Shown here piece by piece: positions 1 to 44,770 of a DNA stretch of 44,770 bases. Positions within the stretch are counted from its first letter, which is position 1; each line of letters begins with the position of its first letter. A program made the translations under genes and the position numbers. Source of the DNA: Pirellulales bacterium (GTDB taxonomy: Bacteria > Planctomycetota > Planctomycetia > Pirellulales > Thermoguttaceae); contig JAFGRD010000063.1 of assembly GCA_016935315.1 (NCBI GenBank), positions 1-44,770 of the forward strand. The letters are read 5' to 3'. The notes under the pieces were generated by a model, which saw only the letters and a program-made list of their open reading frames with translations, was not told the DNA's origin and made no database searches.

Positions 1-2
1 AG

Positions 3-87
3 CGGAGGGCACGGGACTCGAACCCGCAACCCCGGTCAAGGGGCACCTCATTTCCAGTGAGGCCGCTAGCCAATTCGCTTACCCTCC
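3..87 (-). tRNA. tRNA-Ser (anticodon GGA)
   Basis: Read on the minus strand, the 85 bases fold as a class II tRNA. The acceptor stem is GGAGGG paired with CCCTCC, with G as discriminator. The anticodon stem is CCTCA/TGAGG with loop CTGGAAA, giving anticodon GGA (serine, UCC/UCU). A long variable arm (CCCC/GGGG stem) is typical of tRNA-Ser, and the T arm carries GGGTTCGAGTCCC. CCA is not encoded. It lies downstream of rho on the same strand. A short direct repeat, TGTATTCGA twice (113-121, 123-131), lies just upstream of it. Confidence 0.93.
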
Positions 88-146
88 ATGCGCCCGCTGC
101 AATGGAGACACATGTATTCGATTGTATTCGAGACCGACGCGTTCGG

Positions 147-180
147 CGGGCCCTGACCTTCGGCCGCTGACCGGGGCCCG
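147..180 (-). terminator. Hairpin directly after the rho stop codon
   Basis: CGGGCCC (147-153) and GGGCCCG (174-180) form a perfect 7-bp stem that abuts the rho stop codon at 181-183. There is no T-run, so this is either a weak terminator, a 3'-end protecting hairpin, or just a boundary before the tRNA-Ser. Confidence 0.35.
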
Positions 181-1461
181 TCAGTCGACCACCTGGGCTC
201 CACTGATCAAGTCGATGAACTCTTGATTCGAGTGGAATTTGGTCAGTTTGGCGGTCAGTTGTTCCATGGCGTCGACATGATGCATCGTGGAAAGCGTCCG
301 CCGCAGCATCGTAACCGCGTGGAGCGTTTCCGGCGAGAGGAGTTTCTCTTCCCGGCGGGTGCCGGACTGGGAGATGTCGATCGCGGGCCAAATGCGCCGG
401 TCAGCCAGCTTGCGGTCGAGTACCAGTTCCATGTTGCCGGTCCCCTTGAACTCCTGGAAGATCAGCTCGTCCATGCGGCTGCCCGTGTCGATTAGCGCGG
501 TACCGACGATCGTCAGCGATCCCCCCTCTTCGAACAGCCTGGCGGTGGCGAAGAGCTTTTTGGGGATGTCCATGGCCTTGATGTCGACGCCGCCGCTCAT
601 CGTGCGGCCCGTGTTGCCGACCCACTTGTTGAACGCGCGGGCCAAGCGGGTGATCGAATCCATCAACAGCACGACGTCCTGGCCCATTTCGGCCAGCCGC
701 CTGCACCTTTCGACGACCAACTGCGAGAGCCGCACGTGGCTTTCGATGTCGCGATCGAGGCTGCTGGCGACGACCTCGCCGTCGACGGCGCGGGTCATGT
801 CGGTAACTTCCTCGGGCCGCTCGTCGATCAGCAGGACGATCAGCTTGACGTCGGGGTAGTTGGTGGAAATGCCCAGGCTGATGTGCTGCAGCAGCACGGT
901 CTTGCCGGTCCGCGGCGGGGCCACGATCAACGCCCGCTGCCCCTTGCCCAGCGGCGTCAACATGTCCATGACGCGAGTCGTCAGTGGTACGGGGCCGACT
1001 TCCAGCTTCAGCCAGTACTCGGGGTTGATGGGAGTCAACTCGTCGAAGGTTTTGACTTCCTTGTACTTTTCGGGCTCCATGCCGTCGACGTCGGTGATTT
1101 CCTTCAGTCGAGGGCCTTGTCCCTTGCGACCCGACTGCACCATGCCGTTGATGAGAACACCTTCGCGAAGTCCGAACTTGTCGATCATGCTTCCCGGCAC
1201 GAAGGGGTCGGTCATTTCGCGCTGATAATTGGACTTCGGATCGCGGAGGAAGCCGTACCCGTTCGGGTGCATTTCCAGGACACCGCTGCCCGGCTCGACG
1301 GGACCGGGCTCGCCGTTCTCGGTGACGTTCTCGGCGCCGCGATTGTCGCTATTCTGTCCCCGGTACGGCTTGTTGCGTCCGCGCTGGCTACTTCCGCTGC
1401 GTTGGAACTGCCCCTGCGAACTGCCACGACCGCGTGAGCGGCCCTTTTTCCTTTTTGCCAT
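181..1461 (-). CDS. rho: Transcription termination factor Rho
   Basis: Hexameric RNA-dependent ATPase that ends transcription at Rho-dependent sites. The protein has 426 residues. Residues 1-50 are a basic, Gly/Ser/Arg-rich extension. An OSB-fold RNA-binding (Rho-RNA-BD) domain covers about 57-125, with GYGFLR at 69-73. The Walker A loop is APPRTGKT (181-188) and the Walker B strand is VVLLMDSITR (263-272). The Q-loop region SGGVDIKAMD is at about 289-298, EEGGSLTIVGTALIDTG follows, and the arginine-finger segment SGTRREE is at 366-372. The ATG follows AGGTGG at good spacing. The length is close to that of E. coli Rho (419). The basic, disordered N-terminal extension is common in Rho of high-GC bacteria. 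Identification is secure. Confidence 0.97.
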   Translation of the reverse strand: MAKRKKGRSRGRGSSQGQFQRSGSSQRGRNKPYRGQNSDNRGAENVTENGEPGPVEPGSGVLEMHPNGYGFLRDPKSNYQREMTDPFVPGSMIDKFGLREGVLINGMVQSGRKGQGPRLKEITDVDGMEPEKYKEVKTFDELTPINPEYWLKLEVGPVPLTTRVMDMLTPLGKGQRALIVAPPRTGKTVLLQHISLGISTNYPDVKLIVLLIDERPEEVTDMTRAVDGEVVASSLDRDIESHVRLSQLVVERCRRLAEMGQDVVLLMDSITRLARAFNKWVGNTGRTMSGGVDIKAMDIPKKLFATARLFEEGGSLTIVGTALIDTGSRMDELIFQEFKGTGNMELVLDRKLADRRIWPAIDISQSGTRREEKLLSPETLHAVTMLRRTLSTMHHVDAMEQLTAKLTKFHSNQEFIDLISGAQVVD

Positions 1462-2377
1462 GTTCCACCTACAGCGGATTTCCTTGGCGCTGCCACAAGG
1501 GCGAAGCGCAACACTTGGGAGCGATCCCCACGATTCAGATCAGGTGTTCACCTTGGGGGCCGGACACCCTTCATTAGAAGTCAATTCCCGTCTATACCGA
1601 CGAAAATCGCTGTGCCACTAAGCAGACCGCTCACGAGCAAGTCGCCCGGAACGTTGTTTTCTCGCGACCCAAACGGATCTGCTCACCTAGGACCCGCCGC
1701 CGGGGCGGCAATGGTTCGGTCCATTGCAGTGATCGCAGTCGATCAACAGCAGGAAGCTCGGGTCGAGAAGCGTTTTCTATCCCTCGCCACAGAGAAAAAC
1801 AAATTGCGGGGGGCCCGAAGATTCTCGTTCACGGGCCGAAAGCGCCTGCCTGCTGAGCAAAACTCAAGCTATGGCCATCTTAACCATACGTCGGTTTGTG
1901 TCAAGCGGCGACTCGACAATCCTTCGCAAAACGGTGTAAACCCTGCAACCATGCGGATCCGCTCGGCGGACCCTTCGCCCGTTGGGGAGGAAAACGGTAA
2001 ACGTCTTCCAAACAACAGGTTAGGGGCAAAGAATCCCGCCGTTGCCGAGCGATCCCCTCCAGTGAAACTCAGATGCCCCAAATTACCGGGAAAAAGACAC
2101 GCGGCAAAGCTCCATACCGCGCCAGTTCCCAGATTGCTCCGAAAGAGCCCAACACCAATCGCTCCGGGCATCTTAACCCTAGCGTTCTCCAATTACTTAT
2201 ACACCATCTTGTGCCGCTTTTCAACCCGAAACGCGGATCTTTCGCCGGATCATCGCGAAAAACCGGGCAAACTGGCACAGCCCGATGATTTTGACCCATC
2301 TGACCCAGCATCGGTTCCGATAACTAGATGATACCGGCAAAAGTAGTCACCCCCTCTTGCGCGCGAGGCTGCATAAA
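1462..2377. other. 916-bp gene-free stretch between rho and the thioredoxin gene
   Basis: Divergent intergenic region. Open frames of up to about 240 codons exist on both strands, but they overlap each other, lack ribosome binding sites and show no recognisable domain. Base composition is less GC-rich than in the flanking genes. The phrase CATCTTAACC occurs twice (about 1877 and 2169). I see no tRNA, terminator or convincing promoter. It may hold the rho 5' leader on the minus strand. Confidence 0.5.
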
Positions 2378-3505
2378 ATGCGGAGAGTATACGGCTGGTT
2401 GTCACTCCTGATCGTGACCGTTTTGCTTCCCTGCCAGGCTGAGGCCCAGTCGGCAATCCGCTGGGAGCCCACTGTGGAAAACGCGAAGATGCGGGCGGCG
2501 CAGAGTGATCGCCTGGTGTTGATCCATTTCTGGGCCGACTGGTGCGGCGCGTGCCGGAGAATGGAGCGAGAGGTGCTCCAGCAGCCGGAGGTCGCCGCAG
2601 CTCTGCAGACCTACTTCGTTCCCGTGCGGATCAACGCCGACTACTTCCCCGCGACGCGCAAGCAGTATGGGGTGACGGCTCTGCCGACCGACGTCATCAT
2701 CACCTCGCGAGGCGAGTTAGTCGATAGACTCCGCGGCCCGCAAGATGCCGCCCAATATACAGCACAACTGAATCGCATCGCGGCGTCCGTACGGGCGTCG
2801 GAAGCCACGGGGCAGTATACGCAAAACACGGGTGGCGTCCCGATCGGCAATGCCGTTGCGGCGCAGCCGCCGACGGGCGGCCCGAACCGCTCTGCCGGTG
2901 CCGGCGCCTCGGACGATCGGTACGCCGACTACTTCCAGCGCCGGCAGCAACCGGCCGTCGCTGCGTCTGCCCCGCAAGTTGCTCAAGCGTCGCTGCCATT
3001 TGCCTCGTCACCCCCGTCTGCCACGCCGCCGATGAGTCCTCCGGCCGGGGCGGCCCAGCCTCCCACGACCGGACCGGACCCCCAATATGCCGAGGTTTCA
3101 CCTTCGGCGCCCCAGGCCGCGGCGATGAATCCGCCGCTGGGTCTGGACGGCTATTGCCCCGTCGAATTGAACGAGAACACGGCGTGGGTCGAAGGAAACC
3201 GCCTTTGGGGGGTGCGACACGAGAATCGCACCTATTTGTTCGCTGGCCCCGAGCAGCAGCGGCGCTTTCTGGCCCAACCCGATCGCTATGCGCCCGTGCT
3301 TTCGGGCAACGATGTCGTGGTTGCGATCGAGCAGGGTCAAAGCATCGCTGGCCGCCGTCAGCACGGCGTCTTCTTCGGGGGCAAGGTCTATCTGTTTGCC
3401 GACGAGACGTCCCTGCGCAAATTCACTGCGAATCCCGCCCACTACGCCACGCAGGCCTTGCAGGCCATGCGCCCTCAGGCAGGGCCGGGCAGCCCGATCC
3501 GCTAG
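2378..3505 (+). CDS. Exported thioredoxin-fold protein with two C-terminal YHS-like units
   Basis: 375 residues if translation begins at the ATG at 2378; an in-frame TTG seven codons earlier gives a worse signal peptide. Residues 1-24 form a Sec signal ending in QAEAQ. A thioredoxin domain covers about 28-138 with the redox motif WCGAC (C56, C59) and a cis-Pro loop (ALPT, about 101-104). A low-complexity Pro/Ala/Gln linker runs to about 250. The last 125 residues contain two similar units, the first beginning LDGYCPVELN, each with a YLFA/YLFADE strand followed by F..NP..Y, as in YHS domains. Probably a periplasmic thiol-disulfide or metal-handling protein; substrate unknown. The combination is, to my knowledge, frequent in planctomycetes. 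Confidence 0.85.
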   Translation: MRRVYGWLSLLIVTVLLPCQAEAQSAIRWEPTVENAKMRAAQSDRLVLIHFWADWCGACRRMEREVLQQPEVAAALQTYFVPVRINADYFPATRKQYGVTALPTDVIITSRGELVDRLRGPQDAAQYTAQLNRIAASVRASEATGQYTQNTGGVPIGNAVAAQPPTGGPNRSAGAGASDDRYADYFQRRQQPAVAASAPQVAQASLPFASSPPSATPPMSPPAGAAQPPTTGPDPQYAEVSPSAPQAAAMNPPLGLDGYCPVELNENTAWVEGNRLWGVRHENRTYLFAGPEQQRRFLAQPDRYAPVLSGNDVVVAIEQGQSIAGRRQHGVFFGGKVYLFADETSLRKFTANPAHYATQALQAMRPQAGPGSPIR

Positions 3506-3558
3506 CAGCCAATGCCGCGTGCCCGCTTGTCGACGCGACGTCAGCACGGCGAGTGCTT

Positions 3559-3659
3559 ATTGACGTTTGCACGGTCAATGCGCGAGGGTAACCAACGGGA
3601 GCCCGATTCTTCCGGCCTGCCGTTGGTCGGCCTTGATCATTCGCAATGCAGACATCAAT
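3559..3659 (+). repeat. Dispersed repeat family A, copy A1
   Basis: About 100 bp that closely matches 31581-31684 (A3) and, in its second half, 8951-9010 (A2). Inverted arms CCAACGG (3592-3598) and CCGTTGG (3620-3626) give a hairpin. The tail reads CTTGATCATTCGCAATGCAG and then ends ACATCAAT. It lies between the thioredoxin gene and the zinc-ribbon gene, and meets repeat B1 tail to tail. No coding content. Confidence 0.8.
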
Positions 3660-3722
3660 CAGGCCGCTGCGCGTCCGTCCTGCTTTCAGGTATACTCAAC
3701 GTGTTCTTCTACGAGTCCTGAG
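3656..3722 (-). repeat. Dispersed repeat family B, copy B1
   Basis: Read on the minus strand it begins GGACTCGTAGAAGAACACG and contains the invariant 13-base core GGACGCGCAGCGG (plus-strand 3664-3676) that is also found in B2, B5 and, with one change, B6. Its head end lies 12 bp before the start codon of the zinc-ribbon gene, so it forms most of that gene's upstream region. On the plus strand it contains TATACT (3691-3696), a possible -10 box. Confidence 0.75.
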
Positions 3723-3733
3723 CGGGAGCAACC

Positions 3734-4384
3734 ATGGCAATCCATGTCTTGTGTCCGAGCTGCCAGGCACGCTATGAAGTAGGCGACGAGCGAGCCGGCG
3801 AAACCGCCACTTGCCCGACGTGCGGCCAGGTGGCCCGGATTCCGGACGTCTACGGCGTCCAGGACCAGACCGTCGCGGGCGGCAGGCCGTCGCAGGCTTC
3901 GCCCTACGCCTCGCCCTATTATACGGGCCAGGCCCCCGTATCGGCGTATGGGGGCTCACTCGACATCGAGCGGGCGTCGGCCGCCTTTGAGCCCCACCGC
4001 GTCGCCCTCGCCGTTTTCGGCATCGTAGCCGGTGCGGTGAATCTGCTTTGGACGTGCTTTTGTCTGTTTGGCATCTTCATTTTTGTGGCAGACGTTGTGC
4101 CGCAGCAACAGGCCGGTCCCGCCGGGGCGGAGGTGGCGGCCGGAATGTATGCCGTGATGGGCGTCCTCAGCGCGGTGACAGGCGTTCTGCAGATTGCCGC
4201 AGCGACCTACTTGCTACGGCGGAAACGTCGCGCCCGGACCCTCGGCATTGTCGCGGCGGCCGTCAGTTGCGCCGGCATTTGGGGCTGCTGCGCCTATCCC
4301 GTCAGCTTCGGATTCGGCATCTACGCCTTGGTGGTCCTCTGCGCCCGCAACGCGATGGAGACAATCGAGCGTTGGGCCGCATAG
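3734..4384 (+). CDS. Zinc-ribbon membrane protein, function unknown
   Basis: 216 residues. The N-terminus has a CxxC...CxxC zinc ribbon (C7, C10, C27, C30; CPSC and CPTC). A Pro/Tyr/Ser-rich linker follows. The C-terminal half has about four hydrophobic segments starting near residue 95 (AVFGIVAGAVNLLWTCFCLF). A GGGAG site lies 8 bases before the ATG. Such zinc-ribbon plus membrane proteins are common in planctomycetes and have no assigned function. The topology is inferred: ribbon in the cytoplasm, helices in the inner membrane. The promoter region is mostly repeat B1. Confidence 0.8.
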   Translation: MAIHVLCPSCQARYEVGDERAGETATCPTCGQVARIPDVYGVQDQTVAGGRPSQASPYASPYYTGQAPVSAYGGSLDIERASAAFEPHRVALAVFGIVAGAVNLLWTCFCLFGIFIFVADVVPQQQAGPAGAEVAAGMYAVMGVLSAVTGVLQIAAATYLLRRKRRARTLGIVAAAVSCAGIWGCCAYPVSFGFGIYALVVLCARNAMETIERWAA

Positions 4385-4430
4385 CGGCCCGCGCAAATGG
4401 CCGTCAGGCTGCCCTCTGGCGTGGCACCGA

Positions 4431-4458
4431 TTGACAAGCCCCGGTCGCCGGTTAGCAT
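4431..4458 (+). promoter_or_regulatory. Sigma70-like promoter of thiC
   Basis: TTGACA (4431-4436), 16-bp spacer, TAGCAT (4453-4458). It lies 92 bp before the chosen thiC start, which leaves an 85-nt leader containing the hairpin at 4499-4533. Confidence 0.55.
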
Positions 4459-4460
4459 GA

Positions 4461-5867
<1,407 letters not shown>

Positions 5868-5987
5868 GCTTTACGCGCTTTTCTTTGCGGACCTGCAACT
5901 TTCGCCCGACGAGCACTCGTTGAATCCACCGGACTTCGGCATCGACCGGGTGGCCGCCGGCTCACGTCGCTGTCTTTGGTCGATCGC

Positions 5988-6016
5988 TTGCGACGGCCGA
6001 CGCGGGATGTTACGCT
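5988..6016 (+). promoter_or_regulatory. Sigma70-like promoter of the DUF1080 gene
   Basis: TTGCGA (5988-5993), 17-bp spacer, TACGCT (6011-6016), about 50 bp before the start codon. It is an imperfect match but has ideal spacing and position. Confidence 0.45.
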
Positions 6017-6064
6017 ATGGGGACCAGCAGCCCCCAACGATCCTACCCCAGGAGGACCCACCCC

Positions 6065-6718
6065 ATGCGTTTGACTTGCCTTGTTGCCATGTTGTTGTGC
6101 GCGACGGGATACGCCCAAGAGGGCGACCCGGGCGCGCTCGGTAAGGAAGAGGCCAAAGCGGGCTTCGTCCGGCTGTTCGACGGTAAAACGCACGACGGTT
6201 GGCAGGGATCGGTCAAGGGCTACACCATCGAGGACGGGGCCCTGATCTGCAAACCCGGCGGAAGTCTCTACACGAAAAGAGAATACGCCGACTTCATCTT
6301 CCGCTTCGAGTTCAAACTGCCGCCCGGCGGCAACAACGGCGTGGGCATCCGTACGCCCATGGGTGTCGATGCGGCCTACGGCGGCATGGAGATCCAGATC
6401 CTCGACGACGGGCACAAGAAGTACGAGGGCTGGCTGAAGCCCTACCAGGTCCACGGCTCGATCTACGGCGTGGTGGCGGCCAAGCGCGGACACCTCAAGC
6501 CGACCGGCCAGTGGAACAGCGAAGAGATCTTCTGCAAGGGCAGCCGAGTGAAGGTCACGCTCAACGACGTGGTGATCGTCGACGAGGACATCAGCAAGAT
6601 CGACAAAACGATCGACGGCCGCGATCACCCGGGCCTGCACAACGAGAAAGGCTACATCGGCTTCCTCGGCCACGGCGATCCGGTCGAGTTCCGCAACATC
6701 CGGGTCAAGCAGCTGTAA
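6065..6718 (+). CDS. Secreted DUF1080 (3-keto-disaccharide hydrolase-type) protein
   Basis: 217 residues, starting at the ATG 8 bases after AGGAGGA (6050-6056). A Sec signal peptide (about residues 1-18, MRLTCLVAMLLCATGYAQ) is followed by a single concanavalin-like DUF1080 domain. Landmarks are the entry motif FVRLFDGKTHDGWQ, GGSLYTKREY, the NNGVGIRTP loop, GGMEIQILDD and the closing strand VEFRNIRVKQL. Some members of this family hydrolyse 3-keto-disaccharides, and it is greatly expanded in planctomycetes; the substrate of this copy cannot be read from sequence. Monocistronic by position. Confidence 0.9.
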   Translation: MRLTCLVAMLLCATGYAQEGDPGALGKEEAKAGFVRLFDGKTHDGWQGSVKGYTIEDGALICKPGGSLYTKREYADFIFRFEFKLPPGGNNGVGIRTPMGVDAAYGGMEIQILDDGHKKYEGWLKPYQVHGSIYGVVAAKRGHLKPTGQWNSEEIFCKGSRVKVTLNDVVIVDEDISKIDKTIDGRDHPGLHNEKGYIGFLGHGDPVEFRNIRVKQL

Positions 6719-6869
6719 GCGCGCAGGGCGAGCGCCGGCGCCCACGCTGCGGCTTCTCAAGGGGGCGCGCGATTCCGGGAAGCACCCAACCCCTTGGTGT
6801 CGCCTTCCCAAGGGTGGCGGCGGGGTCGGATACTTCCCGAATCGTGCAAGCCTATCCGGACGTTGTGGT

Positions 6870-8555
6870 TCAGGCTCCCGTTTCGCTGAAGGGCCCGCCC
6901 GGCTGCTTCGGCATTTCCAGCGGCGGCACGGGCGTGCCGGACGTCGGGGCGCCAGTCTGTTGCGGCCGCGTCGTGGCGGGCGTGGGACCCGCGGACTTTC
7001 GCGCTTCGATGAACCAATCGAGCGATCGGGCCGCCGCCTCCCGACCTCCCAGCCCGAAGGCCAGCGCCAGCGCCACGGCGAACGCCCCCAGCACGATCGT
7101 GAAGGCCGACGTGATGATCTCGTTGGCCAGGCCCATTTGCCGCAGGGCCATGGCGGCGGCCAGCACGATGATCGAGACCCGCGAGGCCAAGGCCAGCAGG
7201 TTCGCTTGGGCGATCTGGCTGGAGCGGACGACCTGGCCCGCCAGGTTGGCCAGATACAGGCCGATGGCGAAGATTACCAGCCCCATCAAGACGTGGCCGG
7301 CAAACACCAGGAACTCGGAAATCAGACCGGCCAGCAGATCGAAGCCCAGGATCGGCAGCGCCTGCATGACCGCAAACAGCATGGTAGCCACCAGCACCAG
7401 CGTGCCGGCGATCTGCGAGGGCGTCCGCTGCCCTGCCACCGGCTCCTTGGTCCTGGTCAGTCCCAATTGGGCGGGCAAGGAGTTGAAGCCGATGCCCGTC
7501 AGCAGGTTCGTGCACAGCCCGGCCACCACACGACCGACGACGTAGGCAACCACCAGCACCACGGCGGCGGCGAAGATGGCAGGCAGCGCGGTCAGCACCA
7601 TGTTAAGCATTTCGCTGGCCGGCCCGGTGACGGCTTCCAGTTGCAGGGCGTTGAGCGACGCAACCAACACGGGCAGCAGCACCAGGATGTAGACGACCAG
7701 CCCGAGGACTTCGGAGAGGCGCCGTTCGCCCATCACCGTGCTGAGGCCCACCCGCTCGGTCAGGCTGTCGGTGCCCACGGCCGCCAGCAGGTTCGTCGTC
7801 ACGCGCTGGATGATCCGCGCGACCAGCCAGCCGATGCCTAAGATCAGCGCGGCGGCGAATAGGTTGGGCAGGAAAGCGAGCACCTTGGTTACCATCTCCT
7901 GCACCGGCCCAAGCAATCCCGGCAGCGCCAAGGCGTTGAGAACCGCCGGCAGGAACAGCAGGAACACCAGCCAGTAGATGGCGTTGGCGACGGTTTTCGA
8001 GACAGCGACCGGCTTCTCCTCCCCCGGCGCCACCTGGCTTCTCAGTCGCTCATCCAGTTGGGTTGCCGAGGCCACCCGGTGCACCACGAAGCGCATTACC
8101 GTGGCCACGACCCAGGCGACCAGCAACAGCAGCGAGGCGCCGACGACCCGGGGAATATACGTCAGCACGACCGCCAGCAGGTCGTTGAGCGATCGGGTTA
8201 CCTGCGTCAGTCCCAGCGTGTCGAAGAACGCAACCAGGACGAAGACCAGGATCAGGTAGTAAGCTCCGCGGGCGACGGCCCGTTCGACCTTGGGCGCCTC
8301 GGCCCCTTCGCCGGCGCACCACTGGGCCAGCTTGCGGTCGAAGCCTGTCCTCCGCAGCCCCATCCGCACGGCGAAGGCGACCAGCATGGCGCCGAGCCAG
8401 CCGAGGATGAGAATCGCCAGCGCCCCGAGGAGCGTGGGCAACGACGGGACCAGCAACTCGTAGATGTGCCGAACGCTGGCGACCGTTTCTCCGGCGACGG
8501 TCCGGGCGGCCTCCGACGCTTCTCCCGTCACGGATTCCGTGATCTGTGCGAACAT
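6870..8555 (-). CDS. CmpX-like multi-pass membrane protein (mechanosensitive-channel TM-helix repeats)
   Basis: 561 residues from the ATG at 8555, which sits 6 bases after GGGGAG; an upstream in-frame start has no such site. After an amphipathic N-terminus come about ten to twelve hydrophobic segments. They are arranged as repeated units of the type VPSLPTLLGALAILILGW, YIPRVVGASLLLLVAWVVA, FLPNLFAAALILGIGWLVAR and ALPAIFAAAVVLVVAYVVGR. This P-x-(hydrophobic)-GW-(A/L) pattern is the conserved TM_helix unit of the CmpX/MscS-related family (PF05552). The C-terminus is a Pro/Thr-rich tail. No canonical MscS beta domain is visible. Probably an inner-membrane channel or an envelope-stress-linked protein; gating not inferable. 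Confidence 0.85.
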   Translation of the reverse strand: MFAQITESVTGEASEAARTVAGETVASVRHIYELLVPSLPTLLGALAILILGWLGAMLVAFAVRMGLRRTGFDRKLAQWCAGEGAEAPKVERAVARGAYYLILVFVLVAFFDTLGLTQVTRSLNDLLAVVLTYIPRVVGASLLLLVAWVVATVMRFVVHRVASATQLDERLRSQVAPGEEKPVAVSKTVANAIYWLVFLLFLPAVLNALALPGLLGPVQEMVTKVLAFLPNLFAAALILGIGWLVARIIQRVTTNLLAAVGTDSLTERVGLSTVMGERRLSEVLGLVVYILVLLPVLVASLNALQLEAVTGPASEMLNMVLTALPAIFAAAVVLVVAYVVGRVVAGLCTNLLTGIGFNSLPAQLGLTRTKEPVAGQRTPSQIAGTLVLVATMLFAVMQALPILGFDLLAGLISEFLVFAGHVLMGLVIFAIGLYLANLAGQVVRSSQIAQANLLALASRVSIIVLAAAMALRQMGLANEIITSAFTIVLGAFAVALALAFGLGGREAAARSLDWFIEARKSAGPTPATTRPQQTGAPTSGTPVPPLEMPKQPGGPFSETGA

Positions 8556-9005
8556 GCTTCTCTCCCCTTTCGCGAGGTCAGCGATAAACGTAACCGACAT
8601 TCGATCCCAGCGAGACTCCGTTTGCGTCCCGTTCGAGATCCTCCATCAACTGGTAGCTTGCTCCGCAATACAGTCAAGTGCGCAGGCCGCCAGATTGGGC
8701 TTTTGGCCGAGGGGCAGCGGTCGGTCGGACGAACCGGGCGGGAAGAGACGGACGCTACCGCAACGGGGTGCGGCACAATCCTCATGGACCGGCATAATCC
8801 TCATGGACGAGATGCGGCACCGGCGGGGCTTGCAGGGGGCTTGGTGGCACTATGGACTCGCGAAAGAACCAGTTGGACATACGTGAAAGAGCAAGGACGC
8901 GCAGCGGCCTTGCTCTTTCATCACACGCTGAATGAAGACGCCTTTGAGCCTCGCCGATTTTTCCGGCCTCCCGTTGGCCGGCCTCGATCCTTCGCAATGC
9001 AGACT
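8556..9005. other. 450-bp intergenic region holding repeats B2 and A2
   Basis: Divergent from nothing: both flanking genes are on the minus strand. 8556-8850 shows no gene. The phrase CTCATGGAC occurs twice (8781-8789, 8800-8808), inside a CATAATCCTCATGGAC duplication. 8851-9010 is repeat material, listed separately. Confidence 0.5.
8851..8938 (+). repeat. Dispersed repeat family B, copy B2 (most complete, perfect hairpin)
   Basis: Head TATGGACTCGCGAAAGAACC, then AGTTGGACATACG, then a perfect 13-bp inverted repeat: TGAAAGAGCAAGG (8884-8896) and CCTTGCTCTTTCA (8908-8920). The 11-base loop completes the family core GGACGCGCAGCGG (8895-8907). The tail is TCACACGCTGAATGAAGACG. B6 at 44600-44691 matches it over its whole length in reverse orientation. 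Confidence 0.85.
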
Positions 9006-9010
9006 TCAAT
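8951..9010 (+). repeat. Dispersed repeat family A, copy A2 (3' half)
   Basis: Matches the second half of A1 and A3: CCGATTTTTCCGGCCTCCCG, GTTGGCCGGCCT, then TTCGCAATGCAGAC and TTCAAT. The left hairpin arm is missing; repeat B2 stands directly in front. Its last bases (TCA at 9006-9008) are the stop codon of the minus-strand gene 9006-9833. Confidence 0.75.
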
Positions 9011-9833
9011 GGACGCCGGGAGCAGGTCGGCGCGCCCTGGCCACCGCGACGCCGATACTGACGGTCGCCAGCACCAGCAGTCCCGCCGCAATGCCCACGC
9101 GGACGTTACGGCCGTACAGCGCAACGGACCTGCCCACGCCCATGGCGACGGCCAGCACGGCCGTCGTGGCCAGCAGCCCGCCGATGCCGAATTGCCAGTG
9201 GGAATCACCCCTTGACGGCGCCGAGGTCAACGGGCGGAGCGTGCGATACAGGGCGACACCCCCGACCGGCAGCACCAACAGCTCGTAGCCGATCAGCGCG
9301 CTGGTGACGGGCCCCTGGGCATCGTCAGGGCCCCAGGAAAACAGGTTGATCCATACGAAGCACGCGACCGTGACAACCGCGGCCGAGAGTCCGAACGCCA
9401 GGCTCGAAGGCGATCGGGAAACCCGGTAGCCCAACGCGACCATCACGCCCAGTATCGTGAACGTCGGGCCCGTCGCGCAGATCGTTTCGATTTCGATTGC
9501 GGCGGCGACCACGGAAATCGAGATGCCGAGAATCTGCGCCACGCACAGGCCGATGGCTACCGGCCGCCAACGCGAACCGCCCACCTGCCTGCCCTTTCCA
9601 GACAGCTCTTCGAAACGCTCGTTCTCGAACCAGACACCGTGCCGGCTGCACGCCTTGACCGTCACGCCCGAGCGCTGCTCGGTGGCCATCGGCTGCCCAC
9701 ACACCGGGCAGGGCCGCATGTTCGGCGGCCCCGCATGATCCGGCGGCGCGTTGTCGGTCGGCGGTGCTGCTAGGTCGGCTGACGCTGCTGCCTCGGCCAG
9801 TTCGGGCGGCGGCTGGTGCTTCTGCTCGTTCAT
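9006..9833 (-). CDS. Zinc-finger (TFIIB-type) membrane protein, function unknown
   Basis: 275 residues from ATG 9833; the frame is open for 32 more codons upstream but without conserved features. A Pro/Ala-rich N-terminus leads to a zf-TFIIB-like finger: C42, C45, C62, H65 (CPVCGQPM ... CSRHGVWFE), followed by a short basic stretch. About six membrane segments follow (from VAIGLCVAQILGISISVV to AAGLLVLATVSIGVAVA). No Shine-Dalgarno is obvious. The C-terminus RRPAPGVH and the stop codon abut or lie within repeat A2, so the gene's end may have been set by insertion of the repeat. Role unknown. Confidence 0.75.
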   Translation of the reverse strand: MNEQKHQPPPELAEAAASADLAAPPTDNAPPDHAGPPNMRPCPVCGQPMATEQRSGVTVKACSRHGVWFENERFEELSGKGRQVGGSRWRPVAIGLCVAQILGISISVVAAAIEIETICATGPTFTILGVMVALGYRVSRSPSSLAFGLSAAVVTVACFVWINLFSWGPDDAQGPVTSALIGYELLVLPVGGVALYRTLRPLTSAPSRGDSHWQFGIGGLLATTAVLAVAMGVGRSVALYGRNVRVGIAAGLLVLATVSIGVAVARARRPAPGVH

Positions 9834-10221
9834 CGCGTGTTGTGGGGCCCCCAAGGTTGCCGAGTATTGTGTCCCATGCGAGACAGCTTCACAACCCCTG
9901 CCGGAGAGTACCGACGGACAGCGTATCAACCGCCTGTCGGCTTTGGGCTGCGCCGTTCCTCTTCGGCCGCATGATCCTCTGGACCGGCCGCCCGTGCCTG
10001 GCCATGGTCAGCCTACCGGTCTCCTTCCCGATCGGTTGGGCAATCGCCGCAAAGATCGACGCAAGCCCGGGGGTGACAGCAGGTGCTGGAGACGCGTGGG
10101 CAGGACATGGCGGCCCGGCGGCCTGGAAAGGGGCTGTATGTTGTGACGGGCCGTAGTGGTATAGTGGTGTGTTGCCAAACACGCGCGATCCCGTATCTTT
10201 CACCCCCTCGCCTGTAACCCC
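9834..10221. other. 388-bp divergent intergenic region, no gene seen
   Basis: Lies between the minus-strand zinc-finger gene and the plus-strand ROK gene. Overlapping open frames exist on both strands, without ribosome sites or domains. A TATAGT (10157-10162) could be a -10 box for the ROK gene, but no -35 stands at the right distance. Confidence 0.4.
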
Positions 10222-11250
10222 ATGTTCCTGGGCATCGAAATCGGCGGCACAAAACTGCAACTGGGCGTCGGCGCCGGGGACGGCAGTTCGCTGGTGGCGC
10301 ACGAACGTGTTGCCGTCGAGCCGGAAGCCGGCGCCAAGGGCATCCGGCAGCAGATCGAGCAGATCGGTCGGCCGCTGATCCAGCGATATGAGATCGCGGC
10401 CGTTGGGGTCGGCTTCGGCGGACCGGTCGACGCGTCGTCCGGGCGAACGATCACCAGCCATCAGGTCGCCGGCTGGGACGATTTCCCCCTGACCGATTGG
10501 TGCCGACGGTTGTTCGGCCTGCCGGCCGCGCTGGGCAACGACTCGGATCTGGCCGGACTGGCGGAGGCCCGATTCGGAGCGGGACGGGGACGTCGCGTGG
10601 TTTTCTACACCAACGCCGGCAGCGGGATCGGTGGGGCGCTGGTGATCGACGGCCGGCTCTACCATGGCGGCGGCGGGGTGGCTTCCGAGATCGGCCACCT
10701 GCGGCCCGGCTTGCAGTCCGACCATCCGGACCAGACCATCGAATCGATCGCTAGCGGCTGGGGGATTGCCGCCGCCGCACAAGCCCGCCTGACCGAACCC
10801 AGCTCCGTCCCCTTGGGCCCGCTGACCGACGGCGCCCGCCCCGCGCTGCCCGAGGCCGTTCGACAGCGGCTGATCGAACGCGAAGAGGCCGACGAAGCAG
10901 ACGCCGCCGAGCTGCTCGAACAATGTGAAGGGCAGGTCGACCGGCTGACGGCCGCCATGGTCGGTCGAGCGGCGGGCGAAGGGAACCAATTGGCCCGGGG
11001 TGTTTTCCAACACGCCTGCCAGGTCTACGGTTGGGCCATCGCCCAGATGATCACGCTGCTGGCGCCCGAGGTGGTGGTGATCGGCGGCGGCGTGTCGCTG
11101 GTCGGCGAAGAGTTCTGGCTGGCCCCGCTTCGCCAGCAAGTCGCCCGCTACGTGTTTCCGCCCCTGAAGGGAACCGTTCGGCTCGTGCCGGCCGAGCTGG
11201 GCGAGGAGGTCGTGTTGCACGGCGCCCTGGCGATTGCCACGGCGTCGTAA
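10222..11250 (+). CDS. ROK-family sugar kinase (glucokinase-like), zinc motif absent
   Basis: 342 residues. The N-terminal phosphate loop is GIEIGGTKLQLGV (4-16). The sugar-binding/catalytic segment is GNDSDLAGLAE (D107 as catalytic base). The second phosphate motif is NAGSGIGGALVIDG (131-144). EIGHLRPG (156-163) corresponds to the ROK ExGH zinc-histidine region, but the usual CxCGxxGC cysteines that follow are replaced by a SDHPDQTIES-type sequence. The C-terminal VVVIGGGVS strand completes the fold. It probably phosphorylates a hexose with ATP; the exact sugar is not readable. It has no DNA-binding domain, so it is a kinase rather than a ROK repressor. No good Shine-Dalgarno. Confidence 0.85.
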   Translation: MFLGIEIGGTKLQLGVGAGDGSSLVAHERVAVEPEAGAKGIRQQIEQIGRPLIQRYEIAAVGVGFGGPVDASSGRTITSHQVAGWDDFPLTDWCRRLFGLPAALGNDSDLAGLAEARFGAGRGRRVVFYTNAGSGIGGALVIDGRLYHGGGGVASEIGHLRPGLQSDHPDQTIESIASGWGIAAAAQARLTEPSSVPLGPLTDGARPALPEAVRQRLIEREEADEADAAELLEQCEGQVDRLTAAMVGRAAGEGNQLARGVFQHACQVYGWAIAQMITLLAPEVVVIGGGVSLVGEEFWLAPLRQQVARYVFPPLKGTVRLVPAELGEEVVLHGALAIATAS

Positions 11251-11286
11251 GCGACCGCGGGAATTCCAGGATCCGCTCGAATCCCC

Positions 11287-12078
11287 CTACAGCCCGAGCA
11301 CGTCGTCGATTCCATAGCGGCCCGGCGGCTTGCCGGCAAGGAACTTGGCCGCGGCCAGGGCACCTGTCGCATAGCAGTCGCGGCTGGTCGCCCGGACGGT
11401 CAGCTCGATCATCTCGCCGAGCATCGCGAACACGATAGTGTGCTCGCCCGGATTGTCGCCCACGCGGACGGCGTGGTAGCCGATTTCGCCGTGGGAGCGC
11501 TTGCCGGGGCGGCCTTCGCGGCCGTGGCGGTGCACGGTCTGGCCCATCACCTGAGCGATGATCCGGCCGAACTTCAACGCCGTGCCGCTGGGCGAGTCCT
11601 CCTTGAAGCGGTGGTGCCGTTCGAGGATCTCCACGTCGGCGTCCTTGTCGCGCAGCGCCCCGGCCGCCATCTCGGCCAGCTTCATCGTCAGGTTGACCGC
11701 CAGGCTCATGTTCGGGGCCCAGAGTATGGGAATTTGCTCGGCCGCGGCGTGGATCCTCCGGGTATGATCTTCGTCGAAGCCGGTGGTCGCCGTGACCAGC
11801 GGCAACCGCTTGCGCAGACAGTTTTCCAGAATGGCTTCGGCCGCTTCGGGCAACGAGAAATCGATCACCACGTCGGCGTCGACGTCCAGCCCGGCCGCCA
11901 GCGGCACGCCCAGCGGCGGGACTCCGGCCACGGTTCCCGCGTCTTCGCCCAAGCGAGGATGGCTCGGTGCGTCGAGAGCGGCCACCACGAGAAGCTCCGG
12001 ATCGGCCGCCGCCAGGGCGACCAGCCGTTGTCCCATCCGCCCGGCGGCGCCGTGGATGGCAATGCGGGTCTGGCTCAT
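11287..12078 (-). CDS. dapB: 4-hydroxy-tetrahydrodipicolinate reductase DapB
   Basis: NAD(P)H-dependent reductase of the diaminopimelate/lysine pathway, cytoplasmic. 263 residues, usual family length. Nucleotide loop GAAGRMG (10-16), VVIDFSLPEA (70-79), TGFDEDH, and the catalytic signature ERHHRFKEDSPSGTA with H155, H156 and K159. A CCAGGAG site precedes the ATG. The gene starts 27 bp after the thrC stop on the same strand, so the two form an operon for aspartate-family amino acids (threonine and lysine/DAP). It converges with the ROK gene. Confidence 0.96.
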   Translation of the reverse strand: MSQTRIAIHGAAGRMGQRLVALAAADPELLVVAALDAPSHPRLGEDAGTVAGVPPLGVPLAAGLDVDADVVIDFSLPEAAEAILENCLRKRLPLVTATTGFDEDHTRRIHAAAEQIPILWAPNMSLAVNLTMKLAEMAAGALRDKDADVEILERHHRFKEDSPSGTALKFGRIIAQVMGQTVHRHGREGRPGKRSHGEIGYHAVRVGDNPGEHTIVFAMLGEMIELTVRATSRDCYATGALAAAKFLAGKPPGRYGIDDVLGL

Positions 12079-12105
12079 GGAAACTCCTGGTCTGTTCCAG
12101 GTCTG

Positions 12106-13506
12106 CTAGCTGTACAGCCGAATGGCCTTGATAATCTCGTCGAGGTTGTTCGGCACGCCGACGGCCCGGTTGGCAAAGGCTGCCCGGCGGACTCCCCGGC
12201 TGCCGAGCACCTTGTTGAACTGGTCCTGGTCGGTCGTGTGGTAGGAGACCGTGGCGGTGGGGTCCTTGAGCTGGTGGCCGGTCAGAATGCAGACCACGCG
12301 CTGGTCGGGCTCGATCACGCCTTCGGAAACCAGCAGCTTGGTGCCGGCCACGCTGGCGGCGCTGGCCGGCTCGCAGCCCAAGCCGCCGGCGCCGACCTTC
12401 GCCTTGGCGTCGAGAATCTGCTGGTCGGTCACTTCGCGAACCACGCCGTCGCACCACTCCAACGCCCGAATACACTTGTTGAAGTTGACCGGCCGGTTGA
12501 TCTCGATCGCACTGGCAATGGTCGATGCCCGGCGGCCCTCGGCATCCATGGCGTCGTAGTAGCGACAGACCTTGGCCGCATCGGGGGAACCCTGATTCCA
12601 GCGGATATCGCGTTTCTCGACCAGCTCGTACAGCGTGCTGGCGCCGGTGGCGTTGATCACCGCCAGCCGCGGCATCCGGTCGATCAGCCCCAGCTCGCGC
12701 AACTCGTGAAACGCCTTGCCGAACGCACTGGAGTTGCCCAGGTTGCCGCCGGGGACCACGATCCAGTCGGGCACTTCCCAGTCGAGGGCCTCCAGAACCC
12801 GGAACATGATCGTCTTCTGACCTTCCAGCCGGAAGGGGTTCACGCTGTTGACCAGGTAGATGCCCAATTGCTGCGTCACCTCTTTGACCCGGGCCATGGC
12901 GTCGTCGAAGTCGCCGTTGATCTGCACGGTCAGCGCCCCGTAGTCCAGCGCCTGGGAGAGCTTCCCGTACGAGATCTTGCCCGAGCCGATGAAGATCACG
13001 GCCTTCATCAGCCGGGTGACCGAGCAGTAGAGGGCCAGCGACGCGCTGGTATTGCCGGTCGAGGCGCAGGCCGCCCGGGTCGCACCGACGAAGCGGGCGT
13101 GGCTGAAGGCGGCCGACATGCCGTTGTCCTTGAAGCTGCCCGAGGGATTCATCCCCTCGTATTGCAGGTAGAGCCGCCCCGGCGTCATGCCGGTATACTC
13201 GGCGACACCCTGCGACGGGTGCAGCAGCGTTTGCCCTTCGCCGACGGTCACACACTGTTCAATCGGCACAAACGGCAAGAGTTCGTGGAACCGCCACACG
13301 CCGCTGAAGCAGTGCGGGTCGTTGCGACGTGCCCATTTCTGCTGAAACTCGCTGAGCGTTTTGGGCACGCGCAGCCGGTCCCACTCGTAGACCACGTCCA
13401 GCAGATCGCCGCACTTCTCGCAAGCGACCCGGACCTCATCGATGGCGTACGTCGCCTGGCATTGGGGCGAGATACACCGCTGAAACGCAGTATTTGCGCG
13501 AGGAAT
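12106..13506 (-). CDS. thrC: Threonine synthase with N-terminal zinc ribbon, probable ATT start
   Basis: PLP enzyme converting O-phosphohomoserine to threonine. The catalytic domain contains [16 protein letters not shown] (PLP lysine), [23 protein letters not shown] and [14 protein letters not shown]. If one insists on a standard codon, the first is GTG at 13395 (429 residues). However, the same frame continues upstream through [20 protein letters not shown] and KCGDLLDV, a CxxxxC...CxxC ribbon that is typical of this threonine synthase class and continuous with the conserved VYEWDRL. The frame is closed by TAG at 13559-13561, and between the stop and the ribbon there is no ATG, GTG or TTG. 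An ATT codon (13504-13506) stands 9 bases after AAGGAG (13516-13521), giving 466 residues. I therefore place the start there. Confidence 0.85.
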
Positions 13507-13557
13507 TTTCTGACTCTCCTTGCGGATTGCGGCAGATACAGGTTCTGCGCCTCCAAT

Positions 13558-13586
13558 AATCTAGGCCGTTGGCCGCGGCACAGCAA
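13558..13586 (-). promoter_or_regulatory. Sigma70-like promoter of thrC-dapB
   Basis: On the minus strand TTGCTG (13586-13581), 17-bp spacer, TAGATT (13563-13558). Transcription would begin near 13551, leaving a leader of about 45 nt that contains the AAGGAG site in front of the ATT codon. This supports a start upstream of the internal GTG. Confidence 0.55.
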
Positions 13587-13869
13587 GGCGAGAAGAGACA
13601 TCGGCCGACCAAGCGCTAGGAAACCCGGCTGTCCAAGTGGTCGATCCACTCGCAAGGGCAAAACTGCATCCGCGCGACCTTGGCTCCGGCGGGGGGGCCG
13701 TGCCGGCAGCGGCCGACGCCGGTCGGCGCTGCCAAGCGGCGGTGATAACCCTTGTCCGGGCAAGACTTGCGCGATGCCCGGCAGTCGCCGTCCCGGGCGC
13801 GGTGGAAGAACGTTCTGCATCGCGCATTGCGCGGCCGACAAATGCGGCTCGTTCCGCACGCCGAACCGT

Positions 13870-13898
13870 TTGACAACGGTGCCGTGGCGGTTTAAAAT
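13870..13898 (+). promoter_or_regulatory. Near-consensus sigma70 promoter of dksA-like/lspA
   Basis: TTGACA (13870-13875), exactly 17 bp, TAAAAT (13893-13898). The -35 is perfect and the -10 has five of six consensus bases. The dksA-like ATG lies 62 bp downstream. This is one of the best promoter matches in the window. Confidence 0.75.
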
Positions 13899-13959
13899 CA
13901 TAAGTCTCTGGAGTCGCAGAAGCGGGCAAACAGAGAATATCTGACGCGGAGACGATGCA

Positions 13960-14334
13960 ATGAGGAAGGCCGACTTGAAGACGTACAAGGAACGATTGAT
14001 TTCTTTGCGGGCTCGGCTGCGCGGCGACGTGAGCCAGATGGCCGATGCGACTTTGAAGAAGAGTCGCACCGAGGCCAACGGAGACCTCTCCAGCATGCCG
14101 ATCCACATGGCCGATATCGGCAGCGACAACTACGAGCAGGAATTCACCCTCAGTCTGATGCAGAGCGAGGAAGAGACTCTGGACCTGATCGAGGCGTCGC
14201 TGGAGCGAATCGAGGAGGGCACGTACGGCGTCTGTGAGGAGTGCGGGGTGAAAATCCCCAAGACGCGGCTCAACGCGATTCCCTACGCCAGTCTCTGCGT
14301 CAAGTGTGCTTCGGAGCAGGAACAAGCCTTCTGA
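13960..14334 (+). CDS. DksA/TraR-family zinc-finger regulator
   Basis: 124 residues. A coiled-coil N-terminal half (about 1-85) carries the acidic tip region ADIGSDNYEQE. The C-terminal C4 zinc finger has C92, C95, C113 and C116 (VCEECGVKIP ... SLCVKCASE). Proteins of this family bind the RNA polymerase secondary channel and tune transcription, in some cases with ppGpp. This one resembles the shorter YteA/YlyA-like branch rather than E. coli DksA (151 residues). It is cotranscribed with lspA (10-bp gap) from a strong promoter. Similar dksA-like/lspA neighbours are known in other phyla, e.g. ylyA-lspA in Bacillus. The exact effect on transcription is unknown. Confidence 0.9.
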   Translation: MRKADLKTYKERLISLRARLRGDVSQMADATLKKSRTEANGDLSSMPIHMADIGSDNYEQEFTLSLMQSEEETLDLIEASLERIEEGTYGVCEECGVKIPKTRLNAIPYASLCVKCASEQEQAF

Positions 14335-14344
14335 AGGAACGGCC

Positions 14345-14938
14345 ATGAGGGCGGTTCCCGCAAATCGCTACTTTGTCTTCTTTTCCGTTGCGATTCTCGG
14401 CTGCGCGGCCGATCTGGCGAGCAAACGGTGGGTGTTCGGCTGGCTCGGAATGCCCCGCGAGCGCCCGACCTGGTGGCTCTGGGATAACGTCTTCGGCCTG
14501 CAGACCAGCCTTAACGAAGGCGCCCTGTTCGGCATGGGCCAGGGCATGGTGACGCTGTTCGCCGTCCTTTCGGTCGCCGCCGCGGCGGGCGTCGTGTTGT
14601 GGCTCTTCTGGTTCGGCGCGGCGCGGGACTGGCTGCTGACCGTTGCCCTCAGTTGCGTGACCGCGGGCATTTTCGGCAACCTCTACGATCGGCTGGGACT
14701 GCCGGGCCTGAGGTGGAACTACGCCAACGAGTTGCACGAGATCGGCGAGCCGGTTCACGCCGTACGCGACTGGATTCTGGTAATGATCGGCAAGTGGCCC
14801 TGGCCCAGCTTCAACGTCGCCGACAGTTGCCTTGTTTGCGGGGCCGTTCTGCTCATCTGGCACGCCATCCACGCCGGCCCGACCCGCGCCGAGGGCCCTT
14901 CCGCCGAACCGGACCGCCGATTGACGACCGGCGACTGA
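14345..14938 (+). CDS. lspA: Lipoprotein signal peptidase (signal peptidase II)
   Basis: Inner-membrane aspartyl protease that cleaves prolipoprotein signal peptides after lipidation. 197 residues from the ATG behind AAGGAA. Four hydrophobic segments are visible. Conserved sites are D23 with SK (DLASK), NEGALFG (57-63), GNLYDR with catalytic D115, and FNVADS with catalytic D160. The two aspartates are 45 residues apart, against about 19 in Pseudomonas LspA. The extra residues (about 119-152, between helix 3 and the second Asp) make a larger periplasmic loop. The C-terminal tail is hydrophilic. Second gene of the dksA-like operon. Confidence 0.93.
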   Translation: MRAVPANRYFVFFSVAILGCAADLASKRWVFGWLGMPRERPTWWLWDNVFGLQTSLNEGALFGMGQGMVTLFAVLSVAAAAGVVLWLFWFGAARDWLLTVALSCVTAGIFGNLYDRLGLPGLRWNYANELHEIGEPVHAVRDWILVMIGKWPWPSFNVADSCLVCGAVLLIWHAIHAGPTRAEGPSAEPDRRLTTGD

Positions 14939-14961
14939 CGCGGCGCGATCGCGCGACCATT

Positions 14962-14979
14962 GCCGCCGACCATGGCGGC
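14962..14979. terminator. Hairpin between convergent lspA and isomerase-like gene
   Basis: GCCGCC (14962-14967), 6-base loop, GGCGGC (14974-14979), in the 90-bp gap between two convergent genes. No T-run on either strand, so only a possible bidirectional terminator. Confidence 0.3.
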
Positions 14980-15028
14980 CGAGCTGCTATCGGGAATCCC
15001 GCTGTTTCGATGGGCACGCCAGCGGCGG

Positions 15029-16453
15029 CTATCCTTCCACGACGAGCCGCATTTTCATCAAATCGGTGAGGTGCTGGGCCGTTTGCATGTGGTCGCCGTA
15101 GAAGACGACGCGGTGCAGCAGCGTCATCATGTCGCCTTCCAGGACGCCGCCGCCCCAATGGCGGACCATTTGGGCCGCATCGCCCACTTCGGTCACGATC
15201 TGCGTGCGGCAGGCGCGGACCGACTTCTCGGGCACCTCGCGGATCGTGCCGGTGGAAATCAGCAAGGTATCGAGGTTGACCAGCTTGGTTCGCGTGATCT
15301 CCTGCCCGATGCGGTATTGAATCTCCGGAACCACGCCGCCGCCGATCTCGGAATGGCTGCGGAGCAGATAGGGAGCCGATTCGCCGTCGGGGCCGTCCAT
15401 CTTCAGCGGGCCCACGCAATGCGCCGTCCACAAGGCGTTCTTCGACGTGTCGAACGTGGCGTTGCCCTGGAAGCCCGGGATGCCGAACATGTGCTGAAAC
15501 AGCATCATGGTCCAGAGCGAATCCATGTCGCCCTCGCACGAGGCGGGGATGCCGCGGTCGCGCAGCCGGGTGAAGCCCAGGCAGGGGAATCCCCGGGCGA
15601 GCCATCCCATGCAGGTTCCGACGGCTAAGCCCTGGGCCTTCTCTTCCTCGACCAGCCGCTCCAGCGCGAGGCTGGCGCGGGCCGCTTTTAGGACGTCTTC
15701 TTGCGAGGGCTCGACGACCTGCTTGGCCTCCCGCATCCACTGCTCGGCGTCCGCCTTGGCCTTGCCGTCATCGACGGCCTTCATCATTTCGTCAAAGCGC
15801 TCTTGCCCGACGACCACCAACTCGGCCCCCAAACGGGATTTGATCTGCTCGGGCGCACAGGCAGGCGCGGTGCCCCTTAAGGGCAGAAACACGAGCATGC
15901 GGCTGCGACGCATCAGCGGGATCACCCGCAGCACGCGCGCCGCGCGTTCCAACTCGACATAGTCGCTGCTGGTGAACATCGTGACCGGCTTTCCGTCCTG
16001 GCGCCAGCGGAAGGGATACATCCAGTCGTGTCCGCTGGCGGGAGCGGAGAAGACGGCCAGCGGCCGCCCGCTCTGAAGGATCGGCTCTGAGACCCGCAGC
16101 AGTCCGCCGATACACAGGTTGACGGCCAGCACGGGTGCGTCCTCGCCGGCCCGCTTCATCAAGGCGGCCGCCTCGTCGGCATTGTTCGCGCGCCCGATCA
16201 AGAACTCGACGTTACCGAGTTTCTTCTCCACTTCCTTGAGACGCTGCTGGATCGCGGTGATTTCCTGTTCGCAAACGCCCCAGCTCCGGTCGCAAGGCGT
16301 GGGTGTGCCGGCGAAGATCGTGCAGATGCGGACCTTGGAAGGCAAAGGCGCCGGGGGCGTTCCCTCTGCCGCACGGACCTGGCTTATCGCCAACAGCAGA
16401 CTGCTGGCAGCCGTGGCGCCCAAGAAATCCCGACGGTTGCAATTCTCACACAT
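15029..16453 (-). CDS. Tat-exported L-fucose/L-arabinose isomerase-like protein
   Basis: 474 residues from the ATG behind GGGAGGA. The N-terminus has a twin-arginine signal, CNRRDFLGATAASSLLLA (about 5-22), ending near VRAAE. The mature part resembles the fucose-isomerase-like fold: an N-terminal alpha/beta domain, a segment with KAARASLALERLVEEEK, ASCEGDMDSLWTMMLFQHMFG (the E/D residues are likely metal ligands), FDTSKNALWTAHCVGP, and a C-terminal beta-rich domain with SHSEIGGGVVPEIQY. Export of an isomerase-like protein is unusual in general but common in planctomycetes, where substrate and activity are untested. It has its own promoter at 16550-16579. Confidence 0.82.
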   Translation of the reverse strand: MCENCNRRDFLGATAASSLLLAISQVRAAEGTPPAPLPSKVRICTIFAGTPTPCDRSWGVCEQEITAIQQRLKEVEKKLGNVEFLIGRANNADEAAALMKRAGEDAPVLAVNLCIGGLLRVSEPILQSGRPLAVFSAPASGHDWMYPFRWRQDGKPVTMFTSSDYVELERAARVLRVIPLMRRSRMLVFLPLRGTAPACAPEQIKSRLGAELVVVGQERFDEMMKAVDDGKAKADAEQWMREAKQVVEPSQEDVLKAARASLALERLVEEEKAQGLAVGTCMGWLARGFPCLGFTRLRDRGIPASCEGDMDSLWTMMLFQHMFGIPGFQGNATFDTSKNALWTAHCVGPLKMDGPDGESAPYLLRSHSEIGGGVVPEIQYRIGQEITRTKLVNLDTLLISTGTIREVPEKSVRACRTQIVTEVGDAAQMVRHWGGGVLEGDMMTLLHRVVFYGDHMQTAQHLTDLMKMRLVVEG

Positions 16454-16549
16454 GACGCGCGTCCTCCCGAAGAATGGTGATTCAACTGGCGTGCCTTGCC
16501 GCGATGCCCGAAGGCGTTCCAAGAGGTCCACGCCCCTTGCCTGTGCCGC

Positions 16550-16579
16550 GATTGTATTCCGACCGGCTGTCCGCTGTCA
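16550..16579 (-). promoter_or_regulatory. Sigma70-like promoter of the Tat-exported isomerase-like gene
   Basis: On the minus strand TTGACA (16579-16574), 18-bp spacer, TACAAT (16555-16550). The -35 is perfect and the -10 has five of six consensus bases. The start codon is about 97 bp downstream. Confidence 0.7.
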
Positions 16580-16754
16580 ACGAACTGAGGCTGCCGTTTT
16601 CCCGGCCGACGTGAGCCAACCTCGGCAGCCGAAGCGTCCGGCCGGTGGCCGAATCAGCGGGTCCGGGCCGTAGCCAAGATCTTCCGGACGGCCTGCGAGT
16701 AGAAGGGTCTTGGGAAACTTCTCTTTTTTTGTTTTTTTCATGCCATATCCCCCA

Positions 16755-16782
16755 TTGACTCCCCCGGCTGGTTTGCTATACT
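16755..16782 (+). promoter_or_regulatory. Sigma70-like promoter of the Rrf2 regulator
   Basis: TTGACT (16755-16760), 16-bp spacer, TATACT (16777-16782). Transcription would start near 16789, giving a leader of about 20 nt with GGGGAG. A T-rich tract (about 16723-16739) lies upstream. GGGCCC at 16783-16788 next to the -10 could be an operator half. Confidence 0.65.
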
Positions 16783-16808
16783 GGGCCCCAGCATGAGGGG
16801 AGATGATC

Positions 16809-17234
16809 ATGAAGCTCTCTCGAACGGTTTCCTATGCCCTGCAAGCGACCCTGCAACTGGCCCAGTCTCACTCGGACGAGCCGATCCCGTGCAATCGGCT
16901 GGCCGCCGAGGGAAAGATGCCCGAGCGATTCCTGCTTCAAATTCTGCGGAATCTGGTAGCCCACGGGATTCTCGAGTCGACCCGTGGCGTCGACGGGGGA
17001 TACAGCCTCGAGCGGAATCCGAAAGAGGTTTCCCTGCTCGAGGTGATCGAAGCGGTTGACGGCCCTCTGATTTCCGCATTGCCGGTTCACGACGGTCTGC
17101 CTTCCGGCTCAAAATCGAAGTTGGAGCAGAAACTGCTGGAGGTCACGGAACTGGCACGGCGCGAGTTGGCCGCGGTCACCCTGGCGCACCTGTTGCCGGA
17201 CCCCAACCGACCCGCGCCCAACAGCAACGAATGA
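16809..17234 (+). CDS. Rrf2-family transcription regulator without the Fe-S cysteines
   Basis: 141 residues. I use the ATG at 16809, six bases after GGGGAG; an ATG at 16803 touches that site and is too close. The N-terminal winged helix-turn-helix has LSRTVSYALQATLQLA, the recognition-helix region PERFLLQILRNLVAHGILES and the wing RGVDGGYSLERNP, all typical of Rrf2/IscR. A dimerisation helix follows from about 100. The three cysteines that bind the 2Fe-2S cluster in IscR are absent from the loop after VDGPLISALP; the only Cys is in PCNRLA. It probably senses something other than Fe-S status, or acts constitutively. Likely autoregulated, inferred from the short leader. Confidence 0.88.
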   Translation: MKLSRTVSYALQATLQLAQSHSDEPIPCNRLAAEGKMPERFLLQILRNLVAHGILESTRGVDGGYSLERNPKEVSLLEVIEAVDGPLISALPVHDGLPSGSKSKLEQKLLEVTELARRELAAVTLAHLLPDPNRPAPNSNE

Positions 17235-17599
17235 CATGGCGATATCCCTGGTGGGCGGGCGGCGAGGAGTTGTCCGACTTCTTTCTGTTGCAGCGCCCGC
17301 CCTTGCAGCTTCTACCGCGGCGGGCTAAGATAGAGGTTTTTGGGGTGTTCCGGGAAGGCAAGCTGGCAGACACGCGGCGCGACTGCCCGTCGACCGACTT
17401 CAGCTTCAAAGGGGCTGCCCGACCGCGACCATGACTCTACTACCCCACTGCCGTTGCCACTCTGCGCTGGCGACTGCCTGCGGCGGTCGGGGGATTGATG
17501 TGGGCATTGCGGGGAAACGCTTTCGACGACGCCCGTCGATGGATGCCTCGCCGCTGCGTGGCACTGGCGGCGGATAGCTCTCCTTGCCTATCGTCTTCC
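17235..17599. other. 365-bp intergenic region with a hairpin after the Rrf2 gene
   Basis: GCCCGCC (17297-17303) pairs with GGCGGGC (17321-17327). TTTTT follows 11 bases later, so it is a possible weak terminator for the Rrf2 gene. The rest, up to the ClC start, shows no gene or clear promoter. Confidence 0.4.
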
Positions 17600-19510
17600 A
17601 TGCATCAGAACGGCTCTACCGTGCGATCACTGGTCAAGAAGCTACGTACGATCTTCGACCTCGAATCGTCCGGCCGACTGATTCTCTACAGCGGGTTCGT
17701 CGGCGTGGTCGCGGGGCTCGGGGCTGCCGCGTTCTTCTGGGGGCTGCAGCGATTGCAGCACCTTGCGCTGGGGCAGTGGATGGGCTACTGGCCCCCGGGC
17801 GCCGGCAGCGAACCTGCCACCCACGCCCTTCAATTGCCCGAGCAATGGTGGCCGGTTCTGCTGATCCCCGTCCTCGGCGGCCTGGTCTGCGGAGTGTTGG
17901 TCTACACGTTCGCTCCCGAGGCCGAGGGCCACGGCACCGACGCGATGGTCAAGGCGTTTCACGGCCAGCGAGGCAGCATCCGCGCGCGGGTGCCGCTGAT
18001 CAAAGCGCTGGCCAGCATCGTGACCATCGGCACCGGGGGCTCGGCGGGCCGCGAGGGCCCGATTGCCCAAATCGGTGCCGGGTTCGGCTCCTTCCTGGCC
18101 ACCAAGTTGAAGCTGAGCGATTGGGACCGTCGTGTCCTGATGCTGGCCGGGGGAGCGGGCGGCATCGCCGCGATCTTCCGCGCGCCGCTGGGAGGAGCCC
18201 TGTTTTCCGTCGAAGTCCTCTATGCCAGCACGGCCATCGAACTGTCGGCCATCGTGCCGTGCGTGGTTTCGGCCGTGGTCGCCTATTCGGTGTTTGCCAG
18301 CATCTACGGGCCCGGGCTGGCCTTCTCTACCCCGCAGAACCTGGGGTTTGGAGGCCCGCACGAACTGCCGTTCTACTTGGTTTTCGCCGTCGTCTGCTCC
18401 CTGGTGGGGTTTGCCTACGTGTCGTTTTTCTACGGGCTGCGGGATCGGGTCTTTCGCCGCCTGGCGATCCCCAACCATTTCAAGCCCGCCATCGGCGGCC
18501 TGATGCTCGCCCTGCTGATCGTCGTGCTGCCCCATATCATGGGCGGGGGCTACGGCTGGATCCAGCTGGCCCTGGACGGCAATTTGACCAACGGCAAGAT
18601 GCCCGAGCTGATGGCCGGCCAGCACGGCTGGATCCGGTCGGTCTTGGACCGCGGGGTGATGGGCGGCGGCGAGTTGACGCTCGTGCTGCTGGCGGTCATG
18701 GTGCTTGCCAAGATCCTGGCCACCTCGTTTACGATTTCCTCCGGCGGCAGCGGGGGCGTATTTGCCCCTTCACTGTTCATCGGGGCCATGCTGGGCGGCA
18801 CGTTCGGCCTGGCCTGCCACATGGCCTTCCCCGAGCACGCGCCCGCCCCCGAAGCCTTCGTACTGGTCGGCATGGGCGGCTTCTTTGCCGGGGTGGCCAA
18901 AGTCCCGCTGACGGCCCTGTTGATGGTCTCGGAGATGTGCGGCTCCTACACGCTCCTGGTCCCGTTGATGCTGGTCAGCATGATCAACGTCGCCCTGCTC
19001 TCGCAGCGTTGGACCCTCTATGAAGAGCAGGTTTCCTCGCTGATCGACAGCCCCGCCCACCTGGGAGACTTCGTGGTGGACGTCCTGGAGGGAATGAAGG
19101 TCAGCCAGGTGTACGACCCCTCGCAGCGGCCCACCCTGATCCGCGAGAACCTGCCTCTGCCGGCCGTGCTGATGGTGGTGGCCGACGCCGAGGATGCCTA
19201 CTTCCCGGTGGTCGACGATGCCGACGAAATGGTCGGCATCTTCTCGCTGCACGATATCCGCTCTACCCTGGTGAGCAACGGCGCCGGGGGGCTGGTCCTG
19301 GCTTCCGATCTGGCCCGTTCCCCCGTATCGACCGTCACGCCGGAAGACAACTTACACACGGTCCTGCGGCTGTGCACGCAGAAACAGATTGCCGAGATCC
19401 CCGTCGTCGATCCGGACAACCCGCGCCGGGTCCTGGGTATGCTCTCCCGAGGCGAAGTCATCGCCGCCTACGACCGCCAGATGACCGCGCTGCGCAGCAA
19501 CAAGGCATAA
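17600..19510 (+). CDS. ClC-type chloride channel/transporter with C-terminal CBS pair
   Basis: 636 residues from ATG 17600. The frame is open 35 codons upstream and no start has a good ribosome site, so the start is uncertain. It has about 16-18 membrane helices of the ClC fold. Anion-path signatures are GHGTD (111-115, in place of GSGIP), GSAGREGP with gating glutamate E152, GGVFAPSLF (385-393) and the inner-gate tyrosine Y450 (GSYTLLVPLM). In FSVEVLY (202-208) the position of the E. coli proton glutamate E203 is a valine (V206). Two CBS domains (about 498-555, 575-628) should bind adenine nucleotides. Inner-membrane Cl- transport, possibly uncoupled from protons. Confidence 0.9.
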   Translation: MHQNGSTVRSLVKKLRTIFDLESSGRLILYSGFVGVVAGLGAAAFFWGLQRLQHLALGQWMGYWPPGAGSEPATHALQLPEQWWPVLLIPVLGGLVCGVLVYTFAPEAEGHGTDAMVKAFHGQRGSIRARVPLIKALASIVTIGTGGSAGREGPIAQIGAGFGSFLATKLKLSDWDRRVLMLAGGAGGIAAIFRAPLGGALFSVEVLYASTAIELSAIVPCVVSAVVAYSVFASIYGPGLAFSTPQNLGFGGPHELPFYLVFAVVCSLVGFAYVSFFYGLRDRVFRRLAIPNHFKPAIGGLMLALLIVVLPHIMGGGYGWIQLALDGNLTNGKMPELMAGQHGWIRSVLDRGVMGGGELTLVLLAVMVLAKILATSFTISSGGSGGVFAPSLFIGAMLGGTFGLACHMAFPEHAPAPEAFVLVGMGGFFAGVAKVPLTALLMVSEMCGSYTLLVPLMLVSMINVALLSQRWTLYEEQVSSLIDSPAHLGDFVVDVLEGMKVSQVYDPSQRPTLIRENLPLPAVLMVVADAEDAYFPVVDDADEMVGIFSLHDIRSTLVSNGAGGLVLASDLARSPVSTVTPEDNLHTVLRLCTQKQIAEIPVVDPDNPRRVLGMLSRGEVIAAYDRQMTALRSNKA

Positions 19511-19569
19511 GCAAAACCTCCCTCCATCAAGCCCTTTGCCGCCGACATCTCTCGCCCCAGACTCACGTC

Positions 19570-20379
19570 ATGAACGCCCATCGACAAGATATCGCCGCGC
19601 GACTGGAACTGGCCGTCGACGCCGCCCGGGGCGCCGGCCGCATTACGCTGGAGTACTTCCGCCGTGAAGACCTGACCATCGAGCGCAAAGGCGACGACTC
19701 CCCGGTGACCGTGGCCGATCGTCGGGCCGAGGAGCACCTGCGGCGGCGGATCGCCGAGGTCTTTCCGGACGACGCGGTCGTGGGCGAGGAGCTGCCCGAC
19801 CGCGAGGGCGACAGTGAATTCCGCTGGATCCTCGATCCGATTGACGGCACCAAATCGTTCATCCATGGCGTGCCACTGTACGGGACGCTGGTCGGCGTGG
19901 AGCACCAGGGAGAGAGCGTGCTGGGCGTGATTCTGATTCCCGCCACCGACGAATGCGTCTACGCCGCGCGGGGACAAGGGGCCTGGTACCTGGCCGACGA
20001 CGAACCACCTCGACCGGCGAAGGTCTCCGATTGCCCCCGGCTCTGCGAAGGGCTCTTCCTGACCAGCGAGGTCTCGACCTTCGACGAAGTCGGCCGCCGC
20101 GACGCGTACCAGCGCCTGGAAGCCACGGCCCGCTTGAGCCGCTCCTGGGGCGATTGCTACGGCTATTTGATGATCGCCACCGGCCGGGCCGAAGTGATGG
20201 TCGATCCCGTGGTGGCGGTATGGGACCTGGCCGCCCTGCCGCCGATTATCGAAGAAGCCGGCGGCACGTTCACCGATTGGCAAGGATGCAGAACCATCCA
20301 CTCAGGCAACAGCATCGCCACCAACGGCAAGACGTTCGACGAGGTGCTGGCCATCGTTCGAGGCACCGAAAAGGCATGA
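19570..20379 (+). CDS. hisN: Inositol-monophosphatase-family phosphatase, histidinol-phosphatase (HisN) type
   Basis: 269 residues from ATG 19570. Mg-dependent phosphatase of the IMPase fold. Metal-binding motifs are GEE (72-74), WILDPIDGTKSF (86-97) and the C-terminal WDLAAL. The segment GTLVGVEHQGESVLGVI and the absence of a CysQ-like insert fit the HisN subgroup, which removes phosphate from L-histidinol phosphate in histidine synthesis. A role on inositol phosphate or another sugar phosphate cannot be excluded. It follows the ClC gene by 59 bp on the same strand and may be cotranscribed. Confidence 0.82.
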   Translation: MNAHRQDIAARLELAVDAARGAGRITLEYFRREDLTIERKGDDSPVTVADRRAEEHLRRRIAEVFPDDAVVGEELPDREGDSEFRWILDPIDGTKSFIHGVPLYGTLVGVEHQGESVLGVILIPATDECVYAARGQGAWYLADDEPPRPAKVSDCPRLCEGLFLTSEVSTFDEVGRRDAYQRLEATARLSRSWGDCYGYLMIATGRAEVMVDPVVAVWDLAALPPIIEEAGGTFTDWQGCRTIHSGNSIATNGKTFDEVLAIVRGTEKA

Positions 20380-20393
20380 CGGCCGGCGCCCCG

Positions 20394-20421
20394 GGAGGGA
20401 AAGATTACCGCGGGTCCCTCC
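20394..20421. terminator. Hairpin between convergent hisN and hypothetical gene
   Basis: GGAGGGA (20394-20400) and TCCCTCC (20415-20421) form a perfect 7-bp stem followed by TGTTTC on the plus strand. It suits a terminator for hisN and may also act on the minus strand. Confidence 0.45.
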
Positions 20422-20433
20422 TGTTTCCCACAC

Positions 20434-20468
20434 ACGAAAGCCCAACGTACTTCTCTTGCGAGCCCTGA
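20434..20468 (-). repeat. Dispersed repeat family B, head fragment B3
   Basis: On the minus strand it reads GGGCTCGCAAGAGAAGTACG and then TTGGGCTTTCGTG, matching the head of B4 and B5. It begins immediately after the TGA stop (20469-20471) of the minus-strand gene. The hairpin core is absent. Confidence 0.6.
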
Positions 20469-21140
20469 TCAACGCCTGTTGCTCGTACTTCGCGATTTGC
20501 CCCTTTCTCCCGGCCAATCGCACGTCTCCTGCCACAGCACTTCGCCGCCGCGGAGGAACCAGACGTACAACTTGCCTGGGCTGGTGAAGTGCTCCGGCGG
20601 CAACTCCAGATGGAGCAGATCGCCGTCGATGGCCCAGTCGGGCAGCAGGCAGAAGACCACGGCCGCCCCGGGCGCCGGATCGTCGGCAGGCACCTCGCAA
20701 GCGACGGAAACGGCCGGTCTGCCCAACGCGTTGCGTCGCCCGAAAATCTGAAAATCGATCCCCTGCTCCGTCACCGACCGGCTCATCGGCACACCAGCCC
20801 CTCGATCCAGACAGGCATAGACGTTGATCGTCATCGCGCCGCGGAAAAACTCTTTGACGAAAAACAGCGGCCGGACCTCGCGACCGCCCGCACCGTCGCT
20901 GGTCACCAACCGGACCTCAATCGACGGACGCTGATGGACCTTCCAAGGGTACTGAATCACCAGGGCCGGATCTCCCGTCTGCTGCTTGACGATCGAGACG
21001 TAGGAGGTCGCCTTCTTCGGGACGGCCTCGTTCGCCGCGGGGTCGGGCGACTGGGCCGTGACCGGGCCACATCGGCAGCAGATCGTCATCAGGCAACAAC
21101 ACGTCACGGCCATCGTCGATGGCCAGCGGTGGGTCGGCAT
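20469..21140 (-). CDS. Hypothetical secreted protein
   Basis: 223 residues from the ATG seven bases after AAGGAG. An N-terminal hydrophobic, Cys-rich segment (MAVTCCCLMTICCRC) looks like a short signal peptide or membrane anchor, followed by TAQSPDPAANE. The rest is soluble and beta-rich, with no domain I recognise. Typical pieces are YVSIVKQQTGDPALVIQY, RPLFFVKEFFRGAMTINVY and LYVWFLRGGEVLWQETCDWP. The last part resembles the edge of an immunoglobulin-like or carbohydrate-binding sandwich, but this is only an impression. A TACAAT (21198-21193) upstream could be its -10 box. Confidence 0.65.
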   Translation of the reverse strand: MPTHRWPSTMAVTCCCLMTICCRCGPVTAQSPDPAANEAVPKKATSYVSIVKQQTGDPALVIQYPWKVHQRPSIEVRLVTSDGAGGREVRPLFFVKEFFRGAMTINVYACLDRGAGVPMSRSVTEQGIDFQIFGRRNALGRPAVSVACEVPADDPAPGAAVVFCLLPDWAIDGDLLHLELPPEHFTSPGKLYVWFLRGGEVLWQETCDWPGERGKSRSTSNRR

Positions 21141-21644
21141 CGGCAAGCTCCTTTCGTCGCGCCCGCAAGCACGCCCAGAATTCGATTATTCCATTGTATC
21201 CTCTCACGTCGAGCGCGGTGGCGAATCGCGCATCCACCGCCGGGTATCGGCGGAGCGGCGTCGGCGAGACAAGGCCCCCACGCTGGAGGGGAATTCGTAT
21301 GGACTCTCGCGGCGAAGTGTTGACATACGGTTTCCGACAGCCGGACAACACTACAGCCCAATGGCGTCTCCACCCAAAACCCCTGCCGCTCCGACCTCTC
21401 CGAACCGCATAATTCCAAGTGGTTTAAGGCGTTGCGACATTTCCGGGCTGAACCCCGGTCGGAAGTTTGAACCTTTCCCCGGACCCAATCTGAACCCATA
21501 CCGCGGGTGGAGGCTTCGCATGCAAGCTGCAAACTGCCGACCCCTGCAGGGATTGTACTTGAGGCCGTTTGGAACTTTGTCTGCCGTTGAATCGTCTTTG
21601 GAGGGGGCATTTCTGCGCCTCTTACTAATTCGGAGGGCTAGGCA
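21141..21644. other. 504-bp divergent intergenic region with repeat B7
   Basis: Contains the B7 head fragment (21298-21332). 21410-21480 has the short palindromic stretch CCGGGCTGAACCCCGG. Composition is lower in GC than the neighbouring housekeeping genes. No gene supported. Confidence 0.4.
21298..21332 (+). repeat. Dispersed repeat family B, degenerate head fragment B7
   Basis: TATGGACTCTCGCGGCGAAG then TGTTGACATACGG corresponds to the B2 head TATGGACTCGCGAAAGAACC then AGTTGGACATACG. The downstream hairpin core is missing. Confidence 0.5.
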
Positions 21645-22532
21645 ATGTGCCGACGATTTGCAGTGATGGCATGTCTCCTGGCCGGCCTGGGCGGGACGTT
21701 CGCCCTTGCGGGCGATCCCCCGAAGGACGAAGCGAGCGACGGCCTTTCCGCCTTGCCCAAGCAAGTTAGGGGCCTCGGCCGCGACAAACAGTGTGTCCAC
21801 ACACGACGCCTTGGGGACAATTTCGGCCAGTTCTTCTTCCGGGGCGATGCATCCGACTTCAATCGGGTCTTCCAACAGTGCGCTGGGGTTTCCGGCGCGG
21901 TTCGACTGTCAGTGCATACGAACCCGAAGTCCGTGCCCTGCGTGGCACCACCGGGTAAGCCTTCCGACTTCAGCTATGATTGGATGGTCACTGCCAGGGT
22001 TGCGAAGTCCCCGCATCCTTGCCTTTTCTTGCGGTTCGACGTGTGGCTCAATGACAGGATAGCGAGAGACGGACTGAAACTCGGCCCTTTTGTGCCACTG
22101 AACGACGTAGCGAGGCTGCGAACGCTGATCCTGACTACGGAAGTGCCCATCCCCGAACTGGTTTGTTGGCAAGGCTTGTCGGGGCTTGCGCCGCACGGGA
22201 ATGTGCCGCTGCTGATGAAATGCTACGACGGTTCAACACCGGCTAAAGAGGGAGTACCCTTCAGGAAATGGTACTGGCAGTGCTATGAAGACTTGTCAGC
22301 CGTCAAGCCCGGAATGACCAGGCGAGAAATTGGGAACAGAGTCTGGGGCGATGGGGGCCTTTCCATGGATACCTGTGAGTGCGAAGATTTCGTCCACCCC
22401 GCTTGTCCTGCCCTGAAAATTCGCATTGAGTTCGCCGTGAAACACGACGACCAGAATCTGCCCGTGCGCAGCCAGGATGACATCGTGGTTGATGTATCAG
22501 TGCCGTTTGTTGAGGAGTTCTTTTGCGATTGA
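21645..22532 (+). CDS. Hypothetical secreted protein with BamE/SmpA-like C-terminal motif
   Basis: 295 residues from the ATG behind GGAGGG. The signal peptide is about residues 1-22 (CRRFAVMACLLAGLGGTFALA). The mature protein has many Cys (about nine), unusual for its neighbours. Near the C-terminus LSAVKPGMTRREIGNRV plus WGDGGLS resembles the short helix-loop unit of BamE/SmpA-like lipoproteins, ending in a beta strand with VVDVSVPFVEEF. No lipobox is apparent. Codon use is less GC3-biased than in the housekeeping genes, which may mean recent acquisition. Function unknown. Confidence 0.65.
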   Translation: MCRRFAVMACLLAGLGGTFALAGDPPKDEASDGLSALPKQVRGLGRDKQCVHTRRLGDNFGQFFFRGDASDFNRVFQQCAGVSGAVRLSVHTNPKSVPCVAPPGKPSDFSYDWMVTARVAKSPHPCLFLRFDVWLNDRIARDGLKLGPFVPLNDVARLRTLILTTEVPIPELVCWQGLSGLAPHGNVPLLMKCYDGSTPAKEGVPFRKWYWQCYEDLSAVKPGMTRREIGNRVWGDGGLSMDTCECEDFVHPACPALKIRIEFAVKHDDQNLPVRSQDDIVVDVSVPFVEEFFCD

Positions 22533-22708
22533 CGGGCTTGGGAGGATCCGCCTGCTCACGTCGAAAGGATGGAAGAAGTCGTGATGAATCTCGGACTACT
22601 AACTTGTCGACTTCGGATTCTTGTTCTGCTGGTGTCGTGGATATCGGTCGGGTAGCGGTTGGCTACGTTAGCCGAGGCGTTGTTTTCCGAAAGGATAGGA
22701 GACAGCAA

Positions 22709-22972
22709 ATGAGTCTCTTTTCTGATCCGGTCGGGTGGGCCAGGATTGCCGCAGGATCCAGACTTCGACTTACGCTGGCGATAGTCCTCCACATCTCGGC
22801 CTGTCTGTTGTTCTCGCTCTACCGCGTCCCCAAGGCACCCGATGCGTTTCTTTCACCGGTTCACATTGGTGCCATCTTTTTTCTCGGTGGCTATTTCCCC
22901 ATTGTGTACTTGTACGCCATTTACAGACTTTTGAGGAGGGGATTGACGAGCGACCCGGACAACGGCACATAA
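22709..22972 (+). CDS. Small two-helix membrane protein, function unknown
   Basis: 87 residues starting at ATG 22709, seven bases after AGGAG; the open frame begins earlier, but only this start has a ribosome site. Two hydrophobic helices are visible (LRLTLAIVLHISACLLFSLY and VHIGAIFFLGGYFPIVYLYA), followed by a short basic/acidic tail. It sits among hypothetical genes and has no recognisable family. Confidence 0.55.
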   Translation: MSLFSDPVGWARIAAGSRLRLTLAIVLHISACLLFSLYRVPKAPDAFLSPVHIGAIFFLGGYFPIVYLYAIYRLLRRGLTSDPDNGT

Positions 22973-23004
22973 AAGACAAACGGGGGCAGAGAAAGCGCCG
23001 GTCG

Positions 23005-23322
23005 GTCACCGGTTCGCTTTCCCGTCGGCACATCACGGATGCGAGCTTGTACCATCTGGCAGGCTTGGAGAAGCTGAAGGAGCTGAGTTTGAAAGGAACG
23101 CCGATCGACGGCAGCGGACTGCGATGGCTCAACGATCTGCCCCGGCCGGAAATCCTCGATCTCAGCACGACTCACGTGAAGCCGGGTAGCTTGAGCTGGC
23201 TTCACTCGATGAGGTCTTGGCATAAGGTCGACCTGACTGAGGTGTGGGAGTTGCACGCAGGCCACAGAGAGGCTTTGCGGAAGGCAATGCCTTGGCGGCA
23301 AGAGGTGGGATTCGGGTATTGA
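23005..23322 (+). pseudogene. Remnant of a leucine-rich-repeat protein
   Basis: About 105 codons encode degenerate LRR units of the planctomycete type: ITDASLYHLAGLEKLKELSL, KGTPIDGSGLRWL and NDLPRPEILDLSTTHVKPGS, ending AMPWRQEVGFGY. No start codon with a ribosome site opens this frame, and it only continues upstream by running across the preceding gene in another frame. I read it as the 3' end of a decayed gene. Alternatively it is a short real gene with an unusual start. Confidence 0.55.
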
Positions 23323-23937
23323 ACGAAGCTGTGGCCGTGGTGGCGTGCATCTCGACGGGTGGCTCGGGCCGACGCCCCGGTACGCTGGCCAGCGGCGTCG
23401 GCAGAATCTGCGAGGGATTTGTGCGGGAACAAGCCGCGCGGCGCGCTGGAAGACGGTGCACGCAACGCTGGACCGAGGGGAACCGTCTTATTTTCTGTGC
23501 GCGAAGTGGCTGTTTGGCGAGTCGGCCCGCCCTTTGGATGCGAGCAGCGGATCTGCACTCGTTGCGGCGAGCTTCGTAGCACCCATCCGGGGCAAGTGTC
23601 TATGGCCGAGGACGCCGCAAGCGTGCCGTTCGATGGGTAAACACCGTTTGTACTTTCGCGCGGCCGTCTCGGGCACCCCTCTGCCGGCGGGGGCCGCGTG
23701 TCGGGCTTTGCACGGCAGGCGTTTTCCGGCACACTCCGCCTGCACGTTCTGCACAATCTCCTCACATCCCTTTGATCCCACCGCGAGCCACGCGACGACT
23801 CTTTTCGTAGCATTTGACCCGGCTATGACGGAACGTATTGTTACATAGGTGTGCCGCCTGTCGCAGACACATCGCCTCGGGAGGCAGTAACTTGCGAGAA
23901 GACGGCGGCCCAAGTCGTAGCGGCCAGGAAGACCATC
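23323..23937. other. 615-bp gene-free region before cheX
   Basis: Open frames of up to about 165 codons overlap on several frames with no ribosome sites or domains. It may contain further debris of the LRR gene. The cheX promoter lies at its end. Confidence 0.4.
23814..23841 (+). promoter_or_regulatory. Sigma70-like promoter of cheX
   Basis: TTGACC (23814-23819), 16-bp spacer, TATTGT (23836-23841), about 97 bp before the cheX start. Confidence 0.45.
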
Positions 23938-24414
23938 ATGCAAGCCGAATACATCAACCCGTTCATCACTTCGCTGGCCAACGCCTTCATGACCATGTTG
24001 GACTGTGAAGTCCGTCGCGGGCTCGTGAGCTTGAAGGACGGCAATTCCCCGGACTACGAAATCAGTGGGATCATCGGATTGTCCGGGAGGGCGGTCGGGA
24101 CGGTCGTCTTGAGTCTTTCGAAAGAGGTGGCCCTCAAGGCCGCTTCCACCTTGCTGATGTGTGAGACCTCCGAGGTCGACGCCGAGGTGATCGACGCCGT
24201 AGGGGAACTGACCAACATGGTGGCCGGCGCGGCCAAGTCGGAGTTGGAGGAATACGAGTTGGCGGTGAGTCTTCCCAACGTCGTGACCGGGCGGCACCAC
24301 GAAATTCGCTTTCCCTCCAACGTCACTCCCATTTGCGTGCCGTTTGAAACCGACTGGGGCGACTTGTCGCTGGAGGTCGGGTTCGCGCCCGCCCGCGTGC
24401 CGGTATCCACTTGA
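23938..24414 (+). CDS. cheX: CheX-like CheY-phosphatase family protein
   Basis: 158 residues from the ATG behind AGGAAG. It belongs to the CheC/CheX/FliY family. The phosphatase signature is seen once: AVGELTNMVAGAAKSEL, with E90 and N93 as the catalytic ExxN pair, preceded by ISGIIGLSGRAVGTVVLSLS. One motif, as in CheX (CheC has two). Such proteins dephosphorylate CheY-P. No cheA, cheY or receptor gene lies in the window; fliG is next, 152 bp downstream on the same strand. It may serve a response regulator other than CheY. Confidence 0.85.
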   Translation: MQAEYINPFITSLANAFMTMLDCEVRRGLVSLKDGNSPDYEISGIIGLSGRAVGTVVLSLSKEVALKAASTLLMCETSEVDAEVIDAVGELTNMVAGAAKSELEEYELAVSLPNVVTGRHHEIRFPSNVTPICVPFETDWGDLSLEVGFAPARVPVST

Positions 24415-24566
24415 CTTTCCGTACCGCTGCCATCGGGCGGCGAGTTGGACTCAAGTAGGTCAGCAACTTTGGCCGATATCGGGCCAACAAGTGCGCAGAC
24501 TGCGCAAACCTTTCCGGTTGGCAAGATTGCGAATATGCGCAGTTCAGGAAATCCGAGGGTGTCTCC

Positions 24567-25565
24567 ATGCCTGCCTCCGACGTTCGCAAAGCCGCTGTGC
24601 TGTTGATGAGCCTTGCGCCCCAGCAGGCCGCGCAACTGATGAGCAAACTCGCGCCGAAAGAGGTGGAAGCTGTCTCGATCGAGATCGCCAAGACGGGTGG
24701 GGTCGGCGGGGAGGAGCAGGAGTCCGTCATTCGAGAGTTTGCCGTGGCCAATCCGACCGCACTGACCGGCAGCGCCGGCGGTTTGGACGTTGCCAGAGCG
24801 CTGGTGGAACAGGCTTTGGGCAAGAGTGCTGGGGCCACACTCGACAACGTGCGTCAATCGATCGAGGCGTTGCCGTTCGGCTTCCTTCAGAAAGTCGACA
24901 GCCAGAACCTGCTGACCTTCATCATCGACGAACATCCCCAGACGATCGCCTTGATTCTCTCCCATGTGCCGCCTTCCCAGGCTGCCGACATCATCAGCGG
25001 GCTGCCGGCGGAACGCCAGTTGTCGGTGATCCGCCGGATAGCCACCATGGGGCAAACGAGCCCGGAGATCATCCACGAAGTGGAAAAGGGCCTGGAACGC
25101 CGCATGGCCGCGGTCATGAGCCAGCAGTTCGAGAACGCCGGCGGTGTGTCCAGCGTGGCCGAAATGCTCAACGTGATCGATCGGGCGACGGAACGGAGCC
25201 TGCTGGAGAACCTTGCCCAAGAAGACCCCGACCTGGTCGAGGAAATCCGCCGGTTGATGTTCGTTTTCGAGGACATCACCAAGCTCGCCGACCGCGACAT
25301 TCAGAACCTGTTGAAGAACGTGGAGAGTTCGCAATGGGCCATGGCGCTGAAGGGGGCCAGCGAGGAGTTGAAAGACAAGATCCTCAGCAATATGTCCAAA
25401 CGGGCTGCCGACCTGTTGCGCGAGGAAATGGAGTACCTCGGTCCGGTCCGGCTCTCCTCGGTCGAGCAGACCCAACAGCAGATTGTCGATATCGTCCGAC
25501 GCCTCGAAGATGCCGGCGAGATCACCACCCACGGCGAAGAGGAGGAAGAGCAGTTCATTCAATAG
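24567..25565 (+). CDS. fliG: Flagellar motor switch protein FliG
   Basis: 332 residues, start behind GAGGGTG. The N-terminal domain has RKAAVLLMSLAPQQAAQLMS; the middle domain has the hallmark EHPQTIALILSH (122-133) and HVPPSQAADIISGLP. The C-terminal domain has the torque helix region FEDITKLADRDIQNLLK (234-250) and AADLLREEMEYLGPVRL (280-296) with the charged residues that contact MotA. The length equals the family norm and the C-terminus is acidic (EEEEEQF). It forms part of the cytoplasmic C-ring. The protein looks intact, yet no other flagellar gene is in the window; the rest presumably lies elsewhere in the genome. Confidence 0.93.
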   Translation: MPASDVRKAAVLLMSLAPQQAAQLMSKLAPKEVEAVSIEIAKTGGVGGEEQESVIREFAVANPTALTGSAGGLDVARALVEQALGKSAGATLDNVRQSIEALPFGFLQKVDSQNLLTFIIDEHPQTIALILSHVPPSQAADIISGLPAERQLSVIRRIATMGQTSPEIIHEVEKGLERRMAAVMSQQFENAGGVSSVAEMLNVIDRATERSLLENLAQEDPDLVEEIRRLMFVFEDITKLADRDIQNLLKNVESSQWAMALKGASEELKDKILSNMSKRAADLLREEMEYLGPVRLSSVEQTQQQIVDIVRRLEDAGEITTHGEEEEEQFIQ

Positions 25566-25901
25566 GGTGTCGCGGCGGAACGTCCCGTTCTCACTGCGTG
25601 AGGAGTGGGAAAGACCCCCGACAGAACCGTCCGTCCTTCTCCCATCCCCGCTCAGGGTTCATCGCCCACTCTGCCAGTAGCCCAAATCCCCCATTCCTCC
25701 TGCGCGGCACCCGATCGGGCCGAATTCACCTTGTCCGAACCGGCCAGTTCGGGTATTTCTACGCGACTTGAGCGACTCGGAGCAGGCGCCTGCACCGAAG
25801 GTGTCATTGTGTGGTGACGCTTCGAGGTCCGGGCCGGCGAGATCGGCCACTCTTCCACAACCTCGTCCTCAGCATTTTCAGCCAACACGGAAAGGGCCAC
25901 G
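25566..25901. other. 336-bp intergenic region between fliG and bamA
   Basis: Contains the putative bamA promoter (25731-25759) and, in its spacer, an inverted repeat CCGAAC (25735-25740)/GTTCGG (25747-25752). No gene seen. Confidence 0.4.
25731..25759 (+). promoter_or_regulatory. Putative bamA promoter with an inverted repeat in the spacer
   Basis: TTGTCC (25731-25736), 17 bp, TATTTC (25754-25759). The spacer contains CCGAAC-N6-GTTCGG, well placed for a regulator. Both boxes are imperfect. Confidence 0.4.
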
Positions 25902-28895
25902 ATGGCCAGTCTCCGAACTGATCCCGAGTTCTCTCGCCATCTATGGCTCGCACTGTTGCTGGGAGCGATCGTCTATGGTGGCTCGATGCTCTTTGGCCAG
26001 GGGGAAAGCCCCGCCTTGCCGGAAGAGAACGTGGTTGGGGTCCGCGTCGAAGGCAAGCTGAGCATGTCCGAAGCCGAGGTGATGCGCCATATCCACACTC
26101 GAGCCGGGCGACCCTTCGACCTGGAGATCGTCGAAGAAGACGTTCGCCGTCTGAACCGCACGGGGCTGTTCGTCAACGTCGAGACCTTCTCCCAGAAGGT
26201 GCAGGGCGGCCGGGTGGTCGTGTTTCGGCTGCTCGAACGTCCTGTTCTGAAGGAGATCCTGTTCGTCGGCAACAAGCAGATCAAGACCCGTGTCCTGAAG
26301 AAAGAAGCCGGTGTGCAGGTTGGCGACGCTTCGGACCCGTTCGCGGTCGAGGAGGGTCGTCGCCGCCTTGAGGAGTTCTATCAAGGCCGCGGTTTCAGCA
26401 AGGCTCGGGTGACCGTCAGCGAGGGCGCCAAGCCCGGCGAAAGGCGCGCCGTCTACCTGATCAACGAGGGTCGCAAGCAGCGAGTCCTTTGGACAGGATT
26501 CATCGGCAACACGATCGCCTCCGACGCTCGGCTGCGAACGCAGATCCAATCGAAGCCTCCCATTCTGTACGTTTTCAAGGGTGAGGTTGACAAGAAGCAG
26601 GTGGACGAGGACGTGAATCGGCTGACGGCCTACTATCGCAGCCTGGGATTCTTCAGCGCGCGGATCAGCCGAGAAATCGTGCCCAACAAGGACCAGACTT
26701 GGGCCACGATCACATTCGTCATCGACGAAGGGCCGCGCTACCGCGTCCAGGGCGTCTCATTTGTCGGCAATGGAAGGTTCTCTTCGGACGAATTGGGGGC
26801 GGAGCTGACCCTCAAAGACGGCCAACCCTTCAACCAGGACCAGATGAACAATGACGTGCGTGCAATCCAGGAGAAGTACGGCAGCATTGGCTACATCTTT
26901 GCCGACATTCAGGCGGACCCGCGATTCCTCGAAGAGCCCGGCGTGATCGATCTGGTCTACAACGTTGCCGAAGGCGACCGCTATCGTGTCGGTCGGATCA
27001 ACGTGCAGATCAAGGGAGAGTATCCCCACACCAAAATTACCACGGTGCTGAATCGCCTCTCGTTGAAGCCGGGCGACATTGTAGACGTCCGAAAACTCCG
27101 GGCCAGCGAGCGACGCCTGCGCGCCTCAGGGCTGTTCTTGAGCGATCCCGCCAGCGGCGCCCAGCCGAAGATCGTCTTCAACCCGCCCGAGTTGGACGAA
27201 GCAGAGACGGAGATCGCCCGGAAACCTCGGCCGAAGGTGCGCGGACAGAGCCCCGACCTGGTGCCGTGCGACGGCTGGAGGTGGGTTCCATCGGCCGATT
27301 CGCGACCGGGCGATCGGCGGGTGGACCTGGTGCTGCCTTGCCAGAGGGTCAGCCCCGGCTCGCCGCCACGGTTCGAGGATCCCGCCGAGTATCCGCCACA
27401 GACGCCCGGCAGTCGGCCCGGTCTGCAAACACCGCCATCGCCGCAGTTCCCGCCCGCAGCGTGGGCGACGCCCATGACTGGGCAAGGCCAGATGACAGTG
27501 CGAGGCCAAACGCCTCCGCAATCGGCTTGGCAGATGCCGCAGTATCCGCCAAGGCAAGCGTGGCCGAATGATCGCGCCCTGCCGCCGGGGACAACCGGCC
27601 AAACGTCGGCGAGTGGAGCCCTCCCCCCCTATCCCACGGCACCGAGCGGGATCGGCGCGGCGTCCACGGGATCGGCGCCGGCGTTCGCCGCGCCGGTCCA
27701 GCCCCATGCCCGTATGGCTGCCGTTCCCACGCCGCTGGCGGATCGGGAGGGCATCTTCAGTGAAGACTCCCCGTTCTTCGGCGGGGCCGCTGACGGCGAT
27801 TTCACGCGCCCGTTGCCGCTGGACGTGATCGCCCAGGAGACGCAGACCGGCCGGCTGATGTTCGGGGTGGGCGTAAACTCCGACGCCGGCCTGGTGGGGT
27901 CGGTAGTGATCGACGAGCAGAACTTCGATTGGACGCGGTTCCCCAACAGTTGGGAGGACGTCCGCAATGCCACCGCATGGCGTGGCGCCGGGCAGCGGTT
28001 CCGCCTCGAGTTGGTGCCGGGGACGCTGGTCCAACGCTACACGGTCAATTTCCAGGAACCTTACTTGATGGACACGGCCGTCGGCCTGGGGCTGAGCGGC
28101 TACTACTACGATCGCCGCTACACGGAATGGGACGAGCAGCGCCTGGGAGGTTCCGTGAGGCTCGGATACAGCATCACCCATGATCTTTCGGGAGCTTTCA
28201 CGTTCCGCGGCGCGAAAATCAACATCCACGATCCGATCGTGCCGGTCGGCAGCGGACTGACGGAACTCGATGAGGTCGTGGGGGACAACGCGCTTTACGG
28301 GTTCGGCGTCAACATGACCCACGACACGCGCGACAACGCCTTCCTGGCCACGCAGGGGCATCTGTTCGAGGTGTCGCTCGAGCAGGTCCTGGGCTCGTTT
28401 GAATACCCGCGGGTCGATGTGGACCTTCGCCGCTACTTCCTCATCCACGAACGGCCCGACGGCTCCGGACGCCACGTGCTGAGCCTCTCGGCCCGATTCG
28501 GCTACACGGGCGACAACACGCCCATCTACGATCACTACTACGCCGGCGGGTTCACCACGTTGCGCGGGTTCGATTTCCGAGGGGCCTCGCCTCGCGACCC
28601 CGTCTTCAACGTGGCCCTTGGCGGCCACTTCCTGCTGCTGGGCAAGATCCAGTACCTCTTCCCGATCACGGCCGACGATATGTTGCGCGCAGTGGTCTTC
28701 TGCGACACGGGCACGGTGGAGCCGTTTATCGACGACTGGACTGACAAGTACCGTGTGGCCCCGGGATTCGGCCTGCGTATCACCGTGCCCGCCATGGGCC
28801 CCGCGCCGATCGCACTCGACTTCGCTTTCCCGATCAGCACGCAAGCGGGCGACCGCGAGGAGGTCTTCAGCTTCTTCGTGGGCTTCAACTACTGA
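25902..28895 (+). CDS. bamA: BamA/Omp85 outer-membrane assembly protein with long linker insert
   Basis: 997 residues, against about 810 in E. coli. An N-terminal hydrophobic segment (12-31) acts as signal or anchor. Five POTRA-like domains: about 43-112, 113-189, 192-277, 280-356 and 360-480. The fifth is interrupted near 428-470 before its last strand (DRRVDLVLPCQ). Residues about 482-640 form a low-complexity Pro/Gln/Ala/Thr-rich insert. The 16-strand barrel runs from about 645 to the C-terminal aromatic signal FFVGFNY and includes GFTTLRGFDFRGASP, the conserved RGF lid-lock motif. It folds and inserts outer-membrane proteins, implying a diderm envelope. Cysteines C456 and C480 flank the fifth-POTRA interruption. 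It converges with htrA, a protease of envelope quality control. Confidence 0.93.
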   Translation: MASLRTDPEFSRHLWLALLLGAIVYGGSMLFGQGESPALPEENVVGVRVEGKLSMSEAEVMRHIHTRAGRPFDLEIVEEDVRRLNRTGLFVNVETFSQKVQGGRVVVFRLLERPVLKEILFVGNKQIKTRVLKKEAGVQVGDASDPFAVEEGRRRLEEFYQGRGFSKARVTVSEGAKPGERRAVYLINEGRKQRVLWTGFIGNTIASDARLRTQIQSKPPILYVFKGEVDKKQVDEDVNRLTAYYRSLGFFSARISREIVPNKDQTWATITFVIDEGPRYRVQGVSFVGNGRFSSDELGAELTLKDGQPFNQDQMNNDVRAIQEKYGSIGYIFADIQADPRFLEEPGVIDLVYNVAEGDRYRVGRINVQIKGEYPHTKITTVLNRLSLKPGDIVDVRKLRASERRLRASGLFLSDPASGAQPKIVFNPPELDEAETEIARKPRPKVRGQSPDLVPCDGWRWVPSADSRPGDRRVDLVLPCQRVSPGSPPRFEDPAEYPPQTPGSRPGLQTPPSPQFPPAAWATPMTGQGQMTVRGQTPPQSAWQMPQYPPRQAWPNDRALPPGTTGQTSASGALPPYPTAPSGIGAASTGSAPAFAAPVQPHARMAAVPTPLADREGIFSEDSPFFGGAADGDFTRPLPLDVIAQETQTGRLMFGVGVNSDAGLVGSVVIDEQNFDWTRFPNSWEDVRNATAWRGAGQRFRLELVPGTLVQRYTVNFQEPYLMDTAVGLGLSGYYYDRRYTEWDEQRLGGSVRLGYSITHDLSGAFTFRGAKINIHDPIVPVGSGLTELDEVVGDNALYGFGVNMTHDTRDNAFLATQGHLFEVSLEQVLGSFEYPRVDVDLRRYFLIHERPDGSGRHVLSLSARFGYTGDNTPIYDHYYAGGFTTLRGFDFRGASPRDPVFNVALGGHFLLLGKIQYLFPITADDMLRAVVFCDTGTVEPFIDDWTDKYRVAPGFGLRITVPAMGPAPIALDFAFPISTQAGDREEVFSFFVGFNY

Positions 28896-28927
28896 CGCTC
28901 TATCGTCTAGCCGTTCTCCATTCTCGC

Positions 28928-30457
28928 TCAGGAACTCTGCAGCACGAGAAACACGTTTCCGTCGGGGGTGCGGACGTTCAGTAAAATGCCGTCTCGCAGC
29001 GACTTGCCCTTCAGGGCGGCTTCGAACTCGGCCACCGACGCGACCGGCTTCTGCTCCACGCTACGGATCAACATACCGGCCGAGAGGCCCGCTGAGGCCG
29101 CAATCCCGTCCGGGTCCACCCCGGTAATCAGCACGCCGGAGAAACCCTCCAGGTCGAGTTGCTGTGCGACCTGAGCGGTCAGCTCGCCGACCTCCAAACC
29201 GAGGTCCTCGCTGGTGAACGTTGGGCCGACGCTGCCTCCACGAGGACGGGCGCGCGGTGTCACCGAGGCGACGCCGAAGTCGCCGGGCAGCGGTTTGACC
29301 ACGACGGTCAGCTTGGTCGGTTTGCGGTTTCGGAGGATATCGACGGTCTGCTTCGATCCCGCGGCCGACCGCTCCACGACCTGCTGCAGGCCGCGCGGAT
29401 CGTTGACCGGCTGGCCGGCGAAAGCAAGGATCACGTCGCCTTCCGCAAATCCGGCCGCGGCCGCCGGGGTGTCGGGATAGACGTCCATGACCAGAACCCC
29501 CTTGTTCGGGGGTACGCCGAATTTGCCAGCTAGTTGGGCATCCATCTCGGCGATCTTCACTCCCAAATAGGCCCGCTCGACCTTGCCGCTTTGGACCAGT
29601 TGTCCGGTGACCCATTTGGCGAGATTCACGGGGATGGCAAACCCGACACCTTGGTAGCCGCCGTTGCTGGAGGCGATGGCCGTGTTGATTCCGACCACCT
29701 GGCCGTCGAGATTGACCAACGGGCCCCCGGAGTTGCCGGGGTTGATCATCGCGTCGGTCTGGAGGAAATTCGCCCGCTTCCCGGTCCTCAGGGCACGGCC
29801 CTTGCTACTGATGATTCCCGCGCTGACGGTCCCTTCGAGTTCGAACGGATTGCCGACGGCCAGCACCCAGTCGCCGATTTCCAGGCTGTCGGAATCGCCC
29901 ATAGCCGCCGCCGGCAAGGGTTCGTCGGCGCTGATGCGAACGACCGCCAGGTCCGTCTGCTCATCGCTCTTGACGTCGACGGCCTTGAATTGGCGCCCGT
30001 CGGACAATTCCACGGCGATCTCGTCGGCGCCCTCGACCACGTGGTTGTTTGTCAGAATGATGCCGGCCGGGTCGATAATCACGCCCGAGCCAAGTCCTTC
30101 GCGTTGCGGTATCCCGGGGTGATAGCGGAAGAAATCTGGCATGCCGGGTTCGTCGAAGAAGTCCTCCCAGGGGGTGCCCTGGAAGGGATTCTCGCGTTGG
30201 CGGTTTCCCTCCGGCATCTCGACGCGCCGCGACTTGACCGTGGTCTTAACGCTCACGACCGTGGGAAGGACCTTCTTGGCGGCCGCCCGGAACGCCCGAG
30301 AGAGGCTTCTCGCCTGGGCCGCTGCGCCGGAGTCTCCGGCTGACGCCGGCTCCTGCCCTCCCGCTGCCTGCCAGAAAACACTGGTGAAGATGACCGTCAG
30401 GGCCAAAGCCCCTGCCGCCATCCAAGGCCTACCACGATATTGGTCTTTTCGATGCAT
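28928..30457 (-). CDS. HtrA/Deg-family periplasmic serine protease
   Basis: 509 residues from the ATG behind AAGGAGG; a longer frame upstream has no such site. A hydrophobic segment (13-31) is a signal or membrane anchor. The trypsin-like domain has H139 (TNNHVVEG), D169 (TDLAVV) and S243 (INPGNSGGPL). There are two PDZ domains, about 295-390 and 415-505. It matches the Do/DegQ/MucD pattern: ATP-independent degradation or chaperoning of misfolded periplasmic proteins. A Q-linker-like charged segment (about 78-118) precedes the catalytic core, as in the LA loop of DegP. It is convergent with bamA with only 32 bp between stop codons. Confidence 0.95.
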   Translation of the reverse strand: MHRKDQYRGRPWMAAGALALTVIFTSVFWQAAGGQEPASAGDSGAAAQARSLSRAFRAAAKKVLPTVVSVKTTVKSRRVEMPEGNRQRENPFQGTPWEDFFDEPGMPDFFRYHPGIPQREGLGSGVIIDPAGIILTNNHVVEGADEIAVELSDGRQFKAVDVKSDEQTDLAVVRISADEPLPAAAMGDSDSLEIGDWVLAVGNPFELEGTVSAGIISSKGRALRTGKRANFLQTDAMINPGNSGGPLVNLDGQVVGINTAIASSNGGYQGVGFAIPVNLAKWVTGQLVQSGKVERAYLGVKIAEMDAQLAGKFGVPPNKGVLVMDVYPDTPAAAAGFAEGDVILAFAGQPVNDPRGLQQVVERSAAGSKQTVDILRNRKPTKLTVVVKPLPGDFGVASVTPRARPRGGSVGPTFTSEDLGLEVGELTAQVAQQLDLEGFSGVLITGVDPDGIAASAGLSAGMLIRSVEQKPVASVAEFEAALKGKSLRDGILLNVRTPDGNVFLVLQSS

Positions 30458-30550
30458 TCGCGAATCCTCCTTCTGCCGATTGACTGACGCTGCCCAAACC
30501 AGAGCACCTTGTCCAATGGAAGCCCGCAAGAGGCCCTGCCTCGCCACGTT

Positions 30551-30579
30551 CATCTAGGGCTTGTTTCCCACCCGACCAA
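30551..30579 (-). promoter_or_regulatory. Possible htrA promoter
   Basis: On the minus strand TTGGTC (30579-30574), 17-bp spacer, TAGATG (30556-30551). Reasonable spacing, moderate match, 94 bp before the htrA start. Confidence 0.35.
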
Positions 30580-30666
30580 TTTTCTTTCGCCATTCACGGC
30601 GGGGCAAGGGCAGTTTCGTGGCGTGAACGTAGTGGCAGCGCGGCGGGCGCGCTGCAGCGTCGCCGA

Positions 30667-30695
30667 TTGACAAAAGCTGGGACGGCTGCTAACGT
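30667..30695 (+). promoter_or_regulatory. Sigma70-like promoter of rnc
   Basis: TTGACA (30667-30672), exactly 17 bp, TAACGT (30690-30695). The -35 is perfect. The leader before the rnc ATG would be about 48 nt. Confidence 0.6.
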
Positions 30696-30749
30696 TACGT
30701 AGGTGGCTTCTTCTTTGGTTGATTGCGCCTTTTGTCAATAGGCTCAATA

Positions 30750-31487
30750 ATGTCTCTTGACGCACAGGAGAGTTCAGAATTCGATTTGCAGGCGCAACTC
30801 GAAGCCTGCCAGCGGCGCGTCGGCTACCAGTTCAAGGATAAGGAGATGCTGCGGGAGGCCTTGACGCATGCGTCGGGTGCGGAACATCGCCTTGTCTCGA
30901 ACGAGAGACTCGAATTCCTTGGCGACGCCATCCTGGGTGCCGTCGTCTGCGAAATCCTTTACCGTCAATATCCGGAGTATCTCGAGGGAGACTTGACCAA
31001 GATCAAGTCGGTCGTCGTCAGCCGGCAGACCTGTGCAAAAATCAGTGAAACACTGGGAATGCAGGAGTTCCTGATCCTCGGAAAGGGGATGACTACCCAC
31101 CCCGAGGTACCGCCCTCGTTGCTGTCCGACGTGTTCGAGTCTCTGGTGGCCGCCATCTACCTCGACGGCGGCGATCCCGCCGTTCGGGAGTTCCTCGAAA
31201 AGCACATCGGTCCGGAGATCGAGCTTGCCGCGGGCGGCGAGTCGGGAGGCAACTACAAGTCGCTGCTGCAGCAACTGGCCCAACGCGAGCACGGCACGAC
31301 GCCGACCTACCAGTTGCTGGATGAGAAGGGCCCCGACCACAGCAAGTGTTTCAAGATCGCCGCGCGGGTCGGAGGCACTCGCTTCCAGGGCGCCTGGGGG
31401 CGCAACAAGAAGGAGGCCGAGCAGCGGGCCGCTCGCAATGCGCTCAGTGAGCTCAACGAGGAGCCCCCGCCGTTCCCGTCCGACTAG
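30750..31487 (+). CDS. rnc: Ribonuclease III
   Basis: Endonuclease for double-stranded RNA: rRNA processing and mRNA decay. 245 residues from ATG 30750. The endonuclease domain has the signature NERLEFLGDA (51-60) with E55 and D59, and the second metal pair D127 and E130 in LLSDVFESLVAAIYLDGG. The C-terminal dsRNA-binding domain spans about 167-236 (NYKSLLQQLAQ ... GAWGRNKKEAEQRAARNAL). The C-terminus is Pro-rich. Shine-Dalgarno weak. It stands alone rather than next to era or acpP. All catalytic residues are present. Confidence 0.96.
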   Translation: MSLDAQESSEFDLQAQLEACQRRVGYQFKDKEMLREALTHASGAEHRLVSNERLEFLGDAILGAVVCEILYRQYPEYLEGDLTKIKSVVVSRQTCAKISETLGMQEFLILGKGMTTHPEVPPSLLSDVFESLVAAIYLDGGDPAVREFLEKHIGPEIELAAGGESGGNYKSLLQQLAQREHGTTPTYQLLDEKGPDHSKCFKIAARVGGTRFQGAWGRNKKEAEQRAARNALSELNEEPPPFPSD

Positions 31488-31580
31488 CACCAGCGTTTTC
31501 GCTTCGTGGAATCGGCGCCCTACTTGGTTCTTATCACTAATCGGCGTCCCGAACGGGAAGGCCACTTGTGGCTGGATGAC

Positions 31581-31684
31581 TATGGACGCTTGCACAGTCA
31601 AAGCGCGAAGGCGACCAACGGGAGCCCGATTTTTTTCCGGCCTCCCGTCGGTCGGCCTTGATCATTCGCAATGCAAACATCAAT
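31581..31684 (+). repeat. Dispersed repeat family A, copy A3
   Basis: GGACGCTTGCACAGTCAAAG, then CCAACGGGAGCCCGATTTTT, and the tail CTTGATCATTCGCAATGCAA. It matches A1 over its full length. The right hairpin arm is changed to CCGTCGG (31645-31651). Its last bases, ACATCAAT, run into the start codon of the downstream PP-loop gene. Confidence 0.8.
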
Positions 31685-32690
31685 GATGCCTTGTGCCGTT
31701 GCCCTGTTTTCCGGCGGTCTGGATAGCATGCTGTCCGTTCGCATCATGCAAGCGCAAGGGTACGTGGTCGAGGCATTGAACATTCGCACGATCTTCAGTT
31801 GTTGCCGGGCGAGAGCGGCGCAGGCCGCAGCCACGCTGGGCGCCCGCCTGACGGTCATGGCCGTCGGCGACGACTATCTGGACGTGGTCCGCAACCCCTT
31901 GTACGGATATGGGAAAGGGGTCAACCCGTGTGTCGACTGTCGCATCTACATGTGCCGCATGGCCGCCCGATTCATGGAAGAGGTCCAGGCTTCCGTGGTG
32001 GTCACGGGCGAGATCGTGGGGCAGCGGCCGATGAGCCAGAAGCGACACCAACTTGATTTGATCGCGCGCCGTTCGGGGCTGGACGGGCGGCTACTGCGCC
32101 CGCTCTCTGCCAGACTACTTGCTCCCACGATCCCGGAAATCGAGCAGGCGGTTGATCGGGAGAAGCTGTACAGTTTCAGCAATCGCGGCCGAAGCGGATT
32201 AATCGAGTTGGCCGAGCGACTGGGAATCTCCAAACGGGGAATCGACAGGATTCCGTCGCCGTCGTCCGGATGCGCGCTGACCGAACCTCTGTTCGCAACT
32301 CGCGTGCGCGATCTAATGCAGCAACATCCCGACGCGGCACGCTGGGACTTCGAACTGTTGAATCACGGCAGGCACTTTCGCTTCGATCGGCAAACGAAAA
32401 TCGTCGTGGGACGCAATGCCGAGGAAAACGCCACGCTTCGGTTGATGGCCGAGCGGGCAGACGCACCGGAGCCGGTTCTCCTGGTGCCGGAGACTTTTCC
32501 CGGGCCCCATGCGCTGATCGTGGGAGAGGCGGCCGACCCACGCGTGCTGCGGTTTGCCGGAGCGTTGATATTACGCTACGCCAGCCATCCCTCTCCAGAT
32601 TGCCCTCAGGTCCGCCTAAGCGCGCGAGGTGCCGACCGTACCATCGCCATCCAACCCGACCCGACCGCCCAATCGGCCGCGACTCTCTGA
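31683..32690 (+). CDS. PP-loop tRNA-thiolation-like enzyme fused to an NFACT-R-like domain
   Basis: 335 residues from ATG 31683. An in-frame ATG at 31671 lies inside repeat A3, and ATG 31686 is equally possible. The ATP-pyrophosphatase loop is SGGLDS (10-15). A Cys pair NPCVDC (81-86) and a later Cys in SPSSGCALT (C197) resemble the two catalytic cysteines of thiouridylases such as MnmA and ThiI. The C-terminal part (about 219-320), with LNHGRHFRFDRQTKIVVGRN and ENATL, resembles the NFACT-R RNA-binding domain. Probably a tRNA sulfur-transfer enzyme; the modified base is unknown. It is not MnmA itself. A perfect hairpin terminator follows at 32721. Confidence 0.78.
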   Translation: MMPCAVALFSGGLDSMLSVRIMQAQGYVVEALNIRTIFSCCRARAAQAAATLGARLTVMAVGDDYLDVVRNPLYGYGKGVNPCVDCRIYMCRMAARFMEEVQASVVVTGEIVGQRPMSQKRHQLDLIARRSGLDGRLLRPLSARLLAPTIPEIEQAVDREKLYSFSNRGRSGLIELAERLGISKRGIDRIPSPSSGCALTEPLFATRVRDLMQQHPDAARWDFELLNHGRHFRFDRQTKIVVGRNAEENATLRLMAERADAPEPVLLVPETFPGPHALIVGEAADPRVLRFAGALILRYASHPSPDCPQVRLSARGADRTIAIQPDPTAQSAATL

Positions 32691-32720
32691 CTCCAGGGCC
32701 TGGCTTCTCCAGGAAAGCAG

Positions 32721-32755
32721 AAACGCCCGGTCAGCTGTGCCGGGCGTTTCTTTCT
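32721..32755 (+). terminator. Intrinsic terminator of the PP-loop gene
   Basis: AAACGCCCGG (32721-32730), 9-base loop, CCGGGCGTTT (32740-32749), then CTTTCTC. A perfect 10-bp stem with a U-rich end. On the minus strand it also ends in TTTCTGC and may work in both directions. Confidence 0.8.
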
Positions 32756-32774
32756 CGTCGTGGCAGATTGAGAC

Positions 32775-32807
32775 AAAAAAGCCCTCGCCCCGAATTGGCG
32801 CAAGGGC
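32775..32807 (-). terminator. Intrinsic terminator of the lysine-repeat gene
   Basis: On the minus strand GCCCTTGCGCC, loop AATTC, GGGGCGAGGGC, then TTTTTT. A GC-rich stem of 11 positions with two mismatches, eight bases after the stop codon of the gene at 32815-33054. Confidence 0.8.
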
Positions 32808-32814
32808 CGAGGCG

Positions 32815-33054
32815 TCACTTCTTCTTCTTGGTTGCCTTTTTCTTGGCAACCTTCTTCTTTTTCTTGGCAACCTTCTTCTTGGCAGCCTTCTTCTTCTTCT
32901 TGGCGACCTTCTTTTTCTTGGCGACCTTCTTCTTCTTGGCCACCTTCTTTTTGGCCACCTTCTTCTTGGCGACCTTCTTCTTCTTGGCCACCTTCTTCTT
33001 CTTGGCGACCTTCTTCTTGGCCACCTTCTTCGCGGTCTTCTTCTTCTTGGCCAC
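32815..33054 (-). CDS. Lysine-repeat histone H1-like protein
   Basis: 79 residues, starting at GTG seven bases after a strong AGGAGG. The whole protein is a run of 14 short units (V/A/T)-A-K(2-5): 51 of 79 residues are Lys, the rest almost only Ala and Val. This resembles the C-terminal tails of histone H1 and the chlamydial Hc1/Hc2 proteins, so non-specific DNA binding and nucleoid compaction are likely; this is inferred from composition alone. The gene has a matching terminator, so it is a real transcription unit. The DNA is a tandem array of 15-21-bp units that leaves all six frames open; the other frames are by-products. Confidence 0.8.
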   Translation of the reverse strand: MAKKKKTAKKVAKKKVAKKKKVAKKKKVAKKKVAKKKVAKKKKVAKKKKVAKKKKKAAKKKVAKKKKKVAKKKATKKKK

Positions 33055-34205
33055 CGCACGTCCTCCTAACTAACGATTCGGGCGATTTCCATGTCGTCCA
33101 ACGGGCTGGGACCGTAGTCCGGCAGGCCCATCGCCACCGAAACAAGACAACGAACTTACCGACATCCTGTCACCATCGCACATGGCGTGGAAAGAAGCCG
33201 CCGTTCGTTTCCATCCTTCTTCATCGACTTGACCAGAAACTTTAGTTTCGCCGAGTCCTCCACGGCGCCAACTCTTCATGATCGTATCCATTTTGAAAAT
33301 CTTTGCAAGTACAATTCTCCGCTGGAGGCAGATTTTTCTTGCCGTCACACCGCGCATTTCCGAACAACCCACATCATTCAGCAGGCGACGAACGTCATCA
33401 ACGGCTTGTCGATCTGTCGATAGATCACTTCCGCAACCCACGCGCTGTTGCTACCTCGATCACGATGCCTCGCATGCGTCCATCGTACGCCGAAGTCACG
33501 ATCATCGATCGAGATTCGACCAGCTCTCGCCGTCGCAGTTGACGCCCCGAGGGCGAGCAAGTCTCCTCGTCCCGCGATGCGGTCAGGCCGGGTTGATTCG
33601 CGTCGCACTGAGCCGGTGTGTGGTCTGCGGGCAAGGACGCTCCGTGGCCACAGGCCTCTTCGTAAGTCGTTTTCCAAAAAGACCTTGCGATGGGCCGCCG
33701 ACGACGGTTCCCAGATGAAACACCCGTTGTCTGTGTGCCGCGCACACGCCACGCAACGGCTTCGGACAAGCCAATTCTCAGCACGCAACGATCACAACGA
33801 CTGCCGTTCGTTCGACCCACCACATACTGTCTGCGGCGTGACGCGCGTGGCACGCGTCGCGCCGGGGCAGTCCGTCTACGAGTCACCACAACGGCGCAAA
33901 GGCGCACAACCACGAGATACGCTCTTGCCGGTGGCAATACTACACGTCGGCGCGCTTCGGGCCGACCCTTGCGGGAACACGGAACGACGCGAAGGGTCGT
34001 CTGGGCCTTCGGGAAAAAAGTTTCTTCGATTCATGAATTTCATAGCCGAAAGAGGCGCCGGGCAGCGTCAGCATCGCCTGGATCGTCGAAAGGCGCGCGG
34101 CCCGAACCGGAAGAAGAGTCGGGGCCAGTGGACGGGTTGTGAGCTCGGAAGGAGTGCCGGAATGGCGCCTCAAGGTGGAACGTCGGGCGGCCAGCGGTGC
34201 CGCCT
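33055..34205. other. 1.15-kb gene-free region upstream of the lysine-repeat gene
   Basis: The longest empty stretch. Many overlapping short open frames exist on both strands; none has a ribosome site with a recognisable product. 33180-33430 is clearly richer in A/T than the surroundings. A GACGCG-N7-CGCGTC inverted repeat lies at 33840-33858. No DnaA boxes, tRNA or terminator seen. It may hold a long leader for the lysine-repeat gene, an ncRNA or decayed genes. Confidence 0.45.
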
Positions 34206-34937
34206 TTACGGCAATCGGCCTGCCACCCAGAGACATCCGCGACGGATCAGCTCGGCAACACCAGGCATCTGGATCGCGCGGACATCGTGTCCCAGCGGCG
34301 TGTGGAAGACACGTCCCTTGCCGAATTGCAGCACGAATGCCATGGGATGGTCCTTGCCGGTCACTTTGGACCGCGCGGTGGCCAGGACTTCGATGGGCTC
34401 ATTGCCGATCAGGCAAGTGTAGAGCTCGTCATCGGCCTGAAAATCCGCCATCCCGCGGGTAATCGGATGGTCTTGTTCCACGATTTGGACGGCAAACGGG
34501 CCCCGCGGATCGTGTCCCGTCTTCTGATCCCATACTCGGCCGACCAGGCTGCGGTATTCCGGCCAATCCTCAAATGCGCCGCAAGCGAAGTGAAACACGA
34601 AAAGCCCTTTGCCTTGTTTAACAAACCTCACCAGGTTCTCGCGTATTCGTTCCGCACGGGCGGTCGGCGTGTATTCCTTGAAATGCAGAAAGAGCACGTC
34701 GTAGTCGAACACGACATCGGAGGCGAGCAACTCGGGGTCTTCGGCGATCCTCACGTCGAAGCGTTTGTCCTGTTCGAGGATCTGACGAATCGCCGGGGCT
34801 GTAGTCTTCCAGTCGTGGCCCGGATGGTCGACTCCGGAAACGATCAGAACACGAATCGAATCGCTTTCCTGGTTTTCTGCGGGGGCCGCCGAAATCAAGG
34901 CGGCGACGGTGCCGAGGGTCATCAATAGGGTATGCAT
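34206..34937 (-). CDS. Secreted ThuA-domain protein
   Basis: 243 residues, ATG behind GGAG. The signal peptide is about residues 1-20 (MHTLLMTLGTVAALISAAPA). One ThuA domain (class I glutamine-amidotransferase-like fold) fills the rest: IRVLIVSGVDHPGHDWKTT, DYDVLFLHF, GKGLFVFHFACGAFEDW, DHPITRGM, and the closing GKGRVFHTPLGHD. ThuA was first seen in a trehalose-utilisation operon, and the family is expanded in planctomycetes with unknown chemistry. It is transcribed 39 bp after the isomerase gene on the same strand; the two are likely an operon. Confidence 0.88.
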   Translation of the reverse strand: MHTLLMTLGTVAALISAAPAENQESDSIRVLIVSGVDHPGHDWKTTAPAIRQILEQDKRFDVRIAEDPELLASDVVFDYDVLFLHFKEYTPTARAERIRENLVRFVKQGKGLFVFHFACGAFEDWPEYRSLVGRVWDQKTGHDPRGPFAVQIVEQDHPITRGMADFQADDELYTCLIGNEPIEVLATARSKVTGKDHPMAFVLQFGKGRVFHTPLGHDVRAIQMPGVAELIRRGCLWVAGRLP

Positions 34938-34976
34938 GGCAACTCCAGGATTCGGGTTGGTGTTTCGGGAGCAGGG

Positions 34977-35819
34977 TCACAGCAGGCCGCGGAGAAACTC
35001 TACACTGGCGGCAATGTTCTCGTCGGAGCCGTAGCACTCGATCGAGACGACGCCGTCCCAGTCGGTTTCTTTAAGGTACTGGATGCATCTCTTGATGTTT
35101 CCGGCGTTCACCCCGCCGCCGATGGGCACTTCGCTGGTGGCGATGCCGGTCTCTTCGCCCCGGACCGCGGCCGCCAGGCCCTCGCTGACGTCCTTGATAT
35201 GGGCGTGGGATAAGTACTTTCGAAACCGCTGGAGGTACGCCACCGGATCGAGCCCGGAAATGAACGAGTTGCCGGTGTCCATGTTGAACCGCAAGTACTC
35301 CGAGTCGAAATAGTCGAACAGCCGCTGCATGAAATCGCCGTCGGTCGTGTAGGGGCCGTGCGGTTCCACGTTGATGATCACGCCGTAGTCTTCGGCCCAC
35401 GGAAGGCATTGGCGATAGTTGTCGCAGGTAATCCGGAAGACCTCTTCCTTGGAGAAGCCCTCGATCTCGAAGGCCCCGTCGACCGTATCAACCATGGGGC
35501 AACCGATGTCGGCGGCAAAGCGGATGGACTGCTGTACGTACTGAACGCCGAACGCGGACCCGTCCGGCCCCATCAAAGGGTACGAACCGTCGATCTGAGA
35601 GACTTTCAGCCCCTTCTGGTCGCAGTATCGTTTCAGCGCTCGGGGATTCGACTGGAGCGAGATGCCGGGGTCGTAGCCCATGGCCTGAATGAAGTTTTGG
35701 CCGTGGATCACGGCAAACTCGATGTGCTCCAGCCCATACTTGACGGCCGACTCGGCCGCGGTCTGGAAGTTGCCGCTTAAGGGACGCCAGTTGTCGGTGT
35801 GAAGTCCCAACTCGATCAT
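34977..35819 (-). CDS. Sugar phosphate isomerase/epimerase (xylose-isomerase-like TIM barrel)
   Basis: 280 residues from ATG 35819 behind GGAGGA. AP-endonuclease-2/xylose-isomerase-like TIM barrel. Strand-end residues likely to bind the metal are E in INVEPHG, D/N in NMDTGNSF, H in LSHAHIKDV, and E near the end in VSIECYG. The first strand is IELGLHTDNWRPLSG. No signal peptide, so cytoplasmic. It leads the operon with the ThuA gene, and diverges from a uroporphyrinogen-decarboxylase-like gene with a 16-bp palindrome between them. The exact sugar is not readable. Confidence 0.85.
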   Translation of the reverse strand: MIELGLHTDNWRPLSGNFQTAAESAVKYGLEHIEFAVIHGQNFIQAMGYDPGISLQSNPRALKRYCDQKGLKVSQIDGSYPLMGPDGSAFGVQYVQQSIRFAADIGCPMVDTVDGAFEIEGFSKEEVFRITCDNYRQCLPWAEDYGVIINVEPHGPYTTDGDFMQRLFDYFDSEYLRFNMDTGNSFISGLDPVAYLQRFRKYLSHAHIKDVSEGLAAAVRGEETGIATSEVPIGGGVNAGNIKRCIQYLKETDWDGVVSIECYGSDENIAASVEFLRGLL

Positions 35820-35873
35820 GGTCGATTCCTCCGAGGGCTTCCGATGCGAGGGTCGGTTCTTGACGCGCATTTA

Positions 35874-35889
35874 GGACTGCCGGCAGTCC
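35874..35889. promoter_or_regulatory. Perfect 16-bp palindrome in the divergent sugar-gene promoter region
   Basis: GGACTGCCGGCAGTCC is fully self-complementary and lies 55 bp upstream of the isomerase start and 111 bp upstream of the divergent gene at 36001. Size and central CpG fit an operator of a LacI- or GntR-type sugar regulator; no such regulator gene is in the window. Confidence 0.5.
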
Positions 35890-36000
35890 GAGTGCCGTCA
35901 GCATAGAGTGCCCCGGCGGCCGATTCAAGACCCCGCAAGCACGCGGTCCCCTGGAAAAATCGCCCCAATTCCGCTAGACTGACTGGGGTGGAGCCAACGC

Positions 36001-37095
36001 ATGCCTGACTTCAACAACTTCAGACGGGCCGTTTTCTGCCAAGGCGAGCCCCAACGCGTGCCCCAGTTCGACGGGACCGTTGCCGAGAGCGTCAAAACGC
36101 GACTGCTGGGCAGGCCGATCGCGGGCTTGGAGGAAGAGGTCGAGTTCTGCATGAAGGCAGGCTACGATTACGTGCCGCTTACGATCGGTTTCCGGCAGAT
36201 GATACGAGGCGAGACGGTCGGCATCATGGGAACTGAGCAACTCGACTCTGCGGTGCTCAAGCCGGCCGAAGCCCGCTACAACCCCTTTCAGGAGGGAAGG
36301 ACCAAGCGGCTGTGGGCCGAAGAAGGCCGCGGGGTGATCTTCGATGAGGCCTCCTTCGACCATTTCGATTGGCCCGATCCCGACACGTCGTTCAGCTACG
36401 ACACGGTCGAGCGGGTCGGCCGCCTGTTGCCCGACGGGGCGGCGGCCGTGGTCAACGTGGGCTATGTTTTCACGGCCCCCTGGATGTTGATGGGGCTGGA
36501 GAGCTTCTGCGTGGCGCTGGCCACCGGCGACCCGTTGGTGGAACGCGTGATCGACCGGGTCGCCCGGATTCAGCTCCGGGTCGTCGAGAACCTTCTGCAA
36601 TTCGATTGCGTGGGCGCGATTCGGATGCCCGATGACCTAGGCCACACCGGCGGCACCATGATCGCCCCGCGACTGCTGCGACAGCATATCTTCCCTTGGC
36701 ACCAGCGGATCGGTGGGATGGTCCACGCGAAGAGGTTGCCCTATCTCTGCCACTCCGACGGCCGACTGTACGACGTGATCGACGACCTGATCGAGTGCGG
36801 GTATCATGCGCTGCACCCATGCGAGCCGGCCAGCATGGACATCGCCGAACTGAAGCGCCGTTACGGCGGACGACTCTGCCTGTGCGGCAACATCAACCTC
36901 GACTCGACGCTCACACGTGGCACGCCGCAAGACGTGGAAGAGGAGGTCAAGCTTCGTATTCGCACCGTCGCGCCGGGCGGTGGATACTGCTGCGGATCGT
37001 CCAATTCCATTCCCGAGTATGTGCCCTACGAAAACTACGTGGCCATGGTCGGGGCGATTCAGCGATACGGGAAGTATCCAATCCAGGTGGCGTAA
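36001..37095 (+). CDS. Uroporphyrinogen-decarboxylase (URO-D)-family protein
   Basis: 364 residues, start behind GGGGTGGAG. TIM-barrel URO-D superfamily, closer to methylcobamide methyltransferase-like members than to HemE. Visible segments: YDYVPLTIGFRQM, MLMGLESFCVALATGDP, MPDDLGHTGGTMIAPRLLRQ, YLCHSDGRLYDVIDDLIECG, LHPCEPASMDI and LCGNINLDSTLTRGTP, ending GGGYCCGSSNSIPEYVPYEN. The N-terminal RxxR substrate-binding arginines of HemE are not seen. Planctomycetes carry many such paralogues, often next to sugar genes, with unknown substrates. The stop codon is followed at once by repeat fragment B4. Confidence 0.85.
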   Translation: MPDFNNFRRAVFCQGEPQRVPQFDGTVAESVKTRLLGRPIAGLEEEVEFCMKAGYDYVPLTIGFRQMIRGETVGIMGTEQLDSAVLKPAEARYNPFQEGRTKRLWAEEGRGVIFDEASFDHFDWPDPDTSFSYDTVERVGRLLPDGAAAVVNVGYVFTAPWMLMGLESFCVALATGDPLVERVIDRVARIQLRVVENLLQFDCVGAIRMPDDLGHTGGTMIAPRLLRQHIFPWHQRIGGMVHAKRLPYLCHSDGRLYDVIDDLIECGYHALHPCEPASMDIAELKRRYGGRLCLCGNINLDSTLTRGTPQDVEEEVKLRIRTVAPGGGYCCGSSNSIPEYVPYENYVAMVGAIQRYGKYPIQVA

Positions 37096-37121
37096 GAACT
37101 CGCAAGAGAATAAGTTGGGCA
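37093..37121 (+). repeat. Dispersed repeat family B, head fragment B4
   Basis: The stop codon TAA is followed by GAACTCGCAAGAGAATAAG then TTGGGCAT, the family B head. It fills the 31-bp gap between the URO-D-like gene and the next gene. Confidence 0.6.
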
Positions 37122-37126
37122 TTCTT

Positions 37127-38383
37127 ATGGGTGGCAAAGTGAATCCCACGAAGAACATGCTGCCGATCCTGTTCTGCTGTGTCTTGGGGCTGGCATTTCC
37201 GGGCACGGGCGCCACCGCCGCGGGTGCCGAAAAGGTGATCATCCCGTTCGATTTCGTCTCCCAGTTCGACAGCGGCCGCTATGGCAAGATGGTCGGCGAG
37301 ATGATCTGGAAGAAGCTGGACCGCGAGGGCGGATTCGTGATTCCCGAGACCATGCTGGACGTCCGCGACACCTGCAAGAGCAACGGTCTGCACCCGTCGC
37401 CCGCATTGTCGTTGGATGCCATGAAGAAGATTGTCCGGGAAGATTTTGGGGGGCAAATCGGGATTTGGGGGAGCGTGGAGCGGGTGGCCGGACATGAGTG
37501 GGAGGTCTACGACCTGGTGATCCGGTGTGTCGACTTCAGCGCCGAACCGGAACCGAAGGTGGTCTACGAAGTCAAAACCCGCACGAAGTCGGTCAGCGAG
37601 ATCCCGCATCTGTACGTCAAGCAGATGCTCGATGCCCTCTACGGCCGCCAACCGGGCCAGCCGGCGCCGCCGGACCCGTTGGTTGAGAAAAACTGGGAGA
37701 AGAACCCGAATCTGGTGATTGGCGATTTCCAGCGCGGCGCCGGCGGCGTGCCCGCCGGTTGGGAGTCGGAGGGCGCACAGCCCAGAGAGCCATTGGGCGG
37801 GAAAGTCCGTTGGCTTCCCGAAACCGGCAATCCGCAGAATCGGGTGATCCGGTTTACCTTCGACAAGGCCACCGGCGACACCTACGGCGTGATGTACTAC
37901 AGCAAGCCGTTTCCGGTCGAAGAGGGGGCCACGTATCGGTTCCAGTGCCGCTGGCGATCGAACGGCCCGGCGGTCAAGGTGTTCATCAAGTGCTACGACG
38001 AAGTGGCGACTCCGTACCGCGCCGGCTCGGACCAGCCGCCGCCCACGTCGCCCCGTGGCCCCAGCACATACCTTCCCGAGGTCGGCCACGTTCGCGAAGT
38101 CTACCGGAGCCAGCAGAATCTCAAAGGGCCCAAGAACACGTGGAACACCCAGACAGAAGGTTTCACGCCGAAGCACACGATGTATGTTCCCCGTTGGGGC
38201 CGCGTGATGCTCTACGCCTACCTTGGCTCCGGCGTGGTCGAGTTCGACGACGTTGCGGTCAGACAAATCGTGCCTGCTTCGCCCGGTGCAAGCGCCAAGG
38301 AACGTCGCCATTCGATCGACACCAACGTGACGATCAAGCAGATGGAAGAGAACGAGCAACGCGGCCGAGAACCTGACCGTTAG
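37127..38383 (+). CDS. Secreted protein with a C-terminal carbohydrate-binding-like domain, function unknown
   Basis: 418 residues from ATG 37127; ATG 37157 is an equally good start, and neither has a Shine-Dalgarno. The signal peptide is MLPILFCCVLGLAFPGTGA. The first half (about 30-180) contains VIIPFDFVSQFDSGRYGKM, MIWKKLDREGGFVIPETML and EVYDLVIRCVDF, resembling the TolB-N-terminal-like fold used by lipoproteins that assemble on outer membranes; this is tentative. The second half (about 195-385) looks like a beta-sandwich carbohydrate-binding module (FPVEEGATYRFQCRWRSNGP, VVEFDDVAVRQI). The C-terminus is charged. Repeat B4 stands before it and B5 after it. Confidence 0.7.
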   Translation: MGGKVNPTKNMLPILFCCVLGLAFPGTGATAAGAEKVIIPFDFVSQFDSGRYGKMVGEMIWKKLDREGGFVIPETMLDVRDTCKSNGLHPSPALSLDAMKKIVREDFGGQIGIWGSVERVAGHEWEVYDLVIRCVDFSAEPEPKVVYEVKTRTKSVSEIPHLYVKQMLDALYGRQPGQPAPPDPLVEKNWEKNPNLVIGDFQRGAGGVPAGWESEGAQPREPLGGKVRWLPETGNPQNRVIRFTFDKATGDTYGVMYYSKPFPVEEGATYRFQCRWRSNGPAVKVFIKCYDEVATPYRAGSDQPPPTSPRGPSTYLPEVGHVREVYRSQQNLKGPKNTWNTQTEGFTPKHTMYVPRWGRVMLYAYLGSGVVEFDDVAVRQIVPASPGASAKERRHSIDTNVTIKQMEENEQRGREPDR

Positions 38384-38456
38384 GGCTCGCAAGAGACAAG
38401 TTGGTCGTGCAGGAAAGTGGAAGGACGCGCAGCGGTCACGTCCCAGGACACATTGC
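38381..38456 (+). repeat. Dispersed repeat family B, copy B5
   Basis: Begins at the TAG stop of the preceding gene: GGGCTCGCAAGAGACAAG, then TTGGTCGTGCAGGAAAGTGG, then the family core GGACGCGCAGCGG (38423-38435). The right stem arm is degenerate. It ends nine bases before the cmk start codon. Confidence 0.7.
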
Positions 38457-38464
38457 TGAAGCCC

Positions 38465-39127
38465 ATGATCATCACCATTGACGGACCTGCCGGAGCCGGA
38501 AAAAGCACCGTTGCCAGGGCGCTGGCCCGACGCTTGGGGTTTCAGTTCCTGGATACCGGGGCCATGTATCGCGCGGTGGCGCTGTTGGGAATGCGGCAGC
38601 GGGTCGACTGGGAGCGGCCGGAGCCGTTGGCCGAGTTGGCCCGCCATCTGGCCATTCGATTCGTCGGAGACAGAGTCTTCCTCCAAGACGAGGACGTGAC
38701 CGATGCGGTGCGCTCGACAGAAGTGACAGCCGTCACGCGACACACGGCCGACAATCCGCAGGTCCGCCGTCATCTGGTGGCGTTGCAGCGGGCACTGGCA
38801 GGTTCGCAAGACATCGTGACCGAAGGTCGCGACCAGGGAACCGTGGCGTTTCCCGACGCCGAGTGTAAAATCTTTCTGACTGCCAGTGCCGAGCAGCGGG
38901 CCAGGCGGAGACTGCGCGACTTGCAGGCCCAAGGCGAGTCGGCAACACTGGAAGAGGTGCTGGCCGCCCAGCAGAAACGAGACCGCGAGGATGCGGGCCG
39001 GCCCGTGGGGGCCCTGGTGCGGGCTGCCGACGCCGTCGAAGTGTCTACCGACGGAATGCAGGCAGATGAGGTGGTCGACCACCTGGAGTCGATCGTTCGA
39101 CGGGTAATCAGCAAGACGGTCGCGTGA
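38465..39127 (+). CDS. cmk: Cytidylate (CMP/dCMP) kinase
   Basis: ATP-dependent phosphorylation of CMP and dCMP. 220 residues from ATG 38465. The P-loop is GPAGAGKST (7-15). Further marks are GFQFLDTGAMYRAVAL, the long CMP-binding insert region with the RSTEVTAVTRHTADNPQVR stretch, EGRDQGTVAFPDA and the lid RARRRLRDLQAQGE. No clear Shine-Dalgarno; the upstream sequence is repeat B5. Gene order cmk-plsC-rpsA is conserved in many bacteria and supports all three calls. Confidence 0.95.
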   Translation: MIITIDGPAGAGKSTVARALARRLGFQFLDTGAMYRAVALLGMRQRVDWERPEPLAELARHLAIRFVGDRVFLQDEDVTDAVRSTEVTAVTRHTADNPQVRRHLVALQRALAGSQDIVTEGRDQGTVAFPDAECKIFLTASAEQRARRRLRDLQAQGESATLEEVLAAQQKRDREDAGRPVGALVRAADAVEVSTDGMQADEVVDHLESIVRRVISKTVA

Positions 39128-39205
39128 ACTGCCCCACGTTTCAGTTTTTTCCGACGGACCGCAGCCGTTAGCCGCAGAATCAGAGAGTGTCCTTTGCCGC
39201 CCCGT

Positions 39206-39901
39206 ATGCCCAATCGTTCCTTGTCGAATCGCCTCTGGTACTGCTTCCTTCGCCGCATGTGTCAGCTTGTCGGGGTACTGGCCTTTGGCGTGCGTCATAC
39301 GGGCCGGAGCAACATACCGGCCGACGGAGGGGTTCTGGTGGTCTCCAATCACCAGAGCCATTTTGACCCGCCACTGGTCGGTATGGCCTGCACGCGACGA
39401 ATGAACTACCTTGCCCGAGACACCCTGTTTGGATTTGGACCGCTGCGGTGGCTGATCCGCTCGCTGGATGCCATTCCGATCGATCGGGAAGGCCTTGGGT
39501 TAAGCGGGATCAAGGAATCTCTGCGACGTCTCAAGCGCGGCGAGATGGTGTTGATCTTTCCGGAGGGAACGAGGACCCCCAATGGCAAGATCGGCCCGTT
39601 CAGGCCCGGCTTTACGAGCCTGGCCATCCGCTCGAAGGCGGCAATTCTGCCCGTGGCGATCGAAGGGGCGTATGCGGCGTGGCCTCGAGAACATCGGTTT
39701 CCCAGGCTGGGGATGATCCGCGTCCACTACGGCGAACCGATCTTGCCGGAAGAAGTCGAAGGCTACAGCGAACGGCAGTTGCTGGCCGAGGTAGAACGCC
39801 GGGTCCGTAGGTGCCACGCGCGAATCAGACGGCGCCCGGCGTTGGCCGGTGGCCGCCGATCCTGCGCAAACCATTCTGGCGAAGCATGTTGCGATGGATG
39901 A
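39206..39901 (+). CDS. plsC: 1-acyl-sn-glycerol-3-phosphate acyltransferase PlsC
   Basis: Membrane-associated enzyme making phosphatidic acid. 231 residues; ATG 39206 is preferred to an in-frame TTG four codons earlier. A hydrophobic N-terminal segment is followed by the HX4D catalytic motif NHQSHFD (H49, D54), RDTLFGFGPLRWLIRSLDAI, the glycerol-phosphate-binding FPEGTR (118-123) and LPVAIEGAY. The C-terminal 30 residues are Arg- and Cys-rich (RRCHARIRRR ... CC) and look unlike the family, perhaps a recent read-through extension. Confidence 0.93.
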   Translation: MPNRSLSNRLWYCFLRRMCQLVGVLAFGVRHTGRSNIPADGGVLVVSNHQSHFDPPLVGMACTRRMNYLARDTLFGFGPLRWLIRSLDAIPIDREGLGLSGIKESLRRLKRGEMVLIFPEGTRTPNGKIGPFRPGFTSLAIRSKAAILPVAIEGAYAAWPREHRFPRLGMIRVHYGEPILPEEVEGYSERQLLAEVERRVRRCHARIRRRPALAGGRRSCANHSGEACCDG

Positions 39902-40113
39902 ACGCCGGCCAATGCGGCCGTGCGCATCGGCGGTAGGTCTTCGACTGTAAACATATCGACAAGCTCCGCGGGAAGCGGCCCCGCAGCAGGGCTAAGCAAG
40001 CCGAGCAAAGTGGGTTTGGCGATTCCTCGCCGCCAACGCGCGCCAGCCCCAGCCGCAAGGAGCCGCGACGACCAGGCAGAAGCACGGCATCAGAAAATAC
40101 CGCCTTGACACAA

Positions 40114-40142
40114 TTGCGGCCAGGGCGAAGATTTACTATACT
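40114..40142 (+). promoter_or_regulatory. Sigma70-like promoter of rpsA
   Basis: TTGCGG (40114-40119), 17 bp, TATACT (40137-40142). A perfect TTGACA at 40105-40110 is 26 bp from the same -10, too far. The leader would be about 160 nt. Confidence 0.5.
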
Positions 40143-40209
40143 ACTGGATTCCTCGATGGCCCGCAGAGAGCCCTTTGCGCAAGGGGCCGGGTGGACGAGG
40201 GTAAATCTT
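40129..40209 (+). promoter_or_regulatory. Nested inverted repeats over the rpsA promoter and early leader
   Basis: AAGATTTAC (40129-40137) and GTAAATCTT (40201-40209) are perfect 9-bp complements. Inside them GGCCC and GGGCC plus CCCTT-TGCGC-AAGGG (about 40169-40183) form a compact hairpin. The left outer arm overlaps the -10 box, so only the inner hairpin and the right arm would be in RNA. Confidence 0.45.
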
Positions 40210-40309
40210 GGAGTTGGTCGGTTCGGCGCAAACAGCGTAGCACACGCAGTGTGGGTCGTCTGAACATCGTCCCGAGCCAGCCAGCCAAAGCCCTTTACGA
40301 AACGATTTT

Positions 40310-42256
40310 ATGGTCAACCGTAACCTGATCCGAGGCCTGGATCTCAGCGAAGAAGACTGGCAGCAAGAGCTAAATGATGCGCTGGAGGGAACCTCCCCCG
40401 AAGAGATCGACTGGGGAACCCAAGAGATCGCCATCAACCAAATTGTCGACGGGGAAATCCTCCGAGTCGAAGGGGATTTCGTGCTGGTCGACGTTGGCTA
40501 CAAGAGCGAAGGCGTGATCCTGCGCAACGAATGGGAAGATGATGCGGCCCCTCCCGAGAGGGGGGGCAGGGTCAAGGTCCTGATCGAAGACATCGAAGAT
40601 GTGTACGGGCTGGTCGACGATTCCCGCGGGATGATCACGCTGAGCAAGCGGAAGGCTGAGAAGATCGAGGCCTGGATGAAGGTCATGGAGACCGTTCATG
40701 AGGAGGATGTCGTTACCGGGATCGCCACCCGGAAGATCAAGGGTGGCCTGCTGGTTGACATCGGCGTGAACGTGTTCCTGCCGGCCAGCCAGGTCGACAT
40801 CCGCCGCCCGGCCGACATCGGAGACTACATCGGCCGGACGATCCAGTGCATCGTTCTGAAGATCGATGAGGCCCGCCGCAACATCGTCGTCAGCCGCCGG
40901 GCACTGATCGAGTCGGAACGCGCGGAGAAGAAGGCCCAACTGCTCAGCGAGTTGGAAGTCGGCCAGCGTCGCAGAGGCGTGGTGAAGAACATCGCGGAGT
41001 TCGGCGCGTTCGTGGACCTCGGTGGCATCGACGGCCTGCTGCACATTACCGATATGAGCTGGGGTCGCATCGCGCATCCTTCGGAAATGGTCGCGATCGA
41101 CCAGGAGATTGAAGTCCAAATCCTGCACATCGACCACGAGAAAGAGAAGATCGCGCTGGGGCTAAAACAGAAGACCGCCAGCCCCTGGGAACAGGTTGAA
41201 GAGAAGTATCCCGTTGGCTCCCAGGTCCGTGGCACGGTGGTCAACGTGATGAGCTACGGGGCGTTTGTCAAGCTCGAGGAAGGGATCGAGGGTCTGGTCC
41301 ACATCAGCGAGATGTCGTGGACCCGGCGAATCAGTCATCCCAGCGAGCTGGTCCAGATCGACGACGAGATCGAAGTGGTCGTGCTGGGAATCAACAAGGA
41401 AAAGCAGGAGATTTCCCTGGGAATGAAGCAGACCCAGGAGAACCCGTGGGACGTGGTCGCCGAGCATTATCCGCCCGACAGCGTCGTGAAGGGGACCGTC
41501 CGCAACTTGACTAATTACGGTGCGTTCATCGAGATCGAAGAAGGGATTGACGGCTTGCTGCACGTCAGCGACATGTCCTGGACTCGCAAGATCAGCCATC
41601 CCAATGAGATCGTCGAGAAGGGCCAGGAGCTTGAGTGTCGAGTGCTTTCGGTCGATCAGGATCGCCGCCGGATCGCCCTGGGGCTGAAGCAGCTTGGCGA
41701 GGATCCCTGGGCCCGAGATATTCCCAGCAAGTATCAACCTGGCCAGTTGGTCACCGGCCCGGTCACCAAGATCACCAACTTCGGCGTGTTTGTCGGCCTG
41801 GAAAACGGCTTGGAGGGTCTGCTGCACATCTCGGAGCTGGCCGACCACAAGGTCGAGAATCCCGAGGAGGTCGTCAAGGTCGGCGAACAGATCGAGGTGA
41901 AGATCCTCCGAGTCGATCCGGACGAGCGGAAAATCGGCTTGTCGCGCAAACGCGTGGAATGGGCCGAGGAAGCGGAGGCCGAGGCGGCCGAGCCCGGACC
42001 CGCCCCGGCTTCCGAGACGAGCACCGTCGAACTGAAGGGCGGCGTGGGCTACAGTTCCGGCCCGCTGATCCAACCGATGCCAACACCGGTTGCAGAAGGA
42101 GCGGTCGAACCCGAGGCGGTCGTCGAAGAGATCTCGGACGCGGAGGTGGAGGAGATCCTGGAACCGGAGGTTGCGGACCTCCCACAGGAGCCTGAAGCCG
42201 CCGGTGTGGATCAACCGGAAGAATCGGAAAAGGCCGGCCCCGATCAGCCCGCATAG
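40310..42256 (+). CDS. rpsA: 30S ribosomal protein S1
   Basis: 648 residues with six S1 (OB-fold) repeats: about 45-115, 132-198, 215-283, 300-370, 387-457 and 474-543. Repeats 3-6 show the RNA-binding consensus clearly, e.g. GVVKNIAEFGAFVDLGGIDG, LLHITDMSW and VKGTVRNLTNYGAFIEIEEG. The acidic, Pro/Glu-rich tail (about 545-648) is extra compared with the 557-residue E. coli protein. S1 binds mRNA leaders and helps initiation on transcripts with weak Shine-Dalgarno. As in other bacteria, the start here lacks a Shine-Dalgarno, which fits autoregulation. Downstream of cmk and plsC; ends at a strong terminator. Confidence 0.95.
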   Translation: MVNRNLIRGLDLSEEDWQQELNDALEGTSPEEIDWGTQEIAINQIVDGEILRVEGDFVLVDVGYKSEGVILRNEWEDDAAPPERGGRVKVLIEDIEDVYGLVDDSRGMITLSKRKAEKIEAWMKVMETVHEEDVVTGIATRKIKGGLLVDIGVNVFLPASQVDIRRPADIGDYIGRTIQCIVLKIDEARRNIVVSRRALIESERAEKKAQLLSELEVGQRRRGVVKNIAEFGAFVDLGGIDGLLHITDMSWGRIAHPSEMVAIDQEIEVQILHIDHEKEKIALGLKQKTASPWEQVEEKYPVGSQVRGTVVNVMSYGAFVKLEEGIEGLVHISEMSWTRRISHPSELVQIDDEIEVVVLGINKEKQEISLGMKQTQENPWDVVAEHYPPDSVVKGTVRNLTNYGAFIEIEEGIDGLLHVSDMSWTRKISHPNEIVEKGQELECRVLSVDQDRRRIALGLKQLGEDPWARDIPSKYQPGQLVTGPVTKITNFGVFVGLENGLEGLLHISELADHKVENPEEVVKVGEQIEVKILRVDPDERKIGLSRKRVEWAEEAEAEAAEPGPAPASETSTVELKGGVGYSSGPLIQPMPTPVAEGAVEPEAVVEEISDAEVEEILEPEVADLPQEPEAAGVDQPEESEKAGPDQPA

Positions 42257-42333
42257 GCCGAACAGACGAAGAAATCGGAAGACGATTGGGCTGGGCAGAT
42301 CGCTGCCTTTGGCGACATGATAGGCGACCATGG

Positions 42334-42371
42334 ACGACCTCGCTGGTCAATACCAGCGGGGTCGTTCTTTT
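42334..42371 (+). terminator. Intrinsic terminator after rpsA
   Basis: ACGACCTCGCTGGT (42334-42347) and ACCAGCGGGGTCGT (42352-42365) pair at 13 of 14 positions around a 4-base loop, followed by TCTTTT. It separates rpsA from the sigma factor gene. Confidence 0.85.
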
Positions 42372-42502
42372 CGGCATTGCCCGAAACTCGCTTACATTCG
42401 CCCCACCATGTCGGTCGCACGCTTGATTGCAGAACGCTCCGAGTTTGCGTCGATAGTGGTGTCTGACTACCTTGCACATCCTCGCTGACGGTACGTACCG
42501 TG

Positions 42503-43348
42503 ATGACGAATACCAAGCGCAAGCCTTCTCCGTCGGTGCAGTCTCCCTTGGAGACGTATCTGCGTGAGATTAACGAGACGGCTCTGCTCTCGGCCGACGA
42601 CGAGCACGAGTTGGCCGTGGCGATCGGTAACGGAGACATTCAGGCCCGCGACCGCATGGTCCGCGCCAATCTGCGTCTGGTGGTCAACATCGCCCGAGGC
42701 TATACCGGCAAGGGGTTGGGGTTGCAGGACCTGATCGAGGAAGGCAACCTGGGCTTGCTGCGCGCCGTCGAGGGATTCGACCCGGCGATGGGGACGCGAT
42801 TCTCGACCTATGCGAGCTATTGGATCAAGCAATCGATCAAGCGGGCACTGATCAATACGGCTAAGACGATCCGCATTCCGGCCTACATGGTCGAGTTGCT
42901 CTCGAAATGGCGTCGGGCCAGCACCCGGCTGGCGGAGGAACTCGGGCGCACACCCACGCCGGAAGAGGTCGCGCGAGTGCTCGGATTGCCGAAGAAGAAG
43001 CTCCCCATCATCAAGAAGGCGATCCGTATCTACAATCTCACGCCGCAAACGGACCAGGCCGACGCCGGCTGGTCGCTCGGCGAGATGATCATGGACGATC
43101 GGATTCGCAATCCCGAAGAGGAGCTGGTCGAGCACGACAACCTCACTCACGTGATGAGCCTGCTGGAAACGATGGACCAGCGCGAGGCGACCGTGCTGCG
43201 GATGCGGTTCGGGCTCGACGACAACGAGCCGCGCACGTTGAAGGAAATTGGAGAGACGCTCGGTCTGACGCGCGAACGCGTTCGACAGATCGAGACCGAG
43301 GCCCTCAGCAAGCTGGCCGAGAGCCTCGAAGGCGAACAACCTCAATGA
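42503..43348 (+). CDS. RpoD/SigA-type RNA polymerase sigma factor (short, group 2-like)
   Basis: 281 residues from ATG 42503; a GTG one codon earlier is possible. Region 1.2 is SPLETYLREINETALLSADD. Region 2 (about 52-122) has ANLRLVVNIARGYTGKGLGL, the core-binding DLIEEGNLGLLRAVEGFDP and the -10 recognition part RFSTYASYWIKQSIKRAL. Region 3 is about 130-205. Region 4 (about 215-272) has the -35 helix-turn-helix TLKEIGETLGLTRERVRQIE. Region 1.1 is absent. Size and conservation fit a primary-like or alternative stationary-phase sigma; planctomycetes often have several. It would recognise TTGACA/TATAAT promoters like those in this window. Confidence 0.93.
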   Translation: MTNTKRKPSPSVQSPLETYLREINETALLSADDEHELAVAIGNGDIQARDRMVRANLRLVVNIARGYTGKGLGLQDLIEEGNLGLLRAVEGFDPAMGTRFSTYASYWIKQSIKRALINTAKTIRIPAYMVELLSKWRRASTRLAEELGRTPTPEEVARVLGLPKKKLPIIKKAIRIYNLTPQTDQADAGWSLGEMIMDDRIRNPEEELVEHDNLTHVMSLLETMDQREATVLRMRFGLDDNEPRTLKEIGETLGLTRERVRQIETEALSKLAESLEGEQPQ

Positions 43349-43385
43349 ACCAGCAACAGGGCGGAACCGTAGACGTCCCGGCGAC

Positions 43386-43796
43386 TCAGTCTTTCGCCAC
43401 GTAGTCGATCACGAGCACCTTGTCCAAGTGGGGCATCAACTCCTCCACAAACGCCTTGTGCGCCGGATGCGGCAGATAGACGGCCCGCCCCTCGGCGTCC
43501 TTGAACGTGACCAGGAAACAGTCCGTGAAGCCATCGGCCCGCCCCTCCGGGCTGTTGTTGGTGCCCCATTCAAAGCCGATGATCGTAGGAATCTTCGAGG
43601 GCAGTTCCCGGAAGGAGTTTTCCAGCGCTTTGACCTGTTGCTCGCTCGTGCCGTCCTTGTACTTCAACAGGACCACGTGCCGGAGCTTCCCGAGCATGGG
43701 GCTCTTCTTCGCCGCCGGCTCCGCTGTCAGGCTGGGCACGGCCAGCATGCAGCCAACCAGCACGATCAACAGTCCGCAAACAGCCACTTGTCTCAT
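43386..43796 (-). CDS. Secreted Dabb (stress-responsive A/B barrel) domain protein
   Basis: 136 residues, ATG behind GAGGAG. The signal peptide is about residues 1-25 (VAVCGLLIVLVGCMLAVPSL). One Dabb domain follows: LRHVVLLKYKDGTSEQQVKA, LENSFRELPSKIPTIIGFEW, DCFLVTFKDAEGRAVYL and HPAHKAFVEELMPHLDKVLV. The ferredoxin-like dimeric barrel is used by oxygenases, cyclases and stress proteins; no catalytic residues can be assigned. Exported Dabb proteins are frequent in planctomycetes. It converges with the sigma-factor gene (37-bp gap). Confidence 0.9.
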   Translation of the reverse strand: MRQVAVCGLLIVLVGCMLAVPSLTAEPAAKKSPMLGKLRHVVLLKYKDGTSEQQVKALENSFRELPSKIPTIIGFEWGTNNSPEGRADGFTDCFLVTFKDAEGRAVYLPHPAHKAFVEELMPHLDKVLVIDYVAKD

Positions 43797-44040
43797 GGTG
43801 ATCTCCTCACACAGGTTGGAGTGAATCGGACGGTCACAGGCAGTTGCACGGCCAAGGACCGCCGTTCACAGCCCGACGAGAATCCCCCGGGGCCGCTGCC
43901 TGGAGCCCCTGAGTATACCGCGTCCGCGCCGCCGGGACAAACGCCCGCCCCCTTCCCGCCGCCTCGGCCAACGCCTATATTGGTCGGTAATCTCTCCTGA
44001 CATCAATGTCTGTTTGTGCTGTTTTCTGGAGTGGATCGCG

Positions 44041-44574
44041 ATGGCCCAACCGAGCGAATTGAACCTCACCGAGTACATCCGCAGCGTTCCCGACTTCCCC
44101 AAGCCGGGAATCCTCTTCCGCGACATCACGCCGCTGCTGGCTGCGCCGGCAGCTTTCCGCCAGGCGATCGGTCAACTGGCCCATCGATTCCGCGATGCGA
44201 AGATCGACGTGGTGGCAGCCGCCGAAGCCCGGGGATTTCTTTTTGCCGCTCCCCTGGCGTTGGAGCTTGATGCGGCGCTGGTCCCGATCCGCAAGCCGGG
44301 TAAGCTGCCCTGCAAAGCGCTCTCGTTGACTTACGATCTGGAATATGGGACCGACACGCTGGAGATCCATGCCGACGCGATTCCCCGGGGTGCAAACGTG
44401 TTGATCGTCGACGACCTGCTGGCCACTGGCGGAACCGTCGAGGCCTGTTGCCGGATGGTCGAGAAGGCCGGCGGCAAGGTAGCCGGATGCGCCTTCGTCA
44501 TCGAACTGGTCGGCCTCGGCGGGGCCAAGCGAATCGACCAGTACAGGACGATTAGCCTGCTTCGCTACGACTGA
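44041..44574 (+). CDS. apt: Adenine phosphoribosyltransferase
   Basis: Purine salvage: adenine + PRPP to AMP + PPi. 177 residues from ATG 44041 behind GGAG. The N-terminal hood carries IRSVPDFPKPGILFRDITPL, the flexible loop has AAAEARGFLFAAPLAL and VPIRKPGKLP, and the PRPP-binding motif is VLIVDDLLATGGT (120-132). Length is typical (E. coli 183). A TATATT (43976-43981) upstream could be its -10; no -35 seen. All expected motifs are intact. Confidence 0.95.
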   Translation: MAQPSELNLTEYIRSVPDFPKPGILFRDITPLLAAPAAFRQAIGQLAHRFRDAKIDVVAAAEARGFLFAAPLALELDAALVPIRKPGKLPCKALSLTYDLEYGTDTLEIHADAIPRGANVLIVDDLLATGGTVEACCRMVEKAGGKVAGCAFVIELVGLGGAKRIDQYRTISLLRYD

Positions 44575-44599
44575 AGCCCTTGGCCGGGAAACTCAAAGG

Positions 44600-44691
44600 C
44601 ATCTTCAGTCAACGTGTGATGAAAAAGCAAGACCGCTACGCGTCCTTGCACTTTCATGTATGTCCAACTTGTTCTTATACAAGTCCTAGCG
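44600..44691 (-). repeat. Dispersed repeat family B, copy B6 (full length)
   Basis: On the minus strand GGACTTGTATAAGAACAAG, TTGGACATACATGAAAGTGC, the core GGACGCGTAGCGG, then CTTGCTTTTTCATCACACG and TTGACTGAAGATG. It matches B2 throughout. The stem GAAAGTGCAAG/CTTGCTTTTTC has two mismatches. Confidence 0.85.
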
Positions 44692-44770
44692 CGGCCTCGC
44701 TACGCTCGGCCGCAACCAAAGGGGGCTGAATTTCAGAGTACGGTTACAAAAAGGGCGTTCATCCTGGATG
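44692..44770. other. Window end, no gene recognised
   Basis: GCGGCC (44691-44696) and GGCCGC (44708-44713) form a hairpin just outside B6. The rest has no open frame worth calling and may lead to a gene beyond the window; the B6 orientation suggests a minus-strand gene there. Confidence 0.3.

Follow-up and report, generated by a model that had tools for sequence, protein, structure and literature searches.

Comparison of the bamA gene of the window (the whole 44,770-nucleotide stretch analysed here) with those of its relatives shows by homology, with support from a structure model, that strands β2 and β3 of the fifth POTRA domain (POTRA5) are separated in its product by the insert, a long and disordered loop. 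Taken alone, this insert is a modest variant. The best explanation, and in our judgement a probable one, joins the disordered POTRA5 loop to breakage of the gene at that place in relatives, with POTRA5 completed in trans there and the loop serving as a tether in the window.

The window BamA and the position of its insert

The 997-residue product scores 367.7 bits against the NCBIfam equivalog TIGR03303 (cut-off 297.15) and is thus a member of the BamA family, with five PF07244 stretches and one Omp85 barrel recognized by Pfam. Apart from the insert, it is an ordinary BamA. Matches to PF01103 in the window's genome are confined to this gene, and a sole PF01103 protein would fit a role in inserting outer-membrane proteins as well as essentiality. 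A gene for an HtrA-type protease adjoins bamA. The features of the gene are:

25902..28895, + strand: bamA coding sequence, 997 aa (open reading frame, translation, NCBIfam TIGR03303 E 1.2e-109)
26037..26975, + strand: POTRA 1-4 (four PF07244 matches, 26037-26192, 26244-26471, 26499-26732 and 26739-26975)
26979..27176, + strand: N-terminal part of POTRA5 (AF2: β1 360-371, α1 379-384, α2 396-408, β2 423-425; Pfam POTRA positions 5-53 of 79)
27210..27803, + strand: Pro-rich insert, the predicted POTRA5 β2-β3 loop, residues 437-634 (composition, pLDDT, missing from insert-free relatives)
27237..27257, + strand: first RGQ motif, VRGQSPD, residues 446-452 ([VIFYTL]R[GA]Q pattern)
27267..27341, + strand: stretch from C456 to C480, including the β3-like RRVDLVLPC (27315-27341); Cys pair not conserved
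27498..27518, + strand: second RGQ motif, VRGQTPP, residues 533-539 (same pattern)
27804..27839, + strand: predicted POTRA5 β3, residues 635-646, running into the barrel (AF2 strand, block pLDDT 83 and 88; columns common to insert-free relatives)
27849..28892, + strand: Omp85/BamA β-barrel, residues 650-997 (Pfam PF01103 E 7e-45; VIA-align Z 28.2 to 7nre_A)

Residues 437-634 (~198 residues) contain 39 prolines, 19.7% as against 4.9% elsewhere in the protein, and their 53 Pro and Gln residues exceed the maximum of 44 found over any 198-residue stretch in 1000 shuffled proteins. In the AF2 model of the protein, pLDDT is below 50 at 439-464, 466-469 and 471-617. The Pro/Gln-rich, low-complexity insert that an earlier note on this DNA had described in the POTRA5-barrel region is therefore real. 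Its start lies near residue 437, not at 482, and its end falls before the strand at 635-646. Inserts of 101-490 residues occupy the homologous site in every one of the 69 fused rows measured from the Pirellulales, including the window's, which excludes both an assembly error and absence of the insert from all relatives; with low dN/dS and a mostly single-copy gene, an error confined to one genome or a pseudogene was likewise discarded.

The note's two cysteines, C456 and C480, lie where it placed them, but they are not a conserved pair: among 28 hand-picked fused sequences, only the window and one other (L006) have them at the same places. The stretch carries no Cys in 17 of these sequences, one in 6, two in 4 and three in 1, and since 17 of 28 have none, a C456-C480 disulfide as a conserved clasp was dropped.

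The same note had the fifth POTRA interrupted, and this was borne out. Whereas two insert-free relatives cover the Pfam POTRA profile of 79 positions at 1-79 and 2-79, the window covers it at 5-53 and one split half at 5-45. On its own the fifth POTRA of the window reaches 21.7 bits for a cut-off of 21.3, and in the genome-wide search it fell below listing at E 0.001. Insert-free relatives lack approximately residues 437-641 of the window; in rows such as G161, the alignment skips from window residue 435 to 642. The gap between the POTRA and barrel matches is -8 to 51 residues in 12 insert-free BamAs, six of them from families f23-f26 of the same class and six from elsewhere in the phylum, and it is 95-235 residues in seven BamAs of families f21 and f22 (also of this class), ending just before a β3-like segment.

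A profile built from 27 insert-free BamA sequences has 143 positions, its consensus placing β3 at approximately 90-98. The window matches it in two segments, at positions 3-77 and 97-141. When the gene is split, the N half ends at 76-84 of the profile in 30 of 38 cases, and the C half starts at 87-100 in all 38 and at or before 95 in 34, where β3 thus sits on the barrel half. The columns ahead of the barrel agree with this location in all four groups compared: pre-barrel position -7 is Asp, Asn or Pro (61/69 fused, Asp or Pro; 38/38 split; 16/16 of the class; 12/12 insert-free), and hydrophobic residues occupy -6 in 92-100% and -4 in 62-100%, with a weaker preference at -2 (48-62% in the insert-bearing groups, 100% in the insert-free one). 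Some observations run counter to the location. The second profile match of the window begins at 97, beyond most of β3, and solved BamAs, searched by profile, align with this stretch at only 2.8 bits. Counter or ambiguous are the 8 of 38 split N halves that match across the β3 positions, reaching 99-111.

The AF2 model of the window protein, computed with 47 relatives (mean pLDDT 74, pTM 0.60), gives the order β1-α1-α2-β2, disorder, a strand at 635-646, and barrel strand 1 from 650. Its barrel superposes on that of E. coli BamA (7nre_A) with a Z of 28.2, 315 residues at 3.4 Å (VIA-align). Structure alignment equates model residue 42 with E. coli residue 24 (7nri_A) and model residue 649 with E. 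coli 423 (7nre_A), which implies ~208 residues added in between. POTRA5 is interrupted in the window sequence by the insert at 437-634; the family profile does not demand contiguity. The last POTRA5 strand is continuous with the barrel, as judged from the AF2 strands at 635-646 and 650-659 and the pattern in the alignment columns, and it would pair with the POTRA5 sheet. Since β3 is joined to the barrel, POTRA5 could be folded from two parts of the sequence while the POTRA5-barrel joint is still short.

These results bear directly on the idea that the insert flexibly spaces POTRA5 from the barrel, either to loosen their coupling, as the note proposed, or to lengthen the reach across a wide periplasm. 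The insert is indeed long, disordered and Pro-rich, and the introduction of a 2026 paper (PMC13382580) has flexibility of the POTRA5-barrel hinge as a requirement for coupling. Both ends of the insert, however, lie in POTRA5, and the barrel side carries the β3 pattern in the four groups, as it does by profile in the 34 split C halves; with β3 on that side, a longer loop need not extend the POTRA5-barrel joint. Contrary to what had been claimed, the insert does not stand between POTRA5 and the barrel, and loops out between β2 and β3; the loosened coupling is unsupported, the joint being kept. We therefore regard the spacer as quite improbable.

Split bamA genes in the Pirellulales

In addition to fused genes such as the window's, we have found that the POTRA and barrel parts occupy two frames, each with its own export signal, at 38 of 135 distinct BamA loci (the signal of one, L114, being ambiguous), the other 97 being fused; 38/135 is not a rate, as the sample is uneven and some loci were chosen partly because they seemed split. 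The 135 were obtained from 180 pooled loci by removing identical barrels, loci with one half missing at a contig end, barrels shorter than 330 residues and halves more than 2500 bases apart; near-copies are still among them. Two fused loci from metagenome-assembled genomes titled Kuenenia were retained with no weight given to the title. By kinship code or tree position, the window's order accounts for 107 of the loci, of which 69 are fused and 38 split; all 28 from outside it are fused. The 80 named loci comprise 54 fused, 21 split and 5 partial ones. In the first 30 genomes, the window's included, BamA occupied one frame in 21, had its POTRA and barrel parts in two adjacent frames in 5, and could not be classed in 4; the 5 of 26 classed genomes, all near relatives, are the least biased figure for the split.

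Split bamA occurs also in three single-contig genomes (G106, G122 and G096). A scan of 11 split genomes found a single PF01103 barrel in 10, each time in a short POTRA-less frame; G041 (contamination 6) was the exception, with two barrels, again in short frames. Five of these genomes have a last POTRA whose match stops early, at profile position 45, 54 or 62; other POTRAs show partial matches too. BamD-like TPR matches were found whatever the form of the gene, be it fused, split or insert-free: all 10 genomes searched had one at E 1e-5, and in 7 it exceeded the family cut-off, in a search that TPR repeats make noisy. A difference in BamD as the reason for the insert was therefore dropped.

The split loci share one order. 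The upstream gene encodes POTRA1-5 as far as β2, followed by a tail; the downstream gene encodes an export signal, in most cases a motif of the RGQ type, a Pro-rich stretch, β3 and the barrel. Read by eye, the downstream export signals are lipobox-like (xGC) in 28 of 38, resemble an ordinary signal peptide in 9, and are ambiguous in L114; a cruder scripted lipobox pattern, some of whose picks were wrong, gave 26 with and 12 without. Start codons of the downstream genes are those picked by the script. Stop and start codons overlap by 4 bases at 7 of the 38 loci, for example at L106, with GGAGG ahead of ATGA. Joining of the two frames by frameshift or read-through was dropped, given this overlap and the downstream gene's own export signal.

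Nine close split pairs gave dN/dS values of 0.08-0.40 for the upstream tail and 0.01-0.07 for the barrel; the start of the downstream frame gave 0.06-0.33, with one pair not computable and with bases before the true start possibly included. Both halves of the split gene are thus under purifying selection, and they look like working genes. As for their history, the FastTree tree of 135 rows, with several long branches flagged, requires six changes between the fused and split forms, at least three of them forced by starred branches, and the IQ-TREE tree of 68 hand-picked rows requires four, again with at least three forced. A single clade for all 27 split rows of the 68-row tree was rejected (AU p 0.00074), and in the 135-row tree a clade of six split rows falls among members of family f1, to which the window itself belongs. 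On present trees, bamA appears to have broken in this loop more than once, or else some lineages have rejoined it; either way the breakpoint is a repeated one.

The RGQ motif and the completion of POTRA5

Among the variable inserts of the 69 fused rows, 60 carry the short pattern [VIFYTL]R[GA]Q, for a mean of 3.3 after shuffling. In the split genes, with L239 omitted, 32 of 37 have it in the upstream tail and 29 of 37 at the start of the downstream frame (shuffled means 0.7 and 1.6). No structure was predicted at the motif by AF2. Across the window's genome, a codon pattern for RGQ that is blind to AGR arginine codons gave 9 matches as against 5 for a read-backwards control; only 2 of the 9 appear to lie in a real gene, both in bamA, with frames judged by eye, and a motif common to other envelope proteins was accordingly dropped. 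We read RGQ as a putative docking peptide used by each half. That the insert binds another envelope component, as the earlier note had suggested, is possible, with this motif kept in the 60 fused inserts as the candidate contact.

Breakage of a fused gene in the loop has given, as shown at the sequence level, two proteins that are predicted to be exported independently, one with POTRA1-5 and the other with β3, the barrel and in most cases a lipobox. Most likely, the two would then meet in the periplasm by strand complementation, the β3 of the barrel protein completing the POTRA5 of the other chain. The barrel protein's N-terminal anchor, together with the RGQ motif found on both halves, may aid this meeting, and the lipid anchor on most barrel proteins would keep the barrel chain at the membrane near the POTRA5 clasp. 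In the window, the loop would act as a tether for both parts, and its two motif copies would probably dock to a common site.

The split pair of L154 was modelled by AF2 with the stop read through as one chain (31 rows, mean pLDDT 71.5, pTM 0.55). The model has a BamA fold with the same order of β1-α1-α2-β2, disorder and pre-barrel strand as the window, and its POTRA3-5 and barrel superpose on E. coli BamA (7ye4_A) over 550 residues at 5.2 Å. Superpositions over the whole length have an rmsd of ~11-22 Å, probably from the first POTRAs pointing elsewhere. This model fits BamA; it is of a single chain, so association in trans is a step that we infer.

POTRA5 might instead be completed in cis, by a β3-like element of the POTRA half (residues 472-480 in the window), the pre-barrel strand being freed for another use. 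The β3-like pattern is found in 36 of the 69 inserts of fused genes, for a mean of 4.8 after shuffling, and in 8 of the 38 N tails of split genes, for a shuffled mean of 0.8, and the profile matches of 8 N halves to positions 99-111 could be taken in the same sense. The pattern is missing, however, from the other 30 split N tails, and the pre-barrel strand is present in all groups, including the insert-free BamAs. In addition, residues 471-617 of the window are at pLDDT <50, and L154, one of the 8 N halves matching over β3, has that profile-matched tail rendered as a helix by AF2. Completion in cis thus seems unlikely to us, and completion in trans by the barrel protein is preferred.

Two further readings concern the loop itself. 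Its lengths of 101 to 490 residues, and the fact that even the window's closest relatives have very unlike inserts, would suit a neutral low-complexity expansion, with the splits as neutral fissions of a tolerant loop. This we also hold to be rather improbable, given that RGQ persists in the 60 fused inserts and in the two halves of most split genes and that dN/dS is low beside the break. A neutral origin would still be compatible with trans assembly of POTRA5. The RGQ motif could alternatively be a protease site at which fused BamA is cleaved into two chains after export: gene fission indicates that two chains can work, and the HtrA-type protease gene lies beside the window's bamA. Most of the already split proteins nevertheless carry the motif on both halves, where a cut is needless, and cleavage at RGQ is very improbable.

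In its widest form, the preferred trans reading would have whole Planctomycetota lineages with a two-chain BamA, its POTRA5 completed in trans and its barrel mostly lipid-anchored, in which POTRA arrays could be docked or exchanged independently of the barrel and of which the window would be the tethered form; this wider picture could, in our estimate, just as well prove wrong as right.

Relation to known BamA and Omp85 systems

In model bacteria, BamA is essential and regarded as a single chain, with a POTRA ring taken to move with the barrel via POTRA5. The present results suggest that the two working parts of BamA need not be one chain. If the two chains work jointly, BamA can do without a covalent link at precisely this place in POTRA5, and the coupling of POTRA to barrel becomes testable; lineages with the break inside POTRA5 are natural separation-of-function material. 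In annotation, a split bamA risks being mistaken for a broken gene or for a POTRA-less barrel. Four chimeras of E. coli and Neisseria BamA, joined after POTRA5 or within the barrel, were non-functional according to the available part of PMC3869937, which implies, as far as that part goes, that the POTRA and barrel parts must fit each other.

BLAST matches to BamA in planctomycetes sequenced by 2012, including Rhodopirellula baltica, have been reported by Speth et al. 2012 (PMC3422733), with no split mentioned in the sections available. The available sections of a paper on the last bacterial common ancestor (PMC8871954) are silent on split BamA, and those of a 2026 review of BAM (PMC13067283) on both split BamA and planctomycetes. 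No report of a two-gene BamA was found in the literature searched, which covered the field in part and few subscription journals. Within the scope of this search, the repeated breakage of BamA that nature has produced in POTRA5 is apparently undescribed.

Compared with the solved BamA structures of E. coli and others, the window protein has the POTRA array and Omp85 barrel in common, and its model superposes on them with a best Z of ~28; it differs in ~200 additional, mostly disordered residues in the POTRA5 β2-β3 loop, and many relatives differ further in having two genes. The insert-free BamAs of the same class (families f23-f26) share family and domain order with it, whereas they have no insert and an unbroken junction, in stop-to-stop frames of 793-880 aa. 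Taken by itself, the barrel half of a split gene resembles the group of Omp85 proteins that lack POTRA domains; unlike them, it keeps the β3 of POTRA5 and adjoins a POTRA-only gene, and 10 of 11 genomes with such a half have no second barrel. Artificial split proteins are also known to rejoin by strand complementation, forming one domain from two chains. Split BamA differs from these in being natural and a membrane insertase, and its pairing is a proposed one. Finally, two-partner (type Vb) secretion is likewise an Omp85 system from two adjacent genes, as described in the available part of PMC6604945; the second gene there encodes a secreted passenger, whereas both genes of a split bamA would encode parts of one BamA.

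Beta3-like element and genes around bamA

A pattern resembling beta3, the POTRA5 strand that precedes the barrel, was found in 36 of the 69 fused Pirellulales inserts, that is, the POTRA5 beta2-beta3 loops of one-frame BamA proteins. The beta3-like element of the window lies at 27315-27341 and is placed after the first RGQ motif. The genes flanking bamA, together with one gene farther downstream, are as follows:

23851-25565 (+), CheX-like and FliG genes, immediately upstream of bamA
28928-30553 (-), HtrA/DegP-type protease with trypsin-like and PDZ domains, convergent with bamA
31671-32690 (+), farther downstream, single protein with a ThiI-like part and an NFACT RNA-binding part

Misfolded outer-membrane proteins are what the HtrA/DegP-type proteases of E. 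coli handle.

BamA matches in other genomes

Three relatives' genomes (G165, G169 and G212) carry, elsewhere in the genome, a weak additional match to the barrel start (residues ~645-677), in frames of 1123-1135 aa. Beyond the class Planctomycetia, the BamA matches on contigs G262:C243, G255:C190, G267:C307 and G252:C2 lie in unusually long frames of 1263-1588 aa, stop to stop. The BamA sequences of loci L096, L159 and L163 are close to those of Pirellulales and do not fit their record titles (Candidatus Nealsonbacteria or Candidatus Kuenenia); these are probably misnamed MAGs.

BamD-like TPR proteins

In several of the 10 genomes, the BamD-like TPR matches (for example, G000:C50:929-1756 and its counterparts) lie in frames of ~300-520 aa. 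The BamD of E. coli is shorter than these frames.
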